A DNA stretch of 64,000 nucleotides from Apoda limacodes (lineage: Eukaryota > Arthropoda > Insecta > Lepidoptera > Limacodidae), in assembly GCA_946406115.1 (NCBI GenBank), contig OX291551.1:8122001-8186000 (forward strand), written 5' to 3'. The notes beneath the pieces were generated by a model, which was not told the origin of the DNA, did not search any database, and worked only from the letters and a program-made list of their open reading frames with translations. Positions 1 through 64,000 of the stretch are shown piece after piece (position 1 is the first letter of the stretch; each line of letters opens with the position of its first letter). The position numbers were made by a program, and so were the translations under genes.

Positions 1-745
1 TTTCAATTTATAAGTAATATCTTACCCATAAATAGCTTGTTTGATGTGAGATTCACACTGATTACCTAAAAATAAAAAGTAAGTAGGTAATTGCAAAAAA
101 CTGTTACTAGTGAAACTGACCTAAAAAAAACATTCAACAACTTTTTGGAACTTGGAAAACCGGAACAGTCTAGCTACCGTCACAAAGAGCTAGTCTTTGT
201 GAAAACTTTTGAAAAGCTAGCTCGCTGAGTATCCGGGAGTACTGTTCTTGCGCATTTACAGTACCAACTTTACAGCGAACAAAACAATTCAGGCAAATCA
301 AAGATTTAAATAAACCAAGTGCTATACAGAGTGATTCTTTTTAGTTCTATTATAGAATTTTATTATAGATCGAGGAACAATAACATAAATAAATACCCAT
401 CTAAGTGCGATAAAAGAACATAGCACAGTAAAAAAATGAGTTTACCTGATGTTGAGACAATGCCGCATATAGGTACTCTATATTTGAAACGCGACATCTG
501 GGGGGTGACAATTGTAAACAATTCCAACTCCAATCGTATTGTAATTGATCGCATATATAAGCCTATTATTTTAGATACTTACCTTCATTGCAGTTACATT
601 TTGTGGTGTTAATGTGTATTTTATTTTGTGGCTTAAAAATGTATTTCTTTATACATGGCTTATTTGATGTTAAACTTACAGCGTTATTGAAATTGAGCTT
701 AGAGAGTGACTACTGGTAATTTTAAAAATAATCATGGTCCACAGC
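1..745. other. Unassigned AT-rich sequence
   Basis: I see no gene, repeat family or structured element here that I can support. A consensus-like splice donor on the minus strand (AAG|GTAAGT near 590) sits downstream of about 40 open codons, but the AT richness and lack of a clear acceptor make this weak. Confidence 0.4.
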
Positions 746-973
746 CTAAAAAATAATTTCAGTCACTGAGTCATCAACGCGTTTGATGACGAAGATAATT
801 TCAAATTCCGGCAATTTTAAACATTTATGGCGCCGCGCACAAAGGGCAGCTTCAGAATGGCCACATGTAAATACATCGCCTTCTCGAGAGTTCTCGCCCT
901 CCATCTCACCGCGTACTGCTCCTCACGATTGCTTTGTCTAAAGGCCTTAGATGACCGACTGTATAATGTTTAG
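746..973. other. GC-rich island with two overlapping short ORFs
   Basis: A sharply GC-richer patch in an AT-rich background. On the plus strand a 48-codon ORF runs 827-973, starting MAPRTKGSFRMATCKY. On the minus strand a 52-codon ORF runs 904-746, starting MEGENSREGDVFTCGHSEA. The two are largely antisense to each other, so at most one is likely real. I recognise neither product. The island could be a 5' exon, a promoter or a fragment of a dispersed repeat; nothing separates these readings. Confidence 0.25.
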
Positions 974-1039
974 GCTGTGACAATACAATGAGATGATACT
1001 TATAGCAAAGAGTTATCCCCTCGGCTTAACTAAAAGGTT

Positions 1040-1345
1040 CAACCGTGTATGTAATGTTCTCTCGCTATAGCACTTCCCCATGTGCAGAGGCGTAGGTCTC
1101 CCCTTGAAGAATGGAAGCTTAGGCCATAGTTCACCGTCCAAGTGCGAATTGGCAAACGTTTTGGATCTTTGTAATCAGTCGACCCGACTTGGCCTAACGA
1201 CTGCTGCAGGACCGACGGCTTAACGTTCCCTCCGAAGTACGAAGGAGGTAGGAAAAATGTGCCACTGGAGCGGTCACCCATCCAATCACGCCTGACTTTT
1301 AGCTCATTATATTTCCTAATAGAGGGGTGTAACTAAGTCATGAGC
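1040..1345 (-). repeat. 5S rRNA-derived SINE, diverged copy
   Basis: Read on the minus strand, 1267-1286 gives ATTGGATGGGTGACCGCTCC, matching the C-box part of the 5S rRNA internal promoter. It is followed by a CTTCGGAGGGAACGTTAAGC segment that I associate with 5S-derived SINEs. The tail at 1080-1160 (GCTTAGGCCATAG.. on plus) matches the copies near 28.0 and 41.8 kb. The 5S A-box region is eroded here. Confidence 0.5.
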
Positions 1346-1350
1346 TCCTT

Positions 1351-3270
1351 CTTGTATGTACAAACTACAAACCATAGCCAAAAGCAACAAAATATTTCTA
1401 AATCTGCTAAATATAAAAAAAAAAACCGGACTCACTAAGGCTTCCGCAATTATATGCAGCAAAATTATATATAGTTAGTAATAAATAACAATCAGTAATC
1501 ATTTGTCTATTGTAATATTGTAGGTAACCGAAACAAATTTTATTTATGATACTTAAAAAAGGATTTATTGAGGTTTTAGGTTTTACAGTATAATCACTCA
1601 AAGTTTAAACCTTGTATGTCATCCCGTTTTAACAATAGAGCAAAATGTAAAAGCTCTAAATAACTTTTTTTCTGACTTTTTAACTTTTCTCTCAAATTCC
1701 TACTTTTTTTTGTATTGTTTTGGATTTCGTAGGATTTTTTAATATGCGGGGTGAAAAACATTAGTGGAATATTATCTTATACATCCTTAATTGTGTTATT
1801 AAATTTCAAATAAAAACTTTTTACTAAATTTATTCACAATATCTTCTTAGAGTCTGATAAATAGTTAGCTGAATACAGTTTTAGCTTTGTAGTTTTAAAG
1901 AATTTAATTTTCAACTTTAGCTGCGATGAAATGAAGCAAAGTAAAGTAAATTACAGTAGAAGCCCGGTCGCTATTTTAAGATATAGTGAGAGACGTGCCG
2001 GGAATTTATATCCTTTTTCTTAGTTTCAAAGTTTTGTAGGGTATCTTAGTCTTTTAAATTTTTGTTATCTAAAAAAAAACAATACTTAGTATGCTCCAGG
2101 GATAAAATATTGTCAGTACTATACACACCTTTAGGTCTGAGTATTATTTTTGATACTATGGTGGATCCAAAATAGCCCATACTTCCACTAAGTATGTCTA
2201 AAAAAAAATTCGTAAGCAAATGCGGTTTATTTAAAATTTTTGCGTTTGACTTATATTTAGATGTGCGTTTGTATATATTTATGGTTTTATTCCTCATAAG
2301 GGAGTATCAAGTAGTTGATGATTTACCTACATCACATCGTATTTCGCCGGGACACTACTTCTCAGGCAGTGTATCGGGACTAAAGTGGTTTTATGTCTGT
2401 CTCATAAGTTGTGGATAACTAACTAACTTCAAAGTATAAATAAGTGCCATTTAAAAGGAAAGATTAAGACCAGGGCGATGTCTTTGTCAGTTTTAGGTTA
2501 TTCAGGTAGGTTTTCGGGTTCCATGTACGTAGGACCTATGTCTATTTTTGGTAGATTGTTTTTAATTAAAAATTTAAAACTGTAGATTCATGAACACTTT
2601 TTGTTTTAAAATATTTTGTTTTTAAATGCTCTTTTATTGTAATTTTTTTAGATTATTAGGTCACATGGTTGAAAACGTAGAAAAAGGGGGTGGGGGTTAA
2701 AGTAGTAACTTTTTAAAATAATGAAATAACCTGCAAATTATGTATTCTTCTTATTTATTTATTTATCCTTCTACTTTTCTTATCCTTATTTATTCTTAGT
2801 TAAAAGCTGAAAAGAAAGTATGTATATAAAGGCTGAACCAGATGAAGTTGTGACATATTAAGTGCGAAACTTTGTCTTAATGGGAAAAGAAGTACGTTAA
2901 CCGAAAATGGAGTTGTCACGGAGTAATGATATAAATTAGTTCGGTGCTAAGTTTTTCTCTGCTGACTAAAAAAGGGATTTGTTTATTTTATTACCTAAAG
3001 TTACTTAGTAACTAACTAAAGATCGTTGCTGATTAGGATTTAAATTACAGAAGGTAAAAAGGAATCCCTAGAGAGAATTTGGTATCTGTCAGTATGTCAC
3101 AGCTGTGTTTTTAATCTAGAATGTGCTTTTCCGTATCTAGAAGGTACACAAATATGTTATTTTTTGAGTTACTGGAAATGCGGCTTAAACTCTGAAAATA
3201 GTGTTACTACGGCAAATAGGGTGTCAAATAAAAGCCGTTTTTTTTCACAATTTAAAACTATTTTCTACGG
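1351..3270. other. Unassigned AT-rich sequence
   Basis: Long homopolymer runs and scattered short ORFs only. I see no coding signal, terminal repeats or RNA gene. Confidence 0.4.
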
Positions 3271-3274
3271 TTTT

Positions 3275-4300
3275 ATGTAATATAGGTTTTGACCCATTGC
3301 CAAAAATGTTCAAAAAACATCGTTCCTCGATCACCCAAAGTGCGTCAGGATAACCAAGTCAAATATGGTATCTACGTAAAAAAAAGAACGAGTTGCACTC
3401 CGGGAGTGCCGGCAGAAGTGAAAACCTTTACACACGATTCGCGCTTAACACTCAAATATGTTACAAGACATGTCTTTGACATTGTCAAGAAATAATAATG
3501 TTTGTTTATTTACTTTTTTGACGTAGTATATTTGACATCGCAATCTGTCATAGAATTAAAATTCCATATCCAACCTCCCTGTACTACTCATAATCGCGAA
3601 TACTAAAAATAAAAATTATAATAGGCGTGGCATTACGGTTGCCGTATTTTACAAAGACAAATATGCACTTTGTTCAATTTCCATATTTTAAACACTTTAT
3701 ATACACGAATTTTACGAATACACAGCAGTATGGCCACAGACGGTCGAGCCATCAGCTGTCACCATCCATGGATGCGCGTAGCACGCTGTTACATAAACAC
3801 GACCATTCGCGCAAGCGCCCTGCGCCACCTAAACGAAACAGCAGGCGCAGGCATACATTTTCGCCGCGCTGTAGAAAGAGAGGGGGATACTCCCTCTCCT
3901 ACGCCGCGCCAGCTGGCTACTCTCCATCCGTCTTACGCATTTTCACGATCAGGACACGTGACCTGACGCGAGTTTATCATTTTTTACCCATACCAAAAAA
4001 AGTGCACAACGTCGCTAAAGAAGTTTTCACTTCAAAAATATATATTTTATTAGCATCCCACCCTGACTTTGACGGGGTTGAACTATAATGACCCAGCGAG
4101 TAGCCCGGCATATCTTAATACTCCTTTGTCAATGGGTTGTAATTATTCAAAAATCTTCCCCGTCGTGTGCACAACAACTTCCCTTAGTTTACCCTTAGTG
4201 CACGAGTCCGACACGCACTTGACCGGTTTTTTTATTTCATACCAAGCGGCTCCGGACAATTAAAAACACAACAAAAAAAGAAATCAGAAAAATAGTTCGA
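3275..4300 (+). other. Composite GC-rich patch with ORFs, probably repetitive
   Basis: An island of raised GC, strongest at 3720-3960. It holds overlapping plus-strand ORFs at 3627-4088 (153 codons) and 3670-3966 (98 codons, in another frame), neither of which resembles a protein I know. A CCGGGAGTGCCGGCAG palindrome-like stretch lies at 3401-3416. At 4200-4235 there is an arm (CACGAGTCCGAC.CGCACTTGACCGG) of the dispersed GGTTCCGTA repeat. The mix suggests stacked repeats rather than a gene, but a 5' exon cannot be excluded. Confidence 0.3.
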
Positions 4301-4924
4301 GCCGTTTTAATTATTTTTTTAATTTATATATACTTGTCTATTAATGTTTAATAAGGCTAAATTTACGTATTTAAAACAATAAACTCATTCCATTATCATA
4401 ACCACACATGTGGGACTGTGACACCTCTGTTACCAAATTAGTGACGTGAATTATTGGTGTATATATAGGTATGTCATTAATTTCCATCACTATGTAATAA
4501 ATACAAGTAATTTAAAACTAATACAGTCGTTACTAGGTACTTATGCCTTATCCGACGGCAGGGGCTCAGTATTTTACTATGTTCAATTTAATTAGGTACT
4601 TTATGGCTATCAGTCCAACACAAAATTAATTTAAATTATGAGCTTGAAATGATAAACGTGTACCATTATCATAACAACACCTGGGTCACTACCGTTACCG
4701 AATGGGTCATGTAAATTTATTATTCTAATTATAACAATTTACTATTTATTACGAGTATATTTGAAATTATTTAAGTATGTCACTGTAAGGGGGGAAAACT
4801 GTCAATATAACGTGGAGATAATGATTTTAACCTTATCGACGCACTTAACCGCAAAAAAGGTGGTCTAATAACACAAGGTCATAAACAACATTACTTACAG
4901 ATTATTATAACTTACAGACAGACA
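4301..4924. other. Unassigned sequence
   Basis: AT-rich, with no supported feature. A weak internal similarity (ATTATCATAACCACAC near 4395 and ATTATCATAACAACAC near 4666) hints at an old duplication. Confidence 0.35.
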
Positions 4925-5230
4925 CGACGAAACCATAAGGGTTCCGTTTTTTGCCATTTGACCACGAAACACTAAAAATCCGACTCTCACTTGACGTTTT
5001 CAAGTAGCCTTTGCCCTTCCCCAGCACTCAAACTATCTCCATGCTAAATTTCCCCGCAGTTCCACCCGCCCTAAATTTGGTTATCGGTGTAGGATTTCAA
5101 CGGAAACTCATCAATTATAAAAAGACTCGCACTTGACGTTTCAAGTAGCCTATGTCCTTCTCCGGGACTTAAACTATCTCCATGCCAAATTTCATCTTAA
5201 TCGGTACAGCGGTTAAAGCGTGATAAATAG
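4925..5230 (-). repeat. Helitron-family fragments, two in a row
   Basis: Two partial copies of the same unit run 4973-5060 and 5120-5220. Both contain CACTTGACGTTTTCAAGTAGCC-like sequence followed by ACTCAAACTATCTCCATG. The same module, on the same strand, lies inside the complete minus-strand Helitron at 56069-56268. Neither fragment keeps a recognisable terminus. Confidence 0.5.
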
Positions 5231-5269
5231 AATTACTTGATTCGTATTCGTATTCGTGCCAAGTGAATT

Positions 5270-6015
5270 TGCTAATCTCATAATTTTGAATAAATACTTG
5301 AATTTTATACCGACAAAAACCGAGAAATTCGAGATTTTTAACGAACAATCACGTGCTAGCGCCTATCGTACATGGAACTGTCTCTTTGTATGCTTTAATC
5401 TATACATATAATAAAATTGTAGGAAAGTCAAAACTGTACATTGAATATTTTTTTAAAAGAATACTTGGGGTGTGATCTACAATCGATACCGAAGCCAAAA
5501 ATATAGTTTTTAGAATTTTTGTCTGTTTGTCCGTTTCTCTGTTTGTCTGTATGTATGTTCGGGATAAACTCAAAAAGTACTGCATGGATTTACTTCAAAT
5601 TTGGCACGAATATTATTAAGAAGTCGGGTCAACATATAGGCTACATATTATCACGCTATCACCTACGGGGAACGAGCAGTGAACCTTTATTTCTTCAACG
5701 CATTCTGGAACAACGTGTAATCTAACGACGCATATTTGACTTGCTTCTTAATTATTAATTATTCTTCTCACACATAGCCATTTATTTTATGTTAAAAAAT
5801 CGTGTAAAGTCATAACTTAGATGTGTTATAATTTTTCAACATATAAAAATGTTTCCTATATTTGCTAACTAGATGACGTTGGTGTCGAATTAGATCGCGC
5901 TATGGTTTCGTTCACAAAAAGTGATGTTATAGTATAGCGTTCACGCAGACGACGTCGCGGGCAGCAGCTAGTAGTGTAATATGTCTTTGTACACTGGTCG
6001 AAACAGTTCGCTTTT
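5270..6015 (+). repeat. Unnamed dispersed repeat, interrupted by a Helitron
   Basis: 5270-5398 plus 5972-6015 together match the minus strand of 41935-42110: ACCGACAAAAACCGAG, AGCGCCTATCGTA, CTCTTTGTATGCTT, then GTGTAATATGTCTTTGTACA. The 42 kb copy is continuous at the point where this copy is split, so the intervening 573 bp are an insertion. Confidence 0.65.
5399..5971 (+). mobile_element. Non-autonomous Helitron, complete
   Basis: It begins TCTATACATATAATAAAATT directly after an A and ends in CTAG (5968-5971) directly before a T, the A|T target expected for Helitrons. A short palindrome, CGACGTCG, lies just upstream of the 3' end, in the place of the usual terminal hairpin. There is no coding capacity. 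The paralogous uninterrupted site at 42 kb confirms both ends. Rolling-circle transposition by a helicase encoded elsewhere is inferred from family knowledge. Confidence 0.8.
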
Positions 6016-7435
6016 TCTATGGTATGACATAGCCTTAAATTAGCCCTTTCGATGCCTTTTTAACGTTTTATGTAATTTACGACACATTTCCATCATTTCC
6101 AAGCCATAAATGTAACAATGATTGAAGTTGTGGGATATGATAATAATGGAGTCGCATTCAATGCAGCGAATGTTGAAATCATTGTCTTACATTCAATCTT
6201 TGCCTTTTGCCAATAGCCCAGTAAAATTGAAATTAAGAATCGAGAGTTACCCCACTTAGTTTAGTAGTAAAGTCAAATTTTTTGTGTTAGGTCTTAATAC
6301 ATCTTAAGATTTAGATTATTTTTTATTTTATTTCATTTAAAGTTATGTATAAGTTATTGGTTTTGTATTAGTTTTTGGGGTACTCTATTAAACGTAACTT
6401 ATATTGAGTAGTAAGTATATTACATAGTAAGAACATAGATAAGTCAGTAGTTATATTCATCCAAGGACCTCTTAAAAGGGTTGAGGAAAGAAGAGTAATA
6501 TTTTCTACAAAGGGACTTTTCATCTAAAATATTCAACCTTTATTGAAACCCGATATACACTTTTCGATAAAAGGAAAATACACTACTTACGTTTCTCATA
6601 TTTTTTGTATCTAATGTACTTTTTGACATAGACATTTTATCAACGTTTTTGACATAACAAAGCCCTAAACAACGCATGTTCGACCAACACTCTTTTATTA
6701 TAAATTAAAGTTAAGTCAATAAAACTATTATTTGGTATAAATATTTGAAAACTGTATTGTTTAATAACATCTGTAGATTGAAAAGTAAATGTAAGTACAA
6801 ATACGAAAAGGAACTAATAAGAGAATGGTTATAAATCATTTTGACAGGTATTACTTGGCACCTTCAGCATAAAGTAATAATATCAGTCACAGACCCAAAG
6901 TTTCAGGACGTAAACAGGGGCTTATACTGAAATATCATGATCATTTGGGTCTCATGTATTTTGGAAAAAAATTGTTAATATTTAAAAGAAATGCATGTCG
7001 CTTGAAAACAAAAATAGATTTAAGATTTCTGTAAAAATATCATCCCTTATTTAAGATACTTGAAATTCATTTTCGCACTGCCAAAAAAAATTAAAATTGA
7101 TCAAAAACTCAGTACCTAAACTAGAAAAAAAAAAGAATCTAAATGGCTTATTTTTTTTCGCAATTTTGCGATATTTACGGGCTCATGAAAAGTAGGCCTC
7201 TAATAAAAGTTATAAATATTGATATTAAATTTTAGTAAGGAGTAGACTCTAATGCAAAGGAAGCTAAAAATAAAAGTGTTTATTTCTACAAATTTTGAGC
7301 ACCTTAAAATTTGCTATTTTCCAGCTGCTAATCATGTTTAAAAAAATAAACGAAAAAAGTAACAATTTAGTCTAAACAATTTTTTTAACTTTAGCGTAAT
7401 GCCTAATCTTTTACCATTTTAAAAGCTTTTATTTA
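6016..7435. other. Unassigned AT-rich sequence
   Basis: No supported gene or mobile element. A short segment near 6832-6862 (AAATCATT.TGACAGGTATTACTT) recurs near 14850, so some old repeat debris is present. Confidence 0.35.
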
Positions 7436-7770
7436 ACTTGCAATGTATGTATGTTTGTTCGGGTGGAATCTTGCTACTCAATTTTGAAGCAGATATCTTC
7501 AACCGATTAAGCTGAAATTTTGTATAAACGTTGAGTTTGGATACGACATACGCCGATAAGCTGTGTGACGTCATTCTAAATCCAATATGGCGGAACATCC
7601 AAGATGGCGGAATAGTTATTTTTAGTGTATTTCTACAATATGGGTATCAAATGAAAGGGCTTGTTGATAGTAACTCGAAAAATAATGTGACATCATTCTA
7701 AATCCAAAATCGAGGAACATTCAAGATGGTGGAATAGTTATTTTTTATGCAATTCTGCAATATTAAATAA
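7436..7770 (+). repeat. Dispersed repeat with an internal 123-bp-spaced duplication
   Basis: A unit beginning TGTGAC[G/A]TCATTCTAAATCC occurs at 7563 and again at 7686. Each is followed by AACAT.CAAGATGG.GGAATAG, TATTT and TCTGCAATAT-like sequence. The upstream part (TATGTTTGTTCGGGTGGAATC) resembles the start of common insect short repeats. No ends were defined. Confidence 0.4.
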
Positions 7771-8030
7771 ACTAGTACCTATTTAATTGAGTAACTTAAT
7801 CTGCTAATTAAATACTTATAGGTACTTACGTTAACCTCGCGACAAGCTTTTAGCAGAGACACCCCCCAGAACTTATATTGGGTGTTTAACTATGTACCTA
7901 AAGTATCTCTACTAACAGTTTATGAAAAATTAGTTTAACAGATTTTTCATAGCTTTTGATGTATGTTAACCTTTATGAATTACCAATAAGCAATACGAGA
8001 AAATTCACTTTTTTGGTCGAAAATCCATGT

Positions 8031-8460
8031 TTAAAAAATAAGTCACTTAGGATAAGTCTTCATCAAAAACTGACTGACTAACTTATTCAATGCCATATCA
8101 ACGCACACCCCAAACCGCTGGGTATAGAAACTTGAAATTTGGCAAAAGGGATTTTACTTAACGTAGGGCTCCACTGAGAACAAAATATATCCCCTAAAAG
8201 GGTTTAATGAGGGTTGGAGGTTTTGTAAATTTGTAAATTTTGAAGCTAGAAACCTACCAAAAATTGGTAATTGGCCTAAAGTTTGAAAATTAAGATTGTC
8301 ATAACTTTTTTACCGCTTTTGACAAATCATCCCCTTGGGGGTAAAACAGGGGATGAAATTTTTTATGAGAACACCGATATTTTTGTAGGTAAAACCATAA
8401 ACAGTTAATGTTTTCTTTTAAAAAATAATCTACGCCGACAAAGTCGCGGGAAAGTGCTAG
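8031..8460 (+). mobile_element. Non-autonomous Helitron, 3' end clear
   Basis: The 3' end is textbook: a CGAC-AAA-GTCG hairpin (8434-8444), then GCGGGAAAGTG, then CTAG at 8457-8460 followed by T. Internally, ACTGACTGACTAACTTATTC and CCAAACCGCTGGGTATAGAAA are modules I associate with Lepidopteran Helitrons. The 5' end was not located; it could lie further left, beyond 7440. Confidence 0.65.
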
Positions 8461-9215
8461 TTTATGTTTAAATTAATAAACATATTTCCCTTGAATAACA
8501 CAACAGCCGAATTAATACTGCCCAAATGATTCATGAGTGCGAGACATTTCCGTGCGGAGACGTAATGATACTGTCCTAATATTTTGGTTATAATTACCTA
8601 ATCGTGTCCTTATTAGGTATTTATTAAATTTGACTATAAGTGAGTATGTAAAGAACGAATTGACCACTTGGTTCACAATATAACCTGGAGACAAACGTAG
8701 TTAAAAAAACCTAACCATATTACGATGTTCACTTGAAATTGAATGAACTATTATAATCACAAAATTATTAAAAATATATAAAATACGCTAATTTCACACC
8801 CCAATTCATAAATGTACAACATACAACTTCATCACCTTGGTACGCTTATTTATGTAATTTTCGTTTATTTACTCTTCTATAAATATTATCAAATAGATAT
8901 TTTTAAATTTACGCACTTAAAGTTCATGCACTTTTAATCAATTACACCCACATACCTGTTCCAAACAGATATTTGTATTCACGATTACGCTTTGTGAAAT
9001 TCACGCTTGGAAACAATTTCATAATTTCATTGAGGTATTAAGTCATTCAGCTGACAGGTGATCTAGTTATCTTCACAGAGCATGCTTTTGTGCATTCTTA
9101 TTTTGAATGCTTAATATATCTTGGGTTATATTAAGCAAATTCTATGTGTTTATTCTATTTCAATACTACCTATATCATAAAATAGATATAGAGAGCGCTC
9201 GATCTAACTGTCTTC
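8461..9215. other. Unassigned sequence
   Basis: AT-rich, no supported feature. It would be the 3' UTR side of the exon candidate at 9216-9312 if that exon is real. Confidence 0.35.
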
Positions 9216-9312
9216 TTAGTTAGGATACTTCTCTTCCACATCCTCTTCCTCATCCACATCCTCAACGTGTTTTTCCAATTCTTCCTTATCCGCAATCTCT
9301 TCCTCATCAACC
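9216..9312 (-). CDS. Candidate terminal coding exon, acidic C-terminus
   Basis: On the minus strand, an acceptor TTTTTTAAAACAG ends at 9313. It is followed by one leftover base and then 31 open codons to TAA at 9218-9216. The peptide is strongly acidic: VDEEEIADKEELEKHVEDVD followed by EEEDVEEKYPN. Codons vary between GAT and GAC and between GAG and GAA, as in real coding sequence rather than a simple trinucleotide repeat. Reading upstream past the acceptor meets a stop within three codons, so the segment works only as a spliced exon. Acidic tails like this end many nuclear and chaperone proteins, but I do not recognise this one. No partner exon was identified, and a degenerate purine tract remains possible. 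Confidence 0.4.
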
Positions 9313-9954
9313 CTGTTTTAAAAAATCACTCCACACGCATACGTTACGTAGATTTTCTGTAATGTTTCGGTAAGTGGCGCTGCAATCGGGTACTAGGAAA
9401 TGTTTTATTAATTTTTCGAAGAAAATAAGATATTTTTATGTGTTTCAGTAGGTCCCTTAAGGGTTTGAATTCATATTTGGAACCGGCACATTCGAGTTCT
9501 AAGTATTTTTTTCTTTATTTTTTGACGTTTTTTTTAATCCTTCTAAATTATTATTGAAATCTCAACCTTTATGTATATTGTCACTTAGTATGTATTTTAT
9601 CTAAAATTAAAATATCAAAAAATAAAAAGTTTACCGACTCTGCTAATAGCAATTTCAACTCTAGCAAGGCAACTATATTATTTAAGCAAATGGAAGATTT
9701 TGTGTAAACGGACATGAATCGAGACTGAAATCCATTACGCGGACGTGAAATTTACAGCTTTCCGGTTGAAACGAACACCATCAATGTGTGCAGCCGTAAT
9801 TTATAGTAAGGAAGTCCAGGTTACAAGTTGGAGCGTGAAAGCATCCGAGAAAATTTACATGTTTTTTTTTAGGTTGGGTAGCCATTTATATATTATCAAA
9901 TGTAGAACATGTATAATATTATATTGTGTTTAAAGGATAAGGGTAAGAAAAAAA
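9313..9954. other. Unassigned sequence
   Basis: No supported feature. It would include intron sequence if the exon at 9216-9312 is real. Confidence 0.3.
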
Positions 9955-10285
9955 ATTCTAACGAGAGGCTATTTAAAAGCCTAAGGCCGAAGGCAGAATG
10001 GCTTTAATGACTCGAGTTTGTAATTTCCGTACCGCCCGTGTTACACACAATGTTTTTTTTCAAGTTTGCGAGTAAATATAAAAATATAAAAATAAACTGA
10101 CCAAAATACAAATAAAATGGCGGGAATAGAAGTAGAGAACACAACGCCACCGCCAGATGGCACTAGATATCTAGAGAATTTATGAATAGGGAATGTTTTG
10201 GCTGAAGTTAAAACTGTTAAGACGCGTAAATACCCCCCCGGTTTACGAACGTGCGCTTTGCTTTGAGAAAAGTAATATTTACAAA
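9955..10285 (+). repeat. Dispersed repeat, copy A (partner at 63.2 kb)
   Basis: Matches 63170-63480 in order: AACGAGAG.CTATTTAAAAGC, CTAAGGCC, ATGGCGGG.ATAGAAGTAGAGA, CGCCA.{1,3}GCCAGATG, TTGGCTGAAGTTAAAAC, and TGCTTTGCTTTGAGAAAAGTA. Both copies are in the same orientation. This copy has an extra block around 10160-10190. No coding sequence or terminal repeats were found. Confidence 0.6.
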
Positions 10286-10856
10286 GAAAAAGCCCATGGG
10301 AGTAAGGAGGTCATAGCACCTGCTTTGTCTGCACGTAATGACACTGTTTACGAGTCAATGTGATGCCAAAATATTAAATGCAAAGTATCGAGAAGCCTTT
10401 TGTGCAAATCTAGTTTTTAAAATGTGAATTTAAAGCGCAAACATGAATGGCTTTATGTACACAGTTTCACAAATGAAAATGCCTGTCTATATTATGCCCA
10501 CCATCCTAGAAATTCACAGTTGCATAATGTGCATTAATCCACAGAGAGTAAGTCCACGCCAGAGCTGTGCACTACACAAAGCTTTTCGTAATGACTGAGG
10601 AAACATGACAATTCACGTGGCCATAGAAATCAACCACGTCCAACAACCGTTAACTTTACTGAAAGCAGACCTTTAACGATATGCTAAAATGACAAATTTT
10701 GATCTGTAAGTTCAGCAACTTGCAGTTAGCAGTCAACGAAAGAAGAATAAGATTTTTTTCTGATAGGACTTTTAATGAATATAGGCGAACGCGATAGTAG
10801 AGTTACAAACTCGCAAAACTTACACAGGTTTTGTTTTTTACTTAGCCCTTCTGGAT
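10286..10856. other. Unassigned sequence
   Basis: No supported feature seen. Confidence 0.35.
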
Positions 10857-10860
10857 TTAA

Positions 10861-11145
10861 GTAAGAATCACACGAACTTACCTTGTGAAGTTTGACATCT
10901 AATTATACGATTGTCTTGACTAAAGATGATATGCCTATTAAAATTAAAATTTATATGGTAGGTAGTTTTCACTACCTACAGATATGCACCCCTCTGTAGT
11001 GTCCGCTTGTGGCTGCTATTATTTAGAGCCAGTTTTTGACAGTTCTCGGTATCTTCAAGGGAGGCTGGGGACGTAATCATCTTCGTTTAAGACACTCGTA
11101 TAATTACATATCAAACTTCACTAGGTAAGTTCGTTTGATTCTTAA
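10861..11145. mobile_element. MITE with about 50-bp terminal inverted repeats and TTAA flanks
   Basis: The left arm (10861-10910) and the reverse complement of 11096-11145 align with few mismatches: [G/T]TAAGAATCA.ACGAACTTACC, GTGAAGTTTGA and AATTATACGA. TTAA lies immediately outside both arms (10857-10860 and 11146-11149), the target duplication of piggyBac-type elements. At 285 bp it is non-coding and presumably moved by a transposase in trans. Each arm carries a consensus splice donor, AG|GTAAGT, pointing outwards. Confidence 0.55.
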
Positions 11146-11269
11146 TTAAACTTTTTATCTCTCCCGAAAATGACTACAGTTTACATGTAGATGCTTAGAG
11201 CGTCGAAAAAATTTAAAAATTGAAGCGATCAACGTATAAGTATTTTATCTGATCTTGTCTATATGTATA

Positions 11270-11270
11270 A

Positions 11271-11301
<31 letters not shown>

Positions 11302-11375
11302 TTATTATATTAGACTTAACAACGCACTCACAAATTCACTTTTTTTTTTTATTACAGTGTGTGTGTGTGCTGTGA
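11270..11375. repeat. AT and GT microsatellites
   Basis: A (TA)n run at about 11271-11303, then a T-tract, then a short (GT)n at about 11357-11370. Confidence 0.85.
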
Positions 11376-11639
11376 GCTTCCATACAGTTTTTAATACCAG
11401 TGCCACTTTTATCTAAAATTAATATAGCTACTTAAGATAAAGTTTAAGAGCCCACTTTTACTCTGTAGTTTTTGATAACTTGTAAAAAGAGAGAAAACTA
11501 GGAAAATGAAATCAAATGATTAAAAAATAAAAAATCAGTATTATTTTTGCACTAATTTAGAGTTTCAAATAGAATAATAGTTGGGGACAGTTATTTTGAT
11601 AAATTTATACATTTTAATGAATGCCCACTGTTTGTTGTG

Positions 11640-12270
11640 TAGTTGTAAGTTTCTGTCTCGTAACTACGTTTTGAGTTGGGTGTATGGTATTGTTACAATT
11701 GGTTCGGGTCCAATTATTTTAGTGCCCGATCCTCTGTTTGCCAACTGATCCGCCGCATCATTGCCTAGAGACCCACTGTGACTACGTATCCATTAAAGAG
11801 TAACCCGATTCTACAACTCAATTATTTGCAGTTCACAGTGACACTGCACGATTAGTCCACTGTTGATGCAGTTGTTATGCAGCGGCACTGTCAGAAATGG
11901 TGCATCACTTATGGTTCTAGACAGGACCGCTTTTGCAGCTCGGGTGATCCTAACACATTCTGCGTGGAATATGGTGTTGAGCGCACCTAAGCTCGTTGAT
12001 ATGTTGATGTTCAGGTCTTAGGAGAATACTCCTGCTCCCGTCCCTGACTCTGTTTTAGAGCTATCAGTGTAGATTCTAACTTAATGTATGTCAGAGCTAT
12101 CCTTTTCTTCTTCAAGAAGCTGGATACGGTATCTTTTGTTGTTGACGCAGGTATTTGGGAGGATGTCACATGTTGCTTCTATCATTGCCTTGCCTTAAGA
12201 CATGCATGAGTGATTTCGTTGTCATGCATCTATCTAAAAGTTTCCATTTGATGCCTTGATGTCGTGGCCA
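11640..12270 (-). pseudogene. Decayed RNase H domain of a non-LTR retrotransposon
   Basis: Minus-strand translation gives, with stops and frame changes, IYTDSSKTESGTGAGVFS, then GALNTIFHAECVRITRAAKA, and then a C-terminal stretch HSGSLGNDAADQLANRGSG followed by a GPEPI..IPYTQLK motif. This is the layout of the RNase H domain carried by some I/R1/Jockey-like elements: a TDGSK-like start (here TDSSK) and a C-terminal HSG..GN..AD box. No upstream reverse transcriptase is attached; the sequence upstream on this strand is a different element. Non-functional. Confidence 0.7.
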
Positions 12271-12289
12271 TTTCTTAGAATTGATTATT

Positions 12290-13320
12290 TCAAGATGTGA
12301 CCAACCATTTTATGAAATGTGAGCATTTTATGATATACATGATATAGCCAACTAAAACTGGCCATATCGTTATAACGTCAACGTTTAATGATGTAAATCC
12401 ACGTTTTGCCATAAAATTAATGTCGGGTGTTTATAATATAAAATAAAAATATCAAAGAAGAAACATATTTATTGCTCAACGCTCAGTTTTTTTTTCAAAT
12501 TACAGTTCTCAGTACAATTATGTGCTATACATGTTTGAAAACATCTGTTCTGCATCCTCTAAAATAACACAAATTTTCACAAAAATAAGGGATCTTAGAA
12601 AAGTAATAATTTACTTAAACATGAACACTTATTTGTAGTTTCAGTCTTTATAAATTAGCACAAGTGATCACATCCTTAAAAGTTTGAATAAATCTTAGGT
12701 CTTAAGTATTTTGAATTGACTAGGTGTAATTCATTGGGACATCTTCACTAGCATATGCAGTAAAAATAAAATCGGAAACCGTTTCATAAAATTTTACTGT
12801 CTCCACCAACACTACGCTGTTTTCCTTCTACACGCTCTGCAGTATTAGTTATTACGACCTCATTACTAGCATCTGTTGTTAAATAATTATCAGCGACCGT
12901 TACAATAATATGAGACTTTCAGGAATATTACACCCTTTTAATATCGATTTCGGGTCAGAACCAAACATTGCTCGGTAAGAGATCTGCCAATAATGCGATA
13001 GTACGAGGAGTTTTGTAGTGCTGAATGAAATAACAACCTACTAAAACACTGTTGTTTCATTGCACTTCTCATTTTCCATTTGAACATTATTATTAGCTTT
13101 TAATGCAGAATAATTGTTTGCCGCCATGATGCATTACAAAAACAAAGCGATATCAGCGCCTCTGCCAGTGGATAATGTAACTATTTTACGATATGATCAC
13201 ATGTTTGACTATAATATCATGAAATAGTTGTGCATTAAGCTGGTCATATCGTTAAATGCTGAGCAGTAATTTATCTGGCTAAACTATATCATGATGTGGC
13301 CAATGGGTACGGTTCTCGTA
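12290..13320 (-). mobile_element. Decayed DNA transposon with protein remnants, class unknown
   Basis: The outer ends carry inverted CATGATATAG motifs (near 12339 and 13290) and subterminal GG[C/T]CATATCGTTA blocks. Inside, on the minus strand, are coding remnants: a short ORF from about 13127 beginning MAANNYSALKANNNVQMENE, a patch reading KTPRTIALLADLLPSN, and an ORF reading VTVADNYLTTDASNEVVITN before a stop near 12790. Parts of the right end recur at 20890-21115, so this is a family. I cannot place it in a transposase superfamily. Confidence 0.45.
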
Positions 13321-13561
13321 AATTGTTTTAAATATAAAACTTATAGATGTAGATGCCATCGAGTCGTACACAACGAGAAGATCTTTTTGATGATCTCTTT
13401 GGATTGAATTTGACTTATTACTTAGTCATATAATAATATTAATTATAATATATTGTGGTTTTACGAAATTTATATGGACGTAATTTTAAATGAAATGGAA
13501 ATGTATAAAATAAACATCAAAAATTAAAATAGAACTTTTAGAGTTAGTTTTCATAAAAAAA

Positions 13562-13684
13562 ATGGGTAAACGTATTACCGCAGAGTAAAGAACCGTACGT
13601 ATTACTAAATTCAAAAAGTTGAATGTTTATCATTGCGAGATCTTGTCGCTTAAAGCAATTGCACAAAAAATGCGTGTGTCTTGA
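13562..13684 (+). pseudogene. Tc1-like transposase N-terminal helix-turn-helix remnant
   Basis: From ATG 13562 the frame reads MGKRITAE, a TAA, then RTVRITKFKKLNVYHCEILS and LKAIAQKMRVS before a second stop. The opening and the spacing of the K-A-I-A-Q-K-M-R-V-S helix match the DNA-binding helix-turn-helix that starts many Tc1/mariner transposases. No catalytic domain follows. Short and damaged; the assignment is from memory of the family. Confidence 0.4.
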
Positions 13685-13978
13685 GTTGCTATATAACTAA
13701 GCAGTATATTATATATCTGTTACCTTTTTAAAATGTTCAAATTTATAATTAAAAAATCATCTTCTGTTAGTGACCGCAGAATTCGAAAAGAAGTCGATGA
13801 AGTGACTTAAACTTCATACACAATGTTGCATTTGTGTGTAAAAGTGTTATTATTATTTACCATTTATCTTTAGGTTCTCACGGTAACAGACATTTTGCAA
13901 GCGAACCACAGCGGAGCTAGTAAATAAATAAAATTATTGCAATTTTTTGCTTAATGATAAATTAACACTTTCCATTAG

Positions 13979-14036
13979 GGTTAGGTAGTGTTAAAATAGA
14001 TGATGCAAGTTATTATCAGCACGGGATCCAAGGAGA
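13979..14036 (+). CDS. Candidate 58-nt internal exon
   Basis: A pyrimidine-containing acceptor (CACTTTCCATTAG, ending at 13978) and a consensus donor (GGAGA|GTAAGTA, at 14036/14037) bound 58 nt. The segment is open in one frame as LGSVKIDDASYYQHGIQG. Both splice sites are good, and the composition is more codon-like than the flanks. No neighbouring exon could be linked and I do not recognise the peptide, so this is a suggestion only. Confidence 0.25.
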
Positions 14037-14189
14037 GTAAGTACCTGATTCTAATAATTTAGTATCCTTTCTATCTGTTTTAAGCTGTTTTTTTTTTATC
14101 ATGATCCACAGTAAAACAGTATTTGTAATGTGAAGCCATTCTTTGAAATAATAATTATCTTCGGGTTGTTTTACTTGTATGTTGTGGTT

Positions 14190-14336
14190 AATTTGATGTA
14201 TGCGGCACCATGACCAGCGCGGCGCGCAGGCATCGGCGGCGGTAGCGGCGACACTCGTGACTCGGCTGCCGTTGTTCCTGGTTTCCCCGTTTGTTCAAAA
14301 ACCGATGAAATTGACGATGTCGGTCGTGATCAATTA
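14190..14336 (-). other. GC-rich exon-like island
   Basis: About 65% GC in an AT-rich setting. On the minus strand two frames are open. One gives an 88-codon ORF (14454-14188) rich in Arg and His. The other, from a TGA near 14333, reads SRPTSSISSVFEQTGKPGTT followed by AAESRVSPLPPPMPARRAGH and looks more like protein. No convincing acceptor was found. It may be an exon of an unknown gene or a CpG-rich repeat fragment. Confidence 0.25.
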
Positions 14337-14454
14337 GTTGAATACACAGTAAATACCTATATATTTGTGTAAAAATATTAAGTAAGCTAAGTTCATATTT
14401 AATGGAATCTAAGTTTTGGTATGTTTTTACAATCACGTTGGATAAAGTTTTCAA

Positions 14455-15039
14455 AAAATAAGTACTTAGTTTACATGCATACTTTCTCTTCCTAAAATAA
14501 CTGTAAACTAAGGGCCTGTGCGGTAATTGTCATAACATTATTATTCTTTTTAAGAAGCTGAAAATGGTGCTGCTTAATTAGCAAGTGTGTTGAGAAATTA
14601 AAAAAACTGTAAAGTAAAAGACAATTGTCTTTACCGCACAAGTGAGTGATGAACGATATTAAGATGCAGTTAAGGCTACTTTATAAGCAAGTGTGTTAAA
14701 ATATTGTTATGATGTCTCCGCATGATGTATTAAACTAAAAACTTAATACTAAAAGGACTATGAAATTTAAATTTAACTCTCTAGCTATATTAATATATAG
14801 AAATGTTTACCCAAAGTTAAGTGAATATTACAAGCAAAGTTTGTTAATAAATCATTCTGACAGGTATTACTTTGCGTCTTCTTCTTAACCTAAATTTATG
14901 CCTAAAATACCCTTCAGTCACGCCCTTATTGTTGTATGTTTAAAATAAATTACTTACTTATGTAGAAAACAATTGTGATGTCGAGTTTATTCCTTTTAAG
15001 ACTAGTGAAAAGTCAACATTAAAATCAATCAAGTGCGAG
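14455..15039. other. Unassigned sequence with a small internal duplication
   Basis: GCAAGTGTGTT[G/A]A.AA.ATT occurs near 14581 and 14688 about 107 bp apart. Nothing else is supported. Confidence 0.35.
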
Positions 15040-15136
15040 TCAGGCTCACAAAGACAAAGACCTCTTTGATGCTTGGATAGACAGAAGGACAGTAATATAG
15101 ACAGACCGTTGGTACCCTATGGATACGGAACCCTAA
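15040..15136 (+). repeat. Internally deleted copy of the GGTTCCGTA dispersed repeat
   Basis: Starts with CAAGTGCGAGTCAGGCTC, goes straight to GGATAGACAGAAGGACAG, and ends GGATACGGAACCCTAAAAA. Both termini of the family are present with the middle missing; compare 16720-17303. Confidence 0.6.
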
Positions 15137-15483
15137 AAAATAAGAATGAAGTATCTGTTGAATGCTAAGATCTTTTAAATTCATATATTTTTTTTAAACT
15201 GATTTATTTTCCTCTTGTAGTGATTAAATAATAGAAAAATCCTCTAATGAAAATAGAAAAAAATATCATTGCACAAATGATCCCTCTAAAAACTTAAATA
15301 GCTGGTTGGCAAGAACAACGGCGCTATTGAAAATCAGCTATTTAAAAGAATTGTTTTTAAGATTTTTTAATGTTCTATTGAATATCTCATTGTAAATATG
15401 TAAAATTTCACTACCTACTCAAATTATTAGGTAGAGAGAAACATAACAAAGTGTGTATATCAAACGTATATAGAACTATAGTA

Positions 15484-15510
15484 GGGTGGTTCCACAAAAT
15501 TTGGTTAACT
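15484..15510 (+). repeat. Left terminal inverted repeat
   Basis: 27 bp starting GGGTGGTTCCAC, identical to the reverse complement of 18191-18217. Confidence 0.85.
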
Positions 15511-15663
15511 TGGTGTTTGCATCTATATTTACAATTATATTAATCTTATTTATTATTTGTAATTACTAAGCGATATTACAAAGTTCATTTAATTTGGACA
15601 CTCACTTTGGTATATATCACAATATTTTTTATTCCCAAAAATCGACATTTCGCACCTTAAATA

Positions 15664-16054
15664 TCAGGCCCTAGCCATGTAAAATTTCCCAAATTAAGTT
15701 AAAGTTCCACCTTAATTTTAATTCTATTATAGTTATTGGACTCAATTCAGCGTGAACACATTTACTATTACATCACTAACTTTATCATTACGATTTAAAT
15801 TGAAATAAAAATATTTTTCACTACATTATTTCAAGTCAAAAAATGTAAGCGATAAATAATATCAGGCCCTAGCCACTTATGAAATTTAAAAATACGCGGC
15901 ATAAGGCGGTTTCCACAAATTGCTCATTCGAAAGCAACGATGTGAAATTTGCTGTAAAAACGAACTATGCTGCGTCGGCCATTTTGTTGTTAGTGCGGTC
16001 GCCGACTTTGCCGCGGACACACGTGCTGTGCCAGTCAAACTCTCAGGCCCTAGG
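15664..16054 (+). promoter_or_regulatory. Three left-end motifs TCAGGCCCTAG
   Basis: TCAGGCCCTAG occurs at 15664, 15862 and 16043, all in the same orientation. The first two share a longer context (ATATCAGGCCCTAGCCA). The third runs directly into GTAAGT, forming a consensus splice donor at 16053/16054. Repeated subterminal motifs of this kind in DNA transposons are usually transposase-binding sites; that role is inferred. Confidence 0.6.
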
Positions 16055-16200
16055 TAAGTCGTTTTAAAGATAGTAAATTAATAATTGTTCTCATTATTAA
16101 TTGTATGTTTGAGCTTTCTCTGCCTTGTTATTATAATCACCTGTTTGTTTTGATGATTTTTAAATATAATAAGTTTTATAATAACATTTAGCTTTGTTTT

Positions 16201-16270
16201 GTCAGTCCCTAGACCGTCAGGCCCTCGTCGTAAAAGTGCCTAGGGCCTGACGCAACAGCTAGGGACTGAC
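16201..16270. promoter_or_regulatory. 70-bp palindrome built from four motif copies
   Basis: The order is GTCAGTCCCTAG (16201), GTCAGGCCCTCG (16216), a 12-nt loop, CTAGGGCCTGAC (16240), CTAGGGACTGAC (16259). Each arm holds one GTCCC-type and one GGCCC-type motif, so the arms mirror each other. It ends 55 bp before the ATG at 16326, a natural place for an autoregulatory operator or promoter, though that is inference. Confidence 0.6.
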
Positions 16271-16719
16271 GGTCATATTGTGTGATCTATGGTTTTAAAT
16301 TAAAAAGCCGTATTTGTTGTAGAATATGGCGCCTAGAAAGAAAAAAATATTGTCTAAAGAAGAAATCGCAATAAAAAGTCAGAACAAGCAAAGAGACGGT
16401 TGGAAAAAATTAAAAATGACCCTTTTTACTGGCAGAGTACAAAGAAAATGAACGACTGAAATATCTAAAAAAAAAGGGTCAAAGGAAATTTGTAAAGAAC
16501 ATGACTCCACGTTAACACAGAAAAGCACGAAAAAAATGGACAGTCTACTCATCAGAGTATAGAAAAAAACAAAAGGTTTGTAGAAATACTGATAAATACA
16601 TGCAGCAAAATACGCCGCCGTCATCGGACGAGGAAAGTATTTCTGACGTTCCTGTAATAAATGAGGAAAGAAGCGCTGAAGCGAGAAGAAGTAGTATTGC
16701 TCAACGGAAGAAAAAAAAA

Positions 16720-17303
16720 CCGGCCCAGTGCGAGTTGGACTCGCGCACCGAGGGATCCGTACCTACCACCATTCATATAATCTACAAACAAAAGCAAAAA
16801 TATTTTTATATTTGTGTTGATTGATTGAAAGGTAAATTGCGGTTTACGATTTATGACGAATTAAAAAAAAACTACTTACTAGATCTTGTTCAAACCAATT
16901 TTCGGTGGAAGTTTGCATGGTAATGTACATCATATTTTTTTTTTAGTTTTATCATTCTCTTATTTTAGAAGTTACAGGGGGGGCACACATTTTACCACTT
17001 TGAAAGTGTCTCTCGCGCAAACTATTCAGTTTAGAAAAAAATTATATTTGAAACCTCAATATCATTTTTGAAGACCTATCCCACACGCATGGGATTGATG
17101 AAAAAAAAAAATTTTTAAGCTTCAGTTCTAAGTATGGGGAACCCCAAAAATTTATTGTTTTTTTTTCTATTTTTGTGTGAAAATCTTAATGCGGTTCACA
17201 GAATACATCTACATAAGTTTTTAACAGTATAGCTCTTATAGTTTTGGAAAAAAGACGCTGTGACAGACGTCCGGACAGACAGACAGTCCCCTAAAATAGA
17301 ACC
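16720..17303 (+). repeat. Full-length GGTTCCGTA dispersed repeat inserted in the transposon gene
   Basis: Begins CCGGCCCAGTGCGAGTTGGA, then GCACCGAGGGATCCGTACC, and runs to a GACAGACGTCCGGACAGACA tail. It separates two parts of one basic reading region, so it arrived after the transposon gene. Fragments of the same family lie at 15.0, 40.7, 51.3, 54.6, 56.5 and 60.8 kb. Confidence 0.65.
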
Positions 17304-17324
17304 TAGAAACTTGAAAATAGAATA

Positions 17325-17849
17325 ATGAAGAGGAAAAATTTAGTCATTGATGATTTAAGGAAAAAACTTGCAATAGAACAACAAAGAAAAAAAAGACTGA
17401 AACGTAGGATGATAAAAGTAGAGAAAGCACTCACACCAAAAAGTAAAATTGAAAAAATGGCAAAACACCCTAATCAGAAAACAGAATTGGTAAGAAAAGC
17501 ATTGTTTGGCGAGAATTTTCTGGCACAAATTTTAGAAAAAAAATTGAAACACACCAAAAAAAAGCCTGCTTATAAACGATTTTCTCCAATGGCACATAAA
17601 TATAAGATATGGAGATTTGGAAAGAAAGCTATTACAAACAAAAGGATGGGATTTAATCATACAAAATATAAAGCTAAATGCAACAGAAAGAGACTTGAAG
17701 AAATTATTCACAGGTTTTATGAAGATGACAACAATAGTCGTTGTGCGGCAGGAAAAAAAGAATGCATTACTCTCAGAAAAATAAAAAACAAAGAAGATAT
17801 TTACTGGATTTCCTACCTCAATATAATTGAGTATTTTGGATATTTTTAA
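17325..17849 (+). CDS. 174-residue basic protein, second half of the transposon gene
   Basis: An uninterrupted ORF starting MKRKNLVIDDLRKKLAIEQQ. Residues 1-35 form a Lys/Arg-rich amphipathic helix or coiled coil. Residues 36-120 continue highly basic with VRKALFGENFLAQILEKKL. Residues 125-155 contain RFYEDDNNSRCAAGKKECIT, a compact Cys-containing block. The last 20 residues (YWISYLNIIEYFGYF) look like out-of-family read-through, so the original protein was probably longer. No catalytic DDE/D triad is visible; a DNA-binding N-terminal half of a transposase is the most economical reading. The ATG at 17325 is simply the first after the inserted repeat. Confidence 0.5.
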   Translation: MKRKNLVIDDLRKKLAIEQQRKKRLKRRMIKVEKALTPKSKIEKMAKHPNQKTELVRKALFGENFLAQILEKKLKHTKKKPAYKRFSPMAHKYKIWRFGKKAITNKRMGFNHTKYKAKCNRKRLEEIIHRFYEDDNNSRCAAGKKECITLRKIKNKEDIYWISYLNIIEYFGYF

Positions 17850-18008
17850 GATTTGGACTGATTATAGATTTAAGATTGTAAATACGTACAGAATTACTTA
17901 TAATTGGACTGTTTATAATAACAATAAGTTATAATATGAGAGGTATTTGATTTTGTTTTGGTTAATTTTGCAATAAAAATGTGATTAAACATAACAGCCG
18001 TATTTGGC

Positions 18009-18040
18009 GTCAGTCCCTAGCATGTCTCGTCAGTCCCTAG
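18009..18040 (+). promoter_or_regulatory. Two right-end motifs GTCAGTCCCTAG
   Basis: Copies at 18009-18020 and 18029-18040, 20 bp apart and in the same orientation; a decayed third (TGACTGGCCCTTTTAG) follows near 18087. All right-end copies are of the GTCCC type, whereas the left end uses GGCCC. Confidence 0.6.
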
Positions 18041-18190
18041 AACACTAATTTATAAAAAACGTAAATTACTCCTAAAATACTCCTAATGACTGGCCCTTTT
18101 AGATACAACAAAGCAGATGTTATTCCCACATTATGGAATAAAAATTAACTGTTATCATATAAAAATATCTCCGTTCAAAAAAAGCCCAAG

Positions 18191-18217
18191 AGTTAACCAA
18201 ATTTTGTGGAACCACCC
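18191..18217 (-). repeat. Right terminal inverted repeat
   Basis: Exact reverse complement of 15484-15510. Confidence 0.85.
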
Positions 18218-18443
18218 AGACTTAAGATTTTTGTTTTGCCTTAAACTATTTGAAAGTACATACTTGATGTATTGAACTAATTGAATGCGCGGTTTTCTGT
18301 ATACCTTTCGGTTTACCTGTGAGAACTCTCGATTTAGATAAACGTATTATATCAAGTTATAAAATGGCATTTTTTTTTAATTGACTCACAAATATGGATT
18401 TTTGAACTAAAAACCTATCTTATTAAAAACAATATAGTATTTA

Positions 18444-18922
18444 CAGTAAAACCCGCTTAATACGATCACGCTTAATACGATTTCCCGTATAATAGTTCCT
18501 GCAACTTGATGCATGTTTCCATAGAATTTGTCACGCTAATACGATTAGTAACCCGTTTATTACGCTATCTGGCCCTGGATTTAAACTTAACTTAATTTAA
18601 AAAGCATAGTCACTGAAGGTAAAGACGAATGTATTGTATTTTTTTGATGAAAAATTACAAACAAAAAATCTAACAAAGTTTGCTAACGAGCTTCTGCTAA
18701 AAGTCTGCATCAAAATATCTTCGGAAATGTGATTATTTTAAGTATTTTAATTTTAAAAATATGTAAATGATGTATTGTGAGCGTAATGTGATAATTAAAC
18801 ACACAACATTAGTACAGTAGTAGTAATATGTTTTATTTTCGCTATCCCGCTTAATACGCTTTCCCGCTTAAGATGCGTTTTTGGCTGGGTCCCTATGAAA
18901 TAGTCTTAAGCGGGTTTTACTG
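18444..18922. mobile_element. Tigger/pogo-like MITE with TA target duplication
   Basis: Both ends read inwards CAGTAAAACCCGCTTAA (17 bp), and TA flanks each side (18442-18443, 18923-18924). These are the hallmarks of pogo/Tigger elements. Internal CGCTTAATACG[A/C]TTTCCCG repeats occur near both ends (about 18468 and 18852). 479 bp, non-coding. Confidence 0.85.
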
Positions 18923-19040
18923 TAGTTATAGCACTTAGTCCACCCTAAAAGATCATCCTGAATATTGGAGATTTTTTTTTATCGGATGAGTAGTTTCATA
19001 CATTACATCCAACATATAAACTTATAACGTCTTTGTATGC

Positions 19041-19214
19041 TTAAAGTTAAATATTGGCTATGTTTTAATTTCTTTTATGTTCTTAATGTGTTTGCAGTCA
19101 GGTTTTTTTTTATTTATTTATTTTCGTTTAACGTACCTCCTCGAAGTTGGAAGCCAATAGCTAAAATTCACGTACAACAGCATGTGACTTACAAAACCCT
19201 AAGTATACCCTTGC
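19041..19214 (+). repeat. Left arm of a long-range inverted repeat
   Basis: AAAGTTAAATATTGGCTATG.., TTTGCAGTC.GG, TCGAAGTTGGAAGCCAATAG and TTACAAAACCCTAAG all recur in inverse order on the minus strand at 22034-22197. Arms are about 165 bp, roughly 85-90% alike by eye. Another partial copy lies near 22262-22315. Confidence 0.65.
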
Positions 19215-19229
19215 TTTTTTTTTTTTAAA

Positions 19230-21115
19230 CAAAAAATTGATATTTACTTGCGTGAGTTGAGTGCATATTAGGGCATGAATATCGGAATCTCGGAATATCG
19301 AAATCCCGAAATATCGGAACGTTAAGTCCGATATTATAATTCCGATACTGAGTAGTCCAATATCGTAATATCGGAATTAGTCAAATATTGCTTAAATTTT
19401 AAAATAAGACGTAAACGGTGCCAGCCTGCGCTCCGTTGTGCGGGCGATTTGATGTTGTCACACTACCTTCTTATTGAGCTGCTAAATAATTACAGAATGC
19501 TATTACAGCTTTTGTTCTATTTTCTACCCAAGTCCTACAAACTGCCATACAGAACCCATTACACTATCCACGAACAGGCAAGTGGCTTAAAAAAAAATCT
19601 TAGGGGGGCCGAGTGCCCGAAATCATAGTAAAACTATAAAATATTAGGGCTCAGCGCCGCAGACACTTAACATTTGGGGTCACGAGCACCCTAAGCCACC
19701 ATAGAGTCGGCGCTTCTGCTAACGAAGGGCAAGGACGAGAGTATTGAAAGGCAAATCTACACTTCGTACAACGTCGCCTCGCCTTGAACAACTTCCGAAC
19801 TTTGTCAGTTATTGTCCCCAAGTTAAAGGGAGGCAGTCTCTAGATTTTTTGACTGGTGGTAAATATAGTATTTAGCAGACACAATATTGAAATTCGTGTT
19901 CAGTAAACTTGAGAAACAAAACACATTATCTTAATATATCTCGCTATGAACTTGCAAAGCTTAATACAAAAGATGACAATAATTAGTAGTAGTACCATTC
20001 CTACCTTTATAATTCTTAAAGTTTCTATTGGCTTCAAAAGGCGACAAATTTTTCAAACCAACGAGTAAAAAAGTATATAATGCGTATGCATGTCCTGAAC
20101 CTCAAATATAATACTGAGGAGCTGTCATAGAAACAAAGACTATGTTGAGGTAGTTTTATTACTTTCCAATTAAAGTAACTAACTAACCAACCACTACAAG
20201 GTGTGATATGACTTTTGACCAAGAATTTGAGAAAATCTGAAAAAATAGGAAGGTTTTGCCTGTGGATGGCAATTTTTACCTTTTTGAAATTATAATAGCT
20301 TAATAACTTGTATGCGACAAAACCAGAAGGAGGGATTAGTGTATATATAACATGCGTACAGAGCGTTTTTAATATACATAAGTTTTGCCATAGTGTTAAA
20401 GATAAGTGTGTTTTTCGTCAGCTGGATATTTTTGATGCATTGTCCGAAGTTTGCTTTTGCTAGAAGCCTGAAGAAGAAGAAGAAGAGTAGCGGAGTGGAG
20501 AAGTTTCTATGAACGCATTATGAATAAAATAGTTGGATTTCTAAAAAATAAATAAATATTACAGGATTAGTAGTTTTATTATCTTGTTAATTTTTTTTTC
20601 AATTTTTTATTAAGTATTTTAGTGAATTTATTTCAGAAGGTATTTTTAATTTAGATTCTGTTCATAGTATGTGCTATTTTTTAAAAATATTTATCAAAAT
20701 TGATTTTGGTTTTATGTTTGTTTTTTATAGTTTAATCACAGATTTTTTTTTTTATGTTGATTACATAAAGACATTAATTTAAAACATCTTGTAACTAATA
20801 CAACTTTATGAAAAATATGTTCAAAATATTAAAATCTAATATCGGAAATCAATATCGGAATTGAAAACCTTCGGATATTACATGCCCTAGTGCATACAAA
20901 AACAAAGCGACTTGAGCGTCTCTACCGGTGGATAATGTAACTATTTTAGGATATGATCACTAATGTTTGTCAATATCATGAAGTAGTCCATCGTTTTGCC
21001 GTTCATATCGTCAAACGTTGAGTTTCATTGATTTGGCTAGCGGGTACTTATATCATGAAATATGACCATTTCGGTCATCATGGTCGGATACATCATGGAG
21101 TGATCAATCGGGCCG
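19230..21115 (+). repeat. Second copy of the 12.3-13.3 kb transposon family, split by a hAT
   Basis: 19230-19268 and 20890-21115 are the two parts. The right part (ACAAAAACAAAGCGACTTGA, GGTGGATAATGTAACTATTT, GATATGATCAC, ATATCATGAA) matches 13134-13310 almost throughout. The remainder of that family is missing on the left. Confidence 0.55.
19269..20889. mobile_element. Non-autonomous hAT-like element, 1621 bp
   Basis: Ends are inverted TAGGGCATG[A/T]ATATC-like sequences. The flanking 8-mers GTGCATAT (19261-19268) and GTGCATAC (20890-20897) agree at 7 of 8 positions, the target duplication length of hAT elements. The left subterminal 120 bp repeats AATATCGGAAT several times in both orientations, typical of hAT transposase-binding regions. 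I found no transposase domain; ORFs inside are short. Confidence 0.75.
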
Positions 21116-21464
21116 CGACATGTATATTGGATTTTGAGAAATAAGTGTCTTAAACCTTAGTACGTATTACATAATAGATCAGTAATTTATCAGTATCTCC
21201 TATTTTACACAAGCTAACAAGTATAGTAGTGGTCAACTTAGTAAAATATAAGTGATGAAATTGAAAACTAACTTGGATATTCGTATCTATTTGCTTTCTT
21301 AAGTTGATAGATGTGAGGTTTCCCAAAACTGAATACCGAGAATAGAAACTATTTATGTTTGCAAACTGTCTAGACTGACAGGCTGAAGGCTAACATATAC
21401 AACACAAGTATTAAGATCTATATTTAGTCAAGTACTAATATTTAATGTAATATGTTACTGCGGA

Positions 21465-21720
21465 CGGATGCAAAACTCGGATGTTCGATATTACCACAAG
21501 TTCGAGCCCAGCGTTTACCTATTAGTCTTTTTCTTAATTTCTCAAGTACATTATAAACAAAATAGCGTTAAGAAACCTGAATACGTCAGGAAAACGTACG
21601 TGAAGTCCATAATCCGCCCTGGGCCCGCGTGTGGACTACGGCCAAAATAGCTGTCAGGGAGTGTATGCCGTTCCCCAACAGTGGGGACGTATGAGGCTGG
21701 TTAAGGTTAATTCGGTAATT
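21465..21720 (+). repeat. SINE, tail family CCGCACTGGGCCCG, copy 1
   Basis: TTTTTCTTAATTTCTCAAGTAC, AAGAAACCTGAATACG and GTGAAGTCCATAATCCGCCC, then GGGCCCGCGTGTGGACTA and CCCCAACAGTGGGGACGTAT. The same order occurs at 42681-42965 and partly at 43230-43410 and 51070-51240. Confidence 0.6.
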
Positions 21721-22033
21721 AATCGCCAAAACAGATTTCTTAAGAGTATAAACATTTTAACATTGATTAACAACAATCATACCTAATTATATTTTCGACT
21801 AGGGAATACAATTTCGAGATTTATATTCGCCATCTCGCGTGATAAGTCTGGGGTCGAGATTAGCAAATTGGGATCGTCAATATCGAGATTTTTACCTATT
21901 GTTTGCAATAATGCGTTATTTTCATAAAGAATTACTCAAACCGAATGAAATCTACCTACTTAGGTTATTGCTGATATATTTTTAAATATCAATTATTATT
22001 TTTTCAAAAAAAATTGAATTGCTTATTCAATTA

Positions 22034-22197
22034 CTGGGTACTTAGGGTTTTGTAAGCCACAGGCTGTTGAACGTGAATTTTAGCTATTGGCTTCCAACTT
22101 CGAGGAACGAAAATAAATAATTAAAAAAACCCGACTGCAAAAACATTAAGAACGTAAAAGAAATTAAAAAATACCCAATATTTAACTTTAAGCATAA
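22034..22197 (-). repeat. Right arm of the long-range inverted repeat
   Basis: Inverse of 19041-19214; see that entry. On this arm AAAAAACCCGACTGCAAAAAC marks the internal part. Confidence 0.65.
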
Positions 22198-22379
22198 CTA
22201 ATAGTTAAACTATTTGAACTTTTATTACAATGAGTCCCGCCTGGTTATAGTCTAGTTTTAATTTTGTTTTAGTTCTTAATGTTTTTGCAGTCGGCTTTTT
22301 TTTATTTACAGCTTTTTTCTTTTTTTTTTTACTCGTGCCTGACTATTTTACTGTTAATTGTTACATATTTTCTGCCTTT

Positions 22380-22690
22380 AAAAGCCCTTTCTTTTAATAC
22401 TAAAAATGAACATACTCGAGGGTTTAAAAAAAAAAAGATTTTTTAAGAATTTAACCCAGTACCTACCGAGTGACACTTGCGCCATTATGATGTATCATTT
22501 ATGAAAATCGGTTGAGCCATGAGTTCCTACAAGCTGACATAGGATACATAAATACATACATAAAACAGGCCAAACACATAATCCACTAATTTAAATCCAA
22601 ATACTTTAATTCTCAAAAATAATAATATCAGTTTACTATTTTGAAGTCAATAACCTCCTTTTGGGCTTCGCCGCAGTCGGGTAAAACAGA
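22380..22690. repeat. Dispersed repeat fragment
   Basis: Contains ATGAAAATCGGTTGAGCCAT, an AATACATACATAAAA run, and GGGCTTCGCCGCAGTCGGGT. These modules occur in common short Lepidopteran repeats. No ends were defined. Confidence 0.4.
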
Positions 22691-23590
22691 GCCAATATGT
22701 TTCTTACAGATAAGATTTATTTTCTCAGCAGGCTTACCATACTAACCCAGTCTATAATCTCGTTCATAACTTTCAAGATCTCGAACTATCGTTAAAGATT
22801 AAGATTGCATTTGCTATTTTCAACGGACTTGCTCGAAGTGACTCTAATTATATCGCAGTTACGGTCATAATGCAGCTTGTAAAACACCCTGTCTTACTTT
22901 CGGTGTTATTACATTTTTATTAAATCTTATCAAAATATAGGCTATTGACCACTTGGCCCGTAGATTTATTTCAATGAAAATGCTTATTTACTTGCACTAG
23001 GGCGGCGTGAGAAAAAAAAATCCGCGCCCTATATTCTACAGATATTTGTGTGAAAATGAAATGTTGTTTAATTTATTTATTTGCCGCGCAAGTGTGTTGA
23101 AAAATGCCATTCGAAACCAATGAGTGCTGCCTTGTGTGTCATGACTAACTTAGCTCACTTGTTTCAGAATATACTGTACTTACATTATTAATGACCTAAA
23201 AGGTTTGTTTATACTTAACGTTGAACTGGGATGCATTAAGCTAGCACATATTATAAAGTATGTTGGACCTATATATTAAACCAAACCAGCCAACGGAAAC
23301 TTTACTTCAGACCAAGTTGTAGCTTAGTTTGTACTGAACACGTATTAGAGCCATAAAATTAATTAATCCTTCACAGAGATGGTTCACAAAATAGAGGGCT
23401 CCGCACATTTATAATACATACTAAGTTACAATATAATACGCATAAACACGTTTTCGATGTTTTTGCCCTATCGTACAATACAGTATTTTAACAGTAGGTA
23501 ATACATTTAAGCTTTTCCGTGATTAAAGCGTTAGAAAAGTATACTTACAAATAATAAAAACTGGCCAAGTGTGTGAGTATGTATATGTAT
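22691..23590. other. Unassigned sequence
   Basis: No supported feature seen. Confidence 0.35.
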
Positions 23591-23995
23591 TATATATATA
23601 CAAATACAAATACAAATATCCTTTATTGCACAAAACAAAAACACAAACTTATTGAAAAAATAATATTAAAAAACACGTACAACAGGCGATCTTATCGCCA
23701 GATGGCGATTTCTACCAGATAACCTATGTTGGTATTGATATACAAATTTAAAAGATTGGAATGGTAGGATGTGCAAAATTGTACAAAAACTGAAATAAAG
23801 ATATAAGTAACATAGAATAAGAATAAATTACCAAATAAATATATAACTACAAAATACATAAATACCCTTATACATAAAATATAAAATACATTAATTCCTT
23901 ACATAAAAATACATAAACTACACATAAATAAAACAATCATAACTTAAATATTTAAGTGTCTACATCAGAAGAACAGAGGGAGCAAAACAACAAGG

Positions 23996-25993
23996 TTATG
24001 CGAGATTTAAAAAATGCTTTTTCACTTGTGCTTTGAAGGTTGTAAGTGATTGTGCTTTTCGGATATCTACTGGGAGAGAGTTCCACAATCGCACTGCTTG
24101 TACGGTGAAGGAATCATCGTAAAATTTTGAGTTGTGACTCGGTGTATTAAGTAATAAATTAGAGGAGGAACGCAAAGAGGCATAGTAACCAAAACGCTCT
24201 TTGAGATAAGAAGGGTAGCTAGGATTAAACAGCAAACAGTAAAGAAGTGAAAGAATACGAGCATTCCGGCGAAAGCGAATTGGGAGCCACTTGAGCTTCA
24301 CGCGGAAATTGGAAATATGGTCATATTTGCGTAATCTAAATATAAACCGAATACAGAGATTTTGTAGTCGCTCAAGTTTGTTTAATTGGTCTTCAGTTAA
24401 ATCAGGATAGCTAGCATCGGCGTAATCGAGTATAGGAAGCAAAAAAGAGTGTGCAAGAACAATTTTAGTGTCCGTGGGTAGGAAATTTTGCAGCCTTCTT
24501 AGGGAACCTACAGCGGAAAACATTTTCCTACTGACCTCGGCTATCTGTGAAGTCCAAGACATACTACTATCTATAATAATACCTAGATTCTTAACCTGGT
24601 AATTATAAGGTATAAGTACATTGTCTACACAAACTTTTGGGAGACTAACCCAGTTTATTCTAGACATAAACTTTGGACTGCCTAGTATTATGGCCTGGGT
24701 TTTTGCTGGGTTTATTTTTATGCCAAAGGCTTTGCTCCATTCTGAAATTCTGAGGAGATCAGAGTTTATCAAACATATCGTTTGAAATAAATCTTCAAAA
24801 GTTGTTTGATTATAGACCTGGAGATCGTCTGCATACATGTGGTGGAGAGAAGAAAGTTGGTGAGTAATTGAATTGATAAAAATCGCAAATAAGAGAGGAG
24901 ATAAAACGCCACCTTGCGGAACACCGGCAACTATGTGGCACCAATCTGAAAAAATGTTATCGAATTTGATACTTTGCCTACGTCCACGCAAGTAGCTCTG
25001 AAACCATGCAACCACCGTTGGAGATATGTTAAGAGAACGCAATAACTCCAACAACACATCAAAATCGACAGTATTAAATGCATTACTAAAATCAAGTAAA
25101 GTTAATACTGTGAGCTGTTTATTGTCCATTCCCATGCGAATGTCATCCGTGATTTTAACTAGAGCCGTAACAGTACTATGTCCTGCACGAAATGCTGATT
25201 GAAGAGGATTTAATAGGTTATTTCGTGTCAAAAACAGGTTTAGTTGTTTTTGGACAAGACGCTCAAGGACTTTGGATAAAAAAGGAAGAATAGAAATAGG
25301 ACGAAAATCAGAAAGACTAGAAGGATTCGATTTTTTTGGCAAAGGAATTATGTGAGCGTCCTTCCATGCCAAAGGAAATGTACAAGAGGAAATAGAATGA
25401 TTAAGGATTTTTGTAATTGTAGGACAGATAATATCAATTATATAAATTATCATGTTACGGCTTATATCGTCGTTACCAACTGCATTGGAAGTAATGGCGA
25501 GAACGTTCTTCTTAACATCACAATCGGTGAATTGTGTAAAAGTAAAAGGAGAGAAATCAGGAGTTGGTAGTGACGAAAGATTATTTAAAGTATTGGTTTT
25601 CGCAATACCATCAAAGATAGAAGAGGAAGTGAAGTGTTGATTTAGGAGATTAACATTGATGTTTGGCGGAAATGAATTCTGAGATGATTTGCCAACTCCT
25701 ATTGATTTTAGAAATTTCCATACTTTAGACGGATTTTCATTTTCAACTGATTTGTGAATGTGGCGTCGCTGCGCGTCTCTACACATTGTATTGCAGCGAT
25801 TCCGTAAAAGTCTATAATTTTCTAGATTGGCATCAGTAGGATTTCTTTTATATTTGGATTTAGCATTGTTTTTCTTAGCCATCAGTGCTTTGATTTCCTC
25901 TGTTAACCAGGGTGCAGGAAGATGTTTTACTCTGACTGGTCGGATAGGTGCATGCACATCATAAAGTTTAGTTAACATAGAGTTGAAAAGCAT
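23996..25993 (-). CDS. Reverse transcriptase, 665 residues
   Basis: An open frame with the ordered reverse-transcriptase motifs: PLPKKSNPSSLSDFRPISIL with LSKVLERL (motif 1-2), QSAFRAGHSTVTALV, LDFSNAFNTVD (motif A aspartate), AGVPQGGVLSPLLF (motif B), MYADD (catalytic motif C), then INPAKTQAIILG and NLGIIIDSSMSW. The C-terminal 200 residues form the usual thumb and Cys-poor tail. The first 45 residues (LYDVHAPIRPVRVKHLPAPW) belong to the endonuclease-RT linker, so the annotated ATG is not the original start; the frame continues open upstream to about 26043. Makes cDNA by target-primed reverse transcription in related elements. All catalytic residues are present. Confidence 0.85.
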   Translation of the reverse strand: MLFNSMLTKLYDVHAPIRPVRVKHLPAPWLTEEIKALMAKKNNAKSKYKRNPTDANLENYRLLRNRCNTMCRDAQRRHIHKSVENENPSKVWKFLKSIGVGKSSQNSFPPNINVNLLNQHFTSSSIFDGIAKTNTLNNLSSLPTPDFSPFTFTQFTDCDVKKNVLAITSNAVGNDDISRNMIIYIIDIICPTITKILNHSISSCTFPLAWKDAHIIPLPKKSNPSSLSDFRPISILPFLSKVLERLVQKQLNLFLTRNNLLNPLQSAFRAGHSTVTALVKITDDIRMGMDNKQLTVLTLLDFSNAFNTVDFDVLLELLRSLNISPTVVAWFQSYLRGRRQSIKFDNIFSDWCHIVAGVPQGGVLSPLLFAIFINSITHQLSSLHHMYADDLQVYNQTTFEDLFQTICLINSDLLRISEWSKAFGIKINPAKTQAIILGSPKFMSRINWVSLPKVCVDNVLIPYNYQVKNLGIIIDSSMSWTSQIAEVSRKMFSAVGSLRRLQNFLPTDTKIVLAHSFLLPILDYADASYPDLTEDQLNKLERLQNLCIRFIFRLRKYDHISNFRVKLKWLPIRFRRNARILSLLYCLLFNPSYPSYLKERFGYYASLRSSSNLLLNTPSHNSKFYDDSFTVQAVRLWNSLPVDIRKAQSLTTFKAQVKKHFLNLA

Positions 25994-26037
25994 AATTTTT
26001 TCATCAACTGAAGGAGATTTATCAATTACAGTCCAGT

Positions 26038-26928
26038 CTAAGATGCTAGATCTTCATGAAGAAGCTTTATATCCATGGCACTAAAATTGCGTTGCAGAAG
26101 TATTCTCGATTTTGCTTTAGGGTTACGTATTTTATAAGAAAGATATAATAAATCATGATAGGAAAAAGCATCAGCTGAACATTGACCATGCTTAGCGACG
26201 TGTTCAGAAGAAGAAACAAAAATTAAATCTAAAAGAGAAGGGGAGCAATTTGGATAGAAGTGAGTGGCTTGTAGCGGTAGAATGTACATATTACTTGCTT
26301 CTACAATAGATCTCAGATGTTTAGCTCGTGAATCATTTTTAAGTATGCAAGTGTTGAAATCACCCATGATAATAGAATGTGTATATGTAGGTGTCAGGTC
26401 TTCTAGGAGCTTTTCAAATGTAGAAAAATAATTAACATGTACTGATGGACTATAGAAAACTCCAAGAAGAGCTTTACTATGGTGTAGGGTAATTTCAATA
26501 AATAAATATTCAGGTGTATTAGATTGAGGAGATTGATCAGAAGAACTAACAATTGAAAAAGGGATAGATGATCGAAGATAAATTGCCACTCCACCTCCAG
26601 TACGAAAAGTGCGATCATTGCGAATGAGCTGAAATCCTGGTATGCAGTAAGAAGTAGAAGGCAGACAGGGTTTAAACCAGGATTCAGACACAAGGATTGC
26701 ATGAATGTTATTATTTCCCTCAAATGTAGCCAGCATATCAGAGTAATGAGCCGGAATGCTTTGGGAATTGATATGAACAACATTGAAATTTTTCACTAAG
26801 ACTGAGAAATGAGAATGGAGAGAGTCATTTAACGAAGGAATGCTGTGAAAACTGTTATTGCCGTTCAAATCCTCAGAAGATGATGTAAATGACTGATAAT
26901 CATTTATGCTATCATAACTGCTATCCAT
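26038..26928 (-). CDS. AP-endonuclease domain, 296 residues
   Basis: An apurinic-endonuclease-like domain that nicks target DNA in non-LTR retrotransposition. Visible motifs: NVVHINSQSI near residue 50, LVSESWF (metal-binding Glu), GGVAIYLRSSIPF, LLGVFYSP, IMGDFN (catalytic Asp/Asn), and FSYHDLLYL in place of the usual SDH box. The frame ends in TAG at 26038-26040, 45 nt before the start of the reverse-transcriptase ORF and in a different frame. The two are therefore one ancestral ORF broken by a small indel. The first 45 residues are Ser/Asn-rich and weakly conserved. Confidence 0.8.
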   Translation of the reverse strand: MDSSYDSINDYQSFTSSSEDLNGNNSFHSIPSLNDSLHSHFSVLVKNFNVVHINSQSIPAHYSDMLATFEGNNNIHAILVSESWFKPCLPSTSYCIPGFQLIRNDRTFRTGGGVAIYLRSSIPFSIVSSSDQSPQSNTPEYLFIEITLHHSKALLGVFYSPSVHVNYFSTFEKLLEDLTPTYTHSIIMGDFNTCILKNDSRAKHLRSIVEASNMYILPLQATHFYPNCSPSLLDLIFVSSSEHVAKHGQCSADAFSYHDLLYLSYKIRNPKAKSRILLQRNFSAMDIKLLHEDLAS

Positions 26929-26938
26929 GTAAACACTT

Positions 26939-27385
26939 TAAATATTAAATATAATTATACTAAGTATATATAAAAAATAAAAGCAATATAATATAAATAA
27001 ATAAAATATTAAAATTAAGTTTTAAAACTTGCTAAATTAATCAATTTCCGATTACCTGCCATTATTGTGTGACAAAATAAAAATAAGATAAAAAACACAT
27101 AAAAAAAAAAAAAAAAATTAGTTTACACAGCGAGAGATTAAATTGTTGAGAAAAGAAAAATAAAATAAAAACTTTTAGGTATATGATCAACAACATATAT
27201 ATATATATATGTGTATAAATGTATATGTATACATTACTTCACATATAGGCCTTCAATCTGGAATGATTTTGCAAAATCAATTGCTGGATTAAATAAACAA
27301 AGCTTGGAAAATTATGATTTTTTATAAGATGAAATAATCGATACATCAGAGCACGTATTAATTTCCTTTGCTGTCATTTTCAACA
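26939..27385. other. Low-complexity AT-rich sequence
   Basis: Poly(A) stretches and (TA)n around 27198-27211. No supported gene. Confidence 0.5.
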
Positions 27386-27619
27386 TTATAAATTTCCGTT
27401 GATGAGATTCAATATACGCATCTTCAAAAAATCTATTACATTAAGGGATGTCATTTCAGTTGACATTTTTAGGTGTTCTCGAAATTCGGTGGCATTTTTA
27501 TTTTCTTGACTTTTTAAATAATGACAATAAAATAGATATTTGACTTTGAAAATTGAGATTGACGTCTTTTTACATTTTTGGACAATGAAGACATAATATA
27601 TAGGTGATGATGTATACAA
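27386..27619 (-). other. 77-codon ORF, unrecognised
   Basis: The frame starts MYTSSPIYYVFIVQKCKKTS and contains KNATEFREHLKMSTEMTSLN. The second half looks more protein-like than most chance ORFs here, but there is no motif, no start context and no related copy in the window. Confidence 0.15.
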
Positions 27620-28014
27620 ATAGGCTAGTTACCACCTTTTTTATGTGTCATTATAAAAGGTCTTTGGTGATAAGACACATCAGTAATAATAAAATTTAGA
27701 GATATTAACCCTTTTAAGACTTCTCACCGATTGCTTGATGTTTGTTGAAAAGTTCTTCAACATTTCTAATTATTTTTATCTGCCAATTTATAGATGGCGT
27801 TCTAAAAACTAGTCATATATGTGAAAGGTTTTCAGACATCTAATTTTACTTTTTCTCTGAGCCTGCGGTAGCTAGAAGTGTCCGCTAAGTGTTAACATTT
27901 AAAGATACCACCTTTTTTAAACCTAACGAAAAATACTCCATACTACCTAAACCTACGATAATATTACAATTATCTCTTTAAATATTGCGTTTATACTATG
28001 CATTACCCGATATA

Positions 28015-28315
28015 CTTTTCACTGCAGGGGCACAATCCCCTCCTTGAAAAAGGAAGCTTAGGCCATGATGCAGGTTGGCCGACGTTGTCGAGCTAGTGGC
28101 CACTTGACTCGAAAAGTTGTCAAGCCGCCTATCAGGCTTCTGACTACGCTTGAGGACTGCTGTCATATGACAAACTACCACTATCCATAAAAATGCGTCA
28201 ATAGGCGGTCACACATTCAAGTAGTGATCAAGTCCGACGTTGCTTAACTTTGCATATCGTTTCTGATAGGCAAGTGTCACTGAGCCACGAGCTCCTTACG
28301 TTTACGTATGAGCTG
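28015..28315 (-). repeat. 5S rRNA-derived SINE, best-preserved copy
   Basis: The minus strand carries AAGTTAAGCAACGTCGGACT (about 28250-28231), the A-box segment of 5S rRNA, then ACTACTTGAATGTGTGACCGCC (about 28225-28204), the C-box segment. Order and spacing agree with the 5S internal RNA polymerase III promoter. The body GAGGACTGCTGTCATATGAC and tail GCTTAGGCCATG/AGGAGGGGATTG are shared with the copies at 1.1 and 41.8 kb. Confidence 0.65.
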
Positions 28316-28319
28316 CCAT

Positions 28320-29034
28320 AACAAAAGTATATTAAAATTAAACCAGTAATATAAAAAAAAAACAAAACAAACCCCGGAATTGTCGGTTCATTTGTTTTTA
28401 AAGTAAGAAAGTACACGATATTTGACAATCCCAAAAAAAAAAAAATTCAAAATTTTCCCCGGATTCATACTCGGTTTTACGCTCTAAATGCAAAAACTGT
28501 ATCGGGATTTTAATAAGTATTAACGTTATACTAAAATGGTAAGGATTGTAGTTTACTTTGTTTATAATAACGAGAACCATCTTTGTTTGCTGTACACAAA
28601 GCATAAAAAATAACTAAACTTCACCTGTCATTCACGATTAAGAAAAAAATAATTATACGTAGTAAACTGATTTCAAATTTATACTGTATGCCAGGTGCAT
28701 TTGTTCTATTAAATAACAAGGAACATGTACAATTTTCCTACGAGAATATTTCATATTATATATTTCATTTTCACGTTGTCCTGCGAAAATTTAGATTATA
28801 TACAAAAGTAAGGAAGAGAAATTTTTGAGGAAATGAATGTAAGTATTCGTATGAAAATACATTTTTGTATCTCATACTTGTAATGTGTTTTAAGGGATAT
28901 TTAAAAAATTAAAAAATAGTTGGATTTTTAGCAAGTAGTATTAGGGTATGTTTATATGAAAGGCGTTAAACGCGCTTTTTCTAGGATTTGTTTACTATTT
29001 TTTATATTGTTGCCTATACACGCATGCGTGCTTA
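28320..29034. other. Unassigned sequence
   Basis: Short low-complexity ORFs only. Confidence 0.35.
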
Positions 29035-29215
29035 TTTTTTGCCCGACTGCGAGAAAGAAGGAGGGCTATGTTTTTCGGGTGTTTTTATGTATGTATATTT
29101 CTTTGGCACGCTCTGTGGCCTAAACGGCTTGATGGATTTTAGCTTGAGAACGGTCGTAAGATTCATATCATTTTTTAGAGTGATACTGGGTAAATAAAAT
29201 CCTAAAAATCAAAAT
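29035..29215 (+). repeat. CCCGACTGCGAGAAAG dispersed repeat
   Basis: Contains CCCGACTGCGAGAAAGAAGG, GGCACGCTCTGTGGCC and AACGGCTTGATGGATTTTAG, a module set I associate with short Lepidopteran elements. A related GCAGTCGGGTTTTTTAT lies at 29417. Confidence 0.45.
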
Positions 29216-29523
29216 GGTAGATTTTATGTGCTTTGATATGCGGGCTAAAAATTTTTTTTTCAAGACTCTCAAGTTGGGCATTAAAATAAAGGGCTTTAAA
29301 TGTAAAGTAAGTAAAAAAATTGGACAAAAATAACATAGAAAAATCTGTTAATAAAATAATTAAATTAAAACACCCGAATGCAAAAATTTAAATAACTAAA
29401 CAGAAATAAAAACAACGTTTTTGCAGTCGGGTTTTTTATTTATTTATTATCTAATCATAAATAGAAAAGTATTACGTACAGTGTGTAGATACGCGTTAAT
29501 TAATATGCTGTGTAAAATTTATT

Positions 29524-29790
29524 TTGGTACTTTGCTTCGCTTCGACTCTGCTGAAGTGTGAATTGACCCTTATAACCGCTGCAAATGAGACTTTTCAGGT
29601 GAATGCCATTTCATACATTAAACAGAAAACCCAGAGTAGACCTACTGAAGATTTAGACAAATTAGCCGCTGTGTATAAACACAAAATAATTTATTACTTC
29701 GATAGAAGAGGGGGTTCACGACCGACCGTAGCGAGCGCGAGATTTAAAATTACAGATTTTTTCTTACAATTACAATTCAATATACTATAA
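29524..29790 (+). other. 88-codon ORF, unrecognised
   Basis: Contains VNAISYIKQKTQSRPTEDLD and YKHKIIYYFDRRGG. An internal CAG|GTGAAT could be a splice donor. I know no family for it; it may be a fragment of a lost element. Confidence 0.15.
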
Positions 29791-29809
29791 TATAACCCTT
29801 CTGTTGTGT

Positions 29810-29945
29810 GCCAGATTAGGCGACATTTCGCCATTTAGGCTATCTCGAAAAATTGCGATCGGCGACCAGTCACCATTTAGGCTATCTCAAAGTAAAAATA
29901 GGGCGATTTTAGGCTAACCAGAAATGACAATCCGGCGCTGATTTC
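29810..29945 (+). repeat. TTTAGGCTA-containing repeat (partner at 33.57-33.67 kb)
   Basis: CCATTTAGGCTATCTC occurs twice 57 bp apart, followed by GCGATTTTAGGCTAAC. 33570-33665 contains CTATTTTAGGCTACTT and GCGATTTTAGGCTACTCAGC. Both blocks flank the non-LTR element at 30.3-33.0 kb. Confidence 0.4.
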
Positions 29946-31083
29946 TTTCTTGATTAAACACGATAATTTTTATCGTACATACACTCGGGTGGTTAAAAAA
30001 TTGTATTGGCAGTACTGTGATAGAGCGGTACTATTTCTGACAAGAGGACAGGAGAGCAGCATTCATTTTACAACGGGACAGAAAGGGACAACACGAACGC
30101 GACCTAGTTGCTTTATTCCAAGTTTTGATTGTTTTTGTGAAAAGAAAATTTTGTCTATTTAAGTAAAAAGATTGATGTTCATACACGGGAAATAAATAAA
30201 ACTTTTAAGGGTTTAGTGGTAAAAAATTTGATTTTTTAAAGTCGTAAGTACTAGTATTATGTAAGTACATAACATATTGCGTTTATGACGGTAAACGATT
30301 TAATTATTTTTTTTATTTTACTAATGCGGGTAAATACATAAATAAATAAATCTTTATTAACACAGTAAAACAATTTTGTTCGCCAGTCCAAGAATACATT
30401 GTTATGTTTTTTACAAAATACGAAAACGCAATAACAAAATATTATCATTTTGGAAAGATCATTAACAGCCGTGCTAGGTATAACCTGTGTTACAACTGTT
30501 AATGTCTCCCTCCGTGCTGCGATCAATTACATATCTAGCTAATTTAGTGAATAATAACACAAATCAATTGTATATAAATACCTTTAAATCTCAATAATAT
30601 GTAGTCCAAGCCTTTAGCAAGAAATTTGCACATAGTTACTCACTTTCTTAAAAGTTATACATTATAATAAACCATAATTATTAAGTAGTAAAATTAATTT
30701 AAATAACAAAGATTGAATAACTGAATTACACAGTACACTACACCTTTTATATTGTGTAGTTCTAGACAAAATTAAACTAAAACAATGTAAGAAAGGTATG
30801 ATTTTTTTTAACGAAAAAATAAAATAATAGGTAGTTTACAAATTAGCTTGCACGAGTATTAGGTATGACTCGGTACAAAAATTGTAGATTTATAGTTTTA
30901 TTTTTTTTTCCGAATAAAGTGGTAATAATGATATGTAAATTAAAACCCTGTTTAGGAAAATATACTTAACTATAATTTAAATGTAATTACAATAGGTTAA
31001 GCAATAGAGTGTGTTTATATATTAAAAAAATAAATGGGTGTGTGTTGATTTATATAGCTATGTTGATATGTATATATTTATAT

Positions 31084-31106
31084 GTGTGTGTGTGTGTGTG
31101 TGTGTT
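31084..31106. repeat. GT microsatellite
   Basis: An uninterrupted (GT)n of about 22 bp in the 3' part of the non-LTR element; the related element has a longer impure GT tract at 34620-34700. Confidence 0.85.
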
Positions 31107-31157
31107 TGAGAGGAGATGTAATTTTAATGGATAAGGACAAGGGATATAAATAAGGGC

Positions 31158-32909
31158 TTAGTTTGATCCTGCTATCTTTTTTTCAGTGTCATCATAGGAT
31201 AATTTAGATAAAAATTCTTTTAAAGCTGTTTTGCATTGATATAAGTTGAGTGGATAGATATTAACGAATATATTAAATATATAAATGGCCCGAGAAAGCA
31301 GACATGCCTTTGAGCGTATGCCGAGGCGAATAGGGGTAGTAAAACAGATTTGTCTTTTCGTCGCTTCTGCAGAAATAGTGCAATCAAAGTTAGTGCTACA
31401 GTGGGTTTTTAAGACAGATTTATAAATGAACAGCTGTCTTACCGTTAATACTTTTGCTTCGGCATACAGCTGTTTTGTGGGGTATCTGAATGGTTTCGAT
31501 AACATCACTTTCAAGACTGCCCGCTGAGATCTGTCAACACGCAAAAAATAAGTTTTATACGTCCCACCCCAAACTAATATACAGTAAGTTAATAGTGAGT
31601 TGCAGAGAGCATAATATACTGTAATTAATAGTCTTAAGTGCCAATGTGCCTAAGTCGTTTAAAAATGACAATCAATTTTCTGACCCTCCCAGTCAGTACT
31701 TTGATATGCTCTTGCCAATTGAGTTGCTGATCTAAAATTATTCCAAGATATTTTATGGAAGATACTTGTTCTAATGAAGTGGATATACATTGCGAGTTAG
31801 GCGATACAGAGCAAATGTGAGGTTTTATTTTTTGTAAATGATCGGGTGGACTGTCTGCAGGTGTTTTGGAGAACGTTATATATTTTTATTTACTTACGTT
31901 TAAGTAGGTTCAGACGCAGCCATGATATATCCTCATTGAGTCCAGTTTCAGCTGATTGGATGACTTCCTTCCATGTTGGTGCAGCAAATAGCAGCGCAGT
32001 ATCGTCTGCAAAGACTACCGTCTTGCTACCCACAGTGATTAGCTTGCATAAATCGTTAACGTAAATTAGAAAGAGGGTTGGGCCCAAAATACTACCCTGG
32101 GGTACACTGTAGGTAATAGAAGTTTCTTCGCTCAACAAGTTATCAATCTTAACCATTTGTTTCCTATTCGATAGATAATCTGACAATATCTCTAGAGTCG
32201 TACTTCTAATGCCCACCTTCTCCATTTTCTTCAGTAGGATAGGAACAGAAACAGTATTTAACGCTTTAGCAAGGTCCAAAAATATGCCAATACATTTGTC
32301 TTTTTTGTCTACATGGCGAACGATATGTTCTGCCAGCTCACTAATTGCATGTTCAGTTGATTTACCTGGGACAAATCCAAATTGATTTTCGGATATGAAT
32401 TTGAATTTCGTTAGATAGATACTAGTCGTTTGTTTAAGAGACGCTCTAACACTTTGGACAAAGCTGTAAGGATTGAGATTGGGCGATAATTATTTCTGCT
32501 GTTTCTGTCACCTCCTTTGTATATAGGTTTGATAATGGCAGTTTTGAATAATGCAGGAAAAATACCTTTTGTAAAGCATAAGTTACAGATGTAGGTAATA
32601 TGTGGGGCTATCAGTTTTCTAGTATATTTTAATACGAGCGTTGGTATACCATCAAAACCTGTTGAGCTACTCGATTTAAGATTAGCAATAGTTGCCTCGA
32701 CCTCAGAGACAAGTAAGGTAAAGTGCAAAAGACTGAGTAGTGTTGTTGGTTGACGATGGGGATAATAGGGGTTTGTTGCTGTCATTTTCAGATAATTTAA
32801 TTTCTTTAGCTAGGTTTTTACCAATATTGGCAAAATAGTTATTAATATAATTTATCGAAGAGGTGGGTGCACCAACTAAACCTCGCAGAAACTCGCGTTC
32901 GATTATCAT
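31158..32909 (-). pseudogene. Broken reverse transcriptase, family A copy 1
   Basis: From 5' to 3' on the minus strand: a linker ORF (32909-32703) with INYINNYFANIGKNLAKEIK; motif 0-2 (32785-32411) with STGFDGIPTLVLKY, FKTAIIKPIYKGGDRNS and NYRPISILTALSKVLERL; motifs A-C (32279-31890) with MDLAKALNTVS, VPQGSILGPTLFLIYVNDL and [10 protein letters not shown]; then a C-terminal piece (31544-31158) with RVDRSQRAVLKVML and EAKVLTVRQLF. The catalytic box is FADD and intact, but frameshifts and stops separate every block. Dead copy. Confidence 0.75.
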
Positions 32910-32960
32910 GGGCGTCAGAAAATCTGTTGCTTTAATTTTGTGCCTACAGATGAAATAGTA

Positions 32961-34385
32961 AAACTACACCAATCTAGAATTGTGTACCCTAGATCTATAG
33001 AACCTTCTACAGCTTACCGTCTTCAAATGATGATGATGATGATGGAGGTATTTTAGATGATATAGTATTATTGACAGATGATAAATAATAGTTTAAACCA
33101 TTTTTTCTAAAATACCTCAATTGTTCATTACTATACTATTTTTTTTTTAACTTCTCTTGAAGGAAGTTATCATAATAGTTAAGTTTATCGAAATCGCTAA
33201 ATTTGCGTTTTCTTAGGTTTTGAGACCTGGAGAATCGTTTTCCATCATTTTTAGGGTGATATCTGTGCGTGTGTGTATGTATGTATGTAAGCTTTTTTAA
33301 AAGACGCAAAAAATATTCTTACGAGAAATTGCTCGTGCGGTACTTGCTACCAAACTAATTTTTCTTTTCATTGTCTTAATGTGTAATTGCTGGTTTTTAT
33401 TATTGTCAAAGTACAAATTCATCAAAAAAATGATGATTCTCTGATAGTGTGAAGGGTATAATCAAGTACCTATGTACAAAGACTATTATTTTTACTTATA
33501 TTATGTTGTTTTATTTATTTATAGAAAAAACTTTACCATCGTATGTAAGTAGATAACTAATAAAAATAGCCACCTAGGCTACCTGACTCAAAATCAGACT
33601 ATTTTAGGCTACTTTTCAAAAATAAAAAGTTAAGCGATTTTAGGCTACTCAGCGCCAAATTTTGCCTGCCTATGAATATTCAGTAGCGCCAAACCCGTAA
33701 GACGTTGGTTCAACATTGTGTTCCTTAAATAACCAAATGAATGACTGACTCTCACGTTTTTTTTTTAAAATTATTTTCCAGCCTTATTTCGAAGCTCTGA
33801 ATGTCTGTTAGAAATTAAATCCATTTAGCCTAACATAAACATGCCATCACGCCAATAATGGCGCCAAAAATCTTAATTTATCGGAGCCCTAAAATAAAAT
33901 TTTTCACAACTTTGCTCGCCGTTACTTGCTCATTGTTTTCAATTCATTCTCTATATGTCTTCGATGCAAAATTTTTCACAGGTAACACTGCTGAAAGTCG
34001 TCGAATCCTACCAGACTAATTTAAAAAAATTAACAAGCAAAAACACGTCTCCATTGTTTAAATTCGCACTTAAGGCCCCTGACTCGCTCGCCCGACAACC
34101 AGGGTTGCCAGGTATTTGATATTACACTCCCTTGTTCGGTGTTCGGTATGACAAAAATACCGAAATAGTAGGTAGTGGTTCTATTTTCATTTAACCATTT
34201 GTAAGTTAATATCAATCTTATTTAATTCTTGCTATGTAAAAAATTAACAGTTCCTTGAGGTTTTTCGCCATTAAACTCTGCAAATTAGCCTAAAATGCAA
34301 AGGTATCATTAATATTTTGCCTCTAAGGTAAAAAAAATGGCGTAAAAATAATACAAATCTGTATTATTGTGAAAAATTTGTTTTT
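32961..34385. other. Mostly unassigned; TTTAGGCTAC repeat at 33570-33665
   Basis: An imperfect (GAT)n sits at 33034-33050, and a common ACTTCTCTTGAAGGAAGTTA segment at 33151-33170. The repeat at 33570-33665 partners 29810-29945. No gene seen. Confidence 0.35.
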
Positions 34386-34389
34386 TAAA

Positions 34390-36715
34390 AAATTCAATAT
34401 ATTTATTTATCATTGACAGGTGAAACTTAGTGAGACGGAACCCCTCATTTAAGTTTATAAAACTTGTGTTTGAGGGTATTCGCTCTTCCTATCACAAATT
34501 TGGTTACAATAATTAGGTAAATAGGTACAATATTATATAACAGTAAAAAAAAAAAAAGAATTAAGACAATTTAAGTATTAAGATTAGAATATTGTGCAAT
34601 CGTTATTTATATAACAACGTGCAAGGCTGTGTGCGTGTGTTTGTGAGTGTTTGTGTGTGAGTGTGTGTGTGTGAGTGTGTGTTTTAGTGTGTGTTTCTGT
34701 ATAAGGTTTATTTTTTAGCAATAACGTAATTGTGTAATAATATATAAAGTTTTAAATTTACAATGTTAATATAGAATAATAAGTAAAAAGTTGTTGTAGT
34801 AAAATAATATTGAGGGTCGTGTTATTTGTGTGTGGATAATATTATTCACATAGGTCCTCAGCAAGTAACTTTTCAGTTTCCTCATAATTAAGCGTCTTAA
34901 GAAATAGGGTTGTAGCTTTTTTGCACTGCATTAATAACATAGAGTAAATTTTTTAGTTTTTTATTTAGTTTATTATACAATATGGCTGATTGTGCATTGT
35001 ATTGTTTAGATGCAAATACAGTTCTACATTTAACATATTGAATTACCTTGAAAGGGTTGCATTTAGTTAGGATGTTCTTGTCAATAGTCAAATTTTTGTG
35101 CCTCTTAAGAATTAACTTTAATGCATATAATTGTCGTACAGTGAGCACGTCAGCAAATTGGTATAGATGTGGTTTTGTATCTTTTAATTTAAAGAAAATT
35201 ATTTTTAAGATTGATCTCCGTGTACGTTCTAAGTTTATGAATTTTGTTTAAGCTGAACCACCCCAGATAGGTAAACAATAAAGCAGAATCGATTGAACTA
35301 ATGTGGTGTAAATATAAATAATTAGTTGACGGTCGGCTATGTGTCTTAAGTGTTTAAAAAGGAAGGTTAGTTTTCTAAGCCGTTCACTTGTTTTTTTCGA
35401 TATGCGGGTACCAGCTTAGTCTGCTATCAATAATTACACCAAGATACTTAGCACTAGTTACCCTGTCTAGTTTTTGACAACTGCATATCTCATTTGGATA
35501 TAAATAAAGCGTGGGCAGTGAGAGTCAGAGAATTTTTAGGCTGAGAATCATTTTGTAGTGAAAATGTGATATAGTTTGATTTTAATAAGTTTAAAGTAAG
35601 TAAATTAGTCTTTACCATTTTGTAACCCTTTTCAAACCTTGTTCTGCGTTAGAAAATACTTCAGACCAAGTACCTCCATGAAAAAGTAATGCTGTATCAT
35701 CTGCGTATAAGTACACCCGTCCATTGTCAAGATTTAAAGTGCTTAGGTCATTAATGTAAATTAGAAACAAGGTAGGTTCTAGTATACTTCCTTGTGGGAC
35801 GCCAAACATACTATTCCTACCTTCTTAGCTGTAAATTTAACTTTCTAACTTTACTTTTTGTGTTCTATTTAGTAGGTAGTCGGTTAACAAGCCAAGAAAA
35901 CTGCCACGGATACCTTTTTTATCAAGTTTCTTAAGGAGGATGGGGACAGAGACTGTATCGAAGGCTTTTTTTAGGTCTAGGCAGATGCATAAAGATTTTC
36001 TTTTTTTATCTAGCGATGTTACGATATCACGAGTAAGTGATAGAATCGCATCTTCAGTACTTCTACCTTCGCGAAATCCATATTGAATATCTGATAATAT
36101 GTGAAACTTATTTATGTAGTTTGTCAATCTTTTATTTATAAGTTTTTCAACAATTTTAGATAATACTGGCAGTATAGATATTGGCCTATAGTTGTTGATA
36201 TATCCTCTGTCCCCACCTTTAAATACTGGGAGAATAATAGAACGTTTTAAGGCATTTGGAAAAATTCCCTGGTTAAAGCACAGGTTACATAAATGCGTTA
36301 GAATAGGAAGCAGTTCTTCAATGGCCAATTTGATAAATTTTGCAGGAATACTGTCCCACCCGGATTCAGTTTTCAAAGTTATTGTTCAAAGTAAGTTATT
36401 GTGTGGTCAAGACAACTATTTATTCTAGTGTTTAAAATAGTTATTAGAGTTTCTGTCAGATGTACCATTAATGATATTAATGTTTATGTCACCAGTAATT
36501 ATTATATTTTTGTTCAGATGATTCCTGTTCAAATAGCAATCTAACGAAGTTATGAAATTGTTAGGGTTCTTAGTTGATGGGGAACGGTAAATACTCAAAA
36601 TCATACAATCAGGCAATTCAATTTCAAAGCATGAAGCATCATTCAAGAATACTTCTCTTGATTTGTGTAAGATGTTATTCTTAATATAAACCGCAACCCC
36701 ATCATCAGTGTTTTA
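34390..36715 (-). mobile_element. Decayed non-LTR retrotransposon, family A copy 2
   Basis: Same family as 30.3-33.0 kb, judged by shared VLTVRQL, VPQGSIL.PTLFLIY.NDL and DTALLF blocks and a GT-rich 3' region. It is truncated at its 5' side near 36715, inside the endonuclease domain. The 3' end is probably near 34395 at a TATTTATTTATC tract. Confidence 0.7.
34897..36715 (-). pseudogene. Broken endonuclease and reverse transcriptase, family A copy 2
   Basis: From 36715: GVAVYIKN-like sequence in one frame, then 36646-36425 with FEIELPDCMILSIYRSPSTK and IIITGDININI (a GDFN-type box changed to GDIN). 36376-35837 has ESGWDSIPAKFIK, LKRSIILPVFKGGDRG, NYRPISILPVLSKIVEKLIN, YGFREGRSTEDAI and LDLKKAFDTVS (motif A). 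35809-35612 has [20 protein letters not shown] and [10 protein letters not shown] (catalytic motif C). 35148-34897 is the C-terminus (MLTVRQLYALKLILKRHKNL). Several frame breaks; non-functional. Confidence 0.78.
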
Positions 36716-36719
36716 ATTG

Positions 36720-37020
36720 AATGCAGTGGAGGATCCGTTAAGGTTTTTTTTCCCTTGTTTGGTATTAAATTCGTCTGGCAACCTTGCCGACAACGCGAGG
36801 CTTGCGTGCCGATCGCAACACCCGCCGAAGTAAACCAAATGGGGCCGACCGACCCAATGCGAGTGTTTCGGCATATGCAAAGTAGTAGTTTAATACACAG
36901 ATCCTTGTCTGTCCAGGCCAGTCCGGGGCGACGACGACGGTGACGCGGCGGCAAGGTTCAAATGCGTCGAAAACGTGCATCTGAATATTTGAAATTTCAA
37001 AGATTTCGGGGGGCGTATAC
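36720..37020 (+). repeat. GC-rich repeat fragment with opposed ORFs
   Basis: About 60% GC. ORFs are open on both strands (36755-36943 +, 36954-36643 -, 37025-36765 -), which is a compositional effect. The block abuts the truncated end of the non-LTR copy exactly, so it may have been its insertion site. GGGCGACGACGACGGTGACG is a distinctive internal string. Confidence 0.35.
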
Positions 37021-37129
37021 GACACCCAAATCCCCCCCTCTGTATACTCGGTAAGTATGTGTTATGTTACTAGCGGTTTTTAATTTCCCTAAGGGGTCAA
37101 CCAATCTCTTTTTTTACTTACCACTTAAG

Positions 37130-37440
37130 TCAGGACCAGGTGGTGAGCAGGTTATCTGGACTGTGGCTTCATATTATAAGCGGTAAAATTGTATTGTATC
37201 ATATAATATCATATGGCAGTTTTGTATTTTTTCATGTATAAGAATATTGTGTTTATTATATATATAATTATAGTATCTTTCATTATATATGGACATGCTT
37301 TTCTTTTATATAAATTGTCAAATGTTATAAAATGCTATTTTTATTTTTGTTTATTTTTATTGTTTTTGGTAGATAGTGCATTAGGCATTAAGCCCGCTCT
37401 TTGTATCGTAAATGTGCAATAAAGTTTTGTAAATAAATAA
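37130..37440 (+). mobile_element. 3' end of a non-LTR retrotransposon
   Basis: Ends TAGGCATTAAGCCCGCTCTT, then GTGCAATAAAGTTTTG (AATAAA signal) and (TAAA)n, the usual 3' terminus of CR1-like elements in Lepidoptera. Only untranslated sequence remains; orientation is opposite to the two neighbours on the left. Confidence 0.6.
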
Positions 37441-37660
37441 ATAAAAAACTGGTTGCCTGTAAAGTCGGTATACGGGCGAAAGTTTTACGTGACAATGATT
37501 TTATGTCTGTCTCTCTCGCTCTTAGGCGGGCGCGTGCCTCTCACTCGCTCTCATTGTGAGCGCATAACGTGAGCGGAGCGTAACGCAGTTTCTTGAAGTG
37601 TCACCCGGCAAACCAATTTATAAGACGTTGTCACGTCAAAAATAAATATAATCTTCTGCA
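37441..37660 (+). repeat. Dispersed repeat GGTTGCCTGTAAAGTCGG
   Basis: Starts AACTGGTTGCCTGTAAAGTC, contains CTCTCTCGCTCTTAGGCGG and CTCACTCGCTCTCATTGTGA, and ends GACGTTGTCACGTCAAAAAT. I recall similar sequence as a frequent Lepidopteran repeat. It follows the (TAAA)n tail directly. Confidence 0.45.
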
Positions 37661-38298
37661 AACTCTATGCCGAAATTGGGTTGGAGGATTGAACATTTAT
37701 AAAATAGTAATAAGTACATCCCAGATTAGTTCGGTTCTTACAGAACAGTTTCTAAAACATTAATAAAAAATTTAAACATGTAAGAAGAGATAATTAATAA
37801 CTTTTATAATAATTAATGAACTGGTTTGCAAACAATATTTGATTTAGTATTATTAATTACTTCAGAATGTCTTCTGAAATTTACCAAGAAATCGTTGACT
37901 TATACTCTGGACAACGTCGCACGACTTGATTGACAGTAAGTTGTTGTTTAATTAAACTTTTATGCTCTGACAACACAGTCTATTAACTCAATAATTTAAT
38001 AAAAAAAATCTGGTTGGTTTTTAGGTGTCCTTTTATAAATAGAATACAAAACATTAAAGTAATTAAGCTGAATATGTGGGAACGTACGGAATGTCCCAGC
38101 TGTTGTAAATTTTTGTCTGCGTAATGGATTTCGGGCTTGATTCATATCCTCGCTAGACTGCGTAGTTGCTAGTATGTTAACAAATACATATTATCCAATA
38201 TAAAAGTTTAATATAATAGCTGTTTGTGCAATTGTTGCGAAAGTGAGTTGTTTTTAACACTAGTGATAGTTTTTACAATCTAAAACAATAGCAACAAC
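37661..38298. other. Unassigned sequence upstream of a small ORF
   Basis: A 37867-37940 segment has an acceptor-like TTACTTCAG, a 20-codon ORF from 37868 (MSSEIYQEIVDLYSGQRRTT) and a consensus donor A|GTAAGTTG. This looks exon-shaped but has stops in two frames. A TATA-box-like TATAAAAG lies at 38200. Confidence 0.3.
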
Positions 38299-38457
38299 AT
38301 GAGTGTAAAAAGAAAAACCCATTGCATACACTGTCTTTATCTGACCAGCAAAAACAATGAAAAATACAGAGAATATAGTAAGGGCCTATTTTTTTCTTTT
38401 GAGGTAATAAGTAGTAATGATATTTTGCGTATAAAAACATCTTCTCCGCTACAGTGA
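38299..38457 (+). CDS. Small ORF (52 codons) with good start context, unrecognised
   Basis: ATG sits in CAACAACATGAG, a strong insect start context, about 95 bp downstream of TATAAAAG. The product starts MSVKRKTHCIHCLYLTSKNN, with a C-x-x-C pair in a basic N-terminus, then YREYSKGLFFSFE. A donor-like GAG|GTAATA at about 38404 could join residues 1-35 to a downstream exon, in which case the last 17 residues are intronic. No signal peptide. Could be the first exon of a zinc-binding protein or a chance ORF. Confidence 0.25.
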   Translation: MSVKRKTHCIHCLYLTSKNNEKYREYSKGLFFSFEVISSNDILRIKTSSPLQ

Positions 38458-39870
38458 CGACACTGTAACATGAATGTTTATTTTTTTTATGATTTTGTAT
38501 ATGAATTGCACCTCAAGCTGTTTATCAATAAGTGCCATCTAGCGGAAGCATGTCACATCACTTCACTTTTTAGTACGTGTTACTAATTGCTTGTGCTTTA
38601 ATGATGCAAGTACATACTTTGTAAAACGAGTTGCCTAAAAGACTACTAATATGATACTAGTTTCGATTACTTAATTTTAAAGTACCTACGAGATTATAAT
38701 AACATCTTTTTCTATAAACTTCGTCATAAAATGGCTCTTATTGCATGGTTTGAAGGTATTTAATGCTTTTGATAAATTACGCATGTACTATGGATTTATT
38801 CCAGTTTCATATTTTTTATTTTTGTATATCAATGTAAGCAAGAGTGTCTATTAATTAAATAGTTAACTCTACTTAAGGGACCACGACAGCAATAAGAGAG
38901 GCTTAGTTAAAATGGCTAAGTTTTGTGACGAACATTACAAACTTTCCAACTTCATCTTACTTAATATGAAGAGTTCCATTAGCAAGTTTAGCTAAAATAT
39001 CAAGGTACAAACACAAAAGTAGGGAAATACATTTTATTTAGAACATTATTTGAATAAATATTATATTCTAGAATGTAGGTACTAATTAAAAATCTAGATA
39101 AATGAATAAAAATTAAATGCTATTCGTTGGTAAGCGCATCACTCGAGAACGGCTAGACCAATTTGGATATTTTTTTTAATGTTTGGAATAGTCTGAAAGA
39201 GGTTTTAAGGTAAAGATTTTTTAAAAAAAATTGTACAGTAAATAAGAAAATTTAGGAAAAAAATGGAAAGTGCTTTCTATGTTATTTTTGTATATAATTA
39301 ATGACAAAAAACCAACAACACTTGTTCACAAAGGGTAAGTCTTTATTATCTAATCTTACAATTTAAGTGATTATTAAGGATATTACAATATGAAATAAAC
39401 GATATGTCTATGGGTTTTAAGTGGTAAAGTTAAGTAAGTTTATTTAGATACTTAAGAACAAAATAAGTTTAGAATGAGGGTGTGTATGTATGCAAAGAAT
39501 CATTGTGTATAATATTTACAGGAATATTAAGTAATTAATAAAAAAAAATATATATTGTAACTTATGTGTTCAATAAGTCATAAAATAATTAATAAGAGAC
39601 GGTTAATAGTTTAAGGTAAGTAAATATTTAAACGTCCAATGTTGTTATAGCCATTCTCAGTTTTGTAATTAATTAATTTAAATTATGTACATGTAAATTG
39701 TATTAACCTTTTTGTAAATGATGGTACTTAAAAATATTTTTTGTCTAACATAGCTACTATTTACTAACTAGACTCCTAAAGTTAATTCTTTCAAAATTAT
39801 CAGTTTTAAAAACTTTTAAAATACGAAAATATTACAAAAAAAAAACCGAAAAAAATACAAAATAACTCCC
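38458..39870. other. Unassigned sequence, AT-rich
   Basis: AAGTGCCATCTAGCGGAAGC at 38530 is a small piece of a common repeat. Otherwise nothing supported. This would include the 3' UTR of the gene candidate at 39871-40221. Confidence 0.35.
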
Positions 39871-40221
39871 TTATTTGTTTCTACAACGGCCGCTTATAAA
39901 TCGCCTGTACCCAGTGGCTGTTATTGATCTCACCAGGTCGCCTTTATACCTGATAGGAGGCTGTACCACACTGCGTTTATGGTCGCCACTCCAAAACATT
40001 TCTTCCTCACACAGTTGTGACTCTGATACCTCGGGTCTATAGCTCTCCAAAACAGTGAGATCTGTTGTAGTCCTTGCCTCTGACGTGTTTATTTCAAGGA
40101 CAAGAAAACAAAATGGCCCCAAAACTGTTGATATTAAGCAATTAACTCACCGTCGTCTTCGTAGTCGTCACAGAGTATAACAGACAATACGTTAAATAGA
40201 AAGTATAAAAAAAAATATGCC
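39871..40221 (-). CDS. Candidate two-exon gene for a small secreted protein
   Basis: Exon 2 (40079-39871) is a 68-codon open frame ending in TAA; it reads ARTTTDLTVLESYRPEVSES, then LCEEEMFWSGDHKRSVVQPP, and ends YRRFISGRCRNK. A 71-nt intron (40150-40080) has a consensus donor G|GTGAGT and a pyrimidine-rich acceptor ending ACACGTCAG. The phase is preserved across the junction, creating a Glu codon. Exon 1 ends in a hydrophobic run (LYFLFNVLSVILC) followed by DDYEDD, like a signal peptide with its cleavage region. An ATG at 40235 would start it, but a run of nine Ts at 40207-40215 puts it one base out of frame. Alternatively exon 1 begins after an acceptor TTATAATAG at 40222. Family unknown; about 100 residues with few cysteines. 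Confidence 0.42.
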
Positions 40222-40654
40222 TATTATAAGCAAAAACATGTTAGTTATTCATAAATTGATTTTTGTATTCTAAATAATTTAATAAATTTTAATAAAATCA
40301 ACAGTTAAATTAATTTAATTCAAGTCCTAAAGTATAAAAAATACTTGTAACGATAAAATACAACAAAACAAATTATATGTAACAAGCTCCGCATAAAATG
40401 GCCATAATTTCTTTCACTTGTGAGTAAAAAAGACATTACTCGGTAGTTTGAGAAAGACGCACCACCTGCTCTCATCGTTAGCTTCAGACCATTTCTTTTC
40501 AGGAAAATGTGTTTAGCTTTATTCGCAAGGAACGTGAACATCAAGAAATAATCATTTTAAAAAATGTGGGCAAAAACGATGCTTTTGAAATTATTATAAT
40601 GATATGTATATTTACTATGTACATTTAAAATATACAAAGTTTTACTACACAGCT
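40222..40654. other. Unassigned sequence upstream of the secreted-protein candidate
   Basis: Would contain the promoter or an upstream exon of the minus-strand candidate. The ORF at 40544-40320 (74 codons) shows no motif. Confidence 0.3.
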
Positions 40655-41060
40655 TTGTTATTTTAAGGTTTCCGTACCTTAAAATGAAAAAGGAACCCTT
40701 ATAGGATCTCTTTGTTGTCCGTCTTCCTGTCTGTCTGTTTGTCAAAACCCTTTTTCTCAGGAACGCGTAAAGGTATCACGTTGAAATTAATATACATAAA
40801 TTATATTAAATTCTAATGTATATAAATTAATACTTAAGTCTACGGTCCCTTGAAGCTGTAGCAAGCTTCTAAGTGAACTCATTAAAAAAATACGGCTGAA
40901 ATACGGCCATTTTTGTCGCATATTTTGGCATTCACAAACAAATGAAAACCTATGGGGTACTTCCCGTTGTCTTAGAATCATAAAATTTGACATGAAGCAA
41001 GGTTTTACATCACATATATAGGATAAAAACCATAATTCGTTACTTTTACTAATCCTCTTT
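40655..41060 (+). repeat. GGTTCCGTA-type dispersed repeat, partner of 60838-61275
   Basis: TTCCGTACCTTAAAATG, GGAACCCTTATAGGATC, CTGTCTGTCTGTTTGTC, CCCTTTTTCTCAGGAAC and GGTACTTCCCGT follow in the same order as at 60.84-61.15 kb. The right terminus is missing. Confidence 0.65.
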
Positions 41061-41505
41061 GTAAAAAAAGTAAATACTGGCTGGTAAAAGAAAATAAATA
41101 ATTTGAATGTATTTTGTTTTTAAGAAATGGTTATACTATACTTATATATTATACTTGGTGAAGTAGTATTATATAATCTGTGGTGAAGGTATAGCGCAGA
41201 AACAACTTGCGTCTCCTGAAATGCCTCGCGTTGATGCGAAACACTAGCAATTTATTGGTGTAATGTTATAGTAAAGTTGGCATCGTCCACAATAGGAGGG
41301 AGGGAGGTAGGTGCACTCCCACACATATGGATGGTGTACTTCTTCTACTTGTAGTAACATTTTATCATAATAATGAATTTCCGCAAAGTAACGCCTGATT
41401 CTATCAATACTATTTTTAACTGAAGAGAATTTAAAACACGAAAATATCTTGTTCACTATTTGTCAAAATAATCTAATACCTTCAAAGGAGCAATTCTTGA
41501 ATATA
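41061..41505. other. Unassigned sequence
   Basis: No supported feature. The 41244-41456 minus-strand ORF has no motif. Confidence 0.35.
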
Positions 41506-41700
41506 TGTTTAGATATATATATTTATAATCTGAATATCGGAAACGGTTTCAACGATTTTCATTAAATTTAGTACGCAGGAGGTTTCGGGGGCGATAAATC
41601 CAGCGAAGTTTAATATTTAGAAAACGTCGTGTTTTAGGGCAATGATGAACAAAGCTCGGTCCTTCAGGTCCTTCTCATTATATACCTAATGCGTAAACAG
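41506..41700 (+). repeat. Dispersed repeat fragment with GTTTCGGGGGCGATAAAT
   Basis: AACGGTTTCAACGATTTTCA, GGAGGTTTCGGGGGCGATAA and AACAAAGCTCGGTCC.TCAGG are modules of a short Lepidopteran repeat recalled from memory. Ends not defined. Confidence 0.4.
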
Positions 41701-41744
41701 TTGTTTTCATATATCAATTTTTAACACGCTTGTGCTTGCTTGCC

Positions 41745-42430
41745 TGAGACAATAATTGTCCCACTGCAAGAGTAAAGACCTCTTCTTGGAAAAGGAGGCT
41801 TAGGCCATAGTCCATCGTGCTGGCTCAGTGCGAATTGGCGGATGTTTTGTCAAGCTAGTGGCCACTTGACTGTCAAAGTTTTCAGGCCATTCATTAGGTT
41901 TAAGGCTATGGCATACCCTAGCAAAAACGTGCCGTTTCGTCCAGTGTACAAAGACATATTACACTATTTAAGCATACAAAGAGACACAGTTCCACATACG
42001 ATAGGCGCTGGCACGTGACCGCCACGGTTGAAAATCTCGATTTTCTCGGATTTTTGTCGGTAAAGAATTCAAATATTTATTTTGAAATATGAAATGAGCC
42101 AATTTATTAATATACATTTTATGAAATAAGAATCCAGAGAATATCGTTCTTAGTTTTCCTAACAATTTCAATTAAAGCCCAAAATACAGTGACAGAAAAA
42201 AGTTTTTTACAAAATATTTTAATATCCAAATTATTATAATATTAGCAAATTCACTTAATTAAGGTTTAAACTACAATATTTATTTAATTTTACGTCAAAA
42301 AGTGCACTCAGGACTGTAAAAAAATTAATCAAATTCAAACTTACCTTGTTTGGGTTTGTGGTGTGCCATCACCTTAACGACTGCTGTCATATCATGGTAA
42401 CAGCATTTAATGCGTAAATTACTTAAAATT
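41745..42430 (-). repeat. 5S-derived SINE tail, split by another repeat
   Basis: 41745-41930 matches the tail of the 28 kb copy (GGAAAAGGAGGCTTAGGCCA, GGCCACTTGACT). The body resumes at about 42375 with TTAACGACTGCTGTCATATC. Between them lies a 440-bp block that includes the 41935-42110 repeat. The 5S head is not seen. Confidence 0.5.
41935..42110 (-). repeat. Uninterrupted copy of the 5.3-6.0 kb repeat (Helitron empty site)
   Basis: The minus strand reads CTCTTTGTATGCTTAAATAG then TGTAATATGTCTTTGTACAC without a gap, at exactly the place where the 5.4 kb copy has its 573-bp Helitron. The insertion point is A|T. Confidence 0.7.
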
Positions 42431-42680
42431 ACTATATTTTCGTTACCTAGTAGCTGTAAATGGAGGCAACTTTTGTACTAATCTAACAGATAACAAGCTG
42501 CAGCTACTTTATTGTAACTGATGGGAAAACTTTTATTAATCCCTTCCTGGTGCTCGATGAAATTTATTGTCAAAATTGAGGCATAAACTATTGCTGTAAC
42601 ATAAATAATAGAACAGATAGTAATAAAACTAAAATAAAAGATTTTAATTATATTCTTGTTTCAATTACATAACCATTTAG

Positions 42681-42965
42681 TCGGTGGTGGCCGAGTGTGT
42701 CCTGAGTGGCGGAGGTTTGAGACACGGCGTGTACCAATAATGAGACTTTTTCTTAATTTCTCAAGTACATTGTTTATTAACACCACTGGCTTTTCGGTGA
42801 AGAAAACATTGTAAGGAAACCTGCATACGCCAAAAAAACAAAAAAGACGTATGTGAAGTCTACATCCGCACTGGGCCCGCCTGTGGACTATAACCCAAAT
42901 CACCCTCGTTGAGGGTAGGCCGTGCCCCAGCAGTGGGGACATATGGGGCTGATAAGGATAATTAA
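42681..42965 (+). repeat. SINE, tail family CCGCACTGGGCCCG, copy 2 with tRNA-like head
   Basis: The head GGTGGTGGCCGAGTGTGTCC resembles a tRNA(Ser)-type A box and GGAGGTTTGAGACACGG a weak B box. The body (ACCACTGGCTTTTCGGTGAA, AAGGAAACCTGCATACG) and tail (CATCCGCACTGGGCCCGCCT, CCCCAGCAGTGGGGACATAT) match copy 1 at 21.5 kb. Confidence 0.6.
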
Positions 42966-43174
42966 CTATTATATTACCTTCAAAAGTAGTATAAATGTTA
43001 AGAGAACCATACCAACTATAAATCGACTATATCAAGTATCTGGAAGCAAAAACTTAAAATTAGACGTTCATTGTCCTTGTCCGTCCCGACAGTCTGTCAC
43101 CCTAGCCTGTTTGTTTATTTGTGACACTTTGACATAGCTTAAAAAAATAATGTGAATGATTGTTTTTTTAACTT

Positions 43175-43410
43175 CCACAGGACCAGTTCTCATATACTAA
43201 AATATTTTGTCGGTAGTAATCTTGGGGTTTCGTTTTTAACTTGCGTCCTGAATGGCAGAGATTCAACTCCAGCGTGTACCAATGAGTCATTTTCTTAATT
43301 TTTCATATGTTTCTTGCATATGTCAAAAAAATACCACAATCCGCACTGGGCCCGAGACTATGGCCCAAACCGGCACCGCGGTGGGGATGGACCTAGTGGC
43401 GTTACTGGTA
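43175..43410 (+). repeat. SINE, same tail family, copy 3 (internally deleted)
   Basis: CTGAATGGCAGAGATTCAAC, GCGTGTACCAATGAG and AATCCGCACTGGGCCCG are present; the central part is missing. 43180-43400 also aligns with 51000-51240, including the leading CATA.TAAAATATTT.GTC segment. Confidence 0.55.
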
Positions 43411-43574
43411 GTACGTTGGACATGTCGAAATTACTTGGTTACAATATGTGAAATGTGTGATCGTCGGTGTAATGGTATATTATCAACGGTAAAAAATAGC
43501 CGAGCACGCACAGATTGTACTTAGTGATGATTATGAAGATATGATTGAGAAACACGCATATATATAGTAAGATA

Positions 43575-43812
43575 TGACTCCCTCGCAGCCTAGTTGGTAG
43601 TGCGGCCGACTGCTGTGCAGAGAGGGTGTGGGTTCGATTCCCGCACCAGACAAACATTTATGTGATAAGCATTGTGTTTGTCTTGAGTCTGGGTTTATGT
43701 ATGATATGTATGTATTTACAAAAAAAAAGTATTATATACGTATTTGTATCCGCTCTTTGGTATCCATAACACAAGCTCTGCTTACTTTGGGGCCAGACGG
43801 CGCTGTGTGAAA
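43575..43812 (+). mobile_element. tRNA-derived SINE with A and B boxes
   Basis: A box TAGTTGGTAGTGCGG at 43591-43605 and B box GGTTCGATTCC at 43631-43641, spaced as in a tRNA, followed by a tRNA-unrelated body GACAAACATTTATGTGATAA. Presumably RNA polymerase III transcribed. A minus-strand copy is at 54060-54178. Confidence 0.75.
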
Positions 43813-44185
43813 TGTTCAAAAAAATATTTAAAAGCTATTCCAATCTGTTTCCTGCATAGACACGTGGGGTGCTGACGTGCTTTGCCTCTGAAATCATATA
43901 CATGATTACGTGCAGCAACCAGCGTGCACTCCGCTCAAAGCAATAATGTAAGGACGAACAGCATATTTGGATCTTCAAACATTGTTAAACTTGTTACACA
44001 ACCATTATGTAAAACCTACCTACCTAACCTTAATAAAATAAATGAAAAAATATTACGCTAAAACTAGTCAATAAAACTCTATTTATTATAGACTTTACTC
44101 CTATTTTCGTTAAAACTGGACAAGTTCCGATAATCTTCTCACAAGCCTAGTTTAATTTCATCAGTATCTCAGGGACATATTTTAT
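43813..44185. other. Repeat debris
   Basis: 43813-43930 resembles 51500-51620 (AAAGC.{1,6}CAA.CTGTTTCCT, AACGTGC.TTG..TCTG). The rest is unassigned. Confidence 0.35.
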
Positions 44186-44189
44186 ACCA

Positions 44190-44480
44190 ATGTTTATCTA
44201 AGGGGCTCTGTGTTTGATGAATATTTAATAGTACATTGTTCACCAAGGGGTGAAAGTGACTGATTACCGACGAGGGTGTAGTTTGAGGCCTTTAAACACA
44301 CGAAGTGTGAATCGTCTTTCATCCCGAGTGATACATAGTGTTTTACACTACAAATGCGAGGATAATAAAATATAATTAATTAAAGTTTTAATTTACTTAA
44401 TAAATATTAATTCACTTTTATAAACATAGATGGCGCTGTACCGAATAATTACAAGCTATGGTTATGTTTTCTGTTGTTTA
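44190..44480 (+). repeat. Dispersed repeat with CATCCCGAGTGATACATAG
   Basis: CCGACGAGGGTGTAGTTTGA, CATCCCGAGTGATACATAGT and TTTTACACTACAAATGCGAG form a module I associate with a Lepidopteran repeat. An ATAGATGGCGCTGTACCGAA and a weaker ATAGCACTGTACCAAATAA 100 bp later suggest an internal duplication. Confidence 0.35.
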
Positions 44481-45460
44481 TAAATAGTGAGTTATTTTTT
44501 TTCAAATTGAAATTGGTTCGCTATTATAATCACAGATAGCACTGTACCAAATAAAAAGAAGTTATTTAATTGTAACGTCGCTAGAGATGTTTACGTCTAT
44601 GATCTCAATGCATTTGGATATAGTATAAGTATATAAAATAAAAACTTACTAAAAAATTTGTATGTTTTCTTGATTATTTTGTAATTATAAAAAAGAAAGT
44701 TAAGGAAACTTTGCTTATTTATCGTAATATTTTTTTGTTGAAAATATTGCGTAGGGTTATGGGTTTCGTATTGTACACATTTACATTAGTATGAAGTTGT
44801 TTTGTGAATTTCAAATACATTTAAAACTTTTTAGGTATAATATTTATGTTTTGTTGTCATTTCTAGAATTGCATTTTTCAATTTTGTAACTAAGCCGAAA
44901 TGTAAAAAATGTTACTAAGCCACGGGCAAACTAAATTCTAAAACCTACTTACTATAAGCGACTTAAATAGAGTTGATTCGAAATTCTTGTTGCATTCCGC
45001 TTCCTGCAGTTTACATTCATGAAACATTTGAAGCGGAAACCATTTCAATCTTTGCTTTTAATGCTATTTCAAACAATTGAAATATTAGGGGTTGAAAAGT
45101 GAAATTGCCGTTTCGTAATATAATATTAATTTCCATCTATTTTCTAGAGAAAATTTAAAATTATAAAGAAAATATTATCAGATCCTTGCAACGAACCCTA
45201 TTGTTGGTACAACTGGGGGTACCACGGATAACCAACGTTCATTTCATATTACAGTATTCACTACAGTTTGCAAAATTTTTAATTTTCTAATTTATTACGT
45301 AAACGGTTACCCCCTTTTAAAATAATCATTTATTTACGATATACGTCTGTGTTTTGGTCTCAGAAACCTATATGTAAACATTACAAACCAAATTCCAACT
45401 TAATCGTCCAGTAGATACACCAGTGATGTTGTAAGGGTTCTGCTGTTCCAGAGAAGAATA
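44481..45460. other. Unassigned AT-rich sequence
   Basis: No supported feature. Confidence 0.35.
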
Positions 45461-45464
45461 TTTT

Positions 45465-45562
45465 CACACACACACACACACATACATAATGCAGTCATAT
45501 TAAAATTACCTTCGAATTGTGGCAGTTGCATAAATATCTATTTTACATCGCTAATGTAACAA
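45465..45562 (+). repeat. Left copy of a 100-bp direct repeat (partner 51407-51503)
   Basis: (CA)n, ACATACATAATGCAG.CATAT, TTGGCAGTT.{2}ATAAATATCT-like sequence and TATTTTACATCG.TAATG.AACAAAG. About 88% alike by eye. Together the copies bracket the 45.6-51.4 kb composite. Confidence 0.65.
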
Positions 45563-46173
45563 AGAGAGGTAGGGGGCACTGCACTCGCTCGAACAAGTCG
45601 CCCGAACAAATAAAGCGGGGCAAAGCGAGTACTTGCTCGAATGAGCGGCCCGAACTGGGGAAGTACCTCCACCTTACAGAAAACAGCCGCCATAATAACT
45701 TTGAGTAGTGTTGTGTTCCTGGCGGTGAGTAAGGTTGCCAGAGCTCTTTGAGGATTCGCTGCGCGGACAGCGCAGGACCGGCGGTGCTTGTTGCTGTCAC
45801 TGCACGGCGTAGACGCGGCATGCTGGTCCGGCGGTCAGGGAGACCAGATGAAACGGCTGACCGCTGGCCGCCCGCAGGTTGAACGGGTTCCCAAACCTAG
45901 GGATCACTTAATCTCCGCCCTGGGAGGCTGATCCGCCAGCCTGTGTAAAGTCTTTGAAGTCGTAGTCGTGCCGGAGAAGGAGACCGGAGTGGACCCGGCT
46001 ACTACAACAGAGGAGGATAGGAGGATCAGGGGCTCTTCCGCTCGCCGTGCCAGCAAACCGTATTATCTGTGCCGACCTTTGGCAATTCTAGTACCGCACT
46101 TTTTGTCCTCTAAGCTGTCTGTGCAGTGAATCCTTATTAGAAGTGTATATAGTCTAAGTAACTTTAAAAAAAA
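45563..46173 (+). other. GC-rich 5' untranslated region of the Jockey-type element
   Basis: A 600-bp GC-rich leader directly upstream of the endonuclease ORF. It contains TGTTCCTGGCGGTGAGTAAG and GGTTGCCAGAGCTC, strings I recall from Lepidopteran non-LTR elements. ORFs here lack motifs. Confidence 0.45.
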
Positions 46174-47143
46174 ATGGCTACAAAAATAAGGAAAACAGTT
46201 TTTTCAGCGGCCGCTCCATCCACATTTAATGTGAACTTTTGCAACATTAGGGGAATTCACGCAAATCTTAACGCAGTCCACCTCCATTTGGAGACTGCGC
46301 AGCCGACCATTCTTTTTCTAACTGAGACTCAGATATCCTACCCGGCCGATACATCATACCTTCATTATCCCGGCTACAAACTTGAGCACAATTTTGTGAG
46401 TCGTGCTGGTGTATGTATGTTCGTCCGGGAGGATATCTGCTGTCGCTGCCTTTATAGCCTTGAAGACAGGGACCTGTCGATATTGTGGGTGCGCGTAGAT
46501 TACGGCGGCCATACTCGTATCTATGCGTGCCTATACAGGTCTCATAGCGGTGACACGGACGTCCCTCGACTCTTCACGCACCTGAGTTTGACGACTGACA
46601 AAGTTCTAGAGCAATATCCCACAGCAGAACTAGTTATTTTGGGAGACTTTAACGCCCACCATCGTGAGTAGCTCAGTTCTCGAATCAATAACTATGCAGG
46701 GATATCTGCTCATGAATATGCTCTGACCTATGGATTCTCTCAGCTGGTACTTTCTCCAACGAGAATACCAGATATAGAGGACCATACGAGCTCCTTACTG
46801 GACCTTCTGCTGACTACTCGTCCGGACGGATACTCCGTCTCAGTGGATGCGCCTCTTGCCTCCTTGGACCACTGTCTCGTTCGGACTCAAATGTCATGCA
46901 CACAACCCGATCCACCTGGGCCAAGAAATTGGCGTCGTGTGTGGCACTATAAGTCGGCAGACTGGGATGGATTGCGAGAATTTAATGCATCGTACCCGTG
47001 GAGGCAGATTTGCTTTAACTCATAAGATCCTGACGTCTGCGCAGCCGCAGTCACTAAGACAATCCTCGCTGGTATGGAATGTTATACTCCTAACCCGCGA
47101 GTAGCTGCCGGCGTCAAAAAACGACCGTGGTTTAATAGGTCTT
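46174..47143 (+). pseudogene. AP-endonuclease of the Jockey-type element, one stop, one frameshift
   Basis: Opens MATKIRKTVFSAAAPSTFNV, with FCNIRGIHANLNAVHLHLET, LFLTETQI (metal-binding Glu), PGYKLEHNFVSRAGVCMFVR, YACLYRSHSG and LVILGDFNAHHRE (catalytic box). A TAG at 46669-46671 replaces the expected Trp. The same frame then continues for 118 codons through PTRIPDIEDHTSSLLDLLLT and SLDHCLVR (normally SDH) to a stop at 47023-47025, after which the frame shifts (CAAAVTKTILAGMECY) up to the insertion point. Nearly full-length endonuclease, inactive. Confidence 0.78.
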
Positions 47144-47574
47144 GCAAACTCAAACTCAAACTCAAATCAAACTTTATTCAAGTAGGTTTCTTAGAACACT
47201 TTTGAATCGTCAATACAATGTAAACAATGTTTATTTCTGCCAAAAAGAGCTGGCAAGAAGTTCCATTTAAAGTAGTAATTACAATACTTTGATAATTAGC
47301 TAAAGAGTATACAATATGTACCAATACAATAGGCAATAAAAAATAAGTAAGCTACCAAAAACAAAGTCAAACATGTCAATTTTTTTTGTTTTTATGTAGC
47401 ATAGGCGGGGCGCACCATGTGAATGTCAAATATCGGTAGTCGAGTGATGGAATTTAAATATTTAAGAGAATTCCGATATTTAATAGTACTAGTGGCATGA
47501 GCGCCATCATAATTATGTTTTTGCACAATCATATGTATATACATATACTTAAAATTATCCATACTATCCATGAA

Positions 47575-47766
47575 TATAATATAATAATAAATATTATTAA
47601 TGCGAAAGTAAATCTGTCTGTTACCTTTTCACGGTGAAACCACAAATTTGGCATGCAGATAGTTTTGAGTACCGGAAAAGGACATAAGCTACTTGAAAAC
47701 GTCAAGTATCATTCGTTTAGTAATTGAGGAGTTGCCGTTGAAATCCTACACCGATGACCGAATACT
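47575..47766 (+). repeat. Helitron fragment inside the nested element
   Basis: AATATTATTAATGCGAAAGT, CTGTCTGTTACCTTTTCACG, TTTGGCATGCAGATAGTTTT and AGGAGTTGCCGTTGAAATCC are modules of the 56.1 kb Helitron family. No CTAG terminus is kept. Confidence 0.5.
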
Positions 47767-48159
47767 AAGAATACAAAGAAGATTGGAAGAGCAGACCAGC
47801 CTCCACAGCGGCACCCGTTCACAAGTATGACACATGAATCAGCCATCGCTTCGCTCAACCATGTTTTAGGGAACGTAACGACCCGACGCACATGCCACCA
47901 CCGCAGAGACTTTGAGAGAGCATGACACACTCAGGCAACTCCAATAAAACTTCGATTGTATTAGTTACAATGTGTGTAGTAAAGGAACAAAATATAAATC
48001 CGATTCATATTGAGATTTACACACACAAGTTTACATTTAACATTACAGGGCGAACACACGTACTCTGAACTTAAAACTGATTTATATTAAAACATGGTGT
48101 ATCGAAATTGATACTACTAGAAAAAATATACATATATGTATAAACTTACATAGGTAAAA

Positions 48160-48545
48160 GAATAATAATATAATAAATATAATATTAATAACCCGCTGCA
48201 ATCCACCATCGGCTGCCCAGCGCCAGAGAGGTGCCAAATGCGAGAGGACGCATCACACAAACGTGCACACATACCCATACTCACAGACGTCGTAAATCAT
48301 GAAGTAGCCCAGCTCCCACACGACAGTCCAGCAACAAATGCACACCATTTAACGTACTGTCACTTCGGAAACAAGCCTTAGAGAAGAAGAATTGACAAGA
48401 AACTTCCCGGGTGTACACCTGTTACCATCAATCACGCAGGAACCAGGCCAACCGAATACACAAAATCTATGCAAATATGTGCAAACACACATACATGTAC
48501 AAGTCTATGCGCCACACCCACCCCCATTTAGAACCCCCCCAACAC
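48160..48545 (-). repeat. Block shared with 59.89-60.25 kb
   Basis: Minus-strand GTGTGGGAGCTGGGC, TTTGTGTGATGC, TGGCGCA.{1,2}G, AGATTTTGTGTA, GGTAACAG.TGTACA and ATTTGCATTTGATGCC-like strings occur in the same order on the plus strand at 59.89-60.25 kb. Located downstream of the RT remnant, so it may be the 3' UTR of that family. Confidence 0.55.
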
Positions 48546-48655
48546 CAAGCAGCCAACGGTGGATGACTATCGATGGTGCATCCCCTGATCGTAATGTGTC
48601 ATTAATTATCAACTACATAAGTCAAAGGTGGATGTCCAGTATTGGGCCCATACCT

Positions 48656-49231
48656 TTAATTCCAGACATTATTATCTTTATTGAATTCTTCCACAGTATA
48701 GTATCCCTTGTTAATAAGAACCTTGTTAATATAAGTTTCAAAAGTATGTACAGGTACGTTAACAATATTCTCAGGAATTGTATTAAAAAAGTAAATGCTC
48801 TGAATTATGAAAGAGCCACGCACCTTCTGAAGGCGACATTTTGGAATTGCTAGTTTATTTTTATTTCTAGTATTTACATTGTGTTCAGTATTTTTTAAAA
48901 ATAAACTTAGGTTTTTACGTATATACAGTAAGCACGCGTAAATATACTGAGAAGCTACAGTAAGTATATTATTTTTTTTAAAGAGGTCACGAAGAGAATC
49001 TTGATGTGATAAGTTATACATTGATGTTATTGCTCTTTTTTGAAGTATAAAAATAATTTCTATATCGGCCGCCCTTCCCCACAATAAATTACCATATGAC
49101 AAAAGGGAATGGAAATAACTAAAGTATAGTAACCGAGCAGTTTCTATATTAGTAAATTGAGCATTTTTTTCTGACTGCATAAGCAGAATTGCTAAAATTC
49201 TTAAGCAAACTGCATATGAGGCTTGGACCAC
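48656..49231 (-). pseudogene. C-terminal fragment of a reverse transcriptase
   Basis: A 191-codon open frame reading TARLLYFSYFHSLLSYGNLL, LWGRAADIEIIFILQKRAIT, SMYNLSHQDSLRDLFKKNNI, LTVASQYIYACLLYIRKN, NTRNKNKLAIPKCRLQKVRG and KVLINKGYYTVEEF. This is the thumb/C-terminal region of Jockey-superfamily reverse transcriptases; the palm with its catalytic aspartates is missing through 5' truncation. The first 10 codons belong to the host element across the junction at 49204. Open but without catalytic capacity. Confidence 0.72.
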
Positions 49232-50956
49232 GGCTCGTAATAATAATAATAATATTTATGAGGTAAAACGCAAGTTAAATGCTGCCTCGAGGTTCAGTAA
49301 GAAAGCAACTGCCAGAGCAAAATTCCAATTCATCGGCAAAACAGGTGGGCAACTTGCGAGCTATCCTTCTGGGAGTCGTGCTTTCTGGTCGCTTGCCAAA
49401 GCTGCCGAAGGGAACTTTTGCCAGTCGTCGTTACCACCACTGCGAAAGACCGATGGTGACTTGGCCCATAGTGCTAAAGAGAAAGCCAATCTACTGGGCA
49501 GTCTCTTTGCCTCAAACTCGAATATGAACGATGAAGGCGCTGTAACACCTACTATACCGTGGTGCGGTAAGATCATGCCGGAAATCTCCATAACACAGCG
49601 GGAGGTCCGGCGGGCGTTGCTTTCTCTAGACGTTCATAAATCGAGTGGGCCAGACGGTATACTTCGCGCTTTCCTACCATACTAGGCAATTTTCGTCTTC
49701 ATGGAAGACTGCGAATGTGCACCCGGTGCCCAAAAAGGGCGATAGATCAGATCCATCGAATTACAGGCCTATCGCTATTACCTCTCTCCTCTCCAAGGTG
49801 ATGGAGCGTGTGATCAACACACAGCTTCTAAAATACCTAGAAGAACACGACCTAGTCAGTGATGGTCAATATGGCTTTCGCCACGGTCGCTCGATTGGTG
49901 GGTGACCTTCGAGTGTATCTCACACACCGATGGTCACTAGCCATTGAGAGTCAGGGGGAGGCATTGGCATGTAGCCTGGACATAGCGAAGGCGTTCGATC
50001 GGGTATGGCATCGGGGTCTTCTATCGAAGTTGCCATCTTACGGAGTGCCCGAGGGTTTGTGCAAATGGGTGGCTATTTTTTTGTCCGGCAGACGCATACG
50101 AATCGTAGCTGACGGTAGTTGCTCTGATAGCATGGACAAAAATGCTGGTGTCCCGCAAGGCCCTGTGCTGTCTCCTACGCAATTTCTACTGCATTTTGTT
50201 ATTCATCAACAACATACATTGCTTGCAAGACACTTATTACACGGGTCGTGCAAACATCCCTCGTTCCGTTGTGGCGGAAAACTTGTGTCTCAAATCGAGA
50301 CCACACTGTCCAAGGTTTCTGACTGGGGACGGGTAACTTGGTCCGATTCAACCCTACAAAGACACAAGTCTGCGCATTCACTGCTAAGAAAACCCCATTC
50401 ACTGTAGTCCCACAATTCCAGAACACTCCCCTCTCTATCTCCAAGAGCATTGGGATCCTTGGTGTCGACATCTCCAGCGATGTTCAGTTCCGAGATCATT
50501 TACAAGATAAGGTAAAGCTGGCGTCCAAAAAACTAGTTTTACTCAACAGAGCGAGGCAGTACTTCACGTCGGGGCAGAGGTTGCTGCTTTACAAGTCGCA
50601 AGTACGGCCCCATATGGAGTACTGCTGCCATCTCTGGGCGGGTGCACCCGGATAACAGCTTGGGACTTTTGACTCGGTTCAACGACGGGCTGTGAGAATT
50701 GACGACGATCCCAAACTCACTTGCCTCCCTGTGTGTGTTCTATCGCTCGTACATTGGGATGTCTTCTGAGGAATTATTTGAAATGATGCCCACGGCTACT
50801 TTCTACCATCGCACCACTCGCCATAGGCAAGGAATTCATTCTCATACTTTAGAACCGAAATGGTCGCGCACAGTGCGGTTTCAGAGAAACTTTCTCCCGT
50901 TCTTCAACGACGCTGCCACGCGGGTGCGTATGGAGTTGGCATACCGGCAGTCCTAA
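49205..50956 (+). pseudogene. Reverse transcriptase of the Jockey-type element, catalytic box lost
   Basis: Resumes after the insertion with AYEAW and VKRKLNAASRFSKKATARAK, then FWSLAKAAEGNFCQSSLPPL, LLSLDVHKSSGPDGI, SSSWKTANVHPVPKKGDRSD, NYRPIAITSLLSKVMERVIN, YGFRHGRS, SLDIAKAFDRVWHRGLLSKL (motif A) and AGVPQGPVLSPTQFLLH (motif B). Where YADD should follow, the sequence jumps to LQDTYYTGRANIPRSVV, so the catalytic box is deleted. Downstream are FNPTKTQVCAFTAKKTP, SIGILGVDISSDVQFRDHLQ, YKSQVRPHMEYCCHLWAGAP and a final RNFLPFFNDAATRVRMEL. At least five frame changes. Confidence 0.78.
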
Positions 50957-50960
50957 GCGA

Positions 50961-51240
50961 TGACCATGGCAATAATGTTAATGATTGTGTTTTATCTCCA
51001 CACGACCAATTCTTACATACTAAAATATTTAGTCCACTACCGACTCAGTATTTGGGGTTTCGTTTTTACCTTGCATCCTGAATGGCGGAGATTCGACTCG
51101 AGCGTGTACCAATGAGAAATTTTCTTAATTTCTCAAGTATATTGATTGTTTACTCCATTGGCTTACTGGTGTATGAAAACATCGTAAGGAAACCAGCATA
51201 CTTAAAAAAAATACGGTTGTGAAGACCACAATCCGCACTG
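50961..51240 (+). repeat. SINE-type repeat, partner of 43175-43410
   Basis: ACATACTAAAATATTTAGTC, GTATTTGGGGTTTCGTTTTT, TGAATGGCGGAGATTCGACT, GAAAACATCGTAAGGAAACC and CACAATCCGCACTG; cut off where the next repeat begins. Confidence 0.55.
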
Positions 51241-51392
51241 TTCACAAAATATATCTACTAACCAAGTTTCAACGGTATGTTCTGATAGTTTCGGAAAACA
51301 GTTGCTCTGACATACGGACGGACGGACAGACAGATATGACGAATATATTAGGGTTCCGTTTTTTGCCATTTGGCTAAGGAACCCTAAATATC
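51241..51392 (+). repeat. Right end of the GGTTCCGTA dispersed repeat
   Basis: TTCACAAAATATATCTACTA, TCTGACATACGGACGGACGG, GGGTTCCGTTTTTTGCCATT and GGAACCCTAAATA, the terminal half of the family seen complete at 16.7 kb. Confidence 0.65.
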
Positions 51393-51406
51393 TCCACGTC
51401 ACACAC

Positions 51407-51503
51407 ACACAAGCAACACATACATAATGCAGACATATAAAAATTTCCTTCAGATCTTGGCAGTTATATAAATATCTATTTTACATCGGTAATGAAACAA
51501 AGC
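51407..51503 (+). repeat. Right copy of the 100-bp direct repeat
   Basis: Partner of 45465-45562. Its downstream sequence (51504-51620) also resembles 43815-43930. Confidence 0.65.
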
Positions 51504-51654
51504 TTTTCCAAGCTGTTTCCTACGTTGCGTTTTGAAAACGTACGGCGTTAACGTGCCTTGACTCTGGAATCTTATACACTAGTATATTAAACCAGTGTAC
51601 ACTTTATTAAAAGGTAAATGTTCTACAAAATATTAAGGATTATGTACAATAATA

Positions 51655-51780
51655 TCGCTGTAGTTTAATTGGTGATACGTACTAGTGATTATAAGTTGTG
51701 GGGTCGATTCCAGAGCTGCGACTGTATGAAGTGAGAAACAATAAACTAGGTAGATACAGTGCAAAACAAATTATATTTAG
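51655..51780 (+). repeat. Decayed tRNA-like SINE head
   Basis: TAGTTTAATTGGTGATACG (A box-like, 51661) and GGGTCGATTCC (B box-like, 51701-51711) at tRNA spacing. Shorter and more degraded than the copy at 43.6 kb; no anticodon stem can be drawn. Confidence 0.45.
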
Positions 51781-54055
51781 TTAAGGGCCCTCTTACAGCC
51801 CACTAGCACCGCCATTAGATATCCTCTATTTTCTCGAAAAAGTGGCCGTTTTTAGCAGAAACGCCAACTACAGCTGCTGTATGCCCCTTAAAAGATAGCT
51901 TACAAAAGTGCACCGTTCTATTACGGTCAATATTTAAAAGGTTGCCCTAACGACTGCTCGAGGCGAAGCAGGATGTTCAAATGAAAAGTTAATTTTCTCA
52001 AAAATAATAGTTTATTAATTTGTCTTCTTAAATAATTGCACCAAACAGTTCCAAATCAAGTAAGAGTAAAAAATATTATTTCCTTAATATAAAGAAAACA
52101 TGTTATACTTAAAATGTTAGGAATAAAACGATTCGCCACGCTTCCGAATAGTGCACTGAAGAGCGCCCGTACGAGCGGCATTAGTTCAATAGTTTTGAAT
52201 TACCCGTACATATGTACGTCATAAGGGCGTTTAGGTGTATTGAACCAAACATGCTCTAACAGGAGAAGATTTGACATGTTACTGACACGAACAAATATAT
52301 AAAATAACATGGAAAAGAAAATTACAAATAGAGTCAAATAGAAGTCTAGAGTCCCTTAATGTTTCTTATTAGCTAAAGGCGAGACTATAGGCGAGCATGC
52401 CTTATATAAGTTTAAAAACTACACTCTACGCGAGACTGATCGTAACGACCAGTGTAATTTTTCCGCGCTTTCACTTTTACAATACTAGGTTGAATAACGT
52501 TGACCTCTAGTTTGGTTTTTTTTAAAAAAAATTGTCTTTAATATAATGATTTATAGATATCTTCTTACTGGAAACTACAATAATTTAGGTCAACGTCGTC
52601 AATGTCAATGGGCGTTAATTGCAGGTTCCCGACATAAAACATTTTTTTTTAACTATAATACCATACAGTAGGCCAACGAAACAGAGAAATAGTGAGGTAA
52701 GGTGCGCGGCAAGACGAGAGGTGAACGCACACAACTATCTTATATCGTCACATATGGCTAATCAGGTGCTATCCAGCCAGTCATATACTTTTGTGGCGCC
52801 ATGACTTCTTAACGTTGTTGAATTGGAATGACTGTATAAAATGAATTAAATGTTTCGGCTGTGCATAAACAATGTATAAACCCTACTAACACAGGAAAAA
52901 TATTGATATAAATTGCTGATATTTTGCTGACTCGCCTTAACCGACATTCGTTTGTTATTAATGTATCCACGTGTAAGATTCATTTGTAACTTTACTGTTT
53001 GGCTATAAACTGATCCACTTTTATCCAGCTAAATTAACACTGAATGCTAGTTAATGGTCGTGTCGAGGGTTAATGATACTTTGTGAAGGCTTTGTTACAA
53101 CGAAACAGGTTACTTTACTTGTGTCCTATTTTATGAAGGAAAAATATTTTAGGGAACGGTAGATTTTTTTTTAATAATTATGAATTTATTCTTTTGTTCT
53201 GTGTAACAAAAAACTACAAATTTTGATATTTTTTAATTAAATTAAATTTTTACAATGTCATTTTGTTTTCAAACGATATTAAATATGATTTCCACAGAGG
53301 TAAGGTACTGTATTATAAAACTAATATATTAAACACCGGCGGTAACATGATTCCATTAAATGTTCTCAATAATATACTTCCAAACTGAGCATAAACCGCT
53401 GGTATTAAAAACTACTTCATATTAGGTCCTGAAGCTGTTCATAATACAGGAACTAAATATGAAACTGCACTTAGGTGTTTTCAGCTTCATCTTAGTGCAT
53501 GGAGTTCGCCGGGCAATTGCTCGCGATTAGGTAGTGGCGCATGTTGTGTACTATATTTACCAATTTTTATGAACCATTACAAGCCGAATTCAACCCACTT
53601 TATTTCCATTCAGGTTCGAACCAATAAACTGATTTTTTATATGGATGGATTAAAAAATTACAAGATATGAGAGGCTAAATGCCACGGTTTTAGGCACTCA
53701 CTGACCCACAGCCACAGATTTATAGGTAATTAAAAGTTTAGGGTACTTCCAATTAAGCTAGAGATTTGAAATTAAGCACATGAATAGTACTTAAGGTGAC
53801 AACAACGAAAAATTATAAGTTAATAATCATGGGGCCACGATAGGGTCATGGTATAAAATAGGTACCTACTTATGTTTGCCTATTGCCATAGTATAACGAT
53901 AGTACCATAATTGAGTTAGATGTTAGCTAATTCCTGAAGTCGTCATAGATGTTATAAAAGTATGCCTGAATCATCCACATTTCACTGATGGTTCGTCCGG
54001 CAAACGTAAGATAATTGTAATATGAGTACATTTTTCTTAATACGTGTGTATTATA
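51781..54055. other. Unassigned sequence
   Basis: A modest GC-rich patch at 52670-52800 has a short ORF, but no coding signal, splice pair or repeat termini convinced me. The rest is AT-rich. Confidence 0.35.
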
Positions 54056-54059
54056 TAAA

Positions 54060-54178
54060 TACACCTAGAATAAAGACAAACCCAAATGTTGATCACATAA
54101 ATGTTTGTCCTGTGCCGAACCCACATCCCTAGGTTCAGCAGGCAACTCTTAACCCACTGAGCCACTGAATCCGTCATT
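54060..54178 (-). mobile_element. tRNA-derived SINE, minus-strand copy
   Basis: On the minus strand: A box-like TGGCTCAGTGGGTTAAGAG (54166-54148), B box GTGGGTTCGGCAC, then GACAAACATTTATGTGAT and GGGTTTGTCTTTATTC. This matches the 43.6 kb family body, truncated at its 3' side. Confidence 0.65.
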
Positions 54179-54593
54179 GTTTGTTACAGAGTGCACTTAT
54201 CTACTACCTAGTTTTTTGGAAAGCCGTATAAAACTAAACTAAACAAACAAGGTTAAATGGAGCTTATTTGCGGCTTCAAGAGAGAGAAGGGCTTATTCCA
54301 TGGAGTGTTCTACGAACAAGTAATTTAGTAGCTAATTTTCTTATAGACAATAGCAAAGACATAAACAGCGTTAAAGTCTAGTAAGTTTACGACCCGATCG
54401 ATTACCACGTAAAGTATATAACAAATCCAACTGGAAAGTAGATATCGTAAATTTCCAAGCAAAATTAATAGTTTCAAGAGTGCAGATTTTTACTGTTTTC
54501 ATTTCAATGTTGCTCGGACTCTTATATTTTCTCTACTAATATAAGACTGCGACTGGTAAGTATCTGTAGGTACACTGAATATCTGGCTGAAAA

Positions 54594-54710
54594 AAATCCG
54601 GCAAAGTGCGAGTCAGACTCAGACCGAGGGTTTCGTACCTACCACCATTTACGTAATTTGCAAACACTAACAAAAACAAAACAGTTTGCCGCTAAGCGGT
54701 CACCCATCCA
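54594..54710 (+). repeat. Left end of the GGTTCCGTA dispersed repeat
   Basis: CCGGCAAAGTGCGAGTCAGA, CCGAGGGTTTCGTACCTACC and ACCATTTACGTAATTTGCAA, as at 16720 onward. Stops after about 110 bp. Confidence 0.6.
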
Positions 54711-54827
54711 ATTAGTGACTTGGTTGGTTAACTTTAAATCCCATCAAAAACATATATGTGAAATGTGAGCCAAGTTTAATATTATGATATATGCCTTGGA
54801 TGTTGACTTCAACGACAAAAGAAGTGA

Positions 54828-55183
54828 GATCTAAATGGGTTGCAAGTTCAATGGTCAGTCCTGAAATTTATTTATAACAACATAAAATATCATTTCTTCT
54901 TATAATTTAGAGATCTGACTTGGCTAGTTCTCATATACGAATTATCGATGTTCGATGGCTAGTTTCTACCAGCAAGCCAAGCAAATTTTCGGAGTAATAA
55001 AATAAGAACCGACAAGTAACAGGTTTAGAACTTGCGAAGACTATAATATTATTCGTATATGAGAAACTAGCCTAGTCAGACCTTAGGCTACAATATATTA
55101 TCCTTAGTTATAAGAAGAAATGATATTTTATGTTGTTATAAATAAATTTCTGGACTGACTGAAGTTGGCACCCATTTAGATCG
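54828..55183. mobile_element. Foldback MITE with arms of about 110 bp
   Basis: Left arm from 54828 (GATCTAAATGGGTTGCAAGT.., GTCAGTCC, GAAATTTATTTATAACAACA, TAAAATATCATTTCTTCTTA, CTAGTTCTCATATACGAAT) is mirrored by the right arm ending at 55183. About 48 bp in the middle of each arm are near identical. No clear target duplication. Non-coding. Confidence 0.75.
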
Positions 55184-55300
55184 AGAGACAACCGGACAGC
55201 AAGACGGCATCCGCTCGGACACGTTCGCGTCAAGGTTTTATCGCACCGGTCCCACTCCGCTGCTCCGACGTCGCACCGCGCGCCGTGTACCGAAATGCCT
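55184..55300. other. GC-rich island next to the MITE
   Basis: About 65% GC. The minus strand reads GAACGTGTCCGAGCGGATGC, GTCTTGCTGTCCGGTTGTCT and joins the MITE arm directly. Could be part of a larger element, a promoter or an exon; no ORF of note. Confidence 0.3.
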
Positions 55301-55754
55301 ATTATTTAATTATTTATAAGTAATGATCTTACACTATTGATGTGCGCTGAATATTGAAACAATAATTAAGACTAAACCCCAGTTAATAACGTTATAAATA
55401 CGAAAGTCGACTATACTCTTAGTTATAAGTACTTAAACGGAAATATTTGGATTAAAATCAAATTAAGGGTGGTATTTAACTCGTTATATATTTACGTGAA
55501 AACCTTAAAATCCACAAAAAGACCGGCTGTCATAAGTTTTGATTGCTGATTGCTGATTCTTACATTACAGTTTTTATAAGTACCTAAACACTTTGTTCTT
55601 GCACAGTTCTATTAAAATGGTTTAAGTAAATGTATTCGTCAGAAAATTGAATGTTTTCTACCTACTTACCTATTTATAGTTATAGGTACCTACTCATAGT
55701 CGAAAAATAATATAAATTTCACCAGAAAACCGATATCAAAACGAATTTAACTTA

Positions 55755-55930
55755 AAAATGTTGGCGCAATATGGCGGAGTTAGCTACTTAACCCTCCGAT
55801 GGATGCGGGTTAAATTTTTAATATTTAACTCGGCAGTGACCCGGGTTAAGTAGTAGCGCAAGACAAATATGACTTTGACTCAGGTTAACTTTATAACTCG
55901 ACAAAAATGGCGCTAACCCTGAGGAATTTT
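55755..55930. repeat. Nested TTAACCC/GGGTTAA palindromic region
   Basis: TACTTAACCC, GGGTTAAATTTTTAATATTTAA, CCGGGTTAAGTAGTA, then GACTCAGGTTAACTTTATAACT and GCGCTAACCCTGAG. Short inverted units nest around an AT core at 55810-55830, and GCGCAA flanks both sides of the inner part (55766 and 55856). Probably a small palindromic element. Confidence 0.5.
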
Positions 55931-56068
55931 GTTTTAGGTGTACAAAACATAAAAAAAGAATTTTAGAATATCATCGTATTAGTCATCTACTTTAAAAATA
56001 TTTTTTCAAAAATAAATAGTCTCTTTCACTATCCTGTACTTTGTGTTGTGTTAATTCCATATTATACA

Positions 56069-56268
56069 CTAGCTTTTACCCACGGTTTGGTTATCGGTGT
56101 AGAATTTGAACGGCAACTCCTAAATTATAGAAAAAAACCGACTCACACTTGACGTTTTTAATGTGGTTACTTCTATGTCCTTCCCCGGAATACAAACTAT
56201 CTCCATGCCAAATTTCATCTTATCGGTACCCGGTAGTAAAGTTTTCGCATTTATAATATTAGTATGGA
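56069..56268 (-). mobile_element. Complete 200-bp non-autonomous Helitron
   Basis: Minus strand: starts TCCATACTAATATTATAAAT after an A (56269) and ends GGGTAAAAGCTAG before a T (56068). Internal AAATTTGGCATGGAGATAGT and CCGGGGAAGGACATAG are the common Lepidopteran Helitron modules. The terminal hairpin is weak. Confidence 0.75.
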
Positions 56269-56469
56269 TACTTATACATATGTTATACCTTGATAGTAGG
56301 TAATTTAAAAATGGGTAAATATTACTTTTTACATTTAGTTTGATTAGCAATCATTTATTTTTATTTATTTATTTAGTAAAATCATGAATTAAAATAGAAG
56401 CTTGACAAGCAATTGACACTCTTATCATGATTTATATTTTTACTTTCAATTTAATTGTAAATTTAGCCC

Positions 56470-56895
56470 TGCTTTTAAGGGTTCCGTACCCGAAGGGTAA
56501 TTAGCGGAACCCTATTACCAAGACTTAGCTGTCCGTCCATCCGTCTGTCATCAGGCTGTATCTCACGAACTGTGATAGTAAGACAGTTGAAATTTTCACA
56601 GAAGATGTAATTCTGTTGCCGCTATAACAACAAATACTAAAACACTGAATAAAATAAATATTTAAGGGGGCTCCGATACAACAATCGTGATTTTTTTGCT
56701 CGATATTAAAAACGGCAACAGGTAGACGCTTAAAATATTCACAGAATATTTAGTTATATAGTCACTTAAAAATAAAAATTGAATTTAAATAAAATAAATA
56801 ACTAAGGGGGGCTCCCATGCAACAAACGTTATTTTTTCGCCGTTTTTATAGATAATGGTACGTATCCCTTCGTCAGTCCGACTCGCACTTGGCCG
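56470..56895 (-). repeat. GGTTCCGTA dispersed repeat, near-complete
   Basis: GGGTTCCGTACCCGAAGGGT, CTGTCCGTCCATCCGTCTGT, CATCAGGCTGTATCTCACGA, TTCTGTTGCCGCTATAACAA and the end GTCCGACTCGCACTTGGCCG. The order of both arms is inverse to 16720-17303. Confidence 0.7.
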
Positions 56896-57790
56896 ATCCT
56901 AAAATTTACTTGAGTTTAACAAATCAAATAAAAAAATCCATCCTTTATCTTTTTAACCAAAAACGTAATTTATGAAAATTTAAGAGCACACTAAAAACTT
57001 CAATATTATTCTTTCATTTCTTATTGACAAGTATTTTAGGCAGAAAGAGTGAGTATACTCAGCAAACTTTTAATATTCAGCTGCATATTCTCGAGATAAG
57101 ATATGTTCTCCTTTAGAGATATCTTTTCCGGCAAATAGTAATTCCCATCACGTAGCGGCAAAGCTTTTGGGTAAATGCCGACGCATAGATCGAAAATCAA
57201 TTTTAACTTTTAAGCACTTGCTGAAATAAAAGCTCTTCAGAGAGATGTAAAACTGGCTAGAAAGCTTTAAATACATACTCCATTTTCTAGAGGTTGACAT
57301 ATAAGGAAGAGAAGTTGAAGTGGAAGTAAATTTTAACTTTAATTTTGAACTTCAAATATCTTTACTCAAAATAAGCTTATTGTTAAACAAGCACCGTGCT
57401 TAACTAAAACATTTAAATTTAAGTCTTACTTGTATAAATATAATAAGTTGTATAATTACTTGACTTAATTTGTTCTTGGTTTTTGTATTGGTCAGAAACG
57501 ACAACATCGTGTTAACTTGGTTTATTTAACAGTTAATAGTTTTTAGTGCTCAAAGACAATTTTGGACAATTTTCATGAGGGTTAGGCAGCCAAACGGCAA
57601 AATATGAGCCTTTTTAATTTCTTTATGTCCACCCCTCTGTCCGTTCTTTCGTATGGTTCCTTTGCATTGATTCTGATGAAATTTAACAAGAATGATTGTT
57701 GTGTTTAAATGCCATATAGGTTTTTATTAAAATTGAAGAAGATTCAATTGACTACATCAAACTGAGGAATAAAAGTAAACGCTTTGAAAA
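56896..57790. other. Unassigned AT-rich sequence
   Basis: No supported gene or element. It leads into the tandem array. Confidence 0.35.
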
Positions 57791-57799
57791 TGTCAGTAA

Positions 57800-59880
57800 C
57801 ATGTAGTGTAAGGACATAGCTGTGACGCAGCAATAAATGTCGCACATAAATAACTTAGACGTGGTGCGCAACGTACAGCGTTGGTGTTGGAATAAGTGGT
57901 TTTGCAAGCGTTTGCAAATTTTAAATCGTTTCATATGTATTATCTTTGCCTTCATATCTAAGAATCGTTTCTAATTTTGTTCTATTTTATAATACACTAA
58001 TATTATAAAAGCAAAAGTTTGTGAGTGTGTTCGCATGTTTATAATTTCTTCACGCTCAAACTTCTGGACTAATTCTGATGAAACTTGGAGGTAGCTGATA
58101 CCCTGGATTAATTAACTCATAGGCTACTTTTATCTTGAAAAAGTTCCCGCGGGAATAACTATAAAGGAACAATAGCTGCAGCTTTTTTAAAAGGAGTTAT
58201 TGCTTCGTTGCATTCTTTTCAAGCACATTTAAACAATGTTTGACTTTTGAACGGTTGAAATTATCATGGAAATATAAAAAATTGTTCAATATTTTATTCG
58301 AAACATAATGGCGTAGTTTCTTTCTCGCTAGTTTCAGTAGGCTTGAAAGGTACATAGCCATTCCAAACTGGTTGAAAAATCTATAAATTATTTGTTGGTA
58401 CCTACAAAACAGGGGTACAATAAAAGTGCCAGTTTCAGCCTTTTCAGTTACAGCGTGCAACATCAGACATAACTGTGACGCAGCAATTAATGTCGCTCAT
58501 AAATAATTAAGACGAGAGTTGATGCGCGATGTTCAGTGTTGGTGTTGGAATTAATGGTTTTGCAAGTATTTACAAATTGTAAACCGTTTCACTTGGCTCT
58601 TTCAGTTAATCTTTGCCTTTATGTTTAAAGATTGTTTGGTTTTAAAGTAATATTACAAATGAAAGTATCATGTCAGATGTTTTGTTTTACTAATTTAAAT
58701 AGAAGTCAACATAATTTGCGATACAAAGGGTTTGTATATTACAACATATTATGATACATAAGATACAATTTTTTTAGATTAGTATGTAATTTAACGTTGT
58801 ATACTAAAACTTATATCAAAGATGTTTTATTTTTAATTAATGAACACATAACAAAATTCTTTAACACCTTTTTAAAAAAAATCAATAACTTTTTGAAAAA
58901 ACGCATTAAAACAAAATAGGGAAATTAGTTATCTTTTTGTTCGTAGCTGGTAAATAAGGATTAAATTACATTGCCAGTTTCAGCCTTTTCAGTAACAGCG
59001 TGCAACATCAGACGAAGCTGTGATGCAGCATTTAATGTCGTTCATAAATAATTGAGACGCGAGTTGACGCGCGACGTTCAGTGTTGATGTTGGAATTAGT
59101 GGTTTTGCAAGTATTTACAAATTGTAGATCATTTCACTCAGCTCTTTCAGTTAATCTTTGCCTTCATGTTTAAAGATTGTTTTGCTTTAAAGTAATATTA
59201 CAAATTAAAGCATCAGGTCAGATGTTTTATTTTACTAGTTTTAATAGAAGTCAAAATAATTTGCGATATAAATGGTTTGTACAATAAAACATATAATGGT
59301 TTATAAGATCCGATTTTGTTTAAATAACTACGTAATATCAAAGATGTTTTATTTTTAATTAATGAAAGAAAAACTTAAGCACCTTTAAAAAAAATAACAG
59401 GGTTTTCTACTAGCTCGTCTAAGTCGAAAAAACTATCCGAACCGGTAGTAAAGTCAAACCTAGGTGATTTTTTAAAAAAGAAACGCTGTGTAACTGAATA
59501 GTGAAATTTGTTAGATACAGTTGAAAAAATACAGTGCCAATTTCAGCCTGTGTAGCTACAGCGTATAAAATCAGACATACTCGTAGGTGTGACGCAGCAA
59601 TTAAAGTCGCTCGTAAATAACTGAGACGTGAGTTGATGCGCGACGTTCAGTATTGGTGTTGGGATTAGTGGTTTTGCAAGGGTTCAAAAACTGTAACTTT
59701 TTTCAATAAGCTGTTTTACTTTATCCTTCCCATCATATTTAGATATAAGATTCTTGTTTAAAAATATTAAAAACGATTAGGGAAAATTGTTTATTTATTA
59801 ATTTAAATAAAAGTTACTATAATTTGCGATATAAAGGGTTTGTATTGTTCAACATATTATTATAAACAAAACACCTTAAA
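57800..59880 (+). repeat. Four-unit tandem array, units of about 0.55-0.65 kb, unknown nature
   Basis: A core GTGA[C/T]GCAGCA.T.AA.GTCG starts at 57822, 58475, 59020 and 59589. Each is followed by TAAATAA.T.AGACG, GCG.{1,2}AC, CAG.{1}.TTG.TGTTGG.AT.A and GTGGTTTTGCAAG, then ATCTTTGCCTTCAT and TTTAAAGATTGTTT. Units 2 and 3 stay similar over most of their length, including AGTTTCAGCCTTTTCAGT and AATAGAAGTCAA.ATAATTTG. All six frames are closed in the core. Spacing is 653, 545 and 569 bp; the first gap is longer because it holds a Helitron fragment. Confidence 0.8.
57990..58165 (+). repeat. Helitron fragment inside the tandem array
   Basis: CACTAATATTATAAAAGCAA, TTTGTGAGTGTGTTCGCATG, GATGAAACTTGGAGGTAGCT and GTTCCCGCGGGAATAACTA. 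No CTAG end. It is found only between units 1 and 2, so it arrived after the array formed. Confidence 0.5.
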
Positions 59881-59889
59881 GATGTAGGT

Positions 59890-60250
59890 AATATACCTTT
59901 GGTTGCCTGGTTTTGTTGGGATTTTGGATGTGTAGGCTTATGGCGCACGAGTACGTATGCGTTTGTGTGTGTATATATATATTTGGATAGATTTTGTGTA
60001 CTTGATGGCTGTAATTGGTAACAGTTGTACATCCGGTAGTTTCTTATACCTTAGGCTAATTTCTGAAGTGGTGGTAGTTTAAATGATTTGCATTTGATGC
60101 CAGCCTGTTGTGTGGGAGCTGGGCCACTTTCGGGTGTGTGATGTCTGTTTGAATGTGTGTGTGCATATATGTATCTTTGCGTGTTTGTGTGATGCACCTG
60201 GTCGCGTGAGAAGCCCTGTCGCTATCGCGCGGCCAAACAAGGATAGCAAC
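59890..60250 (+). repeat. Block shared with 48.16-48.54 kb
   Basis: See the 48 kb entry. Here it follows the fourth tandem unit directly and ends near TCGCGCGGCCAAACAAGGAT. No RT sequence is attached. Confidence 0.55.
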
Positions 60251-60837
60251 AGATAGGACCTATCTAAGTTAATTTACGTATAGTTTTATTTTATATATCT
60301 TTTACACGTATTTGTATATTTATATATATATGTCTGAATATGCGCATATATGTGTATTTTATTATATCTTTAAATATGTATATGAATACCCATTTATTTA
60401 TTTATTTATATGTTTGTAAAACGTAAATACGTATGTCTGTATATATGTTCGTCTGCAATGTAGTGATATATGAATATATTTTTCTCGGGAGTTACTTTAA
60501 ATCCCGTCACAAAATAATTGAAGACTTTTGACGTATGCAATCTGAAAACCTTTTTTCATTTTGAAGTACGGAATCCTTAAAATTAGCTTAAAGTCAGCGT
60601 CTTTTTTTAGTTTTCTTTTACGTATAAATATTGCGTAAGTTTAAGGGATTAAAGTATGAAATAAATTTTTGAACAAAAAATTTTACCAAATTCAATGAAA
60701 AACCAAAAAAATAAGCCCTAAACCTAACATTATACGTTACTAAACAAAGAAATACATTTTTTTAGACAATTTATTAATCATTTTTACCTTAAATTTATGT
60801 CGGCTTTAATTTTTTTTTTTTTACTTTTAATTTGTTT
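60251..60837. other. AT-rich sequence with (TA)- and (TATT)-rich tracts
   Basis: Low-complexity TATATG runs at 60310-60475. No supported gene. Confidence 0.4.
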
Positions 60838-61275
60838 TTAGGGTTCCGTACCTCAAAAGGAAAACGGAACCCTTATAGGATCCCTTTATAGTTCGTCCGG
60901 CTGTCTGTCTGTCAAGACCCTTTTTCTCAGGAACACGTGAAGGTATCATGCTAAAATTTATATTAACTACTCAAGTCTACTGTCCCTTAGAGCTGTGAAA
61001 AAATCAAACTTCTAAGCAAACGCAATCAAAATATACAGCCATTTATGCCGCAAATTTTCGAAACTAGCAAGGGAATTAAAACCTGCAGGGTACTTCCCGT
61101 GAACTCAGATTCTTGAAATTTGGTACGAAGCAACGTCTTATAGTACAAATAAAGGAAAAATTGCAAAAACCGTAAATTCTTAGTTACATCATATAATGAA
61201 AATATTTTTAATAATATACAACAACATATAATAAGTTTGCACGGAACCATCGAGGCGCGAGCCAGACAGTTTTTT
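60838..61275 (+). repeat. GGTTCCGTA-type dispersed repeat, both ends present
   Basis: Starts TAGGGTTCCGTACCTCAAAA, then CGGAACCCTTATAGGATCCC, CCCTTTTTCTCAGGAACACG, GGTACTTCCCGTGAACTCAG, and ends CACGGAACCATCGAGGCGCG followed by AGCCAGACAG. Longer version of the 40.66 kb copy. Confidence 0.65.
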
Positions 61276-62070
61276 TTGAAGGTGTTTTTATTTTATTTTA
61301 ATTTTCACATGCCACGGGCATCACCAAGTAATGAAAGTAAACAATAAGGGTTCCGTTTCTGGTATTTGGCAGCGGGATCCTAAGCCCATCAATCAACGGA
61401 CAATAGTCAACTACGAAGAAGCTACAAGTTTTTTACCATTTGGTCGGAAAACCACCAAGAGAACGCACGTACATACATGACAAATGTTCGGTTCAAACCC
61501 CACCTAAAATTGTCAAACTAACAGACATTACGATACACATTTTCTAACATAACATGTGTTTTCCTATTCCGATCCTTACTAAATTACTATTCTGGAAGTC
61601 GCACTTTCCATATTATTTGTTAAAATCGTCAAATTTGGTTCACAAACAACACAGTTATTCGGGAACATACATTAAACAAACATTAAGACGAAATGCTAAC
61701 CTCCTTCTTTTTTTGAAGTCAGTAAAAATAATGTTTTATATGTTTTGACTAAGTCTTTCTGTAGGCCCCTCCTAAATGTGAAAATTAGTATTTTTGCATG
61801 AAAAATAGAAATAAACATCATCTTCGGTCTATTCGGTAAAATGACTAAAGGACAGACATCGTTAGGTTCCGTCATTTCCTCTCCTCTAATTTGTCTTGTC
61901 AGTTGACACCATCATTTAACTGCATCACCTGACGCATTATCGCTAAGTGCAAAAGGGGTTGCTATTAAATTTAGCGATAATGTTGGGTTTCGTAATTTTC
62001 ACACTACGATTTCTCGGTTCCTTTGTTCTCAGATGATGTTTTTCACACTACTAAATAAACTACTCTCCAT
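61276..62070. other. Unassigned sequence with repeat scraps
   Basis: GGGTTCCGTTTCTGGTATTT at about 61348 is another scrap of the same repeat family. The 61554-61748 ORF has no motif. Confidence 0.35.
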
Positions 62071-62074
62071 GCAC

Positions 62075-62640
62075 GTCATTTCAGGAGTCAGGAAAGATTC
62101 AGTAAGAATCCAGCTCAGTTGGGTAGCGATCGGGAAACTACGCAAGATATTTTCGTCCAAAATACCGGAGTGCCTAAAGACAAAAGTCTACAATCAATTT
62201 GTGTTGCCAGTGATGACTTATGGTACAGAAACGTGTTCTCTAACTGTTCATCTATTAAAAATTCTAAGCGTAGCCCAGCTAGCGATGCTTGGTGTGTCTT
62301 TGCGCTATAAAATCCGAAACTAGGAAATTCGCAGAAAAACCAAAGCTACCGACATAATTCAAACAGTCAGAAGCTAAAGTGGCAATGGACAGGCCACATC
62401 ACTTGACGAACTGACAACCAATAGTGAAGGAATGTTTGCGTGTGGTGACCACGGATCAGAAGCGCTGATCACGTGGGGCGACCTCCTATCAGCTGGGTAG
62501 ACGACCTGGTCAGAGCCATAGGATGTCGATGGCCGCGGGTAGCTCCAGGCCGGCTGGTTTTGAGACATATGGGGCAGGCCTACTTTCAGCAGTGGACGTC
62601 TTCCGGTTTAAACGACGTCACATGTTGCATCTTACGTCGG
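62075..62640 (+). pseudogene. RTE-clade reverse transcriptase C-terminal fragment
   Basis: Translation gives IQLSWVAIGKLRKIFSSKIP, ECLKTKVYNQFVLPVMTYGT, ETCSLTVHLLKILSVAQLAM, LGVSLRYKIRN, then after a stop EIRRKTKATDIIQTV, KWQWTGHIT, GRPPISWVDDLVRAIGCRWP and a final YFQQWTSSG. This is the conserved C-terminal block of RTE-type retrotransposons. The catalytic palm is absent. Several stops and a frameshift. Confidence 0.85.
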
Positions 62641-63165
62641 ATCTACGAGCTGTTGACAGACATCAGTGTGGGGCGATGAAGATCCGCAACAATCGGATGT
62701 AATGGTAATGCCAAGAGAATGACAAGAAAAAATGTGACACATATCATCCTGCCCGCCTTCGTTATCCATCCACTTTCGGATACATTTTTCAGGTCATCGG
62801 TCAACCTGCTATAAAGAAACAGAATCTTTTTATTAATTTTACCAAAACCAATACTATGTTTCAATTTATAACATTATTTGACTAGCAAGGTCGTTGAATA
62901 ATTTAAAACAATCTTGGAAGCAAAAACCACTTAAATTACACTTAAATCCTTTAATCTTTACAAAACGAACATTATAATCTGCTTTGTTAACGGTAAAAGC
63001 AAGTTAAGACAGTCCAAAGTTAATTAAAAACTATTTCAATTTAAGAGCGTCTGCGGTAACAACCTTGGAAACATCTAAAGTTATTAGGCGGCTCAAAAGT
63101 TTGTCACTGAATGGCAAAGCGTCAGGATTGGGTCTCAACTTATCACGAAATAGTACATTGTGTAT
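62641..63165. other. Unassigned sequence
   Basis: No supported feature. Confidence 0.35.
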
Positions 63166-63169
63166 GAAG

Positions 63170-63480
63170 GGTTGTAAGGAAAAAATAATAACGAGAGACT
63201 ATTTAAAAGCCTAAGGCCTAAAAAGCTTTGATGACGTGTGTTTTAATATCCGTACCGCCATTATTATTACTGAATATTTACATATTTAGGAGTAAGTAAA
63301 TAATGATTTAATAAATAAACTCACCAAACTCAATCGAAATGGCGGGGATAGAAGTAGAGAAAACACGCCACTGCCAGATGAAATTTTTGGCTGAAGTTAA
63401 AACATACTTAAACATACAAAACATATTTAGAATAGGCGCGTCATTACCACCCATGCTTTGCTTTGAGAAAAGTAAAATGT
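63170..63480 (+). repeat. Dispersed repeat, copy B (partner at 9955-10285)
   Basis: See copy A. This copy lacks the 10160-10190 block and has an AT-rich replacement around 63390-63430. Confidence 0.6.
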
Positions 63481-64000
63481 ATGTAGCACTGATAATGTGT
63501 AGTATACCTGCATAACAGATAGCGTACATATTTTTATTTTTTAGTCCTAAAGATTTATTATTAACATCTTTTTTTTGACCAAGTTTTATTTATTTATTGA
63601 CATTATTTTATTTATTTACACCATTGACATTATTTACCTTATTAACATTATTTTCACCATTAACTATAGTGACATTATTTACATCATTTACATTAATTTT
63701 ATACCACTGCTGTTATTTAGTTTCTTTATATATTACTATTTGTTTGTTTTACATTTTAATAAAATTATTCGTTATGATTGCTCACGTTTTAAGTTATATT
63801 TCTCATTCTTTTCATTGCAGCTAGTGCACTAGTGTGACACAGTGTTTGCCCTGATATTTTTTTGCAATTTAATTCAATGATCATAAGCGTCTAATGCGCA
63901 CACTCTGTTCAGTCTTACGTATGCTTGACCGGTCACAAAGGTTTCGGTCCTTAATATATTACGGCATAAACTGCGGTGTTACCCTGCATCCTGTGAACGT
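63481..64000. repeat. Imperfect ACATTATTT repeat tract and unassigned end
   Basis: 63598-63700 repeats a degenerate 15-20 bp unit (TTGACATTATTT.AC.{2}CATT). A strong acceptor-like pyrimidine tract, TCATTCTTTTCATTGCAG at about 63803-63820, follows, but no open exon is visible before the window ends. Confidence 0.4.

Follow-up and report, generated by a model that had tools for sequence, protein, structure and literature searches.

How new families of DNA transposons avoid cross-mobilisation by related elements has long been asked, and the question is raised again by an element at positions 15484-18217 of the window (the whole 64-kb stretch of DNA analysed, G000:C12:8122001-8186000, from an assembly of 800 Mb in 31 contigs), in which copies of a short motif are spread between the two ends. 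In the explanation that we consider quite likely, the window holds an internally deleted copy of a cut-and-paste transposon, and the DDE transposase of each family reads a word of its own, 9-12 bp long, at nine fixed positions.

A non-autonomous copy of a cut-and-paste transposon family

The original prediction of a DNA transposon with perfect 27-bp terminal inverted repeats (TIRs) was borne out: sequence comparison within the window found both ends identical over 27 bp, the repeat recurs genome-wide (Table 1), and at least 26 related places were identified in the same genome, the window copy counted and the number being a lower bound since the best candidates were scored (L026 and L028 denote the same places as L008 and L006, respectively, and L022 lies inside L029). 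Clean 4-bp target site duplications (TSDs) were read at 8 of the 15 family A copies having both ends (TGTA, ATCT, AATA, TAAC, GTTT, TTAA, ACTA and ACAT); none was found at the remaining seven two-ended copies, including the window copy, which is flanked by agta and agac. The family is one of cut-and-paste DDE transposons with 4-bp TSDs, and the window element is a non-autonomous member that has lost internal sequence. By eye, the stretch at 15908-15926, GGCGGTTTCCACAAATTG, is similar to the start of the TIR, GGGTGGTTCCACAAAATTTG; lying between L2 and L3, it may be an internal site of end-like type. Outside the element, 18446-18520 (cagtaaaacccgcttaatacgat...) resembles the end of a pogo/Tigger-type transposon.

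Table 1. Features of the element, in window coordinates
Feature	Position	Strand	Basis	Remarks
Left TIR, 27 bp	15484..15510	+	sequence comparison	40 genome-wide matches with at most 2 mismatches; reversed control 0
Site L1, TCAGGCCCTAG	15664..15674	+	motif match	GGCCC
Site L2, TCAGGCCCTAG	15862..15872	+	motif match	GGCCC; 198 bp from L1
Site L3, TCAGGCCCTAG	16043..16053	+	motif match	GGCCC; splice donor GTAAGT directly after
Putative 5'UTR intron	16054..16322	+	sequence	donor GTAAGT at L3; acceptor TTTGTTGTAG just before ATG
Cluster site C1	16202..16212	+	motif match	GT type
Cluster site C2	16217..16227	+	motif match	GG type; one mismatch
Cluster site C3	16240..16250	-	motif match	GG type
Cluster site C4	16259..16269	-	motif match	GT type
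Decayed 5' part of transposase gene	16326..16712	+	tblastn	P0026 residues 17-141 (match at 16373-16710); frameshifts and stop; starts MAPRKKK
Inserted dispersed repeat	16713..17286	.		inside transposase gene; whole or part in most sister copies, absent from L029
Decayed transposase part	17307..17849	+	tblastn	P0026 residues 141-304, matched to 17786; catalytic domain then missing
Site R1, TCAGTCCCTAG	18010..18020	+	motif match	GTCCC
Site R2, TCAGTCCCTAG	18030..18040	+	motif match	GTCCC; 177 bp from right end
Right TIR, 27 bp	18191..18217	-	sequence comparison	identical to left TIR

The stretch 16326-17849, whose translation had been put forward as the element's protein, does not form one frame, being broken by stops, frameshifts and an inserted repeat of about 570 bp. 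This repeat starts near GGCCCAGTGCGAGTTGG and finishes near GACAGACAGACAG, occurs alone at 88-91% identity in at least 14 other places among the matches listed, and travelled passively as the non-autonomous family amplified. The catalytic region, absent from the window copy, is present in other insects, in proteins of about 858 aa, and in the longer copy L029, where transposase residues 413-858, interrupted by stops, precede a portion of the right-end sequence and no right TIR was found. Given that L029 retains these residues and lacks the repeat, the copies that amplified appear to be deletion derivatives, and the insert is carried in whole or part by most of them.

Full-length relatives encode a single DDE transposase of about 850-890 aa, predicted to have a helical, basic N-terminal part, followed by an integrase-like (RNase H-like) catalytic core and, at the C terminus, an SH3/Tudor-like domain. 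The acidic triad of the relatives, from the letters aligned in A2, consists of D500 (54/55), D578 (54/54) and E613 (54/55). The modelled SH3/Tudor-like domain would span about residues 763-836 of P0026, where positions 785, 803 and 814 are mostly aromatic. A Pfam search of the transposase returned no model above the cut-off, a PDB sequence search gave no credible chain (antibody rows with a best E of 0.00089, judged to be chance), no relatives were confirmed among viral and prokaryote contigs, and a literature text search for the protein motif DFSENY found no match. One insect-transposase relative, P0076, is recorded in an assembly of a Wolbachia pipientis metagenome and is probably host contamination.

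Although no superfamily could be named at the outset, the kind of element is now clearer, namely a DDE transposon with 4-bp TSDs that resembles Sola2. Clean 4-bp duplications were identified at 8 of 15 copies in family A, 7 of 8 in family B, and at one locus each in families C, D, E and G, and the 18 tallied (E excluded) are 83% A/T. The Sola2 label fits by structure (4-bp TSD, short TIRs and transposase size) and is a candidate label judged from the published description of Sola2. Other superfamilies differ in their hallmarks. piggyBac and Kolobok elements duplicate TTAA, whereas the duplications here are varied 4-mers, with TTAA in 1 of the 18 tallied; hAT elements generate duplications of 8 bp, against 4 bp here; and CACTA (En/Spm) elements have CACTA termini and a 3-bp duplication, whereas the termini here are GGGT or GGGC and the duplication is 4 bp.

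One nine-site layout with different words

Nine sites matching TCAG[G/T]CCCTAG were identified in the window copy, as predicted, of which eight are exact and the ninth, TCAGGCCCTCG at 16217, has one mismatch; the remainder of the 64-kb window contains no match with 0-1 mismatches. The three left sites are all of the GGCCC type, the right sites are of the GTCCC type as described (at 18010 and 18030, one position beyond the original coordinates), and the central palindrome carries both types, in a cluster oriented ++-- with types T, G, G, T. Among family A copies the motif positions are not conserved above background (0.933 vs 0.948).

A protein search of the same genome returned 71 matches, some with stop-free open frames of 854-892 aa, and 20 of these loci, together with a further 10, were sorted into the families of Table 2; L043 (too short upstream for the cluster scan), L052, L053, L057 and L058 were left unplaced. 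The ends read across families begin GGGT or GGGC. The transposases of families A (P0026), B, C and G share 31-44% pairwise identity, that of D is nearer to A (67% in the best stretch), and that of E matches at 36% over residues 14-696.

Table 2. Words and site spacing in the transposon families (bp)
Family	Loci	Word	L1/L2/L3/C1 offsets from left end	L1-L2	L3-C1	Right pair	Donor at L3
A	window; L047 (the L029 place)	TCAG[G/T]CCCTAG	180/378/559/718	198	159	20	GTAAGT
A2	L030					20	
B	L032, L033, L034, L037, L038, L041, L042, L044, L045, L046, L051, L059	T[A/C]CCCTGGC	185/383/572/729	198	157	18	GTAAGT
C	L031, L035, L036, L040	ACAGTCCCCTG	181/379/570/724	198	154	21	GTAAGC
D	L039, L048	TCAGTCCNTTGK	143/320/504/709	177	205	20	GTGAGT
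E	L049	CTCAGGATCCTG	180/374/564/721	194	157	20	GTAAGA
G	L050, L054	CTCYGTCAC	232/429/607/763	197	156	20	GTAAGT
H	L056	TCATTMCGGGAAC			155		GTGTAA at the L3 place
I	L055	TNATTACCRTTT	181/379/none seen/725	198			donor without recognisable word

A common plan is shared by six families (A, B, C, D, E and G). Its left part has three sites, all in + orientation, which in most of the families lie some 180, 380 and 560 bp in from the left end; a ++-- group of four sites precedes the gene; and the two right sites are separated by 18-21 bp. Between the end of R2 and the right end of the element there are about 160-185 bp in families A-E and about 515 bp in G. Cluster scores exceeded all 200 dinucleotide shuffles in the window copy, L030, L031, L033, L039, L048 and L050. 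A wider scan against the best of 8 mononucleotide shuffles scored E at 36 and I at 37 (shuffles 33 each), with H marginal (35 vs 35), and found no cluster in the four divergent loci L052, L053, L057 and L058 (33 each, against shuffles of 33, 34, 33 and 33). A matrix built from the four cluster sites alone ranked the five outer sites 1-5 in families A, C and D, and placed them within ranks 1-8 in B, 1-7 in E and 1-13 in G; three of the sites, namely L3 in B, L1 in G and L3 in D, are weak, with two mismatches each, and were accepted partly by their place.

The plan is shared while the sequence that bears it is not. The non-coding DNA of the five families compared (A, B, C, D and G) does not align, blastn matches between families in the left and right non-coding regions being just 14-31 bp, one of which is the TIR itself. 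The words also differ: mean identity among the nine sites of a family is 0.75-0.96 over 11 positions in A, B, C, D and G, and best-offset identity at the same position is 0.44-0.76 between families (highest for B-C) versus 0.77-0.96 within them. That the word changes while its places stay fixed suggests binding sites evolving together with the transposase, such that each family's transposase would have a private docking code. Sister families repeat the nine-site layout with words of their own, and it is very probable that the motif is a repeat bound by the transposase, as originally proposed. Alternatively, the words could be sites of a host DNA-binding factor driving the transposase promoter, and their conserved positions around the putative first exon and intron would fit such a regulatory array. 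A host factor would be expected to keep one word across the families of one genome, however, whereas each family has its own, and we regard this alternative as improbable.

If the transposase is the reader, it would gather on its words, with the TIRs serving for cleavage. The outer sites may bring the ends together and distinguish left from right, since the left end has more sites than the two on the right and the sites share one orientation.

A splice donor at the third left site

In all six families a splice donor lies at the end of L3 or overlaps its last bases (Table 2), and the ATG is immediately preceded by a pyrimidine-rich acceptor in A, A2, B, C and D, and plausibly in G. Together, these place the cluster inside a putative 5'UTR intron. 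The gene model P0017 of the ladybird Henosepilachna vigintioctopunctata contains a 5' stretch with 64% identity over 42 aa to window positions 15927-16052, which ends in the same word and is probably non-coding here. The P0017 model continues from QAL as though spliced directly after that word, which would fit the same donor.

Binding at L3 and at the intronic cluster may restrain the element's own transcription or splicing through negative feedback, which offers a concrete hypothesis of how a eukaryotic transposase could restrain itself. A different explanation is that the inverted words act as RNA, L3 and C1/C2 pairing with C3/C4 in the pre-mRNA to mask the donor and regulate splicing with no binding to DNA. 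The position of L3 on the donor, the complementary copies within the putative intron, and the full or nearly full pairing of cluster partners in families A, B and C are consistent with this possibility. In A2, D and G, however, partners 1:4 and 2:3 have two mismatches each, and L1, L2, R1 and R2 lie outside the putative intron; a hairpin as the selected feature is thus disfavoured, and we consider the RNA explanation very unlikely.

The spacing of the sites permits a bolder interpretation of transposase binding. L3 and C1 are separated by about 143-148 bp in A, B, C and G, and the majority of the remaining gaps measure about 115-205 bp, sizes that could accommodate one nucleosome between neighbouring sites. 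It is conceivable, if rather doubtful, that a rigid nine-site plan is kept while the transposase and its 9-12 bp word change together, giving mutually orthogonal transposase-word pairs in one genome; that spacing of about one nucleosome forms a chromatin-phased array read by a transposase with an SH3/Tudor-like tail; and that L3 and the intronic cluster couple binding to the element's own splicing or transcription.

Left and right motif types

The original prediction held that left/right coding by motif type would let a transposase tell its ends apart. In a strict form of this model, GGCCC would mark the left end and GTCCC the right, with the transposase pairing only unlike ends. Consistent with this are the sites of family A, which segregate perfectly 3:2, the GT/GT right pair of L030 (A2), and the beetle model P0017, whose QAL at L3 fits the GG type. 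Family E also has a disjoint position, and its sites at 384, 578, 768, 4711 and 4731 of L049 read CAGGATCC/CAGAATCC on the left and CAGTTTCC twice on the right, a hint of a left/right code from a second family with another word. However, positions with disjoint left and right bases were identified in A and E only and in none of B, C, D and G, that is, in 2 of 6 fully scorable families versus 0.8 expected (P(≥2) = 0.17), and the left and right sites of B and C are largely of common spelling. No general rule of end coding therefore emerges, the segregation within family A reflects common descent, and the type code is unlikely to be correct. Since the right sites of both A and E have T after CAG and none of their left sites do, we keep the idea open for these two lineages. 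The cluster types of A2 (L030) are T, G, T, G, compared with T, G, G, T in family A. Even with no type code, the ends can still be distinguished by site number and orientation.

Comparison with known systems

A single genome thus holds six families with the same site plan and different words, some of them multi-copy and some with open transposase frames, making turnover of the recognition code directly testable by word and transposase swaps. In En/Spm (CACTA) elements, subterminal repeats of about 12 bp near both ends are bound by the element protein TNPA, which also regulates the element's promoter. Repeated words near both ends are a shared feature, whereas the CACTA ends, 3-bp target duplication and separate binding protein of En/Spm differ from the system described here.

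Among the matches listed in a search of literature titles and the beginnings of abstracts, no such layout was described, and comparison was made with portions of PMC3627910, PMC5199201, PMC3143072 and PMC10368747. Sola2, as described in the portion of PMC3627910 compared, has AT-rich 4-bp target duplications, short TIRs and a transposase of 888 aa, all resembling the present families with their transposases of about 860-890 aa, but a nine-site array, present here, is absent from that portion of the description. The hAT element Hermes, in the portion of PMC10368747 compared, has short subterminal repeats whose binding is asymmetric between the two ends, and a far-interior palindromic pair in its left end, both of which recall the present layout; its word, AAG(T/C), occurs in 17 and 14 copies at the two ends, whereas here nine sites occupy fixed places. 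The transposase of Herves, an insect hAT element, binds one short subterminal motif at both ends, and related transposases bind different sequences (PMC3143072, in part), as proposed for the families described here. The corresponding portion of that report states no conserved multi-site plan with a site at the splice donor and an intronic cluster, whereas such a plan is found here.
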